In this document: one piece after another, positions 1 to 51,776 of the stretch
Numbering within the stretch: position 1 is the first letter of the stretch
Layout: each line of letters starts with the position of its first letter
From: Alphaproteobacteria bacterium 46_93_T64
Lineage (GTDB): Bacteria > Pseudomonadota > Alphaproteobacteria > Sneathiellales > Sneathiellaceae
Assembly (NCBI GenBank): GCA_002163135.1
Contig: MAAN01000008.1
Span: 1-51,776 of the forward strand
Direction of reading: 5' to 3'
Length of the DNA: 51,776 nt
Notes under the pieces: model-generated
Seen by the model: the letters and a program-made list of their open reading frames with translations, nothing else
What the model was told of the DNA's origin: nothing
Databases searched by the model: none
Translations under genes and position numbers: made by a program

Positions 1-1452
1 GAAGTTGGTCAGGTGCTGTCCGTAGGTGACGGTGTTGCTCGTATTTACGGTCTGGATAATATTCAGGCTGGTGAAATGGTTGAGTTCCCAGGTGGAATTA
101 AGGGTCTAGCCCTTAATCTGGAAGCAGACAACGTGGGCGCCGTGATTTTCGGCTCAGACCGTGATATTAGAGAAGGCGATACAGTTAAACGTACTGGCGC
201 CATCGTTGAAACACAGGTTGGTCGAGGCCTGCTAGGACGCGTTGTAGACGGTCTTGGTAATCCGATTGATGGCAAAGGCCCGATCGAAAACTGCGAACCT
301 CGTCGTGTGGATGTGAAAGCACCTGGCATTATGCCACGTCAATCCGTTCATGAACCAATGATGACCGGTTTGAAATCAGTTGATACGCTTGTTCCGATTG
401 GTCGTGGTCAGCGTGAGCTGATCATTGGCGATCGCCAGACAGGTAAAACGGCTGTTGCTGTTGATGCTATTCTTAATCAGAAAGCTGCAAACGCAGGCGA
501 TGATGAGAGCAAAAAACTTTACTGTGTTTACGTAGTGATTGGGCAAAAACGCTCTACTGTTGCGCAAATCGTAAAGACGCTCGAAGAAAAAGGCGCGATG
601 GAATATACCATCGTTGTTGCAGCGACCGCATCTGATCCGGCTCCTTTGCAGTATCTTGCACCGTTTACCGGTTGTGCGATGGGTGAATTCTTCCGTGATA
701 ATGGCATGCATGCATTGATCATTTATGATGATTTGTCCAAGCAAGCGGTTGCATATCGTCAGATGTCTCTGTTATTGCGCCGTCCACCAGGACGTGAAGC
801 ATATCCAGGCGACGTTTTCTATCTTCATTCACGCTTGTTGGAACGTTCTGCGAAATTGAACGAAGCTCACGGTAGTGGTTCAATGACGGCTTTGCCAATT
901 ATTGAAACTCAAGCCGGTGACGTTTCTGCCTATATTCCGACAAACGTTATTTCCATTACAGATGGTCAAATCTTCCTGGAAACGGAACTCTTCTATCAGG
1001 GTATTCGTCCAGCGATTAATGTTGGTCTGTCTGTGTCTCGTGTGGGTTCCGCCGCGCAAACAAAAGCCATGAAACAGGTTGCAGGTACCATTAAATTGGA
1101 ACTCGCACAGTATCGTGAAATGGCAGCCTTTGCGCAGTTTGGTTCTGATCTGGATGCGTCTACTCAACAATTGTTGGCCCGCGGTGAGCGTCTGACAGAA
1201 TTGTTGAAGCAGGCTCAGTATTCTCCTCTCACAATGGCAGAGCAGGTTGTTTCAATCTTCTCTGGTGTGAAGGGGTATCTGGATCGTATCGAAGTATCTC
1301 AAATCGGCGATTTTGAAACTCAGTTGCTGACTGAAATGCATGCGAAACATCAGGACCTGATGGATACCATCCGCGATGAAGCAAAATTATCCGACGAGTC
1401 AGACAAAAAACTGCACTCAATTCTGGATAGTTTTACGACTACTTTTGCGTAA
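1..1452 (+). CDS. atpA: ATP synthase F1 subunit alpha (5' end outside window)
   Basis: Regulatory/catalytic alpha subunit of the F1 head of the proton-translocating ATP synthase, on the cytoplasmic face of the inner membrane. The reading frame is open from base 1. By alignment from memory with E. coli AtpA, about 27 N-terminal residues lie before the window. Fragment residues 143-150 are the Walker A loop GDRQTGKT, and the arginine finger in [10 protein letters not shown] is near fragment residue 347. The C-terminal helical domain is complete to TAA at 1450-1452. It is followed by atpG after 29 bases and then atpD and atpC, the alphaproteobacterial atpHAGDC order, so atpH probably lies just upstream. 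Confidence 0.98.
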
Positions 1453-1481
1453 CCTTTGAGCTGAAAAGGGGGTAGCCCGAA

Positions 1482-2357
1482 ATGGCGAACCTTAAAGAAC
1501 TCAAAAATCGGATCAACAGCGTCAAGTCGACGCAGAAAATCACCAAAGCCATGAAAATGGTGGCTGCGGCGAAACTGCGTCACGCTGAAGAAGCTGCCCG
1601 TGCTGCTCGGCCTTATGCCGAGCGGATGGAAAGCATGATGGTGTCCCTTGCTTCTGGCCTTGAAGGCCAGGAGGGACCTCGTCTTCTTCAGGGAACTGGA
1701 TCCGATCAGAAACAACTTATTATTGTCGCAACTGGCGAACGTGGTTTGTGCGGTGGGTTTAATAACTCCATTGCAAAGGCCGCCGCTGCCAAAGCAAACA
1801 GTCTGATTGCCGCGGGCAAGGATGTTCAAATCCTGTGTGTTGGCAAAAAAGGCAACAACGCACTGAAGCGTAAGTTTGGCCATCTGATCATAGATTTGGT
1901 GGATCTGTCAGCATCCAAGAAAATCGGATTTTCGGATGCCCAGCCAATTGCTCAGCGCGCGCTTGCTATGTTTGACAATGGTGAATTTGACGTTTGCACG
2001 ATTTTTTATGCAAAATATATTTCTGTTTTGACGCAAGAAGTTACAGAACAACAGCTCATTCCTGCATCTATTCCAGAGAAATCTGGCGATGAGGAAAGTG
2101 AAATCGATTACGATTACGAACCCGAAGAAGAAGAAATTCTTGCAGATTTGTTGCCCCGCAACGTTTCTGTTCAGGTTTATCGGTCATTGCTTGAAAATGC
2201 AGCGTCTGAACAGGGTGCGCGGATGTCCGCAATGGACAATGCGACCCGAAATGCAGGCGATATGATCGACAAACTGTCTTTGAAATATAACCGTGAACGT
2301 CAAGCAGCGATTACAAGTGAGCTGATTGAAATTATTTCTGGTGCAGAAGCCGTTTAG
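1482..2357 (+). CDS. atpG: ATP synthase F1 subunit gamma
   Basis: Central rotor stalk of F1, coupling proton flow to rotation inside the alpha3beta3 head. The 291-residue protein has the conserved N-terminal helix ([18 protein letters not shown], then [14 protein letters not shown]) and the C-terminal helix ending in [14 protein letters not shown] strongly acidic segment (about residues 200-222, [16 protein letters not shown]) sits before the C-terminal part, in the region where gamma subunits vary. A G-rich ribosome binding site lies at about 1468-1472. The gene sits between atpA and atpD in one operon. Confidence 0.98.
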
Positions 2358-2366
2358 TCGGGTTGA

Positions 2367-3839
<1,473 letters not shown>

Positions 3840-3863
3840 AGCTAGGTTGAAGGAGAGCAAAAC

Positions 3864-4265
3864 ATGGCTGATATGGTAACCATGGACTTGGTGTCACCTG
3901 AGAAGCTTCTGCTCTCGGATGCTTATGAGATGGTTGTAATCCCCGGCGCTGAAGGCGACTTTGCCATCATGGCGGGGCATACACCTATCACTTCAACATT
4001 GCGCCCCGGCGTCATCACGATTTATGAAGGTGATGTCGAAAAGGATCGTATTTTTGTGAACGGTGGCTTTGCACAAGTCTCCGACGACAAAATTACGGTA
4101 TTAGCTGAGGAAGCCATTCACGTGGCGGATCTGGATCGTAGTGATTTGGAGCAGCGGGTAAAAAATGCGGCAGAAGACATTGAAGATGCAAAAGATGATG
4201 AAGTGAAGCGCAAAGCGCAAGAAAACAAAGATCATCTGGAACAGCTTCTTGAAGCACTGGGATAA
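3864..4265 (+). CDS. atpC: ATP synthase F1 subunit epsilon
   Basis: Rotor subunit that links gamma to the c-ring and can inhibit ATP hydrolysis. It has 133 residues: an N-terminal beta-sandwich (LVSPEKLLLSDAYEMVVIPGAEGDFAIMAGHTP is the usual opening, stated here only in outline by its PGAEGDFAIMAGH core) and an acidic, lysine-rich C-terminal helical part. AGGAGA about 7 bases before the ATG is a good ribosome binding site. It is the last gene of the atp operon, and a rho-independent terminator follows 21 bases after the stop. Confidence 0.96.
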   Translation: MADMVTMDLVSPEKLLLSDAYEMVVIPGAEGDFAIMAGHTPITSTLRPGVITIYEGDVEKDRIFVNGGFAQVSDDKITVLAEEAIHVADLDRSDLEQRVKNAAEDIEDAKDDEVKRKAQENKDHLEQLLEALG

Positions 4266-4286
4266 GTTTCCTAAACACCTGAGATT

Positions 4287-4315
4287 AAAAAGGGGCCCAA
4301 TAGGGCTCCTTTTTT
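4287..4315 (+). terminator. Rho-independent terminator of the atp operon
   Basis: A 12-bp stem (4287-4298 with 4303-4314, one G-T wobble) has a four-base AATA loop. The A-run on the 5' arm pairs with the T-run of the 3' arm, so the hairpin ends in a run of Ts. It lies 21 bases past the atpC stop and marks the operon end. Because of the A/T symmetry it could work in both directions, but there is no minus-strand gene nearby to need it. Confidence 0.9.
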
Positions 4316-4495
4316 GTGTGCCATTTAGGATAGGCTATTAGCGGAATTTAGCGATATAGCCTGCTGAAAACACGCTATACACCCATAAACGCACGCCAAA
4401 TGAGATTTACCATTCATTTACTATTACGACCTATAGTTCTTTCGGGGGAATTTACCTCCTTTGTTGTATACTTGGTCCGGCAGATAGTTTTCTAA

Positions 4496-5941
4496 ATGGG
4501 GATTTCAGAAATCATTCTTCGTAAGTTCGGGTTTATTGAACTTCCGATAAATATATTTACTCTTCGATTTTTCGATAGAGACGCTGAAGCGCGCCATACT
4601 GAGATAGAGCTGAATAAGGCTCTGCCGGTGATCCGGATCGCCCTCGCGGGTGGATTTCTTATATACGCGATCTTCGGAATACTCGACTATTACATAATTC
4701 CCGAAATCTATGAGATCGCATGGACAATACGTTTTGCTATTGTCGGACCTATATTCTTACTAACCGCTGCATCCACTTTCCATCCTGTGTTAAGCCGATA
4801 TGCACAACCCTTATTTGCGTTTTGTATGTTTTCCACGGGGCTCGGTATACTTGTGATGATTGCGCTCGCCGATCCAGTCGGCGGGTCTATCTACTTTGCG
4901 GGCCTTGTGCCCGTGCTCGTCTATTGTTGTTGCATCCCACCTGTTAGGTTCATATATGCAACGACGGTTACTCTGATTTTTATGGCTATTTATCAATATA
5001 TTGTGCTGGTTTATAATCCAATTCCGCATCACCTGTTTCTCAGCAATAATTTCTTTCTAATTAGTGTTGCTGTGATGAATATTTTCGCAAGTTACATTCA
5101 AGAGATCGCCCGCCGCAGGGATTATATGAATATGGCTATGTTGGAGGAAGAACGCTCAAACTCAGTCGTTCTGGCGGAACAAGCAAAAGCTGCAAACCAT
5201 GCAAAATCCGAGTTTTTAGCTGTTATGTCTCATGAACTGCGGACACCGCTGAATGCGATCATAGGTTTTTCTGAGATTTTGAAGAAAGAGATGTTTGGTC
5301 CTTTAGGCAAAGATCAATACAAAGAATACTCAGAAGACATAAACAATAGCGGTCAGCATCTGCTAAGCATCATCAACGATATCTTGGATCTTTCAAAAGC
5401 AGAAGCGGGCAAGCTTGTTCTTGTCGAGAGTGAAGTTCAAGTTATGGCATCTCTCTCGTCTTCATTACGTCTTGTTCGTGATAAGGCAACGGAGCAGAAT
5501 GTTCGCTTGATGATGGATATACCGGATGAAGATCACATCATCTGGGCAGATCCAAGATTGGTATCGCAGGTATTCTTGAACTTGCTTTCAAACGCGATAA
5601 AATTCACCCCTAAAGGGGGAAGTGTTGCGATCAAATGTGAAAACCGTAAAGACGGCGCTCTCAGGATCCTTATCGAAGATACCGGTATTGGGATTGATAA
5701 AGGGAATATCGATAGAGTGTTTGTACCATTTGCCCAAATTGAAAGTTCTCTCTCTAGAAATTACGAAGGAACGGGTCTGGGGCTTCCTCTTTCCAAGAAT
5801 GTTATGGAACTCCATGAAGGCAAGATCATGCTGCAGAGTGTTCTAGGGCTAGGTACAACAGCAATTGTTGAGTTCCCAGCTTCTCGTGTAATTACGAATG
5901 CTGTGGCGGAAGAGAGTGAGAAGAGATACCGCCAAGCCTAA
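4496..5941 (+). CDS. Six-helix membrane sensor histidine kinase
   Basis: Predicted inner-membrane sensor kinase of 481 residues. Six hydrophobic helices lie within about residues 40-205, with only short loops and no periplasmic sensor domain. A basic/coiled stretch leads to the HisKA domain with phospho-acceptor His246 in MSHELRTPLNAI. The HATPase_c domain has the N-box Asn366 (LLSNAIKFTP), the G1 box at Asp395 (DTGIGID) and the G2 box GTGLGLPLS near residue 427. No response regulator or receiver domain is encoded beside it. The helical sensor resembles the layout of CqsS/LqsS autoinducer kinases, which is architecture only. The ribosome binding site is weak. It converges on the PilZ-methyltransferase gene 32 bases downstream. 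Ligand unknown. Confidence 0.9.
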   Translation: MGISEIILRKFGFIELPINIFTLRFFDRDAEARHTEIELNKALPVIRIALAGGFLIYAIFGILDYYIIPEIYEIAWTIRFAIVGPIFLLTAASTFHPVLSRYAQPLFAFCMFSTGLGILVMIALADPVGGSIYFAGLVPVLVYCCCIPPVRFIYATTVTLIFMAIYQYIVLVYNPIPHHLFLSNNFFLISVAVMNIFASYIQEIARRRDYMNMAMLEEERSNSVVLAEQAKAANHAKSEFLAVMSHELRTPLNAIIGFSEILKKEMFGPLGKDQYKEYSEDINNSGQHLLSIINDILDLSKAEAGKLVLVESEVQVMASLSSSLRLVRDKATEQNVRLMMDIPDEDHIIWADPRLVSQVFLNLLSNAIKFTPKGGSVAIKCENRKDGALRILIEDTGIGIDKGNIDRVFVPFAQIESSLSRNYEGTGLGLPLSKNVMELHEGKIMLQSVLGLGTTAIVEFPASRVITNAVAEESEKRYRQA

Positions 5942-5973
5942 CTGTTTGTGGCCTGGCCGCCGATCCCCATGGC

Positions 5974-7434
5974 TTATTCTGGTTTGGTCACTACGAGCAG
6001 GTAACAATGCCCTGTTGTATCTGTGAGAACCTCTTTCTTTGCAGCATCTTCGATATTGTCGGCCATGGCCAACATTTCGGCTTCAGTTCTGTATTCAAGC
6101 TTCCAGTCGGTGACATAGTCCAACACCCATTCAAGGCTGCTCTCAGATTCACGCATATTTCCGATGATAACTGTTCCGCCTGGATTAAGGTTGGCGTACA
6201 GATCAGTCATGAAACGTTTGGCACGATGAGCTGAGAGGTAATCGACGAGGCCCACAGTATAGATCATGTCATGCTTGCCAAGCTTACTAAACAGCTTTCC
6301 TGCGGAGAGAAACTCCATAAAAGAAGCGTTTAAGCAATTAACCTTCGCTTGTCCCTTCAACCTTGAAACTTCGCGAAAAGAGTTTTCATAAGCACACGAC
6401 AGCGCCTCATGATCTTGATCAATGAGTGTGAAACTAACGGGGAGTGGTAAACGATCAGCTTTCAGGTAATTGCTCACTTCCTGAGCTGGTCCACACCCGA
6501 GATTTGCCACGTCAAAAGAGCTTTTACCGCGTGATGCGGCATCAATGGCCAACCTGGCTATTGCCTGTTTTACCATATTCATCCGGACGGAAATAAACTC
6601 ACCGGTCGAATTTCCCAATTGATGACAGAATTTATCATATGCTGTGTCGCCCGAAAGTGACAAACTATAGAAGAAATTCATGATCTGGAAATCACCAGGA
6701 TATCCAAGCGGCTTTGTATAGGAACGATGCCAGTTTTTACCGCTCATAAGTTCCGGTAATAAAACGCTCTCGGTATATCTCTTTGTCGCTGTAACGGCTA
6801 TTTGGTCTTCGCGAATATTGTTGATCACTTTGTTGCCAAGTTGAAAAAATGCCTGCCATCTTTTAAAGGACATTTTTTCACATTCCAAAATTGCCTCGCG
6901 AATGCGTTCGTCACGGCGCGGGAAATCTGATGGAATATCAGCTTCTATTTTCTCTAAAGTTGATCGTGCGGACCTTAACAGAAAGACTGCATCGGCGATG
7001 AGTTGTTTATATTCAGTGGGGACATGGACGCCATAGTCCGCCATTTCACTATTGAGAGTTTTTTGAAGGGATATTTCATCGTGCTTTTCCAGAAGACCAG
7101 GGATATCCAGAAATCCCTCTGTAAGCTCGAGTGCAATTTTTTGCCGGCTATTTAAGGGTTCAACACGTCTAACACGGCCTTTCCCTTGAAAGATTTCATC
7201 GGTTCCCAATTTTAGAGAGATAGGGAGGTCTTGTTCGAGATCACCGTCCCAGACATTGCTCGGTGAGCTTACAAAAGACAAGCCACTCATGCTTAAATCA
7301 AAAATCTCAAACGATTCACCTTGGACGTTAATCTGCGGGGAACTGTTTTGCATTAATGTTGACGCTTTGAAGCGTTCTGCCCTGTAGAAAACACGTTTGC
7401 CTTCACCACCGGTGAGTTCTTCGTAATGTTTCAT
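5974..7434 (-). CDS. PilZ domain fused to SAM-dependent methyltransferase
   Basis: A 486-residue two-domain protein, no signal peptide, probably cytoplasmic. The N-terminal PilZ domain has both c-di-GMP-binding signatures: R14xxxR18 and D46-L-S48-M-S-G51. After a helical middle region, a class I methyltransferase domain carries SAM motif I at about residues 310-318 (ANLGCGPAQ) and a later acidic motif (FTLIDQDHEAL). Similar proteins are often annotated as 'extracellular factor 3-hydroxypalmitic acid methyl ester biosynthesis' relatives, but the substrate is unknown here. The start is ATG 7434, preceded by GAGAGTG. An upstream TTG at 7470 also keeps the frame open but has no ribosome binding site. 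The inferred job is methylation controlled by c-di-GMP. Confidence 0.85.
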   Translation of the reverse strand: MKHYEELTGGEGKRVFYRAERFKASTLMQNSSPQINVQGESFEIFDLSMSGLSFVSSPSNVWDGDLEQDLPISLKLGTDEIFQGKGRVRRVEPLNSRQKIALELTEGFLDIPGLLEKHDEISLQKTLNSEMADYGVHVPTEYKQLIADAVFLLRSARSTLEKIEADIPSDFPRRDERIREAILECEKMSFKRWQAFFQLGNKVINNIREDQIAVTATKRYTESVLLPELMSGKNWHRSYTKPLGYPGDFQIMNFFYSLSLSGDTAYDKFCHQLGNSTGEFISVRMNMVKQAIARLAIDAASRGKSSFDVANLGCGPAQEVSNYLKADRLPLPVSFTLIDQDHEALSCAYENSFREVSRLKGQAKVNCLNASFMEFLSAGKLFSKLGKHDMIYTVGLVDYLSAHRAKRFMTDLYANLNPGGTVIIGNMRESESSLEWVLDYVTDWKLEYRTEAEMLAMADNIEDAAKKEVLTDTTGHCYLLVVTKPE

Positions 7435-7615
7435 GTCACTCTCACTTTTTCCGCTACTGAACGCTATCAATGAGCTGAATTTCCTGGGGCCAAAATCAGC
7501 TTTTCAAATATGTCTTTTTCAATTTACAAACCGTATCCGAAACAAGTTCATTTACACCAAAATGTTCTATTTTCTTGATATGGGATATATATTTCGCAGC
7601 AACAACTTGTCATGG

Positions 7616-7630
7616 TTAAAAATTTATTAA
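7616..7630. promoter_or_regulatory. Candidate CtrA-type binding site (TTAA-N7-TTAA)
   Basis: An exact TTAA-N7-TTAA, the consensus of the alphaproteobacterial cell-cycle/motility regulator CtrA, lies 182-196 bases upstream of the PilZ-methyltransferase start. A second near match (TTAA-N7-CTAA, 7724-7738) sits 108 bp farther upstream in the same orientation, and both are preceded by TGTCATGG. CtrA itself is not encoded here. The motif is AT-only and the region is AT-rich, so chance is possible. Confidence 0.4.
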
Positions 7631-7723
7631 CAAAGTATATGAGTATTCATGTCGCAAAAACAATAGCTTATGTGAAGTGACGGAAGCAAAAGCAAAGAAA
7701 CCACAACATATTGTATGTCATGG

Positions 7724-7738
7724 TTAATTTTAGACTAA
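7724..7738. promoter_or_regulatory. Second CtrA-like half-match (TTAA-N7-CTAA)
   Basis: It matches seven of the eight specified CtrA consensus positions and follows the second copy of the 12-bp repeat TGTCATGGTTAA. Weak on its own; its value is the shared flank and orientation with the perfect site at 7616-7630. Confidence 0.3.
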
Positions 7739-7782
7739 TGAACAAATATCTGTTTTATTCTCGTTATACGATGGTTGTACCT

Positions 7783-8256
7783 CTAAAGGAAAGAGGTCAG
7801 TGTTTTTACCAAATGCGCGTAAATCTCCCGTTTAAAGGGCACAATTTGATCAACTAGAGAGTTGGTATCTGTCCATTTCCACGCCGAAAACTCAGGATGC
7901 TCGGTTTCAATGCTAATATCCGAATCGGAACCTGTGAAGCGAAACAAAAACCATTTTTGTTTTTGCCCTCTATATTTACCTTTCCAGACTTTCCCGATTA
8001 GATGTTCGGGTAAGTCATAGGTAAGCCACTCTTCGAGTTCGTGAACGAGCTCAACTTTGTCGGTCCCAATTTCTTCAAGGAGTTCACGCTTTGCAGCGGT
8101 GAGTGGGCTCTCCCCATCATCGATCCCCCCTTGCGGCATTTGCCAATGCTCAGCTTCCATGTCAATTCGTGTTCCAACGAATATTTTACCTTCTGAATTG
8201 GCAACCATAAGGCCGGCACACGGGCGGTAAGGAAGATTTTCGTGAGACGATGTCAT
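7783..8256 (-). CDS. rppH: RNA pyrophosphohydrolase (Nudix)
   Basis: Removes pyrophosphate from the 5' end of triphosphorylated mRNA and so starts RNase E-dependent decay; cytoplasmic. The protein has 157 residues. It opens with the RppH-type YRPCAGLMVANSEG, continues WQMPQGGID, and has a full Nudix box (G-x5-E-x7-RELLEEIG) at about residues 42-64. Its ATG overlaps the stop of the preceding YibQ-like gene by 4 bases, so translation is probably coupled. It is the last gene of the long minus-strand cluster. Confidence 0.95.
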   Translation of the reverse strand: MTSSHENLPYRPCAGLMVANSEGKIFVGTRIDMEAEHWQMPQGGIDDGESPLTAAKRELLEEIGTDKVELVHELEEWLTYDLPEHLIGKVWKGKYRGQKQKWFLFRFTGSDSDISIETEHPEFSAWKWTDTNSLVDQIVPFKREIYAHLVKTLTSFL

Positions 8257-9749
8257 TGTATTTCCTGACGGTTTGTCACAGCTGAAACAGGAGCCAAAAC
8301 AAATCCCTTTCTGTTGAGTGATTTTGCCCAGACCGCGATGCGTTCGAGTGTTACAGGGTAGGGGTAGCCAATACCAACAGCTGTTCCGGTAAAACGAGCA
8401 ATACGCTCAAGCTCTTTTAGGCGTTGGTCAATTGTATCCCGGTCCGCTTTGTGATCCAGAAAACGATTATTGACCGCGACAGGAATACTAAGTCCTGCGG
8501 CCAGCTGTCCGGCGACACTTTTTGCAGATGTACGGCCATCCATAAATAGCAATCCACGGCTTTTTATAATGTCCAGTATGGGAATTATGTCTTCTGCAGA
8601 GGCTGTGAAGCGTGACCCCATTTGATTTGTAACACCTGAATAACCTGTAAACCGTCCGAGCATCCATTCCAATCTGTTCAAATTTTCCCGATCTGTCAGG
8701 CTAGTGAGCAAACTGTGTGGGCCAGGATCATTCTGCGGATACCCGAAAGGTTCCATGGGAAGCTGTAGAAGGGCCTCATGCCCAGCTGCACGCGACTGAG
8801 CGACCCAGTTTTGTAGGTCCCGCGCATATGGGTTGAAGGAGAGAGTGACCGCACCCGGTAGATTCTGGATTGCAGTTTGAGTGGCGGACGTGCTCATTCC
8901 CATTTCACTGATGATAATAGCAATGCGCGGACGATCCAATGGATCAGTAAAGGGCTTTGCATAAGTTCGCCACGGCATTTTCCCATTTGGCCCAATGATG
9001 GGGAGTAATCCGAAATCTGAAGCAGTTGCAAGTTCTGGGTCCGGTACTGGTGACAAGGGGGCGCTAACTATTGGCTCTGCAATAACTTCCGCAAGAGGGG
9101 GATTAACAGCCTCCTGGACGGGCATATCTTCTTTCTCGTGAGCAGCAGCCTTAGCCTTTTTTACTTTTGGCTCAACAGCAGGCACTTCCGGTTTTCGTTT
9201 AATTTCTTCTTCTGCTTCTTTTTGCTGTTCTTGCGCAGGTTCAATCACATTTTGCGCGACTACTTTGGTTTCTTCGTGTGGGTCCGCCTTCAACTCAGGT
9301 TTATGTATTTCTACTAGTGAAGGCTCAGGTTTTTTAGGGTGTATCGGGTTCTTGCCCATGAGAGGCCCGTCGTCAGGCATAGGCTCCGCAAGTTTTTCTT
9401 CTTTATGGGTGTCAGCCACTTTCTGTGGATCTGCCGCATGGTCGTCTTTTTTAGTCTCAGGCGCGTGACCTTTCTGAGGATGTTTCTCATCGTGTGCGAC
9501 CTCGTCTTTATCCTTAAGAGGTAACGCATCTTTATCCCCTTTTGTGTGCGGATCCAACGCAGCAACGGGTGCCGCGATTTCAGTTTGCACAGAAGGGTTT
9601 TCATTATGGGGTGATTTGCGGTCGAGCCAAAACGCCCAACCGGCAAGACCACTTATCCCGAGGATAAGAGCTGCATAAAACAGTGACAGCACCGAAATCC
9701 TGTTTTTGGATTTCAGTGCTGTACCTTTATTTTTATTTACTTTTGCCAA
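8253..9749 (-). CDS. Divergent polysaccharide deacetylase family protein (YibQ-like)
   Basis: Membrane-anchored envelope protein of 498 residues. A single N-terminal helix lies at about residues 18-42. It is followed by a long low-complexity linker (about 50-240) rich in Lys, Glu, Asp, His, Pro and Ala. The C-terminal domain (about 250-495) has the divergent polysaccharide deacetylase pattern: PRIAIIISEMGMS, TLSFNPYA, LLQLPMEPF and a late GIGYPYPVTL. This family sits beside envC-ctpA in many proteobacteria and is assumed to act on peptidoglycan or envelope sugar, but its activity is not established. It overlaps rppH by 4 bases and follows ctpA after 35. Confidence 0.85.
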   Translation of the reverse strand: MAKVNKNKGTALKSKNRISVLSLFYAALILGISGLAGWAFWLDRKSPHNENPSVQTEIAAPVAALDPHTKGDKDALPLKDKDEVAHDEKHPQKGHAPETKKDDHAADPQKVADTHKEEKLAEPMPDDGPLMGKNPIHPKKPEPSLVEIHKPELKADPHEETKVVAQNVIEPAQEQQKEAEEEIKRKPEVPAVEPKVKKAKAAAHEKEDMPVQEAVNPPLAEVIAEPIVSAPLSPVPDPELATASDFGLLPIIGPNGKMPWRTYAKPFTDPLDRPRIAIIISEMGMSTSATQTAIQNLPGAVTLSFNPYARDLQNWVAQSRAAGHEALLQLPMEPFGYPQNDPGPHSLLTSLTDRENLNRLEWMLGRFTGYSGVTNQMGSRFTASAEDIIPILDIIKSRGLLFMDGRTSAKSVAGQLAAGLSIPVAVNNRFLDHKADRDTIDQRLKELERIARFTGTAVGIGYPYPVTLERIAVWAKSLNRKGFVLAPVSAVTNRQEIQ

Positions 9750-9784
9750 GCTAATCTCATTTTTAGCGGGAAATCACGAAGGGA

Positions 9785-11077
9785 CTAATTAAAATCCTTC
9801 TTTGCAAAAAGTGAAACGCCTTTCAAGAGGTCTTTCGCTCTAAGAAGTTGGTAATCCAGTGCTTTGCCGGTTTCTTCGGTTTTAGTTTCGGCAGCGGACT
9901 TCTCTCTTTTTGGTTTTCCATTTTCCAAATGATTTCGAAGATCAGCTTCTGAGCGAGGCTTACGAGTATCAAGCACTTCAAGGCGTGCTTGTCTCACTTC
10001 AATATCAGGCGAGATCCCTTTTGCCTGAATTGAGTTGCCTGAAGGTGTGTAATAGCGAGCTGTTGTCATCCGCATAGCACCATTTCCTTGTAGCGGTACT
10101 ATAGTTTGCACTGACCCTTTACCAAAGCTTTGTGTTCCTAAGATAACGGCTCTGCGATGATCCTGTAGGGCACCAGCTACGATTTCAGAGGCACTTGCGG
10201 ATCCGCCATTTATAAGAACTACAATGGGTTTCCCACCGGCGATATCATCTGGAGTTGCATTATAACGTTGAGAATCCCGTGATTCGCGGCCACGCGTAGA
10301 TACTATTTCGCCTTTGGGTAGGAACGCATCAGAGACGGCAATTGCCTGATCGAGAAGGCCGCCTGGATTATTGCGAAGGTCAATTATTAAACCCTTGAAG
10401 TCACCGCCAGCTTCTTCTGTGAGGCGCTTGATCGTTTTGCGAATGCCGCTGTCGGTCTGTTCGGTAAAACTGGAAATCCGGACATAAAGCAGATCTTCGT
10501 CTTCAATACGCCCTCTTACAGATTGTACTGTAATAACAGCACGCGTAATTGAGATCTCAATTGGTTCTTTGACATTCTCCCGGCGGATTGTGAGCGCTAT
10601 GTCAGTGTCGACTAAGCCCCGCATACGCTCTACAGACTGAGCTAAAGTCAATCCGAGGACCGGTTCACCGTCTAAGTGAGTGATATAATCACCAGCTTGC
10701 ACGCCGGCTTTTGCTGCAGGTGTGTCATCAATGGGAGCGACAACTTTGATGAGGCCACCTTCCATAGTGACTTCAATACCTAAGCCTCCAAATTTTCCGC
10801 GGGTTTGAATTTTCATTCCCTTGTAATTTTTGGGGTTCAAATAACTTGAATGAGGGTCCAGCGACGCCAACATGCCATTAATGGCGGCTTCAATTAGGTC
10901 TGCATCGTCTACTTCTTCAACATAATCTTCGCGAATTTTCGCAAAAACATCACCGAAAAGATTCAGCTGCCGATAGGTTTCGGAGCTCGCAGCGACTTCA
11001 TCTCTAGGCGTCGTCAAAATAGCCAAAGACAGAACAATTACTGCAATCGCCAAAAAGCCTGTAACAACATTTCTCAT
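9785..11077 (-). CDS. ctpA: C-terminal processing peptidase, S41 family
   Basis: Periplasmic serine protease of 430 residues that trims C-termini of envelope proteins, often hydrolases. An N-terminal signal/anchor helix (VVTGFLAIAVIVLSLAIL) is followed by a PDZ domain (about residues 80-165, GGLGIEVTMEGG through AGVQAGDYI). The S41 catalytic domain has the Ser in GGSASASEIVAGAL and the Lys of SFGKGSVQ. The ATG at 11077 shares a base with the stop of the envC-like gene (TAATG), a coupling signature, and is preferred to the open extension to 11113. The charged C-terminus after about residue 380 is of low complexity. Confidence 0.95.
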   Translation of the reverse strand: MRNVVTGFLAIAVIVLSLAILTTPRDEVAASSETYRQLNLFGDVFAKIREDYVEEVDDADLIEAAINGMLASLDPHSSYLNPKNYKGMKIQTRGKFGGLGIEVTMEGGLIKVVAPIDDTPAAKAGVQAGDYITHLDGEPVLGLTLAQSVERMRGLVDTDIALTIRRENVKEPIEISITRAVITVQSVRGRIEDEDLLYVRISSFTEQTDSGIRKTIKRLTEEAGGDFKGLIIDLRNNPGGLLDQAIAVSDAFLPKGEIVSTRGRESRDSQRYNATPDDIAGGKPIVVLINGGSASASEIVAGALQDHRRAVILGTQSFGKGSVQTIVPLQGNGAMRMTTARYYTPSGNSIQAKGISPDIEVRQARLEVLDTRKPRSEADLRNHLENGKPKREKSAAETKTEETGKALDYQLLRAKDLLKGVSLFAKKDFN

Positions 11078-12480
11078 TACCCACTGACCTTTCTGTATCC
11101 TGCCGATAACCACGGTATTGGGTTCACCGGCGATCCTTTTACGCGTAACTCCATATATAGTGTTGGTTTGACATTTATGTTGCTTTTCATTTTACCGACG
11201 GGTTCGCCGGCTAATAAAAGCTGTCCTACCTCTCCTTCAATGGAGCCGAGACCTGCTAGAAGAGTATGATATCCTCCTCCGTGGTCAATAATCAACAATA
11301 GCCCATAATGCCGGAACGGTCCTGCAAAAGCAATTTGCCCATCATGGGGTGATATTACCGCAGCCCCTTGCCGCGTTTCGATCACAATTCCGTTTCTTTG
11401 CTGTTTTTTACGGGTTTTCGTGTAATTCGATACAATTCTACCGCCAACTGGTAAAGGAAGGGTACCTTTTATTGAAGAAAATGGTCGGCGGGTTCCAAGT
11501 GTAGAGAGTGAAGCCATTTTTGTCGGTGCTTTTTGAGGTTCCGAGGAAGGCAGAGTTTTGCGAGAAGGTACTGGCTTAGGGACAGTTGATGCGCTCTCTT
11601 TGCTGCTCGCCTGATTTTCACTAGCGAGGCGCTTCTCTTCAGCTATTCTTCTGCTTTCTTGATCGCGCCGAAGTTGCTCTTGTCGTTTTATTTCTTTTTC
11701 AATGCGTCTTTTTTCCGCTTCAATACGGGTCTTTTTTTCAACTTCCAGGCGCGTCATTAAAGAAACAAGGTCTCGCGCTTCGGCACTTAAGCGGCGCTGC
11801 TTACGACCTTCCTTCGCATTTCTTCCGTAAAGAGCGATTTTCGCGACTTTTTTTGCGTCTAGCAATTGATCAAGTGTATCTTGCTCAGATGTTCTTGCAT
11901 TGCGCAGGCTTACAAAATTTTGTTGTTCAGCAATATATTGATCCCGAAGTGTCGCTAGCGTGTCGAGCTGATCCCCTAATTGGTCTGCTTGCTGTTTGAG
12001 GGCGGGGATAACTGCTTTTAGCAAGGTTGCTGCGCGCAACGTATCGATCAGATTCTCTGGGCTACCAATTAGACTGCCTTCGGGTTGCTTGCTAAGCCTT
12101 AGAAGTGCCGATAATGTATCTGCAAGCCCGGCATTTTGTTTTGAAAGTGTGTGTAATGTTTGTTTTTCAACAGCTTCGATGTCAGACAGTCGATCTTCTG
12201 TATCGATAAGATTTTGGTCCAACTTCCGAAGCCGCGAGGCTGCCCGGACGGATTTTTCCTTTAAAGATGTAATCTCGCCAGATAATAACTGTAGTCGCTG
12301 AGATATTTCTTCCTGACGTAACGTGGACGCTGAAAGTGCTTTTCGTAATTTGACGAGTTCTTCGTTCGGTCCTGCATGAAGCAACGCGGGCTTAATAATC
12401 AGGAAAGTTAGACAAAGCAAAAGAGCGGCTATAATAGCCGCAGGGTATGTGTGTAATTTATATCTTTTACGATACCGCAC
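11077..12480 (-). CDS. envC: EnvC-like murein hydrolase activator (degenerate LytM)
   Basis: Exported coiled-coil protein of 467 residues. A hydrophobic signal/anchor lies at about residues 13-36, with long coiled coils at about 38-125 and a second charged helical stretch rich in Glu/Lys/Arg at about 225-300. The C-terminal M23/LytM fold is about residues 345-460. Where active LytM enzymes have the final HxH near a TLYAHL-like motif, this one reads YHTLLAGL, so metal-binding residues are lost. That fits EnvC, which activates amidases and does not cut itself. The start is GTG 12480, overlapping gpmI by 14 bases. The gene symbol is by family and synteny. Confidence 0.85.
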   Translation of the reverse strand: MRYRKRYKLHTYPAAIIAALLLCLTFLIIKPALLHAGPNEELVKLRKALSASTLRQEEISQRLQLLSGEITSLKEKSVRAASRLRKLDQNLIDTEDRLSDIEAVEKQTLHTLSKQNAGLADTLSALLRLSKQPEGSLIGSPENLIDTLRAATLLKAVIPALKQQADQLGDQLDTLATLRDQYIAEQQNFVSLRNARTSEQDTLDQLLDAKKVAKIALYGRNAKEGRKQRRLSAEARDLVSLMTRLEVEKKTRIEAEKRRIEKEIKRQEQLRRDQESRRIAEEKRLASENQASSKESASTVPKPVPSRKTLPSSEPQKAPTKMASLSTLGTRRPFSSIKGTLPLPVGGRIVSNYTKTRKKQQRNGIVIETRQGAAVISPHDGQIAFAGPFRHYGLLLIIDHGGGYHTLLAGLGSIEGEVGQLLLAGEPVGKMKSNINVKPTLYMELRVKGSPVNPIPWLSAGYRKVSG

Positions 12481-14044
12481 GGTTTTGAGACTGGTCGGTT
12501 AGCTCGGCCGCCAAGTTTTTACCAGTCATTTCTTCTGGGATTTCGATCCCCATGAACGATAAAATTGTTGGTGCGATGTCCGCAAGACTACCGTTATCAA
12601 GCTTTAAAGCCTTGTCACCGGCTGCCAAAACGAATGGAACGAGATTTGTTGTATGGGCTGTGTGAGGCTTTTGAGTTGTAGGATCTTTCATCAGCTCGAT
12701 ATTACCGTGATCTGCCGTGATCAACATAACGCCGCTAGCTTGTTCAACAGCAGCACTCAAATCCCCGACGCAAACATCCATTGTCTCAACGGCTTTAATC
12801 GCGGCCTCCATTACACCGGTATGGCCGACCATATCTGGGTTGGCAAAATTCACAATAATCAGGTCGAAGGCATCGCTTTTAACAGCGTTTAGCAAATTCT
12901 CTTTGACTTCTGGCGCGCACATCTCCGGTTGAAGATCGTAGGTTGCAACCTTTGGGCTTGGGATAAGGATACGTTCTTCGCCGTTTAAGATTTCTTCTTC
13001 ACCGCCGTTTAGAAAGAAAGTTACATGGGCGTATTTTTCCGTTTCGGCAATGCGAAGCTGCCGTAATCCAGCATCTGCAACAATCTGTCCTAAAGTGTTT
13101 TTAATCTCTATGGGCTGAAACAGGGCAGGGACCAACGGTGCAAGGGCTGCAGAATATTCGATCATACCAATAACAGCACATAGATCGGCTTGATGAGAGG
13201 TATCAAATCCATCAAAATCGGGCGTCGTCACAGCATTTAGATACTGGCGCGTGCGATCTGCCCGGAAATTAGCGGCAAGTAGAGCATCACCCTTTTCAAC
13301 GCCGCTATATCCATCTGCGATCAGTGGTTTTAGAAATTCATCGTTTTCGCCGTTCTCATACGCAGAAGTGATTGCGGCAACGGGCTCCGACATAACAGCA
13401 CCTTTTGCGCTGAACATGGCATCATAGGCAAGCTGAACCCGATCCCAATTATTGTCGCGGTCCATAGCGAAATATCGGCCGCACAATGTGGCAAGCCTAA
13501 CATTTTCCATTTTAGAAAGAGCTGCGACAACATCTTTTACAAAATCTACCCCGCTCCCAGGAGGCGTGTCCCGCCCATCTGTATAGCCATGGAGCGCGAC
13601 TGGAACACCTGCTTCAGACACTATCCGACAAAGAGCAATCATGTGATCTTGATGAGAATGCACTCCGCCCGGAGACAAGAGGCCGACGATGTGGCATGTG
13701 CCTCCCGTTATCTTCAGCTTTGCGATGAGATCCAGTAAAATTTTGTTTTCTGCAAGATCGCCCGTTTCGATTGCCTTATTGATACGAGGCAGATCTTGAA
13801 GCACCACTCTACCGCTTCCGATCGTCATATGGCCAACTTCTGAGTTGCCCATTTGCCCTTCAGGCAATCCTACATCCTGACCAGATGTCGCCAATAAGCT
13901 CATGGGGCACGTGGCGACCAATTTGTCCCAATTCGGTGTGTTTGCGCGAGCAATGGCGTTGTCAGTGGCTTCTTCACTGTGACCCCACCCATCAAGGATA
14001 CAGAGCATTACGGGGCGATTAGTAGATGTGTCAGCTTTTTTCAT
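12467..14044 (-). CDS. gpmI: 2,3-bisphosphoglycerate-independent phosphoglycerate mutase
   Basis: Glycolytic/gluconeogenic interconversion of 3- and 2-phosphoglycerate with a di-metal (Mn) active site; cytoplasmic. The protein has 525 residues, typical length. The N-terminal LCILDGWG metal site and catalytic Ser68 in GQMGNSEVGH are present, and later metal ligands are in NFANPDMVGHTG and ITADHGN. The ribosome binding site is weak. It follows rlmH after a 73-base gap and overlaps the envC-like gene, so it belongs to the same minus-strand transcript. Confidence 0.97.
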   Translation of the reverse strand: MKKADTSTNRPVMLCILDGWGHSEEATDNAIARANTPNWDKLVATCPMSLLATSGQDVGLPEGQMGNSEVGHMTIGSGRVVLQDLPRINKAIETGDLAENKILLDLIAKLKITGGTCHIVGLLSPGGVHSHQDHMIALCRIVSEAGVPVALHGYTDGRDTPPGSGVDFVKDVVAALSKMENVRLATLCGRYFAMDRDNNWDRVQLAYDAMFSAKGAVMSEPVAAITSAYENGENDEFLKPLIADGYSGVEKGDALLAANFRADRTRQYLNAVTTPDFDGFDTSHQADLCAVIGMIEYSAALAPLVPALFQPIEIKNTLGQIVADAGLRQLRIAETEKYAHVTFFLNGGEEEILNGEERILIPSPKVATYDLQPEMCAPEVKENLLNAVKSDAFDLIIVNFANPDMVGHTGVMEAAIKAVETMDVCVGDLSAAVEQASGVMLITADHGNIELMKDPTTQKPHTAHTTNLVPFVLAAGDKALKLDNGSLADIAPTILSFMGIEIPEEMTGKNLAAELTDQSQNRAVS

Positions 14045-14117
14045 GGTCGCTATTTATATCTTGTGCTGATTTAAATTGCCATTGAATTCAACAGGATGTG
14101 GCGGATCACACCCTCAG

Positions 14118-14576
14118 TTATGCGCGGTGATACGGATGGTTCGTTCGGATGGAATGGGCGCGGTAAATCTGTTCAGCGAGCAAACCGCGAACCATTAAGT
14201 GTGGCCACGTCATTTTGCCCAGAGACATTAAACGGTCTGCTCCGTCTAGCGTGGACTTGCTGTGCCCGTCTGCCCCGCCAATGAGAAACGCGACATCTTG
14301 AACACCATCGTCTTCAAAATTGCCAAGAAGGTTTGAAAATTCCACACTTGTAAGCTCTTTGCCACGTTCATGTAGGACAATGAGTTTTGCCCCTTTGGGG
14401 ATGGATTTCATAAGGAGTTCAGCTTCGCGTGTTTTAAGCTGATCCCCTTTAAGAGGTTTTTTTTCTTCAACCTCTTTCAGGGAAAGCTGCCAAGGCACAC
14501 GTCCAGCATATTCAGAATAGAGTTCCTCAAGCGGGCCTGCGCGAAATTTGCCAACACTGGCGATCGTCAGGCGCAT
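14118..14576 (-). CDS. rlmH: 23S rRNA (pseudouridine-1915 N3) methyltransferase
   Basis: SPOUT-fold methyltransferase that modifies pseudouridine 1915 in helix 69 of the assembled 70S ribosome. The protein has 152 residues. Family hallmarks are MRLTIASVGK at the start, KLIVLHERGKELTSVEFS, the knotted cofactor loop around VAFLIGGADGHS, and the C-terminal LLAEQIYRAHSIRTNHPYHRA. A strong ribosome binding site (GGAGGA, 5 bases before ATG) is visible. It follows rsfS, another large-subunit factor, after 35 bases. Confidence 0.97.
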   Translation of the reverse strand: MRLTIASVGKFRAGPLEELYSEYAGRVPWQLSLKEVEEKKPLKGDQLKTREAELLMKSIPKGAKLIVLHERGKELTSVEFSNLLGNFEDDGVQDVAFLIGGADGHSKSTLDGADRLMSLGKMTWPHLMVRGLLAEQIYRAHSIRTNHPYHRA

Positions 14577-14611
14577 GGGGTTCCTCCTGCAACGAAGATG
14601 GTATTCTTCGT

Positions 14612-14971
14612 TTAGTTTGACATTTCTTTGGCGGCAGTCGGCGCCCAGATTTTTTCAAGATTATAGAAATCCCGAACTTCCGGCCGGAAGAGGTGAACAA
14701 TCACATCACCTGCATCTACGAGAACCCAATCACAATTGGCTTTGCCTTCAATTTGGGCGACGCCAAATCCAGCGTCTCTGATCTCTTCCTTTAAATGGTC
14801 AGCAAGCGCACCAACCTGTCGGGTGGAGCGGCCGTTAGCAATTACCATGTAATCTGCGAAGGAGGTTTTGCCTGATAAATCGATTGATACAACTTGTTCC
14901 GCTTTATTGTCCTCGAGGCATGACTGGACAAGATCGCGTAGTTTAGAAGCGTTAGCTAGTTTGGCGTTCAT
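14612..14971 (-). CDS. rsfS: Ribosome silencing factor RsfS
   Basis: Binds L14 on the 50S subunit and blocks joining with 30S, slowing translation in poor nutrition. The 119-residue protein is family-typical: central ISLGKTSFADYMVIANG-type segment (here VSIDLSGKTSFADYMVIA), STRQVGALADHL, and the C-terminal DWVLVDAGDVIVHLF followed by YNLEKIW. The ribosome binding site is weak. nadD lies 89 bases upstream and rlmH 35 bases downstream, the usual neighbourhood. Confidence 0.96.
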   Translation of the reverse strand: MNAKLANASKLRDLVQSCLEDNKAEQVVSIDLSGKTSFADYMVIANGRSTRQVGALADHLKEEIRDAGFGVAQIEGKANCDWVLVDAGDVIVHLFRPEVRDFYNLEKIWAPTAAKEMSN

Positions 14972-15060
14972 AAGGGGTCTATTCTACTCCCATGGAGGGG
15001 GTTACGGTTTACTTATCCCTAATTTGGGAATTTTCTGGCTTAAGAGCAAGTACTTACTGC

Positions 15061-15645
15061 TTAGTTAGTGTATTTTCTTATATATGTACTGCTCAGTTTA
15101 TGTTTCGTATGCGCAACAAAAGTCCAGGCCGGCGCTTTACGTTCTGCAAAATCCAGAATTGGCCTTCCGGTGGATCCCGGAAAAATACGGCAATCAGCAT
15201 AACACCGTGCGGCCTCGCCAGCCAGTGCTTTGAAGGTGTATCCAGGACGATCAAAGACAGCAATCGGCATCGTATCGAAAATGTCTCGCCAATGCCGCCA
15301 TTTGGGAAATTGAATGAGATTATCAGCCCCCATAAGCCATACAAATTGGTGAGTAGGATACACTCGTTGTAACTTCACCAATGTGTCAGCTGTATAAGTT
15401 TGAGAATGGGTTTTCTCGAAGTCGGACACCCGTATGGCAGGGTTTTTTGTAAGCACTTCTGCGCGTTTCATACGATCCGCGAAACTACGTGTTCCATCGG
15501 CAGATTTTAAAGGGTTTTGGGGTGAAATAAGCCACCAAACCTCATCCAAACCAAGCGTGCGGAGGGCAGTTTCACTGATGTAGAGATGACCTTCATGGGC
15601 GGGATTGAAGGATCCGCCCAACAAGCCGATTTTCTGTGTGGGCAT
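15061..15645 (-). CDS. nadD: Nicotinate-nucleotide adenylyltransferase
   Basis: Adenylates nicotinate mononucleotide to deamido-NAD in NAD synthesis. The protein has 194 residues. The nucleotidyltransferase motif GLLGGSFNPAHEGH (H-x-G-H) is near residues 7-20, WWLISPQNPLK follows, the middle has FVWLMGADNL, and the C-terminal STYIRK corresponds to the ISSTxIR signature. The start lies 4 bases after the proA stop, so it is probably cotranscribed and coupled. Confidence 0.95.
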   Translation of the reverse strand: MPTQKIGLLGGSFNPAHEGHLYISETALRTLGLDEVWWLISPQNPLKSADGTRSFADRMKRAEVLTKNPAIRVSDFEKTHSQTYTADTLVKLQRVYPTHQFVWLMGADNLIQFPKWRHWRDIFDTMPIAVFDRPGYTFKALAGEAARCYADCRIFPGSTGRPILDFAERKAPAWTFVAHTKHKLSSTYIRKYTN

Positions 15646-15649
15646 GATA

Positions 15650-16936
15650 TTAATGCCGTGTCTGACCTGTGCCTCTAACCTGATATTTAAAGCTGGTTAG
15701 TTGCTCAACACCGACAGGGCCACGTGCATGCATTTTGCCGGTACTGATACCGATTTCTGCACCCATTCCGAATTCTCCGCCGTCGGCGAATTGAGTGGAG
15801 GCATTATGCAAAACTATGGCGCTGTCTACTTCATTCAGGAAGCGTGTGGCAGCTTCCGCATCCTCCGTAATAATGCAGTCTGTGTGGCTGGAGCCGTATG
15901 TACTGATATGTGTCATTGCTGCATCAATATTTTTAACGATTTTAACGGATACGATGCTGTCCAAATATTCAGCGCTCCAATCCGAATCGGTTGCTGGAAT
16001 AATTTTATCGTTTAAAGCACATGTTTTCGAATCGCCACGTACTTCACATCCACCCGCAATTAACTTTTCAAGGACAGGTACAGCTAATGAGTCCACAACG
16101 CTTTGGTCAATAAGAAGTGTCTCCAAAGAGCCGCAGATACCTGTTCTACGCATTTTCGAATTGAAGACAATCTCAACGGCTTTTTCCAAATCGGCGTTTT
16201 TGTCCAAAAAGATGTGAACCAATCCTTCCAGATGTGAAAAGACCGGAATACGGCTTTCTTTTTGAACCCGTTCGATCAGGTTTCGCCCGCCGCGGGGAAC
16301 AATTACATCAACGGTGTCGGACATGGTCAATAGCTTACCTACAGCGGCACGGTCGGTTGTTGGAATGATCTGAATGGCGCTGTCGGGTAATCCGGCGGAT
16401 TTTAAACCATCTTGCAAGCACTGCCAGATTGCACGGCTGGAATAATAACTTTCCGAGCCGCCACGCAAAATGCTGGCATTTCCAGATTTCAAACAAAGGG
16501 CACCAGCATCAGCTGTTACATTAGGTCTTGATTCGTAGATAATACCGATTACGCCCAAGGGAACACGCACGCGCGAAATATCAAGGCCGTTTGGACGTTC
16601 CCATTGATCCATAATGTCACCGACGGGATCTTTAAGAGACGCAATGTCTTCAAGGCCCGTGGCCATGGCTTCAATCCGGTTATTGTCCAGTTTAAGACGG
16701 TCCAGAAAAGAAGGAGAGATACCCTTTTTTATGGCTGCCTCCATATCCGTTGCATTGGCAGCCAGAATTGTAGTGGTATTTTCTCGTAATGATTTTGCAG
16801 CTTCCAACAGAGCGCTATTTTTAGCATCTGTCGGAGCCTGAGACAGTATCTGGGCGGCTTTTGTCGCACGCGTTCCCAGTTCCTCCATCACGGTATCGAT
16901 CGACTGATTGTCGGTAATGTTGGAAAGTGCTGTCAT
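15650..16936 (-). CDS. proA: Glutamate-5-semialdehyde dehydrogenase
   Basis: Second enzyme of proline synthesis, reducing gamma-glutamyl phosphate to glutamate semialdehyde with NADPH. The protein has 428 residues, full length for the aldehyde-dehydrogenase-fold family. The catalytic Cys is in RRTGICGSLETLLI. VPLGVIGIIYESRPNVT and IPVFSHLEGLVHIFLD are typical ProA segments, and the C-terminus has GEFGMGAEIGISTGKMHARGP-like signature residues. It begins 23 bases after proB and ends 4 bases before nadD. Confidence 0.97.
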   Translation of the reverse strand: MTALSNITDNQSIDTVMEELGTRATKAAQILSQAPTDAKNSALLEAAKSLRENTTTILAANATDMEAAIKKGISPSFLDRLKLDNNRIEAMATGLEDIASLKDPVGDIMDQWERPNGLDISRVRVPLGVIGIIYESRPNVTADAGALCLKSGNASILRGGSESYYSSRAIWQCLQDGLKSAGLPDSAIQIIPTTDRAAVGKLLTMSDTVDVIVPRGGRNLIERVQKESRIPVFSHLEGLVHIFLDKNADLEKAVEIVFNSKMRRTGICGSLETLLIDQSVVDSLAVPVLEKLIAGGCEVRGDSKTCALNDKIIPATDSDWSAEYLDSIVSVKIVKNIDAAMTHISTYGSSHTDCIITEDAEAATRFLNEVDSAIVLHNASTQFADGGEFGMGAEIGISTGKMHARGPVGVEQLTSFKYQVRGTGQTRH

Positions 16937-16959
16937 TTCTCTTATCCGTTTTTTGTTGT

Positions 16960-18087
16960 TTAATTCAACGCTAGTTCATCGCGGTGAATCATTTCATCTC
17001 GACCAGAATAGCCCAGAATTTCTGCAATCTCACTACTTTTATGCCCGATAATACGTAATGCATCAGAAGCCGAATAGGCTGATAATCCACGTCCAAGTTC
17101 CCGGCCTTGTTGATTGACCAAAATGACAAGGTCTCCGCGCTCAAATTCACCATGTACGTCGCTGACACCTGCAGGCAGTAGGCTTTTACCGACTTGCAGT
17201 GCCTTTTCTGCACCGGTATCCACAACGAGCTGACCTTGACTGGAGAGGCTGGCGGCGATCCATTTTTTACGGGCGTTGCGAGGGGTGTCTTTCGCGGTAA
17301 AGCATGTAAATCTGGCGTTGTCTTCGGAAATTGCTTTCAAAGGGCGCTCGATCGTGCCGTTCGCAATGAACATGTTACAACCAGCTGCCATAGCGATTTG
17401 AGCGGCTTTCAGTTTGGTTACCATACCACCACTACCAACTGCTGTTTGAACGCCGCCGGCCATTGCCATAATATCTTCGCTAAGCTCATTCACTTCAGGG
17501 AGGAAACGAGCCTCAGGAGTGTGTGTCGGGTCCGCTTCATACAGGCCGTCAATATCACTCAGTAGTATCAGGCAGTCGGCGCCGATCATTTGCGCAACGC
17601 GAGCCGCCAATCTATCGTTGTCACCGTAACGAATTTCGCTAGTGGCGACAGTGTCATTCTCGTTAATTACAGGAATGGCATTAAGAGAGAGCAACGTTGA
17701 AAGAGTGCTTCTGGCGTTTAGATAGCGTCTTCTTTCTTCGGTATCACTTAAAGTCAGCAGGATTTGCGCAATTGTCAGATCTTCAAGACCTAGTATTTCT
17801 TGATATGCGTGCGCAAGAAGGACTTGTCCGGTAGCTGCCGCCGCCTGACTCTCTTCGAGCCTAAGTGTCCCGGGCTTCAGTCCAAGAACAGATCTACCCA
17901 TGGCGATGGAGCCGGAAGAAACAATCAGGACTTCCTGTCCACGCCTGCGCATGACGGCAATGTCTTTTACAAGTGCCGTAAGCCAGCTTTTTCTAAGCTG
18001 TCCTGTTTCCCCGTCCACAAGAAGTGCAGAGCCAATCTTGATAACAACCCGTTTTGCCCCCGTGAACCTTTCAATCAAGGTTGCCAT
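16960..18087 (-). CDS. proB: Glutamate 5-kinase
   Basis: First enzyme of proline synthesis, ATP-dependent phosphorylation of glutamate, normally feedback-inhibited by proline. The protein has 375 residues. The amino-acid kinase domain (about 10-265) has [30 protein letters not shown] and [17 protein letters not shown]-terminal PUA domain (about 285-370) ends in [12 protein letters not shown]. The start overlaps the obgE stop by 13 bases. The window also has putA, so both making and breaking of proline are encoded here. Confidence 0.97.
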
Positions 18088-19139
18088 GTAGGGTTTGGCT
18101 CTCCTTTTTCTTCAATCTGTTCTAAAATTTCAGCTTCTTTTTCAACTTTTTTCGCAACACCAATAATGTCGAGAAGAATGAACATCAATTCTTCGATATG
18201 ATCACCAGTTGCTGCCGAAATCGTCATGACTTTTTTGCCAGATGCTTTTTCAAGTAAAGCGACTTTATCCTCGATTTCTTCATCAAGAAGTGCGTCAATC
18301 TTGTTTAGAACCAAAATCTCGTCTTTGGCCGCCAAGTGATCGGCATATGCCTCAAGCTCACCGCGAATTGTCTTGTAGGACGCCACGACATCTTCTTCCG
18401 TACCATCGATGAGATGTAAGAGAACTCGGCAACGTTCGACGTGGCCCAAGAATCGATGACCAAGACCAATACCTTCGGAGGCGCCTTCGATGAGGCCTGG
18501 AATATCAGCTAGCACAAACTCTTTGCCGCCAGCGCCAACGACACCGAGTTGCGGAACGAGTGTGGTAAACGGATAATCCGCAATTTTTGGTTTTGCGCGA
18601 CTTGTTGCACTCAAGAAAGTTGACTTGCCAGCGTTCGGTAAACCTACGAGGCCTGCGTCAGCGATGAGTTTCAGTCGTAACCATACCCAGCGTTCTTCGC
18701 CGGGCCAGCCGGGTTCAGTTTTGCGAGGTGCGCGGTTAGTGGAAGTCTTAAACGCGGCGTTGCCGCGTCCACCATCGCCACCCTGACAAAGGTAGACAGA
18801 TTGCCCAACTTCCGTCATGTCGCAAATCAGGGTTTCATTATCATCTTCGAGAACCTGCGTTCCTACTGGAACTTTCAAAATCACGTCTTGGGCTGCGGCA
18901 CCCGACCTGTCACGTCCCATGCCATGATGACCGCTTCTGGCTTTGAAATGTTGTTGATAACGGTAATCGATTAGTGTGTTGAGACCGTCAACGCATTCGA
19001 CAATAACCGAGCCGCCCCGTCCGCCACTGCCGCCGTCAGGTCCCCCAAATTCAATGTATTTTTCTCGCCGGAAGCTAAGTGCGCCGGGTCCGCCATTGCC
19101 GGATTTCAGAAAAATTTTGGCTTGATCAAGAAATTTCAT
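18075..19139 (-). CDS. obgE: Obg-family GTPase
   Basis: Essential GTPase of large-subunit assembly and stress control. The protein has 354 residues. The N-terminal glycine-rich OBG domain (about 1-158) has [20 protein letters not shown] and [15 protein letters not shown]. The G domain has G1 [10 protein letters not shown]3 DIPGLIEGA and G4 NKID. The tail is short and acidic, with no OCT domain. It follows rpmA, but a strong terminator lies between them, so it needs readthrough or its own promoter. The ribosome binding site is weak. Confidence 0.96.
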
Positions 19140-19184
19140 GGGTTCTGCTGTCTTTTGCGGGCGGAAGTATCGCCAATTTAAAAC

Positions 19185-19216
19185 AAAAAAAGGGGAATGG
19201 TTTGACCATTCCCCTT
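19185..19216 (-). terminator. Rho-independent terminator after rpmA
   Basis: Read on the minus strand, a perfect 12-bp stem AAGGGGAATGGT / ACCATTCCCCTT with a 3-base loop is followed by a run of seven Ts. It begins 30 bases past the rpmA stop and ends 45 bases before the obgE start, so it separates the rplU-rpmA transcript from obgE onward, or attenuates it. Confidence 0.9.
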
Positions 19217-19246
19217 CTTAATCTGTTTGTTTCCGTGATCGGAGGC

Positions 19247-19504
19247 TTATGCCTGACCCTCAACGGATACAAAGATCTTTCCGCCACTCTTTTTGATAAA
19301 TTTTACTTTACCTTCAGTAACGGCGAAGATGGTGTGATCCTTGCCCATGCCAACATTTTCACCCGGGTACCATTTAGTACCGCGTTGGCGCAAAATAATG
19401 TTGCCAGAGATAACGGCTTCACCACCATATTTTTTAATACCAAGGCGGCGACCTGCGGAATCGCGACCGTTGCGGGACGAGCCGCCAGCTTTCTTATGTG
19501 CCAT
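19247..19504 (-). CDS. rpmA: 50S ribosomal protein L27
   Basis: Large-subunit protein whose N-terminal tail reaches the peptidyl-transferase centre. The 85-residue protein begins [20 protein letters not shown], the standard bacterial form with no cleavable extension, and continues with GKDHTIFAV and VKFIKK. It lies 5 bases after rplU in a two-gene unit closed by a terminator. Confidence 0.98.
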
Positions 19505-19509
19505 CTAGA

Positions 19510-19905
19510 CTACTCCTCGCTTGAAGCAGCTGCTTTTTTAGGAGCTGCTTTTTTGGCTGCTGCTTTTTTTGGTGCTGCTTTTTTAGCACCAGAAGCAGAA
19601 ATGTCAGTAATTCTCAGAACTGTGATGTCCTGACGATGTCCAGCTTTACGCCGGTAATTCTGACGACGTTTTTTCTTGAATACGACGATCTTGTCAGCCC
19701 GTGCTTGTTCAAGCAAAGTTGCGGAGACAATCGCTCCTTCAACAACAGGAGCACCAACTGTAAGCGCGCCATCATCGGCTGCAACAGCAAGGACATGGTC
19801 CAATTGTACGGTGTCGCCGGCTTCACCTGCCAGGCGCTCTACCTTGATAACATCGTCTTTGGCGACTTTATATTGTTTACCGCCAGTTTTGATCACTGCA
19901 AACAT
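19510..19905 (-). CDS. rplU: 50S ribosomal protein L21 with Lys/Ala-rich tail
   Basis: Large-subunit protein bound to 23S rRNA and L20. Residues 1-102 are the normal L21 fold ([18 protein letters not shown] at the start; [23 protein letters not shown] near residues 77-99, given by its RRKAGHRQ core). Residues 105-131 form a repetitive tail of [14 protein letters not shown] type ending in SSEE, an extension seen in some alphaproteobacteria. The tail is coded by imperfect 15-18-base repeats (about 19518-19590). First gene of its transcript. Confidence 0.97.
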
Positions 19906-20289
19906 AGCTGATCCGTTTCGAACATAATGGATGGGTGCAAAGAAACGATTTCTTCGCGCACCGCAATTGAAGGCCGCAATATATCTACGACATGCTTTAA
20001 GTCAACATGATTCAATGAGCGGGATAAAGATTTATGTGTTTTTCGCTGTCAAATATGCTGTTTCTTAAAGAAGTAGCCAAAACTCGGGCGAAAAGGGCTT
20101 TAAAATAGGGTGGTTATAGCAAAATAACTTCGGTTTTTGAATCAATGTTGTTTGTGGGTTCTCATCAATTTGTGTCATTATATTCTTCTATATGACGTAG
20201 CCGATTCAAAATAATAACCAAAAATAGCAGCGAAGTGGCGAAAATCGGGAATCAGAACGATAAGCCATTAACGCCTGACGGAGGATGAA
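19906..20289. other. Divergent intergenic region rplU / maoC
   Basis: A stretch of 384 bases without a gene. The left part is the rplU leader and promoter (described separately); the leader can form a hairpin from AAGAAA/TTTCTT at about 19940-19955. The right part must drive the maoC-tauD pair. It contains an imperfect inverted repeat, GTCATTATA at 20174-20182 and TATATGAC at 20189-20196, about 95 bases before the maoC start, which could be an operator. No RNA gene is recognisable. Confidence 0.55.
19978..20005 (-). promoter_or_regulatory. Sigma70-type promoter of rplU-rpmA
   Basis: On the minus strand there is TTGACT (20000-20005), a 16-base spacer and TATATT (19978-19983); each hexamer differs from consensus at one position. 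Transcription would start near 19971, giving a leader of about 65 bases before the rplU ATG at 19905. Confidence 0.7.
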
Positions 20290-20790
20290 ATGAGCAATTC
20301 TAATGAAATCCCTAACCGCTACGATCCTTTTTCCAATCCACTGGTTGAAACCAAAGGGTTCGAGGATCTTAAAATTGGAGACAAATTCCCTATTCCGTCG
20401 CGAACCATAGGGGACGCTAATTTTGCGGCGTTTCAATTAGCCTCAGGCGATAATCATCCCATTCATTATGATGAAGAATACTGTAAGGCACTGGGATATT
20501 CTGGAATGCTCGCCCATGGATTTCAGGTTTTGATACAAGCAACGCCCGGCGCTGGTTTGTTTCCGCATGTGCTTGGCGATTGCATGATTGGTTTTATCGA
20601 GCAATCCAGCAAATTTTTAAAACCGTTGATCGCAGGAGACACTGTTTATCCGTTACTGGAAGTCTCCGACTTGAAGAAACAAACCAAAACAGGGGTCATC
20701 ACACTGAAATCTACGGTTCATAATCAACGGAATGAATTGTTGATGGAGGGGGAGCAGAAATTTCTCGTCAAACTAAAAAAGGCGGATTGA
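20290..20790 (+). CDS. MaoC-family hydratase/dehydratase
   Basis: Hot-dog-fold protein of 166 residues, probably hydrating or dehydrating a 2-enoyl/3-hydroxyacyl-CoA. The hydratase signature is clear at about residues 55-82: ASGDNHPIHYDEEYCKALGY then MLAHGFQ, with the catalytic Asp/His pair in GDNHPIH. GGAGGATGA precedes the ATG by about 5 bases. The stop is separated from the next gene's ATG by one base, so the two are coupled. The substrate cannot be told; the dioxygenase partner suggests a shared small-molecule pathway. Confidence 0.85.
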   Translation: MSNSNEIPNRYDPFSNPLVETKGFEDLKIGDKFPIPSRTIGDANFAAFQLASGDNHPIHYDEEYCKALGYSGMLAHGFQVLIQATPGAGLFPHVLGDCMIGFIEQSSKFLKPLIAGDTVYPLLEVSDLKKQTKTGVITLKSTVHNQRNELLMEGEQKFLVKLKKAD

Positions 20791-20791
20791 T

Positions 20792-21790
20792 ATGAGTGAA
20801 GGTTTTCTCTCTTATCGTGAACAAATCAAACACTATTTTGATCGCCCCCATCAAACCAACCCGACGGAGGCTGTGAATTGTATTGCCGCTTGGAGAGGAG
20901 ATGAGCTTCGCCAGCAATCGGACTGGACCGAAATATTGTCACCGACCGATGTGGACGAGCTAAAAAATGCTGTGATTGCCGCCAAAGCATCTGGCAAAGA
21001 ACAACGGGCAATGATTGCGGAAGATTTCCCCTTGCCTGAACTTTCGGCGAAAATTGCTCGTTGGCGGTCAGAAATTGAACGTGGCCGAGGATTTCAAGTC
21101 ATTCGAGGCGTACCAGTGGATGAGTGGAGTAAAAGCGACGCAGAATTGTTCTTCTGGTGCTTTGGCTTACATATGGGGCGTCCTGGTGGTCAAAACCCGC
21201 AAGGAGATCTGCTTGGGCATGTGACTGATACTGGAGCGGCGGCAAGTGACGCCATGTCACGTCTTTATAAAACTGCGTCAAATATTGAGTATCACTGTGA
21301 TGGTGCGGATGTTGTAGGGCTTTTGTGTTTGAAAGCTGCAAAATCAGGGGGCCAAAGTCGCATCGTGAGTTCAGTAACAGTTTTTAACGAACTGTTGAAA
21401 GCCCGACCTGAATTGGCTGCTCGCCTGTTTTCTCCGGTAAAGCTGGATATTCGAAACGAAGGCAATCGATCAGGCAAGCAATATATCGATATTATACCAA
21501 GTCAGTATGCAGACGGTGTTCTTCGAACTTTCTATCATGCGGATTACTTCAGATCAGTAACCCGTCATGACGATGTCGGTCCGTTTAGTGCAGACAATCA
21601 GGCTTTCTTTGAGACTTACGAGCGTATTGCCGCAGATCCTGATCTTTATCTGGATATGGAGCTGCGGCCCGGGGACATTCAATTGCTGTCTAACCATACT
21701 AATCTACATGCCCGGACGGATTATGAGGATTATGAGGATCCTAGAGAAAAGCGTCACCTGTTACGTCTGTGGTTGTCTCTTACTGCTTAA
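20792..21790 (+). CDS. TauD/TfdA-family Fe(II)/2-oxoglutarate dioxygenase
   Basis: A 332-residue member of the TauD fold, which hydroxylates diverse substrates using Fe(II), O2 and 2-oxoglutarate. The metal motif H-x-D appears in IEYHCDGADVVGLLCL (about residues 167-183), the distal His in LLSNHTNLHARTDYED (about 301-316), and the 2-oxoglutarate-binding Arg in RHLLRLWLSL. The region RGFQVIRGVPVDEW is typical of the TfdA/gamma-butyrobetaine side of the family. It follows the MaoC gene by one base. Its stop TAA shares bases with the stop of the convergent carboxylase gene. Substrate unknown. Confidence 0.85.
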   Translation: MSEGFLSYREQIKHYFDRPHQTNPTEAVNCIAAWRGDELRQQSDWTEILSPTDVDELKNAVIAAKASGKEQRAMIAEDFPLPELSAKIARWRSEIERGRGFQVIRGVPVDEWSKSDAELFFWCFGLHMGRPGGQNPQGDLLGHVTDTGAAASDAMSRLYKTASNIEYHCDGADVVGLLCLKAAKSGGQSRIVSSVTVFNELLKARPELAARLFSPVKLDIRNEGNRSGKQYIDIIPSQYADGVLRTFYHADYFRSVTRHDDVGPFSADNQAFFETYERIAADPDLYLDMELRPGDIQLLSNHTNLHARTDYEDYEDPREKRHLLRLWLSLTA

Positions 21791-23334
21791 GGACGCACCC
21801 CGAAACTGGGCTTGCCGGTTTTCCGCAAGGGCGCGGCTATATCGGCAAACTCACACAACAACTTACGGGTATCGCGGGGGTCAATGATTTCCTCTACCAT
21901 AAACCGCTCAGCTGTTCTGAACGGCGATCTCAGTTGATCAAGCCTGCCTTCGATTTCAGCAAGCTTGGCTTCTGGATCACTGGATGCTTCTAGCTCTGCC
22001 TTATAAGCAGCTTCCAGCCCGCCAGCGATAGGCAGTGATCCCCAATCTCCAGACGGCCATGCATAGCGTAAATTAAAGCGCGACCCGTTCATGTGAGCGG
22101 CACCGGCAACGCCGTATGTTTTCCGCATGATAATGGTGCACCATGGAACCGTTGCTTGCCATATGGCAGTCATGGCGCGGACACCGTGACGAATGGTAGC
22201 TTGCTCTTCAGCTTCACGTCCCACAAGAAATCCCGGGATATCCACAAGATGCACGACGGGCAAGTGAAATGTTTGTGCAAGATCCACGAACCTTAAAACT
22301 TTGTCTGCCGCATCTGAGGTCCAAGCCCCTGCATAATGATACGGATCACTGGCAAGAATAGCGACGGGCCAACCATCAAGGCGGGCAAATCCTGTAATAA
22401 CCGACCGTCCCCACTTTTTACCCATTTCAAAGAAGCTGTCTTCGTCCACAACGGAATTGATGATTTTGCGTGTTTTATAGACTTGCCTTGAGTTTCGCGG
22501 GATGGCTTTTATCAGCCAGTCATCTCCGCGCTCTGTATCTTCTGCGGGCGCGCTGCGCTCTGGAAGTTGGTGAACTGATTGCGGCAAATATGATAGAAAT
22601 TGTGCGGCGCGCTCAAAAGCTTCTTCTTCCGATGATGCTTCGTCATCGACAGCACCGTTTCGTGTGTGAATATCTGATCCACCCAATTCGTTTTTACTCA
22701 AGCTTTCGCCAACTCGGGCAACAACAGGGGGGCCCGCCACAAACATTTGAGACGTTTCTTTAATCATCACGGAATAATGGGACGCGGCAACTCGCGCAGC
22801 CCCAAGGCCCGCTGTAGATCCAAGTGCCAGTCCCACGACAGGAATAGTGGAGAGATTGTCGACGACCACTTCCCAACCTCGAACCGCTGGAATGTAAGTC
22901 CGTCCTTCTGTTTCAATCGTTTTAACGGATCCGCCGCCGCCGGTGCCATCAACGAGGCGAATAAGGGGTAATTGCAGCTGATTTGCCATCATCTCGACAT
23001 GGATGAGTTTTTCACGAATACCCGCGTCATTGGCGCCGCCGCGTACCGTAAAATCATCCCCAGCAACCACAACCCGGCGACCGCGAATTTTTCCGCGCCC
23101 TGTAATAAGGTTCGCAGGTTGCATGCTGACCAAGTTACCATCGGCATCATATTCCACTTTGCCGGTAATGGAGCCGACTTCGTGAAAACTGCCAGTGTCC
23201 AATATTTTTTCGATGCGTTCCCGAACGGGGAGTTTTCCGGCGTTGATGTGACGGGCTAGTTTTTCTTCTCCGCCCATTACTTTTGCAAGCTCTTTACGCT
23301 TGCGAAGCTCTTCTACTTCCGGCTCCCAGCTCAT
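21787..23334 (-). CDS. Acyl-CoA carboxylase, carboxyltransferase (beta) subunit
   Basis: A 515-residue carboxyltransferase of the crotonase-like propionyl/methylmalonyl/methylcrotonyl-CoA carboxylase type, moving CO2 from carboxy-biotin to an acyl-CoA. The N-terminal half has GRGKIRGRRVVVAGDDFTVRGG-type residues (about 78-100, by its VAGDDFTVRGG core) and the oxyanion segment GSTAGLGAARVAASH. The C-terminal half has LVDIPGFLVGREAEEQ and YGVAGAAHMNGSRF. AGGAG precedes the ATG. No biotin carboxylase or biotin-carrier gene lies beside it, so the partner subunit must be elsewhere. The acyl specificity is not visible. Confidence 0.88.
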   Translation of the reverse strand: MSWEPEVEELRKRKELAKVMGGEEKLARHINAGKLPVRERIEKILDTGSFHEVGSITGKVEYDADGNLVSMQPANLITGRGKIRGRRVVVAGDDFTVRGGANDAGIREKLIHVEMMANQLQLPLIRLVDGTGGGGSVKTIETEGRTYIPAVRGWEVVVDNLSTIPVVGLALGSTAGLGAARVAASHYSVMIKETSQMFVAGPPVVARVGESLSKNELGGSDIHTRNGAVDDEASSEEEAFERAAQFLSYLPQSVHQLPERSAPAEDTERGDDWLIKAIPRNSRQVYKTRKIINSVVDEDSFFEMGKKWGRSVITGFARLDGWPVAILASDPYHYAGAWTSDAADKVLRFVDLAQTFHLPVVHLVDIPGFLVGREAEEQATIRHGVRAMTAIWQATVPWCTIIMRKTYGVAGAAHMNGSRFNLRYAWPSGDWGSLPIAGGLEAAYKAELEASSDPEAKLAEIEGRLDQLRSPFRTAERFMVEEIIDPRDTRKLLCEFADIAAPLRKTGKPSFGVRP

Positions 23335-23626
23335 CCCCGTCTCCTTTTCATTATTATTTTCGAAAAAGAGTAGGGGAGGAAAGTGATTTACGGAAGAGGA
23401 AAGTCACTTTCCTATAATTTAGGAAGTCAAACTAGAGGATTTCGTTACGTCTGATTTTCCTATTGGTTAAAGAAACTGGTTTGACGAAATAATGCACTAC
23501 TATCGGATAAAACTGCCATTTTGAAATTTGACATAAGAGTAAATACATGGAATGTTTTCAACATAAACGAGTAGGACGATCTTTTTTTAATTAGTAATAT
23601 TTTCTGTTTTGATACAGGCAGGGGGG
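23335..23626. other. Intergenic region, carboxylase / orphan nuclease-like gene
   Basis: A stretch of 292 AT-rich bases between divergent genes. Near the carboxylase is a perfect 10-bp inverted repeat (AGGAAAGTGA 23377-23386, TCACTTTCCT 23404-23413, 17-base spacer) with an extra direct copy of GAGGAAAGT in the spacer, and TATAAT follows on the plus strand at 23413-23418. This is 42-80 bases before the carboxylase ATG and could be an operator. The rest shows nothing I can name. Confidence 0.5.
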
Positions 23627-24967
23627 ATGATGTACGAATTACCAGATCCGATAGAGTTTGGTGAGCCAGCTAGGCTTTTGCCGGTTTTAAAAGAAGTAAA
23701 CAAAGAAGATAGAGCAACATCTATCTTACTCGGAACATTTAGGGGGGTTCCGCTGTTCGCTAAAGATCTATTGGAAAGCATAGGACAAAGAATAGGAACA
23801 AGAAACAAAATCCAATGTTTTTCTCAGGTAGTTCTTAAAGAGCCAAAAGAAGGCAAATTACGCCCAGACGGATTAATAATAATTGAAAAACCTAAGGGTG
23901 CTTGGCTTACTATGATTGAGTCAAAAGTAGGCAGTGCCAATATAGAAAAAGAACAAATCCTTTCGTATGTTGAGCTTGCAAAGAAAAACAATATTGATGC
24001 GATTGTTACAATCTCAAATGAGTTTTCAGCTCTACCTTCACATCACCCAATTAAATTCGCAGTTAATGAAAAGAAGAAAATCGAGATCTATCATTGGTCA
24101 TGGTTGGATATTCTTACGAAAGCTTTGTTGTTGCAAGATAGTGACGAGATCAAAGACACAACGCAAAAATTTTTGTTAGCGGAATTTATCCGATTTTTTG
24201 AGCATGAGGCTTCTGGGGTTAAGGGTTTTACTCAAATGAATCCGGAGTGGAAAGATGTGGTATTAAAGGTTCAAAATGGGACAATTTTGCGAAAGCAAGC
24301 CGAAGAAACGATAAATACCGTTGCGGCATGGCATCAAGAAAGTCGTGATTTGAGTTTAATTTTGAGTAGAGAACTCAATGTAATCGTAAAAGAAAAATTG
24401 ACCAAGAAGCACGCAAAACTCCCGGAAGCTCGAATTAAAGATGACGCGGACAGGTTAGTGTCTGATACGGAATTATGCAGTGTTTTTGATGTGCCCGATG
24501 CCGCCTCTGAAATTTCCGTTGTTGCAAATTTAAGTAGGCGGTCTCTTACATGTTCTATGGTATTGCCAGCGCCAGAAGATCGTAAAACTAATAAATCACA
24601 AATTACTTGGTTGCTGAAACAATTGTCAAAAACCACAGACGCATCTTTGTTTGTGCGTGCGTGGTTTAAGGGGTCACCTCTTTCTTCACATGCTTCATTG
24701 GAAGAGTTATTGAATGAACCTGAGTTACTCATTCTAGAAGGAAAAGAAAAGGTTCTTTTTTCTAGATTTGAAATTGCAACAACACTTGATTTAGCCGGGA
24801 AGTTTTCAGGCTCCAAAGTGTTTATTCAACAACTTGAATCATTAGTGCCGAGTTACTACGCGAATATAGGCCAATATTTACGAGCTTATGTTAAGCCTGC
24901 TCCCAAACCTCAAGCTTGGGTGAGTGAACCGGCAGAAACATTTTCTAACGTTCCTGCCGGAGAATAG
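23627..24967 (+). CDS. Orphan PD-(D/E)XK nuclease-like protein
   Basis: Unnamed protein of about 446 residues. The N-terminal part (about 20-130) has a PD-(D/E)XK nuclease-fold signature: Asp81 in RPDG, Glu98-Ser-Lys100 in MIESKVGS after a predicted strand, and Q110xxxY114 in EQILSYVELAKK, as in RecB-like and restriction-like nucleases. A conserved-looking NIDAIVTISNEF follows. The C-terminal half (about 220-446) is mixed alpha/beta with no domain I recognise. Base use is markedly more AT-rich (many AAA, AAT, ATA, TTA codons) than the flanking metabolic genes, suggesting transfer. ATG 23627 or 23630 follows AGGGGGG closely; a TTG at 23609 is less likely. It stands alone with no methylase or helicase partner. 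Role unknown; defence is one guess. Confidence 0.75.
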   Translation: MMYELPDPIEFGEPARLLPVLKEVNKEDRATSILLGTFRGVPLFAKDLLESIGQRIGTRNKIQCFSQVVLKEPKEGKLRPDGLIIIEKPKGAWLTMIESKVGSANIEKEQILSYVELAKKNNIDAIVTISNEFSALPSHHPIKFAVNEKKKIEIYHWSWLDILTKALLLQDSDEIKDTTQKFLLAEFIRFFEHEASGVKGFTQMNPEWKDVVLKVQNGTILRKQAEETINTVAAWHQESRDLSLILSRELNVIVKEKLTKKHAKLPEARIKDDADRLVSDTELCSVFDVPDAASEISVVANLSRRSLTCSMVLPAPEDRKTNKSQITWLLKQLSKTTDASLFVRAWFKGSPLSSHASLEELLNEPELLILEGKEKVLFSRFEIATTLDLAGKFSGSKVFIQQLESLVPSYYANIGQYLRAYVKPAPKPQAWVSEPAETFSNVPAGE

Positions 24968-24986
24968 TTTAGCCGCTTAATGTGAA

Positions 24987-27437
24987 TTATTGGCGGATGC
25001 GGCTGCTTTTTGGATCGTAGAATGGAGCAAGGGAAGCCGTTGTAGAAATTTTCCGTCCTGCAACTTCCAGCTCGTATGTACTCCCAAGTAACGCGTCCCG
25101 ATCCAATGGGCCTTTTTTGATGTATCCAAGGCCTATGGCGCCGCCAATAGCGTGCCCATAAGCTGCGGATGATATGTAGCCCACTCGCTCGCCGTCGCGC
25201 CAAATTGGCTCGTTGTGATAAAGCATGGCATCAGGATCATTTAGTTTGAAGACCATCAGGCGTTTTTTAACCCCTTCTTCCTTTTGAGCGAGAAGTGCTT
25301 CGCGGCCAATAAACCCGCCGGGTTTATCCCATTTCACTGTAAAGCCAAGACCAGATTCAAGGGGAGTATCTTCATCCGTGATATCATGTCCCCAATGACG
25401 GTATGCCTTTTCAATACGAAGAGAATCCATGGCGTGATACCCCGTGAGTTTAAGGCCAAACTCTTTACCGGCTTCGACAATGGTATCATAGACACCTTGT
25501 GCGAATTCTGTCGGGATATAGATCTCCCACCCTAGCTCACCTACATATGTAATGCGGGTTGCTAGCACTCGAGCGTAACCCAGATCAATTTCGCGGGACG
25601 TCGCAAATGGGAAAGCCTCATGGGACACGTCATCAGGCGTAATGGAGGCGAGAAGCTCTCGTGATTTTGGTCCCATCAAACCCAGAACCGCATAGCCAGA
25701 ACTAACATCCGTTGCAATCACATGTTCATCCTCGCCAATGTGGCGTTGTACCCAGTTCAAGTCGCGCATTTGAACGCCGCAACCGGTAACTACCAGATAG
25801 CTGTTTTTGGACAGCCGTGTGACGGTCAAATCGGCTTCAATACCGCCGTGGTCATTGAGCCACTGCGTGTAGACAACTTTTCCGATGGCTACGGACATGT
25901 CATTTGTGGAAAGCCGGTTCAGCAATTTCTCAGCATCCCGCCCTTCTACCCGGTATTTTGCAAATGAGCTTTGGTCAAATAGGCCAACGCCTTCGCGTAC
26001 GGCCATATGTTCAGCTGCAGAGTTTTCAAACCAGTTTTGACGACCGAAACTATATTCATATTCCGCTTTTTGACCCTCGTTTGCATACCAGTTTGGACGC
26101 TCCCACCCGGCGGTTTCACCAAAACAAGCGCCTGCAGCTTCGAGCCGATCATGCAGTGCTGATTTTCGAACGCCGCGTGATGTTTCAGGTTGGCGATATG
26201 GCCAATGCATTTCATAGAGAAGCCCCAGACTTTCAACAGTCCGATCATAAAGATACTTTCCGTTGATCTGGAACGGCATCATTCGGCGCACATCAACGTC
26301 CCACAGGTCCATCGGCGGCTGGCCTTTGTCAATCCAGTCAGCAAGTACTTTACCGGTGCCACCAGCAGATTGAATACCGATGGAATTAAAGCCCGTTGCC
26401 ACGTACAAGTTCGACATGTTCTGAGCTTCACCCAACATATAGCGGTCATCCGGGGTAAAGCTTTCCGGTCCGTTAAACCATGTGTGAATGCCGGTGGTCT
26501 CTAGAGCGGGGATGCGGCGCATGGCATTTTCAAGGAACGGCATTATATGTTCTTCATCTGGGGCGAGTTCATCAAAGCAGAAATCTTCGCCGATCCCTTT
26601 ATGTCCCCATGGTTTCGCAACCGGTTCAAACATGCCCACGAGTAATTTTCCGGCATCTTCTTTGATATAAATGTTATTTTCAGGATCGCGCAGAACAGGA
26701 AAACTGCTTGGCAAGCCGTCCATTGCCTCGGTTACCACATAGAAGTGTTCCGCTGCGTGCAGGGGGATCGTGACGCCGCAGGCTTTTGCAATGTCGCGGG
26801 ACCACATGCCGCCACAAAGGACAACGATGCGGGCTTTGATATCACCATGATCCGTGGTTACGCCGGTAATTTTGCCATCTTCGTGCAGGATGTCATTTAC
26901 TTTAACGCCCTCATGAATTTTTGCGCCATTTTGCCGAGCCGCGGAAGCCATCGCCCGTGTTGTATCAATGGGGTTGGTTTGACCATCACTCGGCATGAAC
27001 AGGCCGCCGACCAGATCCTCCGTATGGACCATGGGGTTAAGCTCTTTTATCTCGTCCGGAGACATGGAGATGCATTCAAGGCCAAGATTGCGAGCCATAT
27101 CAGCACCGCGCAGCATTTCCTCCCAGCGGGCCTCAGTTGGCGCAACACCGATTGAGCCATTTTGGCGAAAACCAGTTGCAAATCCCGAAATACTTTCAAG
27201 ATCTCGATACAGATCGCTTGTATACTGTGCGAGGCGGGTCATGTTGCTGCTAGCACGAAGCTGGCCTACAAGACCCGCGGCATGCCAAGTGGTGCCGGAA
27301 GTAAGCTCTTTGCGCTCTAACAGGTGAACGTCTTTATATCCCAGTAGAGATAAATGATACGCGGTTGAACATCCTATGACGCCGCCGCCAATGATGACAA
27401 TTTCTGCATCTTTCGGTAAATCGATTTTGCGAGACAT
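24987..27437 (-). CDS. Dimethylglycine/sarcosine dehydrogenase-like flavoprotein with GcvT domain
   Basis: An 816-residue oxidase of methylated glycines or related amines that passes a one-carbon unit to tetrahydrofolate. The N-terminal FAD-binding domain has GGGVIG at residues 17-22, and His52 in SGTTWHAAGL matches the histidine that holds FAD covalently in dimethylglycine dehydrogenase. The central FAO domain lies at about residues 370-425. The C-terminal GcvT-like folate domain (about 430-805) has LFDQSSFAKYRVEG and GYARVLATRITYVGELGW-type motifs. AAGGATA precedes the ATG. It is cotranscribed behind an XRE-cupin regulator 9 bases upstream. The exact substrate is uncertain. Confidence 0.88.
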   Translation of the reverse strand: MSRKIDLPKDAEIVIIGGGVIGCSTAYHLSLLGYKDVHLLERKELTSGTTWHAAGLVGQLRASSNMTRLAQYTSDLYRDLESISGFATGFRQNGSIGVAPTEARWEEMLRGADMARNLGLECISMSPDEIKELNPMVHTEDLVGGLFMPSDGQTNPIDTTRAMASAARQNGAKIHEGVKVNDILHEDGKITGVTTDHGDIKARIVVLCGGMWSRDIAKACGVTIPLHAAEHFYVVTEAMDGLPSSFPVLRDPENNIYIKEDAGKLLVGMFEPVAKPWGHKGIGEDFCFDELAPDEEHIMPFLENAMRRIPALETTGIHTWFNGPESFTPDDRYMLGEAQNMSNLYVATGFNSIGIQSAGGTGKVLADWIDKGQPPMDLWDVDVRRMMPFQINGKYLYDRTVESLGLLYEMHWPYRQPETSRGVRKSALHDRLEAAGACFGETAGWERPNWYANEGQKAEYEYSFGRQNWFENSAAEHMAVREGVGLFDQSSFAKYRVEGRDAEKLLNRLSTNDMSVAIGKVVYTQWLNDHGGIEADLTVTRLSKNSYLVVTGCGVQMRDLNWVQRHIGEDEHVIATDVSSGYAVLGLMGPKSRELLASITPDDVSHEAFPFATSREIDLGYARVLATRITYVGELGWEIYIPTEFAQGVYDTIVEAGKEFGLKLTGYHAMDSLRIEKAYRHWGHDITDEDTPLESGLGFTVKWDKPGGFIGREALLAQKEEGVKKRLMVFKLNDPDAMLYHNEPIWRDGERVGYISSAAYGHAIGGAIGLGYIKKGPLDRDALLGSTYELEVAGRKISTTASLAPFYDPKSSRIRQ

Positions 27438-27446
27438 ATTGTATCC

Positions 27447-28046
27447 TTAGTAAGTAGGAGGTGTGATAACCCAGGCGATCACCGTGGGGGCGTCACTGGA
27501 ATTTTTGCAATAATGACGACCGCCTTTTGGAAGCGCGAAACTGTCCCCGGTCGTTAATGTGAAGGTTTCATCGTCAATAATCAGATCAAGAACGCCGGAA
27601 ATAATCAGTCCGGCCTCATCTCCTTTTCGAACTCTACCCGCTTCGCCAGTCTCAGAGCCCGGCTCATAAGTGGTCAGTAGAAATTCCAGTGTCCCGCTCA
27701 AATTGGGGGATAGTAGTTCTTCTGTTAGGCCAACATTTTTCATTTGAAGAACGCGGCGATTGTCTTTTCGCACGATATATTGACGCTCAGACTTCGGCGC
27801 AGTTGCTTGACCTTGAAAAAACCAATTGATTTCAACGTCCAGTGCGCTGGAGATTTCTTCAAGAACTGGAATGGTGACGGCGGTTTTCCCGCGTTCAATT
27901 TCACTGATGTTACCCGTGGAGCGTCCGGCCTTCTCGGCAAGTTCAGTTAATGTCATGCGTTTAGCCTGACGAAGATCCCTGATTTGGTAGCCAAGCTCCA
28001 GTGGGTCGTATGGCTTCTTCTTGTCTGTGGCGGCAATATCCGACAT
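27447..28046 (-). CDS. XRE-family regulator with C-terminal cupin
   Basis: A 199-residue transcription factor. The helix-turn-helix (about residues 17-72) has LGYQIRDLRQAKRMTLTELA then GRSTGNISEIERGKTAVTIP. The cupin sensor domain (about 105-195) has EAGRVRKGDEAGLIISGVLD and GDSFALPKGGRHYC. This class (PuuR/SutR-like) commonly controls amine or amino-acid catabolism, which fits its operon partner, the dimethylglycine-dehydrogenase-like gene 9 bases downstream. A 31-bp inverted repeat just ahead of its ATG is a likely autoregulatory site. Confidence 0.9.
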   Translation of the reverse strand: MSDIAATDKKKPYDPLELGYQIRDLRQAKRMTLTELAEKAGRSTGNISEIERGKTAVTIPVLEEISSALDVEINWFFQGQATAPKSERQYIVRKDNRRVLQMKNVGLTEELLSPNLSGTLEFLLTTYEPGSETGEAGRVRKGDEAGLIISGVLDLIIDDETFTLTTGDSFALPKGGRHYCKNSSDAPTVIAWVITPPTY

Positions 28047-28070
28047 GAAATTGTTTCACTCAATTATTCT

Positions 28071-28101
28071 AAAATGAAAATTTCACAAATATTTTCATTT
28101 T
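28071..28101. promoter_or_regulatory. Inverted-repeat operator candidate for the XRE-cupin regulator
   Basis: Two perfect 11-bp arms, AAAATGAAAAT (28071-28081) and ATTTTCATTTT (28091-28101), flank a 9-base spacer 25 bases upstream of the XRE start. The left arm also forms the small palindrome TGAAA-A-TTTCA (28075-28085). Another TGAAA-TTG-TTTCA straddles the start codon. It lies between divergent genes, so it could act on the MscS gene as well. Confidence 0.6.
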
Positions 28102-28204
28102 TATCCGCAATATTCAAGAAAATTATTATAATCGGCTAGAGATATCGCGAAATTGGCGTGATTGGCTTTCTTTCTTCTAACTCCTTTGGGTATAGTTTTG
28201 ACAT

Positions 28205-29500
28205 ATGACAGAAGTAGAACTCTATAAACTCGCCGATCAAATTTGGGCCAATATCAACACTGAAATCCTAGAGATTGAATTTTTAGTTCAATTTTTGGCT
28301 GTGGTGTTTGGTTATGCTCTCGCGCGAATGTTGCGGCCATATATAAAAGACGCACTTGAAAAATCTGGTAAGCGGATATCTGTCGGCGCGATCCGCCGTC
28401 TTGTTCCGGTTCTGATTTCTGTGTCCCTACCGGCTTTGTGGCTTGTCATTCAGTTTATAGTCCTAGCTGTTATTCGGGGCGCTGGTTATCCATCCTATAT
28501 TCTGAGTGTGACCTGCTCGTTGTTGAGTGCGTGGGTTATTATTCATATCTTGACGCGCCTGATGCAAAACACCGCCTGGGCGCGGTTGGTGGCGTTTTGT
28601 ATTTGGACAATCACGGCGCTTAATATCCTCGGCCTTTTGTCGCCGACACTGGCTTTCCTAGATAGCCTTGCCTTCACTTTTGGGGATGCTGACATTTCCA
28701 TGCTTAAAGTGGCAAAGGGGATCGTTGCCGCCATAATCGTGTTTTGGATTTCCTTGGGCCTGTCGAAGTTTGCGGAAAGCCGAATCCATAAGACAGACGC
28801 CTTAACTCCCTCAGTTCAGGTTTTACTCACCAAATTAATCCGCGTCAGCTTGATCGCGATTGCCATTTTGATCGTTCTCTCCAACTCAGGAATTAACATC
28901 ACCGCTTTTGCAGTGTTTAGTGGCGCCTTGGGTGTGGGCATCGGTTTTGGATTGCAAAAGGTTGTCTCCAACCTGATTAGCGGAATCATTCTGCTTTTGG
29001 ATCGAAGTATCAAGCCGGGCGATGTGATTGAAGTTGGGCAAAGTTATGGGCGTGTTCACGCTATGGGCGCTAGATACGCGTCTGTGATCACAAGGGATGC
29101 AACAGAATATCTCATTCCCAACGAAGATCTGATCACACAGCAAGTGGTGAACTGGTCGTACAGTTCCAAAGATATCCGTTTGAGGTGCCCCATTGGGATT
29201 TCTTATAATGCAGATGTGCTAAAAGCGATCCAACTTATAGAACAAGCTGCGGTTAAGAGTGCACGGGTGTTAAACGACCCTGCGCCCAGCTGCCTCATGC
29301 GCGGGTTTGGTGATAGCGCAATTAATTTGGAACTGCGTTTCTGGATTGCAGACCCTGAAAAGGGATGCGGAAACATTAAGAGTGAAGTGTTGCTCTCTGT
29401 TTGGCAAACGTTGCGCGACAACAATGTCGACATCCCATTCCCGCAGCGTGACATCCGGGTTTCCATGGTTGAGCCTTCAAATACGCCTTTGCAAGATTGA
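28205..29500 (+). CDS. MscS-family mechanosensitive ion channel
   Basis: Inner-membrane channel of 431 residues that opens under membrane tension to release solutes. About six hydrophobic helices cover residues 20-260. The pore helix and MscS signature follow: GALGVGIGFGLQKVVSNLIS, then LDRSIKPGDVIEVG, which opens the cytoplasmic beta domain (about 280-340). The C-terminal alpha/beta part has LELRFWI and PFPQRDIRV, typical of the family. There is no clear ribosome binding site before ATG 28205. It is divergent from the XRE regulator and followed by zur. Confidence 0.9.
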   Translation: MTEVELYKLADQIWANINTEILEIEFLVQFLAVVFGYALARMLRPYIKDALEKSGKRISVGAIRRLVPVLISVSLPALWLVIQFIVLAVIRGAGYPSYILSVTCSLLSAWVIIHILTRLMQNTAWARLVAFCIWTITALNILGLLSPTLAFLDSLAFTFGDADISMLKVAKGIVAAIIVFWISLGLSKFAESRIHKTDALTPSVQVLLTKLIRVSLIAIAILIVLSNSGINITAFAVFSGALGVGIGFGLQKVVSNLISGIILLLDRSIKPGDVIEVGQSYGRVHAMGARYASVITRDATEYLIPNEDLITQQVVNWSYSSKDIRLRCPIGISYNADVLKAIQLIEQAAVKSARVLNDPAPSCLMRGFGDSAINLELRFWIADPEKGCGNIKSEVLLSVWQTLRDNNVDIPFPQRDIRVSMVEPSNTPLQD

Positions 29501-29520
29501 TTTCTATTTACCTGATTTGA

Positions 29521-29543
29521 GTTATGTAATAATATAACATTTC
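29521..29543. promoter_or_regulatory. Zur box upstream of zur-znuC-znuB
   Basis: A 23-bp near-palindrome 27 bases before the zur ATG. The right half TATAACATTTC is identical to the E. coli Zur consensus half-site, and the left half GTTATGTAATA matches the opposite half at 8 of 11 positions with the correct single central base. It should make zinc-bound Zur repress its own operon. Confidence 0.75.
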
Positions 29544-29570
29544 TTGGAATATTGAAATCAGGAAATCGCT

Positions 29571-30035
29571 ATGTATGGGTCCCATGAACATGCTCATTGT
29601 GTCGAAGAAGCCATAAACACTGCCAGCCGCATTTGTGACGAAAGGGGTCTCCGATTTACGGGACTTCGCCGCCGAGTGTTGGAATTGATCTGGGAAAATC
29701 ACGGATCAGCTAAAGCATACGATCTGCTGGAAAATCTTGGTGGAGATTATAGTGCAAAGCCGCCTACGGTTTATCGAACTCTTGATTTTTTGCAGGAGAA
29801 TGGCCTTGTTCACAAAATCAATAGTTTGAACGCCTATGTAGGGTGCAGCCATCCATTGCAGCATAAAGATTGTTTTTTTCTGATCTGTTCAGCTTGCAAT
29901 GAAGTTGAAGAATGTTGCGGAACGGCTATGGCCGATGCGCTTCGGGATATGACGGCAAAACAAGATTTCAAACCCGACCATACAACATTGGAAATTGAAG
30001 GGCGATGCCACGATTGCCAAGCGGGAGTTCAATAA
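29571..30035 (+). CDS. zur: Zinc uptake regulator, Fur family
   Basis: A 154-residue Fur-fold repressor. The winged helix (about residues 20-85) has GLRFTGLRRRVLELIWENHG and SAKPPTVYRTLDFLQENGLVHKI. The dimerisation part has the structural-zinc cysteine pair CSAC and, near the C-terminus, CHDC. Zur identity rests on the motif GCSHPLQHKD and on the znuC-znuB genes that follow, and it is supported by the Zur box upstream. AGGAAA precedes the ATG. znuC starts 5 bases after the stop. Confidence 0.93.
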   Translation: MYGSHEHAHCVEEAINTASRICDERGLRFTGLRRRVLELIWENHGSAKAYDLLENLGGDYSAKPPTVYRTLDFLQENGLVHKINSLNAYVGCSHPLQHKDCFFLICSACNEVEECCGTAMADALRDMTAKQDFKPDHTTLEIEGRCHDCQAGVQ

Positions 30036-30040
30036 GTTTT

Positions 30041-30826
30041 ATGTCCCCTCTCATCTCTGCAAAGAATGTTACGGTTGTTCGTGACGGCCGATCAGTCCTG
30101 AAAGATGTCTCCGTAGACATTGGTGTTCGGGATTTTTTGACGATTATCGGCCCCAATGGCGCTGGAAAATCTATGTTGCTTAAATGCCTGATGGGGTTTT
30201 ACGCGCCAGATCAGGGAAAGGTTAGTCCAAGAAAAGATTTACGCATTGGGTATGTCCCGCAGCGCCTTGTGGCTGATCCGACCATTCCTATAACGGTACG
30301 CCGGTTTCTTCATCTGCGTAAGAAAATTACAACTGAAGCACTCAAATCTGTCGTGGCAGAAACTGAAATTGGGAGCTCATTGGATCGCCCGCTTGCGGTT
30401 TTATCGGGCGGTGAATTGCAACGCGTTTTGCTAGCGCGAGCCCTGCTTGATGCGCCGCAATTATTGGTATTGGATGAGCCCGCTCAAAATCTGGATATTA
30501 CAGGACAACTTTCCTTTTATAAGCTGTTGGAGCGCGTCTACAAAGAGCGTGAGGTGAGTATCCTAATGGTTTCTCACGATTTACATCTAGTAATGTCATC
30601 AACGAAAAACGTGTTGTGCCTCTCTGGGGAGGTTTGTTGTTATGGTGAGCCAAATTCGGTAGCCAAAAATCCTGCTTTTATTTCGCTATTTGGTGAAGAT
30701 ATGGCCCAGATGCTGGCAAGCTATCAACATCACGGACATAGCCATGGGCACAATCATGGGCATGGGCATTCGCACTCTCATTCCATAGAAAACGATACAG
30801 ATAAAAAGGCGATTCCACATGCTTGA
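30041..30826 (+). CDS. znuC: Zinc ABC transporter ATP-binding protein with His-rich tail
   Basis: ATPase of the ZnuABC high-affinity zinc importer, on the inner face of the membrane. The protein has 261 residues with Walker A GPNGAGKSM (about 31-39), the signature LSGGELQRV and Walker B LLVLDEPAQNLD. Residues 230-247 contain ten histidines in an HGHSHGHNH-type run, a zinc-binding tail more often seen in ZnuA loops. ATG 30041 is chosen over an in-frame extension overlapping zur. It overlaps znuB by 8 bases. No znuA is present in the window. Confidence 0.93.
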   Translation: MSPLISAKNVTVVRDGRSVLKDVSVDIGVRDFLTIIGPNGAGKSMLLKCLMGFYAPDQGKVSPRKDLRIGYVPQRLVADPTIPITVRRFLHLRKKITTEALKSVVAETEIGSSLDRPLAVLSGGELQRVLLARALLDAPQLLVLDEPAQNLDITGQLSFYKLLERVYKEREVSILMVSHDLHLVMSSTKNVLCLSGEVCCYGEPNSVAKNPAFISLFGEDMAQMLASYQHHGHSHGHNHGHGHSHSHSIENDTDKKAIPHA

Positions 30827-31628
30827 TGATTTTATTGTGCGTGCACTGCTCGCAGGCATGGGGATCGCGATTATTGCGGGGCCGCTGGGCTGCTTTGTTG
30901 TTTGGCGACGGATGGCGTATTTTGGAGATTCACTCGCTCACAGTGCTCTTCTCGGAATTGCACTTGGGCTGCTCACGGGCATTAGCGGCAATCTCGCAAC
31001 GGTAATTGTTTGCAGTGCCTTTGCTGTTATTTTGCTGTGGTTACAGCATGCGCGTATTTTGGCGACTGATACGTTGCTGGGCATTATGGCCCATGCGGCG
31101 CTTTCTATTGGCATGGTCACGCTTAGTTTTATTGATAACCAGCGTTTCGATCTTCATTCATACCTGTTTGGAGATATCCTTACCGTTCAATCTGTAGATT
31201 TATACTGGATTTTTGGCGGGGGTATAATCGTCTTGATCTTGTTGGTACGATACTGGTCCTCACTCACTTTAATGACTTTGCATGAAGATCTGGCCCGCGC
31301 AGAAGGGGTGAAAACCTTTTGGGTAAATTTGATGTTGGTATTGTTGATGACGATTGTTGTTGCTGTCTCGATCCGCATTGTAGGGATCTTGCTGATCACA
31401 GCCTTGCTGGCGATCCCGGCGGCGACTGCCCGTCAATGGGTGCGAAGTCCGGAAACAATGGCAATGTTGGCCGCAGTTTTAGGGCTTGCGGCGGTTGTCG
31501 CTGGTATTTATGGCTCGGCCTACTTGGATACGCCAACAGGACCTTCTATCGTCACTGCAGCGACAATTTTGTTTGCGGTTCTGTTTCCCGTGTCTGCTGT
31601 TTTGAAGAAACGAAGGATACTGCATTAA
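30819..31628 (+). CDS. znuB: Zinc ABC transporter permease
   Basis: Membrane subunit of the zinc importer, ABC-3 family, 269 residues with about eight hydrophobic helices. Characteristic segments are FVVWRRMAYFGDSLAHSALLG (given by its RRMAYFGDSLAHS core), LLGIMAHAALSIG, and the coupling region RIVGILLITALLAIPAATARQW. It overlaps znuC by 8 bases, ensuring coupled translation. It ends the zur-znuCB unit; the binding protein ZnuA must be encoded elsewhere. Confidence 0.93.
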   Translation: MLDDFIVRALLAGMGIAIIAGPLGCFVVWRRMAYFGDSLAHSALLGIALGLLTGISGNLATVIVCSAFAVILLWLQHARILATDTLLGIMAHAALSIGMVTLSFIDNQRFDLHSYLFGDILTVQSVDLYWIFGGGIIVLILLVRYWSSLTLMTLHEDLARAEGVKTFWVNLMLVLLMTIVVAVSIRIVGILLITALLAIPAATARQWVRSPETMAMLAAVLGLAAVVAGIYGSAYLDTPTGPSIVTAATILFAVLFPVSAVLKKRRILH

Positions 31629-31692
31629 AGGCTGCATTTACTTCGTATTTTTCCTCAAGTAAGGTAATTAAAAATATTCACGGGAGACGTAA

Positions 31693-32091
31693 ATGATAGA
31701 AAAAACGCTGAGCAAATGGCATGAAGTTGTCGCCTCAAAGGACATTAAAGGTTTATCAGAGCTTATTCATGATGACGCGGTTTTCCACTCCCCTGTGGTG
31801 CATTCCCCGCAAGAGGGCAAAGCGCTTACCCAGATGTATCTGACAGCCGCTTTTTATGTGCTGGCAGGTGATGATTTTACATATGTTCGTGAAGTTGCTT
31901 CTGGAAACAATGCAATTCTGGAATTTCAGACGACAGTAGACGGTGTTGTTATTAATGGTGTGGACATGATCACCTGCAATGATGATGGGCTTATCATTGA
32001 TTTCAAAGTAATGGTGAGACCACTAAAAGCTATGAACATGCTTCATCAGAAGATGAAAGCGATGCTGGAGCAATACAACAAAGCTTCTTAA
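31693..32091 (+). CDS. NTF2-like (SnoaL-type) small protein
   Basis: A 132-residue protein with the NTF2-like pattern: an N-terminal helix (LSKWHEVVASKDIKGLSELI), then HDDAVFHSPVV, then beta strands with FQTTVDGVVINGVDMI and IIDFKVMVRP. The fold occurs in small enzymes and binding proteins, so no function can be given. GGGAGA lies 6 bases before ATG 31693. It is 64 bases after znuB and 38 before the permease gene, on the same strand; whether it belongs to either unit is unclear. Confidence 0.75.
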   Translation: MIEKTLSKWHEVVASKDIKGLSELIHDDAVFHSPVVHSPQEGKALTQMYLTAAFYVLAGDDFTYVREVASGNNAILEFQTTVDGVVINGVDMITCNDDGLIIDFKVMVRPLKAMNMLHQKMKAMLEQYNKAS

Positions 32092-32129
32092 CTGAATTTT
32101 TCGCTCATTAATGGGAAAAGGTGGCTGAC

Positions 32130-33905
32130 ATGCCCTCAGATCAAGTTATTTTGTTTGGCCTGTTTGCGACTGTCTTCCTTTTCCTACTTTGGGGGCGTTG
32201 GCGCTATGATCTTGTAGCCTTTGTCGCCTTGATTATTGCGCTGGTTCTGGGTGTTGTCCCAACGGCGGATGCTTTCTCCGGCTTTGGACATCCAGCAACA
32301 ATTATTGTTGCGCTGGTGCTTATAGTCTCCCGCGGATTGGTGAATTCCGGTGCCATAGATATTGTCACGCGGAAGATCACCGCGATGGATCTAAAATTAT
32401 CGCGGCATATCATGGCGATGAGCGGGATTGGCGCCATTTTTTCTGCTTTCATGAATAATGTGGCGGCTCTCGCTCTGCTGATGCCGGTTGATTTACAGGC
32501 CGCGAAAAAGGCCCAACGATCGCCCCGTATAACCTTAATGCCGCTTGCCTTTGCCACTATTCTGGGCGGTATGATAACGCTCATTGGGACGCCGCCAAAT
32601 ATCATCATTGCTGCCTATCGCGAGCAAGCTTTAGGCGAGCCGTTTGGTATGTTCGATTTTGCGCCTGTTGGCCTTACCTGTGCAGCAGTCGGGATTGCTT
32701 TTGTTGCCTTTTTCGGCTGGCGATTGATCCCGCGTCAGGATGAAAGTGATAATCCCGGAAAAGAGCTTTTCGATCTGGAAGGTTATATCGCGGAACTTGT
32801 GGTGCCTGAAGGCTGCGATATTATCGGCAAAAAAGTGAGAGATCTTGATGCGCAAGCTGATGATGCAGACATTTCTGTCGTTGGTTTGGTGAGACAAAAG
32901 CTTCGGTATTCCGGATATGCGCGGCATGTAGAAATTCAAGCTGGCGATGTTTTGGTGGTGGAGGCGGGGCCTCAAGCCATTGATCAGTTTAGGGGTGCCT
33001 TGAAGCTAGAATTTGTTGGGGAAAGCCGGCACGAGAAAGTTGCTTCTGGCGGGATGGCTCTTTTAGAAGTTGTTGTTCCACATAATGCGCAGATTGAAGG
33101 GCGTTCGGCGCTTTCGTTAAAATTGCTTCTCAGGCACGGAGTGACACTACTCGGTGTATCGCGAAAAGGCGTCCGGTTTAGAGAGCGTGTCCGTCGCCTT
33201 GAGATTGAAGCTGGTGATATCCTTCTTTTACTTGGCCCATCAGAGCGTATCGACGGTGTTGCGAATTGGTTAGGTGTCCTGCCGCTTGCAGAACGGGGAC
33301 TTTCAGTTACGCAATATAAACGAGCAGGACTTGCTGCGGGCATTTTTGCGGCTGCTATTGGTGTGGCAAGCTTTGGGGGTTTGTATCTTGCAGTTGCGCT
33401 AGCAATTGTGGTTGCCGCGTATGTCTTTTTGGAAATCGTACCTTTGCAGGAAGTTTATCAACAAGTGGAATGGCCGGTAATTGTCTTGTTGGGATCTATG
33501 ATACCGCTCGGGGCGGCTCTTGAGAAATCGGGCGGTACTGAGCTTATTGCAAATAGTATTGTAGACTTGACGGCGGGCCTTCCATCCATGGTCATACTTA
33601 CGGTGTTAATGATCGTTGTGATGACATTATCGGACGTACTTAATAATACAGCAACGGCTGTTGTTGGGGCGCCGATTGCGGTTGATATTGCTAACCGTTT
33701 GAACGCTAATCCAGATCCATTTTTGATGGCAGTTGCCGTTGCCGCATCCTGCGCGTTTCTGACGCCAATTGGCCATAAAAACAATACGCTGATTATGGGC
33801 CCCGGGGGCTACAAATTTGGCGATTATTGGCGAATGGGATTGCCGCTCGAAATTCTGATCGTTGCTGTATCCGTACCAGCAATAATGTTCTTTTGGCCGC
33901 TTTAA
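32130..33905 (+). CDS. SLC13-family permease with two TrkA-C domains
   Basis: Inner-membrane anion/solute symporter of 591 residues. The first transmembrane block (about residues 1-205) has SGFGHPATIIVALVLIVSRG and MNNVAALALLMPV. Two soluble RCK/TrkA-C domains follow (about 220-290 and 300-375, each ending in a GD(V/I)L motif). The second membrane block (about 395-590) has DVLNNTATAVVGAPIA and CAFLTPIGHKNNTLIMGPGGY. The family carries sulfate, dicarboxylates or similar; the substrate is unknown here. ATG 32130 is preferred to GTG 32121 because AAGGTGG sits 5 bases ahead of it. Confidence 0.88.
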   Translation: MPSDQVILFGLFATVFLFLLWGRWRYDLVAFVALIIALVLGVVPTADAFSGFGHPATIIVALVLIVSRGLVNSGAIDIVTRKITAMDLKLSRHIMAMSGIGAIFSAFMNNVAALALLMPVDLQAAKKAQRSPRITLMPLAFATILGGMITLIGTPPNIIIAAYREQALGEPFGMFDFAPVGLTCAAVGIAFVAFFGWRLIPRQDESDNPGKELFDLEGYIAELVVPEGCDIIGKKVRDLDAQADDADISVVGLVRQKLRYSGYARHVEIQAGDVLVVEAGPQAIDQFRGALKLEFVGESRHEKVASGGMALLEVVVPHNAQIEGRSALSLKLLLRHGVTLLGVSRKGVRFRERVRRLEIEAGDILLLLGPSERIDGVANWLGVLPLAERGLSVTQYKRAGLAAGIFAAAIGVASFGGLYLAVALAIVVAAYVFLEIVPLQEVYQQVEWPVIVLLGSMIPLGAALEKSGGTELIANSIVDLTAGLPSMVILTVLMIVVMTLSDVLNNTATAVVGAPIAVDIANRLNANPDPFLMAVAVAASCAFLTPIGHKNNTLIMGPGGYKFGDYWRMGLPLEILIVAVSVPAIMFFWPL

Positions 33906-33911
33906 AGACCT

Positions 33912-34370
33912 CTATTCTGGCATGTTGAAGGTAACTGCGTCAGAGACGGCCTCCATTACAATAAATGTACTCGTTTGCTGTACTTTTGGGAGCAGGGCAA
34001 GAGTTGTTCCAAGGAATTGGCGATAGGCTGCAACATCTTTTGTTCGCACTTTTAGCAAATAATCAAAGTTCCCAGCAATCATATGGCAGGATTGAATTTG
34101 TGGGATTTGCTGTACGGCCAGATTAAACTCCTGAAGTGCTTTGGTGGTCGTATCATTAAGTGTTACCTGCACAAATGCAATATGACCCGCCTCCATCTTT
34201 TCGGGATTAAGCTGCGCGCCGTATCCGGCAATGACTTTGTTTTTTTCCAGTCGTCGAACCCGGTCGATACAAGGGGTTTTTGTCAGGCCCACCCGCTGCG
34301 ACAGTTCGGTCATGGTCATACGCCCGTCTTTTTGTAATTCTCGAAGTATTTTTCTATCGATTTTGTCCAT
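33912..34370 (-). CDS. Lrp/AsnC-family regulator, probably PutR
   Basis: A 152-residue Lrp-type regulator: helix-turn-helix at about residues 3-60 (DKIDRKILRELQKDGRMTMT, then LSQRVGLTKTPCIDRVRRLE) and an AsnC ligand-binding domain at about 65-148. It is divergently placed to putA, 165 bases apart, the arrangement of PutR in alphaproteobacteria where it activates putA in response to proline. The role is inferred from position. It converges on the SLC13 permease gene with only 6 bases between stops. Confidence 0.88.
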   Translation of the reverse strand: MDKIDRKILRELQKDGRMTMTELSQRVGLTKTPCIDRVRRLEKNKVIAGYGAQLNPEKMEAGHIAFVQVTLNDTTTKALQEFNLAVQQIPQIQSCHMIAGNFDYLLKVRTKDVAAYRQFLGTTLALLPKVQQTSTFIVMEAVSDAVTFNMPE

Positions 34371-34419
34371 TGGGCTGAATAATCCGAAAATTTCAGGAAA
34401 TATTCCCTAACTATTCATC

Positions 34420-34440
34420 TTTTGCAGGAATAATGCAAAA
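34420..34440. promoter_or_regulatory. Palindromic Lrp/PutR-site candidate
   Basis: TTTTGCA (34420-34426) and TGCAAAA (34434-34440) form a perfect inverted repeat around a 7-base spacer, close in shape to Lrp-family sites. It lies midway between the lrp-like and putA starts (34370 and 34536). A second smaller dyad, GGAA-ATA-TTCC (34396-34406), is adjacent. Together they may regulate both genes. Confidence 0.5.
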
Positions 34441-34535
34441 AAAATTCTGGATATTTAGTAATAATTCCTCCTTGTGCTGTCCTATTTTGATGTCTGAACC
34501 ACATGCTTTATGCACGTTAAAAAGTCGAGGGCCTT

Positions 34536-37500
34536 ATGTTGTCAAATGCAATAAATTCACCAGAAAATACAAGAGACACTATTTGTCAGCATTATTTGGC
34601 AAATGAGCAGGGCACCGTCGAAACTTTAATCAAGTATCTGGGTTTGAGTGAGGCAGAACGTGCCAAAATTGGTGAGGACGCAACAGAGTTTGTGCGCCTA
34701 CTTCGGCGTCAAACTGATCCGGGTCTTATGGAAACCTTCCTTGGGGAATATGGGCTGAGTACCGAAGAAGGTGTCGCCCTTATGTGTCTGGCCGAAGCGC
34801 TGCTTCGGGTGCCGGACGAAGATACAATCGATGTCCTTATTCGAGACAAAATCGCACCGGCTAACTGGAGCAAACATCTGGGGCATTCGACATCGCCGCT
34901 AGTTAATGCCTCCACATGGGCATTGATGCTAACCGGCAAAGTTATCTCGCCTGAAGAGACAGCTAACTGGGACGTGGTTGCAAATGTGCGTCATTTGATC
35001 CGTCGGGCAGGCGAGCCGGTAATTAGAAAAGCAGTGGCCCAAGCTATGAAAGTGCTGGGCCATCAATTTGTTCTCGGACGCGATATTAAAGAAGCAATGG
35101 CCCGCGCAAAAGGGATGGAAGAACAAGGGTATCAATATTCATATGATATGCTTGGAGAGGCAGCCCGAACTGCTAGCGATGCTAGTAAATATTTTTTGAG
35201 CTACTCCAAAGCGATTTCTCAGTTGTCCGAAGCAGCCGTTCACAAGCAAGTGCGGGACAATCCAGGTATTTCCGTCAAACTGTCTGCCTTGCATCCAAGA
35301 TACGAATATTCACAAAAACAACGGGTCATGGATGAGCTGGTGCCGCGTGTTGCTAGCCTTGCATTGCAGGCAAAGAATGCAGGGATGGGGTTCAATATTG
35401 ATGCAGAGGAGGCAGATCGTCTGGATCTGTCGCTGGATGTGATTGAAGCCGTACTTTCTATTCCTGATTTCGCAGGATGGGATGGGTTTGGTGTTGTTGT
35501 ACAAGCATACGGCCCGCGTGCTTTTTATGTATTGGATTGGTGTTATGAGACAGCGGATCGTCTGAACCGAAAAATTATGATCCGTTTGGTGAAGGGAGCT
35601 TACTGGGATACCGAAATTAAGCTGGCGCAAGTCGAAGGATTGTCTGGATATCCAGTATTTACACAAAAGGCTGCCACAGATATTAGCTATATGGCGTGCG
35701 CAAAAAAATTATTGTCTATGACAGATCGTATATATCCGCAATTTGCGACCCATAATGCTCACACGGTAATGAGTGTGCTTGCACTTGCTGGGGACACGCA
35801 AGATTTCGAATTTCAACGACTGCACGGAATGGGTGAGGCCTTGCATGGTTTGGCGAAAGAGAAATATGGCAGCCGTTGCCGGATATATGCGCCCGTCGGT
35901 ATTCATGAAGATTTGCTAGCCTATCTTGTTCGCCGATTACTTGAAAATGGTGCAAACAGCTCTTTCGTAAACCAAGTGTTTGACGAAAAAGTACCGGCGC
36001 GCCATGTGGTTCGCGATCCCATCGCTCTATTACAGTCCAGACAAAACAAAAAGATGAAGTCTCTCCCTCTTCCTGTTGAAATTTATCCAAATGGCCGGAA
36101 AAATGCTGCGGGCATAAATTTCGCCAATCCAGCGGACCTCAAGGATTTTTATCGAGGAATAGATTCAGTTGATGAAGCATCATTGAAACTAACCGTTTCG
36201 GATGCGAAAGAAATTGAAATTTCAATGAACGTAGCCAAAGAGGCACATGAGAGTTGGTCAACTTTACCCGTGAGTGAACGCGCCGGGATTTTAGACGCTG
36301 TCGCGAATTTATATGAAGAAACCCGCGATGATCTGATGAATATCTTAATCAGTGAGGCCGGAAAAACACCGTTTGATGCGATAAATGAGGTGAGAGAGGC
36401 CGTTGATTTTTGCCGCTATTACGCGGAGCAGGGGAGAGAGCTGACGTCTGAAAATGGTACGTCATGCGGTGTATTCGTTTGTATATCACCGTGGAATTTT
36501 CCGTTAGCAATCTTTACTGGACAGATCGTAGCAGCGCTGGTTGCCGGAAATGCTGTTCTTGCTAAACCCGCGGAACAGACACCGAAAATTGCCGCGCTTG
36601 CTGTCTCGCTTATGCATCAAGCTGGCGTTCCAAGAAAAGTCCTTCATCTTCATTTAGGAGACGGTAGTAAGGTCGGTCAGCAATTGGTTTCTCATTCAAA
36701 TGTTAATGGGATCTGTTTTACAGGATCCACGGAAACCGCAAAGAAGATCCAAATCGCGCTAGCCCAAAATGGAAATCCAAATGCACCGTTCATTGCGGAG
36801 ACGGGCGGACTAAACGCCATGATTGTGGATACAACGGCACTGCCAGAACAAGCGGTTCGGGACATCGTGGCATCAGCTTTTCAAAGTGCGGGGCAACGTT
36901 GCTCAGCTCTTCGGATTTTATATGTACAAGAAGATGTCTCGGAGAAGCTGATTTCAATGCTTGAAGGGGCTATGGACGAGCTTGTTATTGGGGACCCTTA
37001 TGAGATTTCTACAGATGTAGGGCCAGTAATTGACTCGGCAGCAAGTGGTTCAATTGAAGCCTACATTCGTGCAATGGCAGAAAAAGATGCTCTTTGTAAA
37101 ACTGTCCCGATTCCTATTGGGCTGGAGGGCCATTATGTTGCCCCAACCTTGTTGAAAGTCGCAGGTATTCAGGAGATGGAACGTGAAGTTTTCGGCCCGG
37201 TTTTGCATGTGGCGACCTATCCTGCGGGGGGAATTAAGCAGGTAATTGAGGCTATTAACAATGCTGGATACGGTTTGACGCTAGGGCTTCATACACGGGT
37301 AGATAACCGCGTTGAAGAGGTGGCGGCCGCGGCAAATGTTGGCAATATATATGTGAACCGCAACCAAATCGGTGCAGTTGTAGGAGCGCAGCCGTTTGGC
37401 GGTGAAGGACTTTCCGGAACGGGGCCCAAAGCAGGTGGGCCATTGTACTTGCATAAGTTTATGAGTGTTAGTTCCGGCGCTATTGACCATGACAGTGTGA

Positions 37501-38153
37501 TGAAAAGGGTTGAAAAACTCGAGGCAACTTCAGACGATGCGGCAGACGTCCTTATCAGCTTGAAGAAAGCTCAACAGAGCTGGGAAATTTGCCCGAAACG
37601 GGTTGATCTCATGCGGATAGTGTTTTCAAAACTGATTAAAGAGGAAGGTATTGACGGCGAAACTCTAGAAAAACGATTGTTGGGATATACCTCAGACGCC
37701 GTTCAATGTGCAGGCCCTACTGGTGAGAAAAATCTGCTTACGTTTCATGGGAGGGGTATCATTGGGGTCACCGGTTCCAACTGGCTTTATGACACTTTAA
37801 TTGCGTTGTTTACAGGAAATGGTGTCGTTGTTGCGGGTCCTTCCAGCGAAACTACGGGGCTTGTTAAGATCCTAGATGAGGTTGGAGTGGAGAAAGGTGT
37901 TTTCGCCCAAAGTCAATTCATCGAACCCGCCGTTGGAATTTTGGAGCATGATCTGTTGGATGCCGTCTGTATTTCGCCTTCAACAATTGATTTACGGGAT
38001 GTTCGGCGTAGGCTTTCTGCACGCTCTGGCAAAATAACATCTTCTTTGCAGAGCGGGAAAAGTTGGCGTGAATACGTTCAAGAAAGGTGTTTGAGCATAG
38101 ATACAACAGCATCTGGAGGGAATGCCGCCTTGCTGGCTGAAGTTGACCAATAG
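34536..38153 (+). CDS. putA: Bifunctional proline dehydrogenase / glutamate-semialdehyde dehydrogenase
   Basis: Oxidises proline to glutamate in two channelled steps, feeding electrons to the quinone pool. The protein has 1205 residues. There is no N-terminal ribbon-helix-helix domain, so it cannot be its own repressor, consistent with the divergent Lrp gene. The PRODH barrel (about 160-485) ends in YAPVGIHEDLLAYLVRRLLE with the proline-binding Arg pair. The aldehyde dehydrogenase part (about 560-1010) has Glu755 (AETGGLN) and catalytic Cys789 (SAGQRCSALR), spaced 34 residues as in E. coli PutA. A C-terminal ALDH-superfamily-like domain (about 1015-1200) makes it a type B PutA. GAGGG precedes the ATG. 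Confidence 0.97.
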   Translation: MLSNAINSPENTRDTICQHYLANEQGTVETLIKYLGLSEAERAKIGEDATEFVRLLRRQTDPGLMETFLGEYGLSTEEGVALMCLAEALLRVPDEDTIDVLIRDKIAPANWSKHLGHSTSPLVNASTWALMLTGKVISPEETANWDVVANVRHLIRRAGEPVIRKAVAQAMKVLGHQFVLGRDIKEAMARAKGMEEQGYQYSYDMLGEAARTASDASKYFLSYSKAISQLSEAAVHKQVRDNPGISVKLSALHPRYEYSQKQRVMDELVPRVASLALQAKNAGMGFNIDAEEADRLDLSLDVIEAVLSIPDFAGWDGFGVVVQAYGPRAFYVLDWCYETADRLNRKIMIRLVKGAYWDTEIKLAQVEGLSGYPVFTQKAATDISYMACAKKLLSMTDRIYPQFATHNAHTVMSVLALAGDTQDFEFQRLHGMGEALHGLAKEKYGSRCRIYAPVGIHEDLLAYLVRRLLENGANSSFVNQVFDEKVPARHVVRDPIALLQSRQNKKMKSLPLPVEIYPNGRKNAAGINFANPADLKDFYRGIDSVDEASLKLTVSDAKEIEISMNVAKEAHESWSTLPVSERAGILDAVANLYEETRDDLMNILISEAGKTPFDAINEVREAVDFCRYYAEQGRELTSENGTSCGVFVCISPWNFPLAIFTGQIVAALVAGNAVLAKPAEQTPKIAALAVSLMHQAGVPRKVLHLHLGDGSKVGQQLVSHSNVNGICFTGSTETAKKIQIALAQNGNPNAPFIAETGGLNAMIVDTTALPEQAVRDIVASAFQSAGQRCSALRILYVQEDVSEKLISMLEGAMDELVIGDPYEISTDVGPVIDSAASGSIEAYIRAMAEKDALCKTVPIPIGLEGHYVAPTLLKVAGIQEMEREVFGPVLHVATYPAGGIKQVIEAINNAGYGLTLGLHTRVDNRVEEVAAAANVGNIYVNRNQIGAVVGAQPFGGEGLSGTGPKAGGPLYLHKFMSVSSGAIDHDSVMKRVEKLEATSDDAADVLISLKKAQQSWEICPKRVDLMRIVFSKLIKEEGIDGETLEKRLLGYTSDAVQCAGPTGEKNLLTFHGRGIIGVTGSNWLYDTLIALFTGNGVVVAGPSSETTGLVKILDEVGVEKGVFAQSQFIEPAVGILEHDLLDAVCISPSTIDLRDVRRRLSARSGKITSSLQSGKSWREYVQERCLSIDTTASGGNAALLAEVDQ

Positions 38154-38239
38154 CAACCTAAGTTCATTTGATAACGTATTATTTACAAAAATGTCGCTAT
38201 TTTAGGACTGTATAATGCGTTATTGAGTTGAAAGTTGAT

Positions 38240-38264
38240 CATAAGGTGGGCATAAGGTGGGCAT
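38240..38264. repeat. Tandem 11-bp duplication
   Basis: CATAAGGTGGG occurs twice head to tail (38240-38250 and 38251-38261), followed by CAT. It lies 37-61 bases before the start of the CHASE hybrid kinase. It may be a simple replication-slippage duplication or a paired site in the promoter or leader. Confidence 0.75.
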
Positions 38265-38300
38265 GTTCTCGCAAACGATCCGAAATAAATTGGTTGGTGG

Positions 38301-40346
38301 ATGAATAATTATAAAATCATCTCTGCGGTGACTTTGGCGTTGGCGGCCGTTATTTTGCTTGCTCTGGAATGGCAGGTTGAGCGCAGCGCGGTCATAGACG
38401 CGCGTGAAGTACAACGACACGAAGCTTCTAACCGTGCGCAGGATCTGCGAACGCGAATTGCTGCCCGTATTTCAGAAGATATTCACGTGTTGTATGGCCT
38501 TCGGGCATTTATTGAATCCAATCCAAATGTATCCCAAGAAGATTACGCCAAATATGCGGCTTCAGTGAAACGTAGTCATCCAGCCATTCGCAATATTGCT
38601 GCCGCACCGGATTTGATCATCCGTTATGTCTACCCTTATGAAGCCAACAAAGCGGTGTTGGGATTGGATTATAGAAAAGCACCGGTTGAACAAAAAAGCG
38701 GTATTTTTCGTGCCATTCGGGAAGGAAAACCGGTTGTAGCTGGACCAGTAACACTTATCCAAGGCGGTAAAGCAATTATTTTGCGATTACCTGTATTTGT
38801 CGATGAGACAAATGCAGATAGAGAATTATGGGGCATTATTGCAGCGCCGGTTGATACAAAAGTCATCTATGAAGATTTAGATCTTGAGAGTTTTACTGCG
38901 GACTATGATCTCGCCCTTCGTGGCAAAGATGGTACGGGATATGATGGAGCAATTTTTTATGGGGACGAAAAATTATTCTCCGAAAAGGCGGATAGTGTTT
39001 TAAACACGATACTGCTGGAAAATGGTTCTTGGGGCATGGCTGTGAAACCAAAGGTTGGCTGGGTTACTAATTATCAGGGTCAAGGCGTCACTCGAATAAC
39101 GTTCGTGGCGATATTTATTGTCTTTGCCATTTTCTGGTTTTTCGCGGTTGCATACGTCAAAGGCCGGATTGATACGCGAAGTCAAAGAATGCATGTTCTG
39201 CGCGAGAAAACAGAATTTTTAGAAATTCTAAGTCATGAAATTCGCTCCCCTCTACAGGGAGTATTAGCTGCGCAGAAATATTTGTTGGATAATGGGATTG
39301 AAGAGCCCATGCGATCCATTGTGAAAACAGCTCAACAATCTGGAGATTATATCATTAGCTTAATTAATGATTATCTGGATTTACAACGTGCAGAAAGTAA
39401 TAGTTTGAGCGTGTATGACACTCCCGTAAATATACGTGCTGTTCTCGGTAATGTTCTGAATATTGTAGCTGCTGGAAAGAGAGTGCAAGCGGTTTCTCTC
39501 AACCATAATGTTCGTGACACTGTGCCCAAATTACTGATGCTTGATGAGAAAAAAATCACTCAGGCGTTGGTAAATATAGTAGGAAATGCGGTCAAATTCA
39601 CACCCCATGGGTATATCCGTATCACAGTTACCTACGATGAGCTCTCTGTTCCACCTGTGGTACAGATCTCAGTTGAAGATACTGGGATAGGCATTGAAGA
39701 CGCAGAATTGGCGACACTTTTTGATCGATTTACCAGAAGCGCAAGTGGTGAATCTCACTCGGGGTCGGGTCTCGGATTAGCAATTGCAAAAACGCTGATT
39801 GACGTGTTGAGTGGCACTCTTTCTGTGAAAAGTAAACTGGGGGAAGGAACCATTTTTACTCTTTCAATTCCAACAAAAGAGGTGATTGAAAACGATACAC
39901 TGAAGGAGAAATCAGCAGCAGATCAATCTCTGGGCTCGCATGCGGTTGATTTTCTAAAAGATGCTAATGTATTGGTAGCAGATGATGTGATTGTAAATCG
40001 CATTCTGTTAAATGCCATGTTATCTCCGCTCGTCGCCTCTGTGATTACGGTTGATGATGGTCAACAAGTATTGGACGCTCTTGACGAGCGGACATTTGAT
40101 CTCATTATTATTGATCTACAAATGCCTAAGATGAACGGGATTGAAGCGACTAAACTAATTCGTCAGAACCCCAAATCACGGAATATTCCAATAATCGGTT
40201 TGACGGGTGAGGACGCGTTGGAAGCGAAAGATAATCTTGCAGCTACTGGAATGAATGCACTGCTTACTAAGCCTATAAATATAGAACCACTCACAGCAGA
40301 AATGATCAAGGTGTTAGAAGTGTCGCGTTTGCATCGGACTAAGTAG
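38301..40346 (+). CDS. CHASE-domain hybrid histidine kinase with receiver
   Basis: Inner-membrane sensor kinase of 681 residues. TM1 is at about residues 5-22 and TM2 at about 268-288, bracketing a periplasmic CHASE domain (about 45-220; VLYGLRAFIESNPNVSQEDY is typical). HisKA follows with His312 in LSHEIRSPLQGV. The HATPase_c has GNAVKFTPHG, EDTGIGIED and GSGLGLAIAK. A C-terminal receiver domain (about 550-675) has phospho-acceptor Asp605 in IIIDLQMPKMNG and the late Lys in LLTKPI. There is no DNA-binding output, so the signal must pass to another protein. Its 3' end overlaps the convergent CYTH gene by 8 bases. Ligand unknown. Confidence 0.92.
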   Translation: MNNYKIISAVTLALAAVILLALEWQVERSAVIDAREVQRHEASNRAQDLRTRIAARISEDIHVLYGLRAFIESNPNVSQEDYAKYAASVKRSHPAIRNIAAAPDLIIRYVYPYEANKAVLGLDYRKAPVEQKSGIFRAIREGKPVVAGPVTLIQGGKAIILRLPVFVDETNADRELWGIIAAPVDTKVIYEDLDLESFTADYDLALRGKDGTGYDGAIFYGDEKLFSEKADSVLNTILLENGSWGMAVKPKVGWVTNYQGQGVTRITFVAIFIVFAIFWFFAVAYVKGRIDTRSQRMHVLREKTEFLEILSHEIRSPLQGVLAAQKYLLDNGIEEPMRSIVKTAQQSGDYIISLINDYLDLQRAESNSLSVYDTPVNIRAVLGNVLNIVAAGKRVQAVSLNHNVRDTVPKLLMLDEKKITQALVNIVGNAVKFTPHGYIRITVTYDELSVPPVVQISVEDTGIGIEDAELATLFDRFTRSASGESHSGSGLGLAIAKTLIDVLSGTLSVKSKLGEGTIFTLSIPTKEVIENDTLKEKSAADQSLGSHAVDFLKDANVLVADDVIVNRILLNAMLSPLVASVITVDDGQQVLDALDERTFDLIIIDLQMPKMNGIEATKLIRQNPKSRNIPIIGLTGEDALEAKDNLAATGMNALLTKPINIEPLTAEMIKVLEVSRLHRTK

Positions 40347-40812
40347 GTTTAGAGTCAAGAAATGCCATTTTGATATTGCTGTAGGCAGCATCAGAGGTGA
40401 CTTCTTCCCCAACCCACTTTGGTAAAATGATTCTGTCATCCGCATTGTTGAGTTCTATCTCGGCAAGAACAAGACCGGCTTTGGGACTTTCAAAGACATC
40501 AACTTCCCATACAAGATTGCCGGGACCTGAGACATGATGGCGCGTCTTTTGGATTGCTTGTCCTTTCGCAGATTTTTGTTGAGCGAGTACATCTTTTACT
40601 GGGATTTCATATTCAAATTCTTCGCGGATCAATATGGAGGAGGAGGTGGAGGGGTATTTGATAGTCAAGATACCAGTTGCCTCCTTCAAACGGAGCCGCA
40701 GTGTCGGGGTTTGGTTCTCATCTGTCAGATAGAATTGAAGTATTTTCTCGGATTTTAGAATTTCTGATTTCCAGCTATCGTCTTTTACGAGGAATTTTCG
40801 TTCTATTTCCAT
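40339..40812 (-). CDS. CYTH-domain protein (triphosphate tunnel metalloenzyme)
   Basis: About 157 residues with the CYTH N-terminal signature E-x-E-x-K (EIERKFLV), then TPTLRLRLKEA and LTIKYPS (substrate-lining basic residues), and a C-terminal VWEVDVFESPKAGLVLAEIEL. Related proteins act on inorganic triphosphate or similar tripolyphosphates; a few are adenylate cyclases. ATG 40812 puts EIERKF at the usual terminus. ATG 40827 in the same frame adds five residues and cannot be excluded. It overlaps the hybrid kinase 3' end by 8 bases. Confidence 0.88.
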   Translation of the reverse strand: MEIERKFLVKDDSWKSEILKSEKILQFYLTDENQTPTLRLRLKEATGILTIKYPSTSSSILIREEFEYEIPVKDVLAQQKSAKGQAIQKTRHHVSGPGNLVWEVDVFESPKAGLVLAEIELNNADDRIILPKWVGEEVTSDAAYSNIKMAFLDSKPT

Positions 40813-40925
40813 TATGGCTACTTTCATGTTTTAGCTGATAGTCGCACCATATTTTGACATTCACCTGAAGGCAATCTATCACTGACCCAATTCAGAACGC
40901 TATCTCCCTTAAAAGGATACATGTA

Positions 40926-41795
40926 ATGTCGCTTCCTCATATAGGGCTGGCGTTGATCGTCAATATTATCTGGGGCTTTTCTTTTGTTGCGGCAAAAGTA
41001 GCCATGGAACAATATTCACCGCTGTTGTTTACTGCCATGCGGTTTCTTTTGGTGGCGTTGCTTTTGGCTTGGTTTTTAAGGCCTGTCAAAGGAAGCATGC
41101 GGATGATTCTCGCTATTTCGCTTCTGGTGGGAGTTGTACATTTCACATTGCTATATTTGGGGCTGAGCATTGCTGGCGGTGTTTCAGCTGTTGCCATTAC
41201 TATTCAGCTGGTTGCGCCTTTCTCGTTGGTTATGGCTGTGGTGTTTCTTGGTGAAACAATTCGTTGGCGCCGCGTCATGGGCTTACTTCTGGCGTTTGGT
41301 GGGATAATGATTCTGGGATTTGATCCGATTGTGTTTAATCACTTGAACGGTGTTTTACTTGTTGCCGGTGCCGCGTTTTGTATGGCCGGCGGGATAATTC
41401 TTATGCGAAAGTTGAGTGGCGTCGGTGCTATGGCGTTGCAGGCTTGGATCGGTCTTATCTCTTTTCCCATATTGCTGGTGTTCTCATTTATGTTTGAGCA
41501 AGGTCAGATCGAAGCCGTTATGACATTGAACTGGCGCCCGCTACTCGCACTCATCTTTACTGTTGTCATTACGACCATTGTTGCCCATGGCAGTTGGTAT
41601 TACCTCGTTCAGCGTTATCCAGTTTCAGTTTTGACCCCATATGGTTTGTTGGCTCCGCTGTTCGGTGTTGGATTCGGCGTCTTTCTTTTTGACGAACCCA
41701 TAAGTTGGAAATTTATTATAGGCGGTGTTGTCACATTGATCGGCGTGCTTATTATTAATCTCAGAACTGCGGGGAAGCTGGAAACCAAGTCATAA
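40926..41795 (+). CDS. EamA-family (DMT) transporter
   Basis: Inner-membrane permease of 289 residues with about ten hydrophobic helices in two EamA repeats (about 5-135 and 145-280). Typical segments are LIVNIIWGFSFVAAKVAME, VALLLAWFLRP, and late TPYGLLAPLFGVGFGVFLFDEP. The family exports amino acids, nucleosides or metabolites; the substrate is not visible. AAAAGGA lies upstream of ATG 40926. The flanking genes are convergent or divergent, so it is probably transcribed alone. Confidence 0.9.
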   Translation: MSLPHIGLALIVNIIWGFSFVAAKVAMEQYSPLLFTAMRFLLVALLLAWFLRPVKGSMRMILAISLLVGVVHFTLLYLGLSIAGGVSAVAITIQLVAPFSLVMAVVFLGETIRWRRVMGLLLAFGGIMILGFDPIVFNHLNGVLLVAGAAFCMAGGIILMRKLSGVGAMALQAWIGLISFPILLVFSFMFEQGQIEAVMTLNWRPLLALIFTVVITTIVAHGSWYYLVQRYPVSVLTPYGLLAPLFGVGFGVFLFDEPISWKFIIGGVVTLIGVLIINLRTAGKLETKS

Positions 41796-41805
41796 CATCC
41801 GGTTT

Positions 41806-42264
41806 CTAGCGATTGTTATCAAAATAAACTTTTAGTCGGTCAAGATACTGAAACAATTCCTGTTTTTCAGCTTCTTGCCAGCCATCAAACGTGCCTTTTA
41901 TACCTTGGATAAGACACTCTTTAGCTGTTTGATGGGCGGCGATACCTTCATTGGTTAGAAAAAGGATCTTTGAGCGGCCATCCTCTGGATTTGCCTCTTC
42001 TCTCAGATGATTTTTTTGCACCATTTTGGCCACGGTTTTGGTGATTCCGGGTTGCGGCTGCTGCATGGCAGCCGCAATCTGGGTAATTTTTTTCCCCTCA
42101 TCAGGTCGGTGGCTAAAATGATTGAGCAGTTTAAATTGAGGGGGCGGGACGTCCGTTCCTTCCAGCAATTGTCTGGATTTTTCCGATGTAAGTTGCTCAA
42201 TAATACCAATCCAGTTGATTATCCGAAAATCAAGAGGAGGCACGGATACAGTTTTATTTTTCAT
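41806..42264 (-). CDS. MarR-family transcriptional regulator
   Basis: A 152-residue winged-helix protein: PPQFKLLNHFSHRPDEGKKI, then TQIAAAMQQPQPGITKTVAKM (recognition helix) and the wing REEANPEDGRSKILFLTNEG. MarR proteins answer phenolics, oxidants or drugs. Its ATG overlaps the stop of the Tat-signal oxidoreductase (ATGA), so both are one operon. A pair of palindromes 18-49 bases ahead of that operon is its likely target. Confidence 0.92.
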   Translation of the reverse strand: MKNKTVSVPPLDFRIINWIGIIEQLTSEKSRQLLEGTDVPPPQFKLLNHFSHRPDEGKKITQIAAAMQQPQPGITKTVAKMVQKNHLREEANPEDGRSKILFLTNEGIAAHQTAKECLIQGIKGTFDGWQEAEKQELFQYLDRLKVYFDNNR

Positions 42265-43412
42265 GCTTTCACTATATCAGCGAGGCGCCGTCTTGGGGAA
42301 GGGGCTGCCTGATCTTGATACCCAATTCGGAAAAACATTTGCACGCGCTGTTGGTTCTTTACGCCAACATTCTGGTTAAACGTTTTTTGAAGCTCAGTCA
42401 TTTCAGGATATTCTTGTAAAACCTGACTAACAGGGTGAATAGAAACGCCTAGTTTTGTGGCTAACAGATTGAGCCGGACATAACTGCGCCCAGCATTAAC
42501 CTGTTCGGAGCGACTGTTACTCTCTGTGATCAGCCACCCCATATTGTATGTATCTTTTGCCCACCCAAGTGCGTAGTCAATACCACCTTGATGGGCCATT
42601 GTACCTGGGGTCATTGCTTGTTTTTCATCCATAGCGCCAAATTTTTTCAGCCAATAGAACATTGGGCCATGTAAATCAATGCCGTCACGATGTTTGGCTA
42701 TCTCGTCAGCTCCAATGCGAGTTCGGATCACACTTTCGCGGAGAGTCCTCGGCGTGTTCATCTCTAGAAGCATGGCTTCAGCTGCAATTTTTCGGTAAGG
42801 ATCAACCTGTAGCTCTCCAAGGGCGAACCCAAGTTTCTGCCCGGAGACCAACTCCATGCTAGACAACGTCTCGTGGTGACTCTTTTCAAGAGTTTTTGGA
42901 AGATACCCTTGCTTGTTTGAGCGTCTCAGCCGAATCTGAGAAAACAATTGATCTTTGCTGTAAGCCGTTGGGGTTAGCTTGATATGAGCTATCGGTTTCT
43001 TGGAAACATCTAGTTGATCTGTAGCAGGTTCTCCTTCATGAAATAGAGAAATATTTGCATCAAACCCTCTTTCCCTCGCAGCAATTGAGAGAAGCTCTAG
43101 AAATGTACCTTGACCGATGATGATCTGTCTTGCGTATGGGTCGGTATCTGGAAGAAGACGTGTGCCATCCACAAACAGAGTAATGGCATTGTCTTCCGTT
43201 AGATCAGCTACCCATGCTTGCATATTGTGAGGATTAGGAGCGAGTAGGGCATGCGACAAGATCCATTCACGATCTTCCAGTTGATTGTTGGGGCCCTGCC
43301 ACGCAGAGATGGCTTCTTTAGGCATTTGATCGCATTGGGTTAGGCCAACTGCGCTGGCTGCAAAAATAATTCCTGTTCCGCCAACTGTTCTTAGAAATGC
43401 TCTTCTGTTCAT
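42261..43412 (-). CDS. Tat-exported nitroreductase-like (Acg-type) flavoprotein
   Basis: A 383-residue protein beginning MNRRAFLRTVGGTGIIFAAS, a twin-arginine signal, so probably folded with cofactor and exported to the periplasm. The mature part resembles the two-half FMN nitroreductase fold of Acg-like proteins (AWVADLTEDNAITLFVDG, RQIIIGQGTFLELLSIAARE, RRSNKQGYLP, NAGRSYVRLNLLATKLGVSI). The substrate is unknown. GGAGGA 4 bases before ATG 43412 fixes the start; the frame extends four codons upstream without support. It is followed and coupled to marR. Confidence 0.82.
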   Translation of the reverse strand: MNRRAFLRTVGGTGIIFAASAVGLTQCDQMPKEAISAWQGPNNQLEDREWILSHALLAPNPHNMQAWVADLTEDNAITLFVDGTRLLPDTDPYARQIIIGQGTFLELLSIAARERGFDANISLFHEGEPATDQLDVSKKPIAHIKLTPTAYSKDQLFSQIRLRRSNKQGYLPKTLEKSHHETLSSMELVSGQKLGFALGELQVDPYRKIAAEAMLLEMNTPRTLRESVIRTRIGADEIAKHRDGIDLHGPMFYWLKKFGAMDEKQAMTPGTMAHQGGIDYALGWAKDTYNMGWLITESNSRSEQVNAGRSYVRLNLLATKLGVSIHPVSQVLQEYPEMTELQKTFNQNVGVKNQQRVQMFFRIGYQDQAAPSPRRRLADIVKA

Positions 43413-43429
43413 AGTTTCCTCCATAATGT

Positions 43430-43461
43430 ATTCCTAGGAATATATTTATATTCTATGGAAT
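43430..43461. promoter_or_regulatory. Tandem palindromes, probable MarR operator
   Basis: ATTCCTAGGAAT (43430-43441) is a perfect 12-bp palindrome. ATTCTATGGAAT (43450-43461) is a near-perfect second one. The centres are 20 bp apart, about two helical turns. They lie between the divergent oxidoreductase-marR operon and the MFS gene, so one regulator could control both. Confidence 0.65.
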
Positions 43462-43551
43462 GTAAATAGGTTTCTTCAAATCAGTTTTGACAATTGACTC
43501 GTGAGGTGGTTGTTTCCCGTTTATTATCGGGAACCTGCCGAAAGATATTTA

Positions 43552-44718
43552 ATGACTTTACCCTCTTATACAAAGCAAGCCGCTGGGCTTAGGCTCACTG
43601 GTTACTACACTGCTTTTTTTGCGGTCTACGGTATTGCCATACCTCTGTGGCCGCGATGGTTGGAGGCGCAAATATCTCTTGAGCATGTGGGGTTGGTGCT
43701 TGGCGCTTCTTATTGGCTAAAATTAATCATTGTACCGCTTACTTCGTGGATAGCTGACGCAGTTGGCGATCGGCGCCGAGTTATGATTACGCTGGCTATA
43801 TCCGTTGTAATTGGACTTGCCTTGTTACCCTTCTTGGAAGGTTGGATTTTATATGCGGCTGTTTGGGGTGTTGCCGGTGCCGCGCTATCAACGGGAATTC
43901 CTCTGTCGGACGGTTTAACTATGCGCCTTGGTCAATTACTAGGTGTCGAATTTGGTAAAGTGAGGCGCTGGGGATCAGTCAGTTTTATTGTCGTAACATT
44001 ATGTGTTGGCTGGGCCGCGGACTATTATGGATTATCCGCGATTTATATCGCTATGCTGATAACATCGACGCTGCTCATCGTGGCGGCGTTTTCTGTACCG
44101 CAAATTCATACCAAGCCAGCTTCCAGTAAAGTGCCCATTTTTAAACCTCTGGCACTTCCGCATTTTCCGTTGTTTCTGGTGACAGTTGCCTTACTCCTGT
44201 CTTCTCACGCGGCACTTTATGGCTTTAGTGCCATCTACTGGAAATCTCTTGGATATACTAACACCACCATCACATTGCTTTGGATCGTTGGTGTCGTTGC
44301 GGAAATTGGTATGTTTAGTGCCTCAAAAGGCCTGATTGATCGCTTTGGTGCTATGCCAATGATAATCATAGCCGCAGTGGGCGGAATTGTTCGCTGGACG
44401 TTGCTGGCTTATGGGACAAGCTTACCCCTGCTGGTATTGGGGCAGAGCCTGCACGCGCTTACTTTTGCACTCCTGTACATGTCCCTCATTGCGTACATGA
44501 GCAAGCGAGTGCCCCCTGACATTTCAGCATCTGCGCAAGGCTTGTATGATAGTTTAGCTATGGGGATTTTCTTTGGGATTCTGACCATGGCCGCCGGGTA
44601 CTTGTTTGAAATATCTCCGTCTTATAGTTTTTTGCTAATGGCGGCTTGTTCGTTCATTGGGCTGATCTTGGCGTTGATATTGCTTCGGGCTGTACGATCA
44701 TCTGAAAGTAAATTTTAA
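43552..44718 (+). CDS. MFS transporter (HcaT/PP-permease-like)
   Basis: Inner-membrane permease of 388 residues with about twelve helices. LRLTGYYTAFFAVYGIAIPLWPRWL at the start (by its FFAVYGIAIPLWPRWL core), LGASYWLKLIIVPL, ADAVGDRRRVMI and VRRWGSVSFI are typical of the MFS_1-like group that includes the phenylpropionate permease. The substrate is unknown. ATG 43552 is preferred (GAAAG ahead, family-like N-terminus); GTG 43501 is in frame but unsupported. It is divergent from the Tat-flavoprotein operon and probably shares its MarR control. Its stop shares bases with the convergent phosphatase stop. Confidence 0.88.
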   Translation: MTLPSYTKQAAGLRLTGYYTAFFAVYGIAIPLWPRWLEAQISLEHVGLVLGASYWLKLIIVPLTSWIADAVGDRRRVMITLAISVVIGLALLPFLEGWILYAAVWGVAGAALSTGIPLSDGLTMRLGQLLGVEFGKVRRWGSVSFIVVTLCVGWAADYYGLSAIYIAMLITSTLLIVAAFSVPQIHTKPASSKVPIFKPLALPHFPLFLVTVALLLSSHAALYGFSAIYWKSLGYTNTTITLLWIVGVVAEIGMFSASKGLIDRFGAMPMIIIAAVGGIVRWTLLAYGTSLPLLVLGQSLHALTFALLYMSLIAYMSKRVPPDISASAQGLYDSLAMGIFFGILTMAAGYLFEISPSYSFLLMAACSFIGLILALILLRAVRSSESKF

Positions 44719-45524
44719 GAGAAGATTGTTTGCACAAATCCTTTTCTGGTTCCGTTGCTTAGAAACCGGACATGATTTTTTTCGAAAATAGCCGCTGTAA
44801 TGCGACCTTTCTCTTTATAGCTGCCTGTATCAATGCCCACGCGATGGTTAAATATTTCTGGCTTCATTTTATTTGTGATGCTGTGCCCATGTACGATCAG
44901 ATAGTCCTTCGGCTCCCCCGACCAATGTAGAAAGGAATCTCGGATCCAATGCATATCATCAGTGCTTTGATCTATAAGATTTTGGTCCATGCGTAATCCG
45001 GCATGTACGAAAATCAGCCGGCCAATTTGTACATAGTCTTTCAGGGTCTGCATAAATGCGGCGTGTTTTTCTGGATAGTTTTCACGAAATAGACGGAGAC
45101 GTTCTTCGTTTGAAGCGTCCGGAGATGTCTGCACATTTCGAAAATCCAGATAACTGGAAACCGTCGATAATCCACCGTTTCGCCACCATAGGTCTTGCCG
45201 AGTACCCAAATCGGACAAGGCCTCCTGAACCAAGTCTTCATGGTTACCTTGGATAAATATTTCCCGGCGCTTTGTTTTTAAAGCGGCTAACTGTCGATTG
45301 GCTAAATACTCGACCACTTCCGCAGACCGGGGGCCGCGATCTGTGTAATCGCCCAGAAAAACGATGTGCTCATTTTTTATGGGATTTTTTTCAACATACT
45401 GATCAACCAATTCCATCACTTTGGTCAAACGATCAAGTTGGCCGTGGATATCACCGATGGCTATAACCCGTGTATCATCAGGCAAGGTGACCCGGATTTT
45501 CTTCTTGGGGAATAGTCCAAACAT
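44715..45524 (-). CDS. PPP-type metallophosphoesterase (Ser/Thr phosphatase-like)
   Basis: A 269-residue calcineurin-fold phosphatase with every core motif: GDIHGQLDRL (about 23-32), GDYTDRGP (about 58-65) and GNHEDL (about 93-98), with a later HAGLRMD and HGHS for metal binding. Such bacterial proteins dephosphorylate proteins or small phosphoesters such as Ap4A; which one cannot be told. It is divergent from the ABC exporter gene and its stop shares four bases with the MFS gene. Confidence 0.9.
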   Translation of the reverse strand: MFGLFPKKKIRVTLPDDTRVIAIGDIHGQLDRLTKVMELVDQYVEKNPIKNEHIVFLGDYTDRGPRSAEVVEYLANRQLAALKTKRREIFIQGNHEDLVQEALSDLGTRQDLWWRNGGLSTVSSYLDFRNVQTSPDASNEERLRLFRENYPEKHAAFMQTLKDYVQIGRLIFVHAGLRMDQNLIDQSTDDMHWIRDSFLHWSGEPKDYLIVHGHSITNKMKPEIFNHRVGIDTGSYKEKGRITAAIFEKNHVRFLSNGTRKGFVQTIFS

Positions 45525-45689
45525 AGTGTTTTTTGTCTCGTGTTACTGGAACAAAGTCAAGGAAGCGGCGCACTGTTCTACTGTTGCCTCACGACATCAT
45601 TGCAGCGCAAGATGTTAATACCTATGTGTTTCTTCTGTGTCGGTGGCAGATTGCGTGTTACCAGTTGCAAACATGTTCAGGAGGCGATA

Positions 45690-47507
45690 GTGGTTTCCGA
45701 ACGGAGAAGTAGAGTGACCGAAACGCCAATAGTGAATAAAAACATAGCACAGACATCGCACCGCGAGAAAACATCAGTCCTTTATGGCCGATTACTGCGG
45801 GAGTATGTTTTTAAATATAAGGCACGTTTGGTTGTAGCCGTGTTCTTCATGATTATAGGGGCCATCACAACTGCGGCAACGGCTTTCATCATGAAGCCGA
45901 TTGTTGATGAAGTGTTTTTTGATAAAAACCCTGAAATAATTTTGTATACAACCTTGGCCGTTGTGGTGATTTTCACGCTTCGTGGGATAGCCTCCTATGG
46001 GCAAGCTGTTCTGATGAACTGGGTTGGCACACGCGTAATTGCAAATATTCAATCGGATTTGTTTAAGAAGCTGGTGATGGCAGATCTTGCCTGGTTTCAT
46101 GAAAACTCGACGGGGCAACTTATCTCGCGATTTGTGTTCGATACCAATTTACTGCGACAAGGCTCTACTCAGACACTTGTTGTTCTTACAAAAGATTCTC
46201 TTACCGCCATTTTTTTGATAGGATCGCTTTTTTACTACGATTGGAAAATGGCTTTGTTCATTTTCATCGCTTTGCCCCCCGGCGCACTTGCTATTCGTCA
46301 GCTCGGTAAGCGTGCCCGAAAAGCATCTGCCAAGGTGTTAGAACAGACAGCCACATTTAGTACGTTTTTGGAAGAAGCCTTCCAAGGTATTCGAGTGATC
46401 AAGGCCTATGGGACAGAAAAGAAAACAGGCGATGATGGCGATACAGAAATTGAATATCGTTTCAAATATCAATTTAAAGCGATGCGTATTCAGGCAACCA
46501 GTAACCCAATTGTGGAGAGTTTGTCTGGGATAATGATCGCGGGTATTATTTTCTACGGAGCAAGTAGTGTTACTGCAGGAGAAACGACACCGGGTACGTT
46601 TTTCGCCTTTATTACTGCTGTGATGCTGGCCTACCAGCCTATCAAAAGTGTTGCTAAAGTTGCCCCGCAAATTCAAAATTCACTGGCTGCCGCTCAGAGA
46701 ATATTCGATCTTCTTGATATCGTGGATGAGATCACCGAAAAGCCGGATGCAACACCACTTGAGCTGCATAACGGCGAGTTAGTATTCGATAAAGTGGCGT
46801 TCTCCTACAACAAGGAAGAGCCTGTTCTCAAAGAGATGTCTTTGACAATAAGTGCCGGAAAAAGGATCGCTCTGGTCGGTCCCTCTGGCGGTGGAAAATC
46901 AACTATCCTTAACTTGATGCCGCGGTTTTATGATGTGACCGGGGGTCGCATTTTGATTGATGGGCAGGACGTCAGGGATGTTACGGTTCAGTCTTTAAGA
47001 GAAAAATTCGCGCTGGTTAGCCAGGATATTTTCTTGTTCGATGATACTATCGCGGCCAATATTTCATATGGTCGTGTGGATGTAAGCGAAGAAGAAATCA
47101 TTCAAGCAGCCAAATCGGCGGCTGTTCATGATTTTGTAGAAATATTACCTGATGGCTATAATACACGTGTAGGATCAGATGGCGTTCGTCTATCAGGGGG
47201 GCAAAAACAGCGCATTGCCATCGCTAGGGCCATGCTCAAAGATGCTCCGATTTTATTGCTTGATGAAGCAACCTCTGCCTTGGATACAGAATCTGAACGT
47301 AAAGTTCAAATTGCATTGTCTCATTTGATGAAGGGGCGTACGTCCGTTGTCATTGCGCACCGGTTATCCACTATTTTGGATGCTGATTTGATTTACGTCA
47401 TTGTAGATGGAGAAGTCACTGAAAGTGGGTCGCACACGGAACTGCTCGCCAAAAGCGGTACGTACGCTGAACTTTATAATAACCAGTTTAGCACAGATCA
47501 AAAGTAA
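45690..47507 (+). CDS. MsbA-type ABC exporter (fused permease-ATPase)
   Basis: Half-transporter of 605 residues, probably a homodimer moving lipid A or another lipid across the inner membrane. The membrane domain is at about residues 35-335, with six helices. The ATPase has Walker A GPSGGGKS (397-404), LSGGQKQR from residue 501 and Walker B ILLLDEATSALD just after. GTG 45690 is chosen because AGGAGG lies 5 bases upstream. The open frame extends to 45540, but that part (Cys-rich, no homology features) looks non-coding. MsbA is likely but drug or glycan export is possible. Confidence 0.88.
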   Translation: MVSERRSRVTETPIVNKNIAQTSHREKTSVLYGRLLREYVFKYKARLVVAVFFMIIGAITTAATAFIMKPIVDEVFFDKNPEIILYTTLAVVVIFTLRGIASYGQAVLMNWVGTRVIANIQSDLFKKLVMADLAWFHENSTGQLISRFVFDTNLLRQGSTQTLVVLTKDSLTAIFLIGSLFYYDWKMALFIFIALPPGALAIRQLGKRARKASAKVLEQTATFSTFLEEAFQGIRVIKAYGTEKKTGDDGDTEIEYRFKYQFKAMRIQATSNPIVESLSGIMIAGIIFYGASSVTAGETTPGTFFAFITAVMLAYQPIKSVAKVAPQIQNSLAAAQRIFDLLDIVDEITEKPDATPLELHNGELVFDKVAFSYNKEEPVLKEMSLTISAGKRIALVGPSGGGKSTILNLMPRFYDVTGGRILIDGQDVRDVTVQSLREKFALVSQDIFLFDDTIAANISYGRVDVSEEEIIQAAKSAAVHDFVEILPDGYNTRVGSDGVRLSGGQKQRIAIARAMLKDAPILLLDEATSALDTESERKVQIALSHLMKGRTSVVIAHRLSTILDADLIYVIVDGEVTESGSHTELLAKSGTYAELYNNQFSTDQK

Positions 47508-47565
47508 TGCGGTTTCCGGGGAAGCATTCTGGATAAAGTTGCACCGTGTAATAAGTAGGCGTTCA

Positions 47566-48186
47566 ATGGAAAGCAAAATCTCAAACTGGTGGCTTATTCG
47601 ACATGCGCCTGTTCTGCAAAAGACTTTGTATGGGCAGCTTAATGTTGCCGCGGATTACAGTGATGAGGGGACATTCGCTTGGCTAGCTGAGCATTTGCCG
47701 AAAGACGCGCGTTGGATAACAAGCGATTTGGATCGTTGTATCAAGACGGCAACCAAGATACTGGATGTTGCGAATTTATCCGATATCTCCGCCATCTCGT
47801 GTGCGGCGTTGAGAGAGCAGAATTTCGGAAAATGGCAAGGGTTCAGCTACGCTGAAATTGAACAACAAGATCCGGAATTTTACCGCGACTTTTGGAAGGA
47901 CCCTGCCTGCAACCAGCCCCCTGAGGGGGAGAGTTTTGACGACGTGATGACCCGCGTGCGATCAGTTCCTGCTGACTTTCAAAAACAAGAACATAGTCAG
48001 AATAATGTGGTCGTAGCGCATGCAGGGTCTATTCGCGCGCTAACTGCGTGGGCGCTGGATCTGTCGCCTAACGCAGCGTTACGGCTGGAAATTGCTCCGC
48101 TCTCATATACAAAACTCACCTTGTACGAAAAGAACGGAGAACAAAGTTGGCAGGTCTCTTGTTTGAACCGGATTTGTACTGCCTAA
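47566..48186 (+). CDS. cobC: Histidine phosphatase, probably alpha-ribazole phosphatase
   Basis: A 206-residue phosphoglycerate-mutase-like phosphatase. The catalytic RHA motif is near the N-terminus (WWLIRHAPV), with DLDRCIKTA, LREQNFGKWQGFSYAEIE and the second catalytic His in VVAHAGSIRAL. It sits tail-to-tail with cobT, which makes alpha-ribazole phosphate, so dephosphorylation of that product in cobalamin synthesis is the likely role (CobC). AAGTAGG precedes ATG 47566. The stop shares four bases with the cobT stop. The symbol is by context. Confidence 0.8.
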   Translation: MESKISNWWLIRHAPVLQKTLYGQLNVAADYSDEGTFAWLAEHLPKDARWITSDLDRCIKTATKILDVANLSDISAISCAALREQNFGKWQGFSYAEIEQQDPEFYRDFWKDPACNQPPEGESFDDVMTRVRSVPADFQKQEHSQNNVVVAHAGSIRALTAWALDLSPNAALRLEIAPLSYTKLTLYEKNGEQSWQVSCLNRICTA

Positions 48187-49196
48187 TCTTTGTCGCTAAC
48201 GCCTGCCTCTGCGAAAGTTGCCATTCCGCTGTGCGTCGCGATTGCACCCTTTAAAATGCCAAGGGCCAGTGCTGCACCAGATCCTTCTCCTAACCTCATG
48301 CCAAGATCTAGAAGCGGCTTTTTCTTCAATTTTTGTAGTAAATGAACATGACCGGGTTCGGCAGATACATGCCCAGCAACACAGTGATCTAAGGCCGTAG
48401 GGTTCGCTTTTGCAAGTACGGCCGCGGCCGCACAAGTGACGAAACCGTCTAATATTACAGGTATTGATTGGTAGCGTGCCGCCAGCACAGCGCCTGCCAT
48501 TGCAGCGAGCTCTCTACCACCTAGGCATCGAAGAATTTCAATTGGATCGTTTAATATTTCGCGGTGCAAATCAAGGCCCTGATCGATCACTTCCGCTTTT
48601 TTAGAAATACCTTCTTCTGTTACGCCGGTTCCGGGGCCTGCCCAATCTTTGCCTTTTCCGCCGAACAGGGCTGAGCATAGAGCCGCTGCAACCGTTGTGT
48701 TGCCAATACCCATCTCCCCGACAACTAAAAAATCGGCATCTTCACGAACAGAATTCCAGCCAACGTTCAACGCTGTTAGGAGCTCGTCCTCGGACAAGGC
48801 TGGTGCAGTTGTAAAATCAGCGGTTGGCGTATCAAGTTGAAGTGGATGTACAGAGAAACGCGCGCCGAAAGCCTTTGCGAGTTGGTTTATGGCCGCGCCG
48901 CCATGTTCGAAGTTGGCAACCATCTGTACTGTTACTTCAGGAGGAAAAGCCGAGATGCCTTGTCCGCAAACCCCATGGTTGCCAGCAAATATGACGATTT
49001 GGGGAGAATTAAATGAAGCGGGGTGTTGCCCTTGCCATGCGGCCGCCCAAATGGCCAAATCCTCAAGTGTGCCGAGCGACCCTGCTGGCTTGGTAAGTTG
49101 TGCATTCCTCTCAACCGCTGTTTGCTCAGAAGAGGAGTTTAAAAGCGGAAGCTGGCTTAATTTTTCGCGAAAGTCTTGAAGGTTTTTGATAGACAT
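48183..49196 (-). CDS. cobT: Nicotinate-nucleotide:dimethylbenzimidazole phosphoribosyltransferase
   Basis: Makes alpha-ribazole phosphate, the lower ligand of cobalamin. The protein has 337 residues. Family marks are TKPAGSLGTLEDLAIWAAA, IFAGNHGVCGQGISAFPPEV, VGEMGIGNTTVAAAL, and the catalytic Glu in MRLGEGSGAALAL near the C-terminus. ATG 49196 follows AGGATCC at good spacing; the frame continues 22 codons upstream without support. There is no cobalamin riboswitch in the 200 bases ahead. A cobC-like gene converges on it. Confidence 0.96.
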   Translation of the reverse strand: MSIKNLQDFREKLSQLPLLNSSSEQTAVERNAQLTKPAGSLGTLEDLAIWAAAWQGQHPASFNSPQIVIFAGNHGVCGQGISAFPPEVTVQMVANFEHGGAAINQLAKAFGARFSVHPLQLDTPTADFTTAPALSEDELLTALNVGWNSVREDADFLVVGEMGIGNTTVAAALCSALFGGKGKDWAGPGTGVTEEGISKKAEVIDQGLDLHREILNDPIEILRCLGGRELAAMAGAVLAARYQSIPVILDGFVTCAAAAVLAKANPTALDHCVAGHVSAEPGHVHLLQKLKKKPLLDLGMRLGEGSGAALALGILKGAIATHSGMATFAEAGVSDKD

Positions 49197-49338
49197 GAAG
49201 GATCCTGACAGCGGCTGAACAAACACAATTGGGCATTCTAATGCGGCAGAGTGGAAACGCAATACATACAGTTGTTGTAGATTTTGGTCGATTGCCCAGA
49301 AGGTATTAATACTTGTGATCTTTTGCGGTTACTGTATT

Positions 49339-49362
49339 TATATGGAACGATCGTTCCATATA
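49339..49362. promoter_or_regulatory. Perfect 24-bp palindrome, TetR-type operator candidate
   Basis: Twelve bases on each side are exactly complementary, with core GGAACGATCGTTCC. It lies 38 bases upstream of the redoxin ATG and within the divergent cobT/redoxin region. Size, symmetry and GAACG/CGTTC arms are typical of TetR-family operators, but no TetR gene lies in the window, so the regulator acts from elsewhere. Confidence 0.7.
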
Positions 49363-49399
49363 CAATTTAGCAGCAGCCTATTGCTTGCAGGAGTAGTTC

Positions 49400-49924
49400 A
49401 TGACATTAGAAAAAATGCTGGCGGGAGCCAAATTTCCAGAGTTTTCAATTCCATTGGTCTCTGGCGGAGAGAAAAAATTAGGTGGCATCAGTGGCAATGA
49501 CAGATGGCAGCTTGTTGTTGTGTATAGAGGACTGCACTGCCCTTTATGCGCCAAATACCTTGCTGAGTTGGATAGTCTCGCAGGTGAATATGATCAACTG
49601 GGGGCGGATGTTATCGCGATCTCTGGAGATGGAAAAGAGAAGGCACTGTCGCAAGTGGCGAAAGGCGATCTAAATATTCCCATCGGATATGGCCTTGAAA
49701 TTGAGCAAATGAAGGCGTTGGGGCTTTACATCTCGCATCCTCGATCACCCGAGGAGACCGATCAGCCATTTCCAGAGCCTGGTCTTTTTGTATTGCGTTC
49801 AGACGGTACTGTGCAGATAATTGATATATCCAACGCACCTTTTTCGCGTCCAGATTTGAAAGCAATCCTGCGGGGCATCGAATTTGGTAAGAAAAAGAAC
49901 TACCCAATTCGTGGTACATTCTAA
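49400..49924 (+). CDS. Peroxiredoxin-like (AhpC/TSA family) redoxin
   Basis: A 174-residue thioredoxin-fold protein. The redox motif C-P-L-C is in VVVYRGLHCPLCAKYL at about residues 43-58, followed by LGADVIAISGD and PGLFVLRSDGTVQIIDISN. It lacks the standard PxxxTxxC of true peroxiredoxins, so it may be a disulfide reductase or peroxidase of the redoxin family. AGGAG 6 bases before the ATG is a strong start signal. Probably regulated through the palindrome upstream. Confidence 0.87.
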   Translation: MTLEKMLAGAKFPEFSIPLVSGGEKKLGGISGNDRWQLVVVYRGLHCPLCAKYLAELDSLAGEYDQLGADVIAISGDGKEKALSQVAKGDLNIPIGYGLEIEQMKALGLYISHPRSPEETDQPFPEPGLFVLRSDGTVQIIDISNAPFSRPDLKAILRGIEFGKKKNYPIRGTF

Positions 49925-50363
49925 ATTCCAGAAATGTGATATATTTGTTACGTATTGTTACGAAACAATGCAATCGCATGAATAAACGGAGGCAAACAAT
50001 TTATTGTTGTGATAGCAGCTCTATTCGTAAAGTTTTAAGACACGTATGGCGAGAAAAGATTTTTCTATTACCTGAATGCATGTTCGTATTAAGTCAGTAA
50101 TACAATGGGTTTGTGTTGCTTACTGGTTGAAAAGAACAGATTGATTGAAACACTTTTAGGTGAGTCTCTTGATTTGAGTGTCACATTAGGCTGATTGAGA
50201 AATTTGGGTGTTGTATGGACAATAGTTGGTGAACACTTTTTTGTGAACTGAGAATAAAATTGAGGATTTTACGTTTTTATTCTGGCTAATTGTTTAACCA
50301 AGTGGAAAAATCGCTCTTGTGTGTGGATATGTGTGTGAATGGAAGTTTTGAGGGCTGGGCATA
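49925..50363. other. Long AT-rich leader region of the cold-shock gene
   Basis: A stretch of 439 bases with no credible gene. A GGAGG at 49988-49992 precedes a 33-codon frame opening with ATT, judged chance. GTGAAC repeats at 50229-50234 and 50243-50248. The region must hold the promoter and, as for many cold-shock genes, may give a long structured 5' leader. I cannot place a promoter firmly. Confidence 0.5.
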
Positions 50364-50855
50364 ATGCAGGAAAACAGTACCGTGCAGTCGACTGTAGAAA
50401 TACGCGACGGTATAGAATGTAAAGTAAAGTGGTTTAATACAGCTAAAGGTTTTGGATTTGTTGAGCCGCTTGATGGAACTGGAGATGCGTTTGTTCATAT
50501 CTCTGTTTTGCAGAGCAAAGGATTGCAAGGCCTGCCTGAAGGGGCGCCTATCATTTGTGATTTGACAGCTGGCGCGCGCGGACAGCAAGTTCAGAGAATT
50601 CATGATTTGGGGCCTGCGCCTGTCTTGGATCAACGCGACGGTGATACAGAACTTATCGAAGGTATCGTCAAGTTTTTCGATACTGAAAAAGGGTTTGGAT
50701 TTGTAACTCCAGATGACGAAAGCCGAGATATTTTTGTGCATATGAAGGCACTTGAAAAGTCAGGTCTAGGCATTCTGGAAGCGACGCAACGGGTAAGGCT
50801 AAATGTTACAGATGGTGACAAAGGGCCTTTGGCTGAAGGCGTTGAGCTTCTTTAA
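50364..50855 (+). CDS. Double cold-shock-domain protein
   Basis: A 163-residue RNA/single-stranded-DNA-binding protein with two cold-shock domains, the alphaproteobacterial two-domain CspA type. Domain 1 (about residues 14-75) has VKWFNTAKGFGFV and AFVHISVL. Domain 2 (about 95-160) has VKFFDTEKGFGFV and IFVHMKAL. Both keep RNP1 (KGFGFV) and RNP2 (FVH), so both should bind nucleic acid. It probably acts as an RNA chaperone. It is transcribed alone, from the long AT-rich region upstream to a strong terminator downstream. Confidence 0.93.
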   Translation: MQENSTVQSTVEIRDGIECKVKWFNTAKGFGFVEPLDGTGDAFVHISVLQSKGLQGLPEGAPIICDLTAGARGQQVQRIHDLGPAPVLDQRDGDTELIEGIVKFFDTEKGFGFVTPDDESRDIFVHMKALEKSGLGILEATQRVRLNVTDGDKGPLAEGVELL

Positions 50856-50880
50856 TTGGTCCGTGTTACGTTGAAGATAT

Positions 50881-50922
50881 AAAATACCCTGTCTGGTAAA
50901 GCTACCGGCAGGGTATTTTTTT
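50881..50922 (+). terminator. Rho-independent terminator of the cold-shock gene
   Basis: AATACCCTG pairs with CAGGGTATT, an inner GGTA/TACC extends the stem, and eight Ts follow. It begins 26 bases after the stop at 50855. The A-run at the 5' side could also serve the other strand. Confidence 0.9.
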
Positions 50923-51036
50923 TGAAAATATTCCACTATGGTGTTTAAGACTTGCCTTAGACGCATCTTACAGGCACCCTCTGTTTGGGCTTGAAAAGCA
51001 CCTGAAAAAACCAATAAAAATATCAGGAGAAAACTA

Positions 51037-51776
51037 ATGCCAGGCATTCTAGACGGCATACGTGTGCTCGATTTTGGTCGCTATATTGCTGGACCATATT
51101 GCGCAACCATACTGGCGCAGTTAGGCGCTGAAGTCATTCGCATTGAAAAGCTAAGTGGTAGTGAAGATCGGTTTATGACACCGGTTAGCGAAAATGGCGA
51201 TGGTGGTATTCTCATGCAGATGGGGCACAGCAAAAAAGGCATGACCTTGAACCCCATGAAGCCTGAGGGCAAAGAAATTGTCGAACGCCTGGTCAAGTCA
51301 GCGGATGTTGTTGTCGCAAATCTGCCGATTGATACATTGAATGCTATGGGGCTTGATTACGATAGTTTGACAGCTATTAAAGGGGATATAATTCTCACCC
51401 ACCAGTCAGCATTTGGCGATAGCGGGCCCTATAAAGACCGCGTCGGGTTTGATGGTATTGGTCAGGCGATGTCCGGTGCAATGTACATGTCGGGTGAGAA
51501 TGATATTCCCCGGAAGCTTAACAGCCCCTATGTGGATTATATGACTGCTTTAAACGGTTGTATCGGAACGCTGGCAGCCATCATGCATCACCGCCAAACC
51601 GGTGAAGGGCAATTGGTTATGGGCTCGCTTTTCGGATCCTCCATTTTGGCATCTGCAGTGACGTTGCTAGAGCAGGCAATGTTAGATGAAAATAGAGTAG
51701 GCATTGGTAATCGCGGATATAACGGCGGGCCTGCAGATACGTTTCAGACCAAAGATGGCTGGGTTCTCGTGCAATC
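51037..51776 (+). CDS. CaiB/BaiF family III CoA-transferase (3' end outside window)
   Basis: The first 246 codons of a CoA-transferase that moves CoA between carboxylic acids; cytoplasmic. AGGAGA (51025-51030) is 6 bases before ATG 51037. The N-terminus LDGIRVLDFGRYIAGPYCAT and the segment LGAEVIRIEK are class III signatures. GFDGIGQAMSGAM and YVDYMTALNGCIGTLAAIMHH (given by its VDYMTALNGCIGTLAAI core) follow, where the Asp probably corresponds to the catalytic aspartate of formyl-CoA transferase. The frame runs off the end, about 60% of the usual 390-400 residues. The substrate is unknown. Confidence 0.93.
   Translation, partial: MPGILDGIRVLDFGRYIAGPYCATILAQLGAEVIRIEKLSGSEDRFMTPVSENGDGGILMQMGHSKKGMTLNPMKPEGKEIVERLVKSADVVVANLPIDTLNAMGLDYDSLTAIKGDIILTHQSAFGDSGPYKDRVGFDGIGQAMSGAMYMSGENDIPRKLNSPYVDYMTALNGCIGTLAAIMHHRQTGEGQLVMGSLFGSSILASAVTLLEQAMLDENRVGIGNRGYNGGPADTFQTKDGWVLVQ

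What the first reader, a model, noticed from the sequence alone, without database searches (positions are those of the whole stretch)
4496..7434. Six-helix sensor kinase facing a c-di-GMP-type PilZ-methyltransferase: possible signal-synthesis/sensing pair
Seen: a kinase with six tightly packed helices and no periplasmic domain converges on a fusion of a PilZ domain (intact RxxxR and DxSxxG) with a SAM methyltransferase. Known: in the Ralstonia Phc system a methyltransferase makes a fatty-acid methyl ester sensed by a histidine kinase, and CqsS/LqsS autoinducer kinases have six helices. Inference: this pair may make and sense a diffusible signal, with synthesis gated by c-di-GMP. The link is architecture and adjacency only.
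Basis: partly seen in the sequence, partly recalled or inferred. Interest (0 to 1): 0.7.

Follow-up and report, generated by a model that had tools for sequence, protein, structure and literature searches.

The report
Lipid-signal synthase paired with its sensor
Two neighbouring genes in a marine bacterium, a methyltransferase with a second-messenger-type domain and a membrane sensor kinase, are distant relatives of a known bacterial chemical-signalling pair and stay together in many relatives, so they may make and sense a fatty, lipid-like signal; no chemistry has been tested.

Summary
A 481-aa six-helix histidine kinase (4496-5941, +) meets a 486-aa PilZ-methyltransferase (7434-5974, -) stop to stop in a Sneathiella contig. 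The adjacency is conserved: in a 385-genome class sample all 35 genomes with the enzyme also hold the sensor, and 75 of 80 named loci show a kinase convergent with the enzyme. The enzyme is homologous along most of its length to those of PhcB-S-R-Q-type operons (hhalign E 1e-38), and the sensor to their PhcS-type sensors (score 66; 39 unrelated membrane proteins at most 18). It shows no detectable similarity to CqsS/LqsS sensors. Recurrent neighbours are lipid genes: MMPL-type exporter (30 of 80), FadL (12), desaturase (6), but none in the Sneathiella-type loci. Sensor divergence tracks the enzyme better than the kinase core of its own polypeptide. Best reading: a Phc-like make-and-sense module for a lipid-derived, possibly methyl-ester, signal. 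c-di-GMP gating is plausible but weaker: [DN]xSxxG is kept, but the invariant arginines are RxxR. No receiver gene lies beside the pair. Product, ligand and c-di-GMP binding are untested. New variant of a known kind.

The parts
4496..5941 (+). Sensor histidine kinase, 481 aa, no receiver domain
   Evidence: ORF; HisKA 1.4e-22, HATPase_c 3.2e-26, no receiver match; model
4577..5116 (+). Six-helix membrane sensor (residues about 28-207); L63 D64 M121 Y133 G136 Y166 N174 P175 N184 F187 R207 invariant in the 35 rows of A5
   Evidence: ImcA (8wcn) E 9.7e-7 with profile A3; PhcS-type sensors
5201..5410 (+). HisKA dimerisation/phosphoacceptor domain, HELRTP with H246
   Evidence: motif
5549..5884 (+). 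HATPase_c catalytic domain
5942..5973 (.). 32-bp gap between the two stop codons; no terminator-like site called there, no unusual fold
5974..7434 (-). PilZ-methyltransferase, 486 aa from ATG at 7434
7117..7395 (-). PilZ-type barrel with N-terminal arginine motif (residues 14-106)
   Evidence: (24 of 34 members PilZ at E<=0.01)
7282..7299 (-). DLSMSG = DxSxxG motif (residues 46-51)
7372..7395 (-). Arginine motif R14-R18-R21; R18 and R21 invariant, R14 not
6748..7104 (-). Helical segment between barrel and catalytic domain (residues 111-229)
6691..6714 (-). KPLGYPGD signature (residues 241-248); KPxGYxGD shared with the PhcB-like, cyanobacterial and Rhizobium relatives aligned
5977..6642 (-). 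SAM-methyltransferase domain (residues 265-486); NLGCGPAQE, LIDQD, GLVDYL

Best explanation
The two genes form a Phc-like make-and-sense module. The methyltransferase converts a lipid-derived substrate, most likely the carboxyl group of a fatty or hydroxy-fatty acid, into a hydrophobic methylated product; the six-helix domain of the kinase binds that product in the membrane and changes kinase activity. In the Alphaproteobacteria the synthase carries a PilZ barrel, so synthesis is probably adjusted by c-di-GMP. Shown here by computation: the gene pair, its conservation, homology of both partners to those of PhcB-S-R-Q-type operons, lipid genes as frequent neighbours in other lineages, co-divergence of sensor and enzyme. 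Inferred: substrate, product, ligand, c-di-GMP control, and an unlinked response regulator as output.
For: Co-occurrence: all 35 enzyme genomes of a 385-genome class sample hold the sensor, 32 on the same contig; 26 of 27 in the near-relative sample of 60 genomes. Adjacency: of 80 named loci, 72 have a convergent kinase with a sensor match (70 with an ORF of 430 aa or more) and 3 a convergent kinase core cut by a contig end, while the next genes outward fall into 26 BLAST clusters (68 loci) and 28 (66 loci). Phc-type partners: enzyme profile against 7 PhcB-like enzymes, E 1.2e-38 over 385 columns; sensor profile against 5 PhcS-like sensors, score 66.4, 144 columns, 39 controls at most 17.7. 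Two of those loci have methyltransferase, six-helix kinase, receiver-kinase, receiver in a row, the make-up given for phcBSRQ in PMC10653808 (passages). One kinase beside the enzyme is kinase-receiver-kinase (L130). Lipid context: MMPL-type exporter directly upstream of the enzyme in 30 of 80 loci, FadL-type porin beside the kinase in 12, desaturase in 6 (seeds named by Pfam, the rest by BLAST to them); desaturase or cyclopropane synthase between the pair in two genomes. Co-divergence: sensor against catalytic domain rho 0.68, sensor against its own kinase core 0.35 (27 non-redundant loci).
Against: No receiver protein is beside the pair here; the adjacent window genes are ATP synthase subunits, a NUDIX hydrolase, a polysaccharide deacetylase and two peptidases. 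None of the 17 Sneathiella-type loci has the three lipid-gene families adjacent. Two of 80 loci (L100, L104) have no kinase within the 6 kb read beyond the enzyme. The Ralstonia PhcB and PhcS sequences were not in hand; the Phc comparison rests on operon make-up, checked fully in two loci. Single beta sensors score unevenly (19.9 to 57.1; the lowest is barely above the controls), and the cyanobacterial sensor alone hardly matches the beta profile (prob 2.4). Fold matches of the enzyme are many SAM methyltransferases with differing substrates. Invariant arginines are RxxR. Lipid neighbours are inherited within clades, so the counts are not independent. Some outer-neighbour clusters may be spurious ORFs.
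Confidence: 0.5

Rival explanations
1. Envelope homeostasis: the enzyme methylates a membrane lipid that stays in the cell, and the kinase reads that lipid or membrane state in the same cell. No diffusible signal is involved.
For: Frequent neighbours in other lineages are lipid transport and modification genes rather than regulators; no receiver gene among the ten window genes scanned apart from a distant hybrid kinase at 38301-40346.
Against: Homology to PhcB/PhcS-type partners, for which a secreted methyl ester is the reported product (PMC10653808 and PMC11960443, passages). MMPL and FadL families are known for moving hydrophobic molecules across membranes (general knowledge).
Confidence: 0.27
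2. Protein methylation: the enzyme is a CheR-like protein methyltransferase that modifies the kinase or a partner, as an adaptation step.
For: Weak CheR Pfam matches in 9 of 34 members and phmmer hits to CheR1 at E 0.25-0.28; close pairing with a signalling protein. Methylation sites in the kinase were not looked for.
Against: CheR matches are no better than generic methyltransferase models; a relative (27% identity) is fused to a ketosynthase-carrier protein (L265), which points to acyl chains; lipid neighbours.
Confidence: 0.1
3. The pair is kept together only by chance or by shared transcription ends, without joint function.
For: Genes are convergent, not an operon, in the alphaproteobacterial loci; no terminator was called between them.
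Against: Related genes co-directional in the Paraburkholderia and beta-type operons and convergent on a cyanobacterial plasmid; co-occurrence 35 of 35; changing outer neighbours; co-divergence.
Confidence: 0.05

Closest known systems
Phc quorum sensing (phcBSRQ) of Ralstonia and relatives
   Same: Enzyme homologous over part of the barrel, the helical part and the catalytic domain; six-helix sensor homologous; two genes side by side; LD and GL positions of the sensor shared
   Different: No receiver-kinase or receiver gene beside it; genes convergent; synthase carries a PilZ barrel with [DN]xSxxG, which I do not see in the seven PhcB-like sequences (by eye); kinase core of another subtype (HELRTP instead of HEVNNP)
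Six-helix domains of ImcA (diguanylate cyclase) and class III adenylate cyclases
   Same: Sensor profile finds ImcA 8wcn at E 9.7e-7 as the only PDB match at E<=1; a relative of the sensor sits on a class III cyclase (L204)
   Different: Output is a histidine kinase; the YxGL stretch is not seen in ImcA in the alignment
CqsS/LqsS autoinducer kinases
   Same: About six short helices, kinase output
   Different: No detectable sequence similarity of sensors; the synthase there is of another family (model NF005526)
PilZ c-di-GMP effectors
   Same: Barrel and [DN]xSxxG; 24 of 34 members hit PF07238
   Different: Invariant arginines spaced RxxR; fused to a methyltransferase

Membership tests
Phc (PhcBSRQ) system | Methyltransferase homologous to PhcB | tested here: met
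The Ralstonia PhcB itself was not compared.
Phc (PhcBSRQ) system | Sensor kinase with PhcS-type membrane domain | tested here: met
   hhalign prob 96.5, score 66.4 against five PhcS-like sensors; 39 controls at most 17.7. The Ralstonia PhcS itself was not compared.
Phc (PhcBSRQ) system | PhcR (receiver-kinase) and PhcQ (receiver) beside phcB and phcS | tested here: not met
   Three genes on the kinase side and four on the enzyme side scanned: ATP synthase subunits, NUDIX, polysaccharide deacetylase, peptidases S41 and M23; no receiver
Phc (PhcBSRQ) system | Product is a 3-hydroxy fatty acid methyl ester sensed by the kinase | not testable with these tools
   Needs chemistry
Phc (PhcBSRQ) system | PhcA-type LysR regulator as final output | not tested
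   No search made
CqsS/LqsS kinases | Sensor domain similar in sequence to CqsS/LqsS sensors | tested here: not met
   11 of 11 single sensors score 8.3-18.2 (controls up to 17.7), joint profile 11.5, sub-profiles 14.9 and 15.4; positive control CqsS against LqsS 276. A shared fold is not excluded.
PilZ c-di-GMP receptors | [DN]xSxxG motif | tested here: met
   S48 and G51 34 of 34; D 27, N 7 at position 46
PilZ c-di-GMP receptors | RxxxR motif | tested here: inconclusive
   Present here as R14-R18, but position 14 is R in 18 of 34; R18 and R21 invariant
PilZ c-di-GMP receptors | Binds c-di-GMP | not testable with these tools
   19 GGDEF places in the genome suggest that the messenger is made
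ImcA / adenylate cyclase six-helix domains | Sequence-similar six-helix domain | tested here: met
   ImcA E 7.1e-5 single sequence, 9.7e-7 profile; Pfam AC_N and MASE8 not significant for A3 members (best E 4 and 0.17)

The most novel reading that the evidence does not exclude
A lipid-signalling system spread over Alphaproteobacteria, with a relative on a cyanobacterial plasmid, in which c-di-GMP directly controls an autoinducer synthase through a PilZ domain, and the product is read by a six-helix receptor of the same broad lineage as those of ImcA and some adenylate cyclases. It would supply natural ligands for that receptor lineage and a direct junction between second-messenger and cell-cell signalling.
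Probability: 0.25. Interest if true: 0.9.

Novelty: new variant of a known kind. Interest (0 to 1): 0.7.

Why it matters
If true, methyl-ester-type signalling is not a speciality of Ralstonia and its kin but a two-gene module scattered through Alphaproteobacteria (35 of 385 sampled genomes) and present on a cyanobacterial plasmid, and c-di-GMP acts on the synthase itself. The sensor is related to the six-helix domain of ImcA and occurs on a class III cyclase; PMC4821796 (abstract and section 9) calls such a cyclase anchor an orphan receptor. Here the gene next door would be the enzyme that makes the ligand, which makes the question directly testable by deletion and mass spectrometry.

Full report
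What is there. Between the ATP synthase genes and a NUDIX gene (Pfam) lie a 481-aa histidine kinase (4496-5941, +) and a 486-aa PilZ-methyltransferase (7434-5974, -), stop codons 32 bp apart. Kinase domains are clear. The kinase model shows six membrane-length helices with short loops, the last running on into the phosphoacceptor helices (mean pLDDT 82.2, pTM 0.53). The enzyme model shows barrel, helical segment and methyltransferase domain (mean pLDDT 89.8, pTM 0.75). Signature positions (KPLGYPGD, LGCGPAQE, LIDQD, GLVDYL) are largely invariant in 34 relatives.

Is the pairing real? Among 60 near relatives the enzyme occurs in 27 and the sensor in 28; 26 of the 27 have both, on one contig, side by side and convergent; the exception has its enzyme at the very end of a contig. 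In 385 genomes spread over the class the enzyme occurs in 35 and the sensor (E<=1e-10) in 48; all 35 enzyme genomes have the sensor, 32 on the same contig (a hypergeometric value of 3e-39 ignores shared ancestry). The 13 sensor-only genomes have weaker matches (E 1.1e-25 or worse); one carries the sensor on an adenylate cyclase (L204) and one on a kinase without the enzyme in the stretch read (L205); the other eleven were not characterised. One search found 181 relatives and kept the best 80 named loci. Of these 80, 72 have a kinase with a sensor match convergent with the enzyme (70 with an ORF of 430 aa or more; L071 cut by the contig end, L075 interrupted); the gap is -143 to 128 bp in 70 of 72, median 19. 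Three more have the kinase core cut by the contig end (L084, L116, L125). In three the question is open because the contig ends soon (L073, L119, and L137 after a cyclopropane-synthase gene). Two, L100 and L104, show RNase E instead and no kinase within 6 kb. Beyond the pair the next ORFs fall into 26 BLAST clusters on the enzyme side (68 loci) and 28 on the kinase side (66 loci); some singletons may be spurious ORFs, but the large clusters alone show that the pair is kept while its surroundings change.

Who are the relatives? On a Pseudanabaena plasmid a 280-aa enzyme without the barrel (36% identity over residues 185-485) converges on a kinase followed by a receiver gene, and that kinase has the same sensor (hhalign E 7e-26). 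On a Paraburkholderia graminis plasmid a 468-aa relative is followed by kinase, receiver and receiver genes. Six further genomes of a 398-genome phylum sample hold enzymes of that type (54-69% identity to it). In two of the six (L197, L198) the order is methyltransferase, six-helix kinase, receiver-kinase, receiver. In L195 and L199 the kinase lies beside the enzyme, and L196 and L200 were not resolved by my ORF picker. PMC10653808 (passages) describes phcBSRQ as these parts. The phosphoacceptor histidine of five such kinases lies at 231-261 by my start codons, near the H230 reported for PhcS (PMC11960443, passages). I therefore treat them as Phc-like, without having the Ralstonia sequences.

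How strong is the Phc link? Enzyme profiles align over 385 columns with E 1.2e-38; the barrels taken alone do not align convincingly. Sensor profiles align over 144 columns with score 66.4 and probability 96.5; single beta sensors score 19.9, 28.3, 42.9, 54.3 and 57.1; 39 unrelated multi-helix proteins score at most 17.7. The 11 kinases beside CqsA/LqsA-type synthases score 8.3-18.2 and their joint profile 11.5, whereas CqsS against LqsS scores 276. In the PDB the sensor profile finds only ImcA (E 9.7e-7), a diguanylate cyclase with a six-helix domain (PMC10904736, passages). PMC4821796 (abstract and section 9) showed that a CqsS six-helix module can drive an adenylate cyclase and proposed that such modules are receptors. 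Matches of our sensors to the Pfam models AC_N and MASE8 are not significant (best E 4 and 0.17); two beta sensors match MASE8 below its cut-off (E 0.0044 and 0.00024).

What does the neighbourhood say? In 30 of 80 loci an MMPL-type exporter lies 78-492 bp upstream of the enzyme on the same strand; in 12 a FadL-type porin lies beside the kinase start, in both orientations (a few are cut or partial); in 6 a fatty-acid desaturase does; 43 of 80 have at least one. Three MMPL, two FadL and one desaturase proteins were named by Pfam, the rest by BLAST to a seed of each. The closest NCBIfam model of the exporter is HpnN, hopanoid transporter, far below its cut-off. In L110 a desaturase and in L202 a cyclopropane synthase sits between the two genes, and in L137 a cyclopropane synthase is next to the enzyme. 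None of the 17 Sneathiella-type loci has one of the three families adjacent. A relative of the enzyme forms the C-terminal part of a ketosynthase-carrier protein on an Enterobacter plasmid. These observations favour an acyl substrate. They are clade-inherited and not independent.

Co-divergence. Over 27 non-redundant loci, pairwise distances of the sensor correlate with those of the catalytic domain (rho 0.68) better than with the kinase core of the same protein (0.35); partial correlations are 0.63 (sensor-enzyme given core) and 0.04 (sensor-core given enzyme). Sensor-enzyme exceeded sensor-core in all 1000 subsamples of 70% and core-enzyme in 99.6% (over all 67 loci 0.73 against 0.57). This is what a synthase and its receptor would show; peculiar evolution of the kinase core could also contribute, and no species tree was used.

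PilZ and c-di-GMP. The barrel matches PF07238 at E<=0.01 in 24 of 34 relatives. [DN]xSxxG is kept. The arginine motif is unusual: R18 and R21 invariant, R14 not. The genome has 19 GGDEF places and five other PilZ places, four over the cut-off (that family search did not list the enzyme itself). The seven PhcB-like enzymes have an N-terminal domain in which I see neither motif (by eye), so PilZ control, if real, belongs to the alphaproteobacterial form. A mutation R22C in Ralstonia PhcB is reported as adaptive in experimental evolution (PMC6989110, passages); the PhcB-like enzymes have an invariant arginine, at position 22 in five of the seven as numbered here. That suggests, by inference only, that the N-terminal domain matters there too.

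Mechanism and verdict. Most likely the enzyme makes a methylated lipid-derived molecule that the six-helix domain senses (confidence 0.5); c-di-GMP gating is an added inference. The chief rival is cell-internal membrane-lipid sensing (0.27). The kinase core resembles many kinases of the same genome (43-51% identity for the best eight), and no model names its partner. The pair is not filed as a Phc system because PhcR and PhcQ are not beside it; it appears to work like one.

Noticed in passing
   Followed up: partly
L130:1761-4400: The kinase beside the enzyme is a kinase-receiver-kinase protein, like PhcS joined to PhcR.
   Followed up: partly
L265:5766-8900 (Enterobacter ludwigii plasmid): A relative of the methyltransferase forms the C-terminal part of a ketosynthase-carrier protein.
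   Followed up: partly
L141:5689-6723 (Rhizobium johnstonii pRL12): Relatives of the catalytic half are common on Rhizobium plasmids (120 of 138 plasmid records with a match); in this one no kinase is among the listed neighbours, but a GGDEF phosphodiesterase gene is next to it.
   Followed up: no
L075 (Sneathiella glossodoripedis): Both genes of the pair appear interrupted in this draft genome; sequencing error or decay not distinguished.
   Followed up: no
window 38301-40346: A hybrid histidine kinase with CHASE and receiver domains (681 aa) lies on the same contig, about 31 kb from the pair.
   Followed up: no
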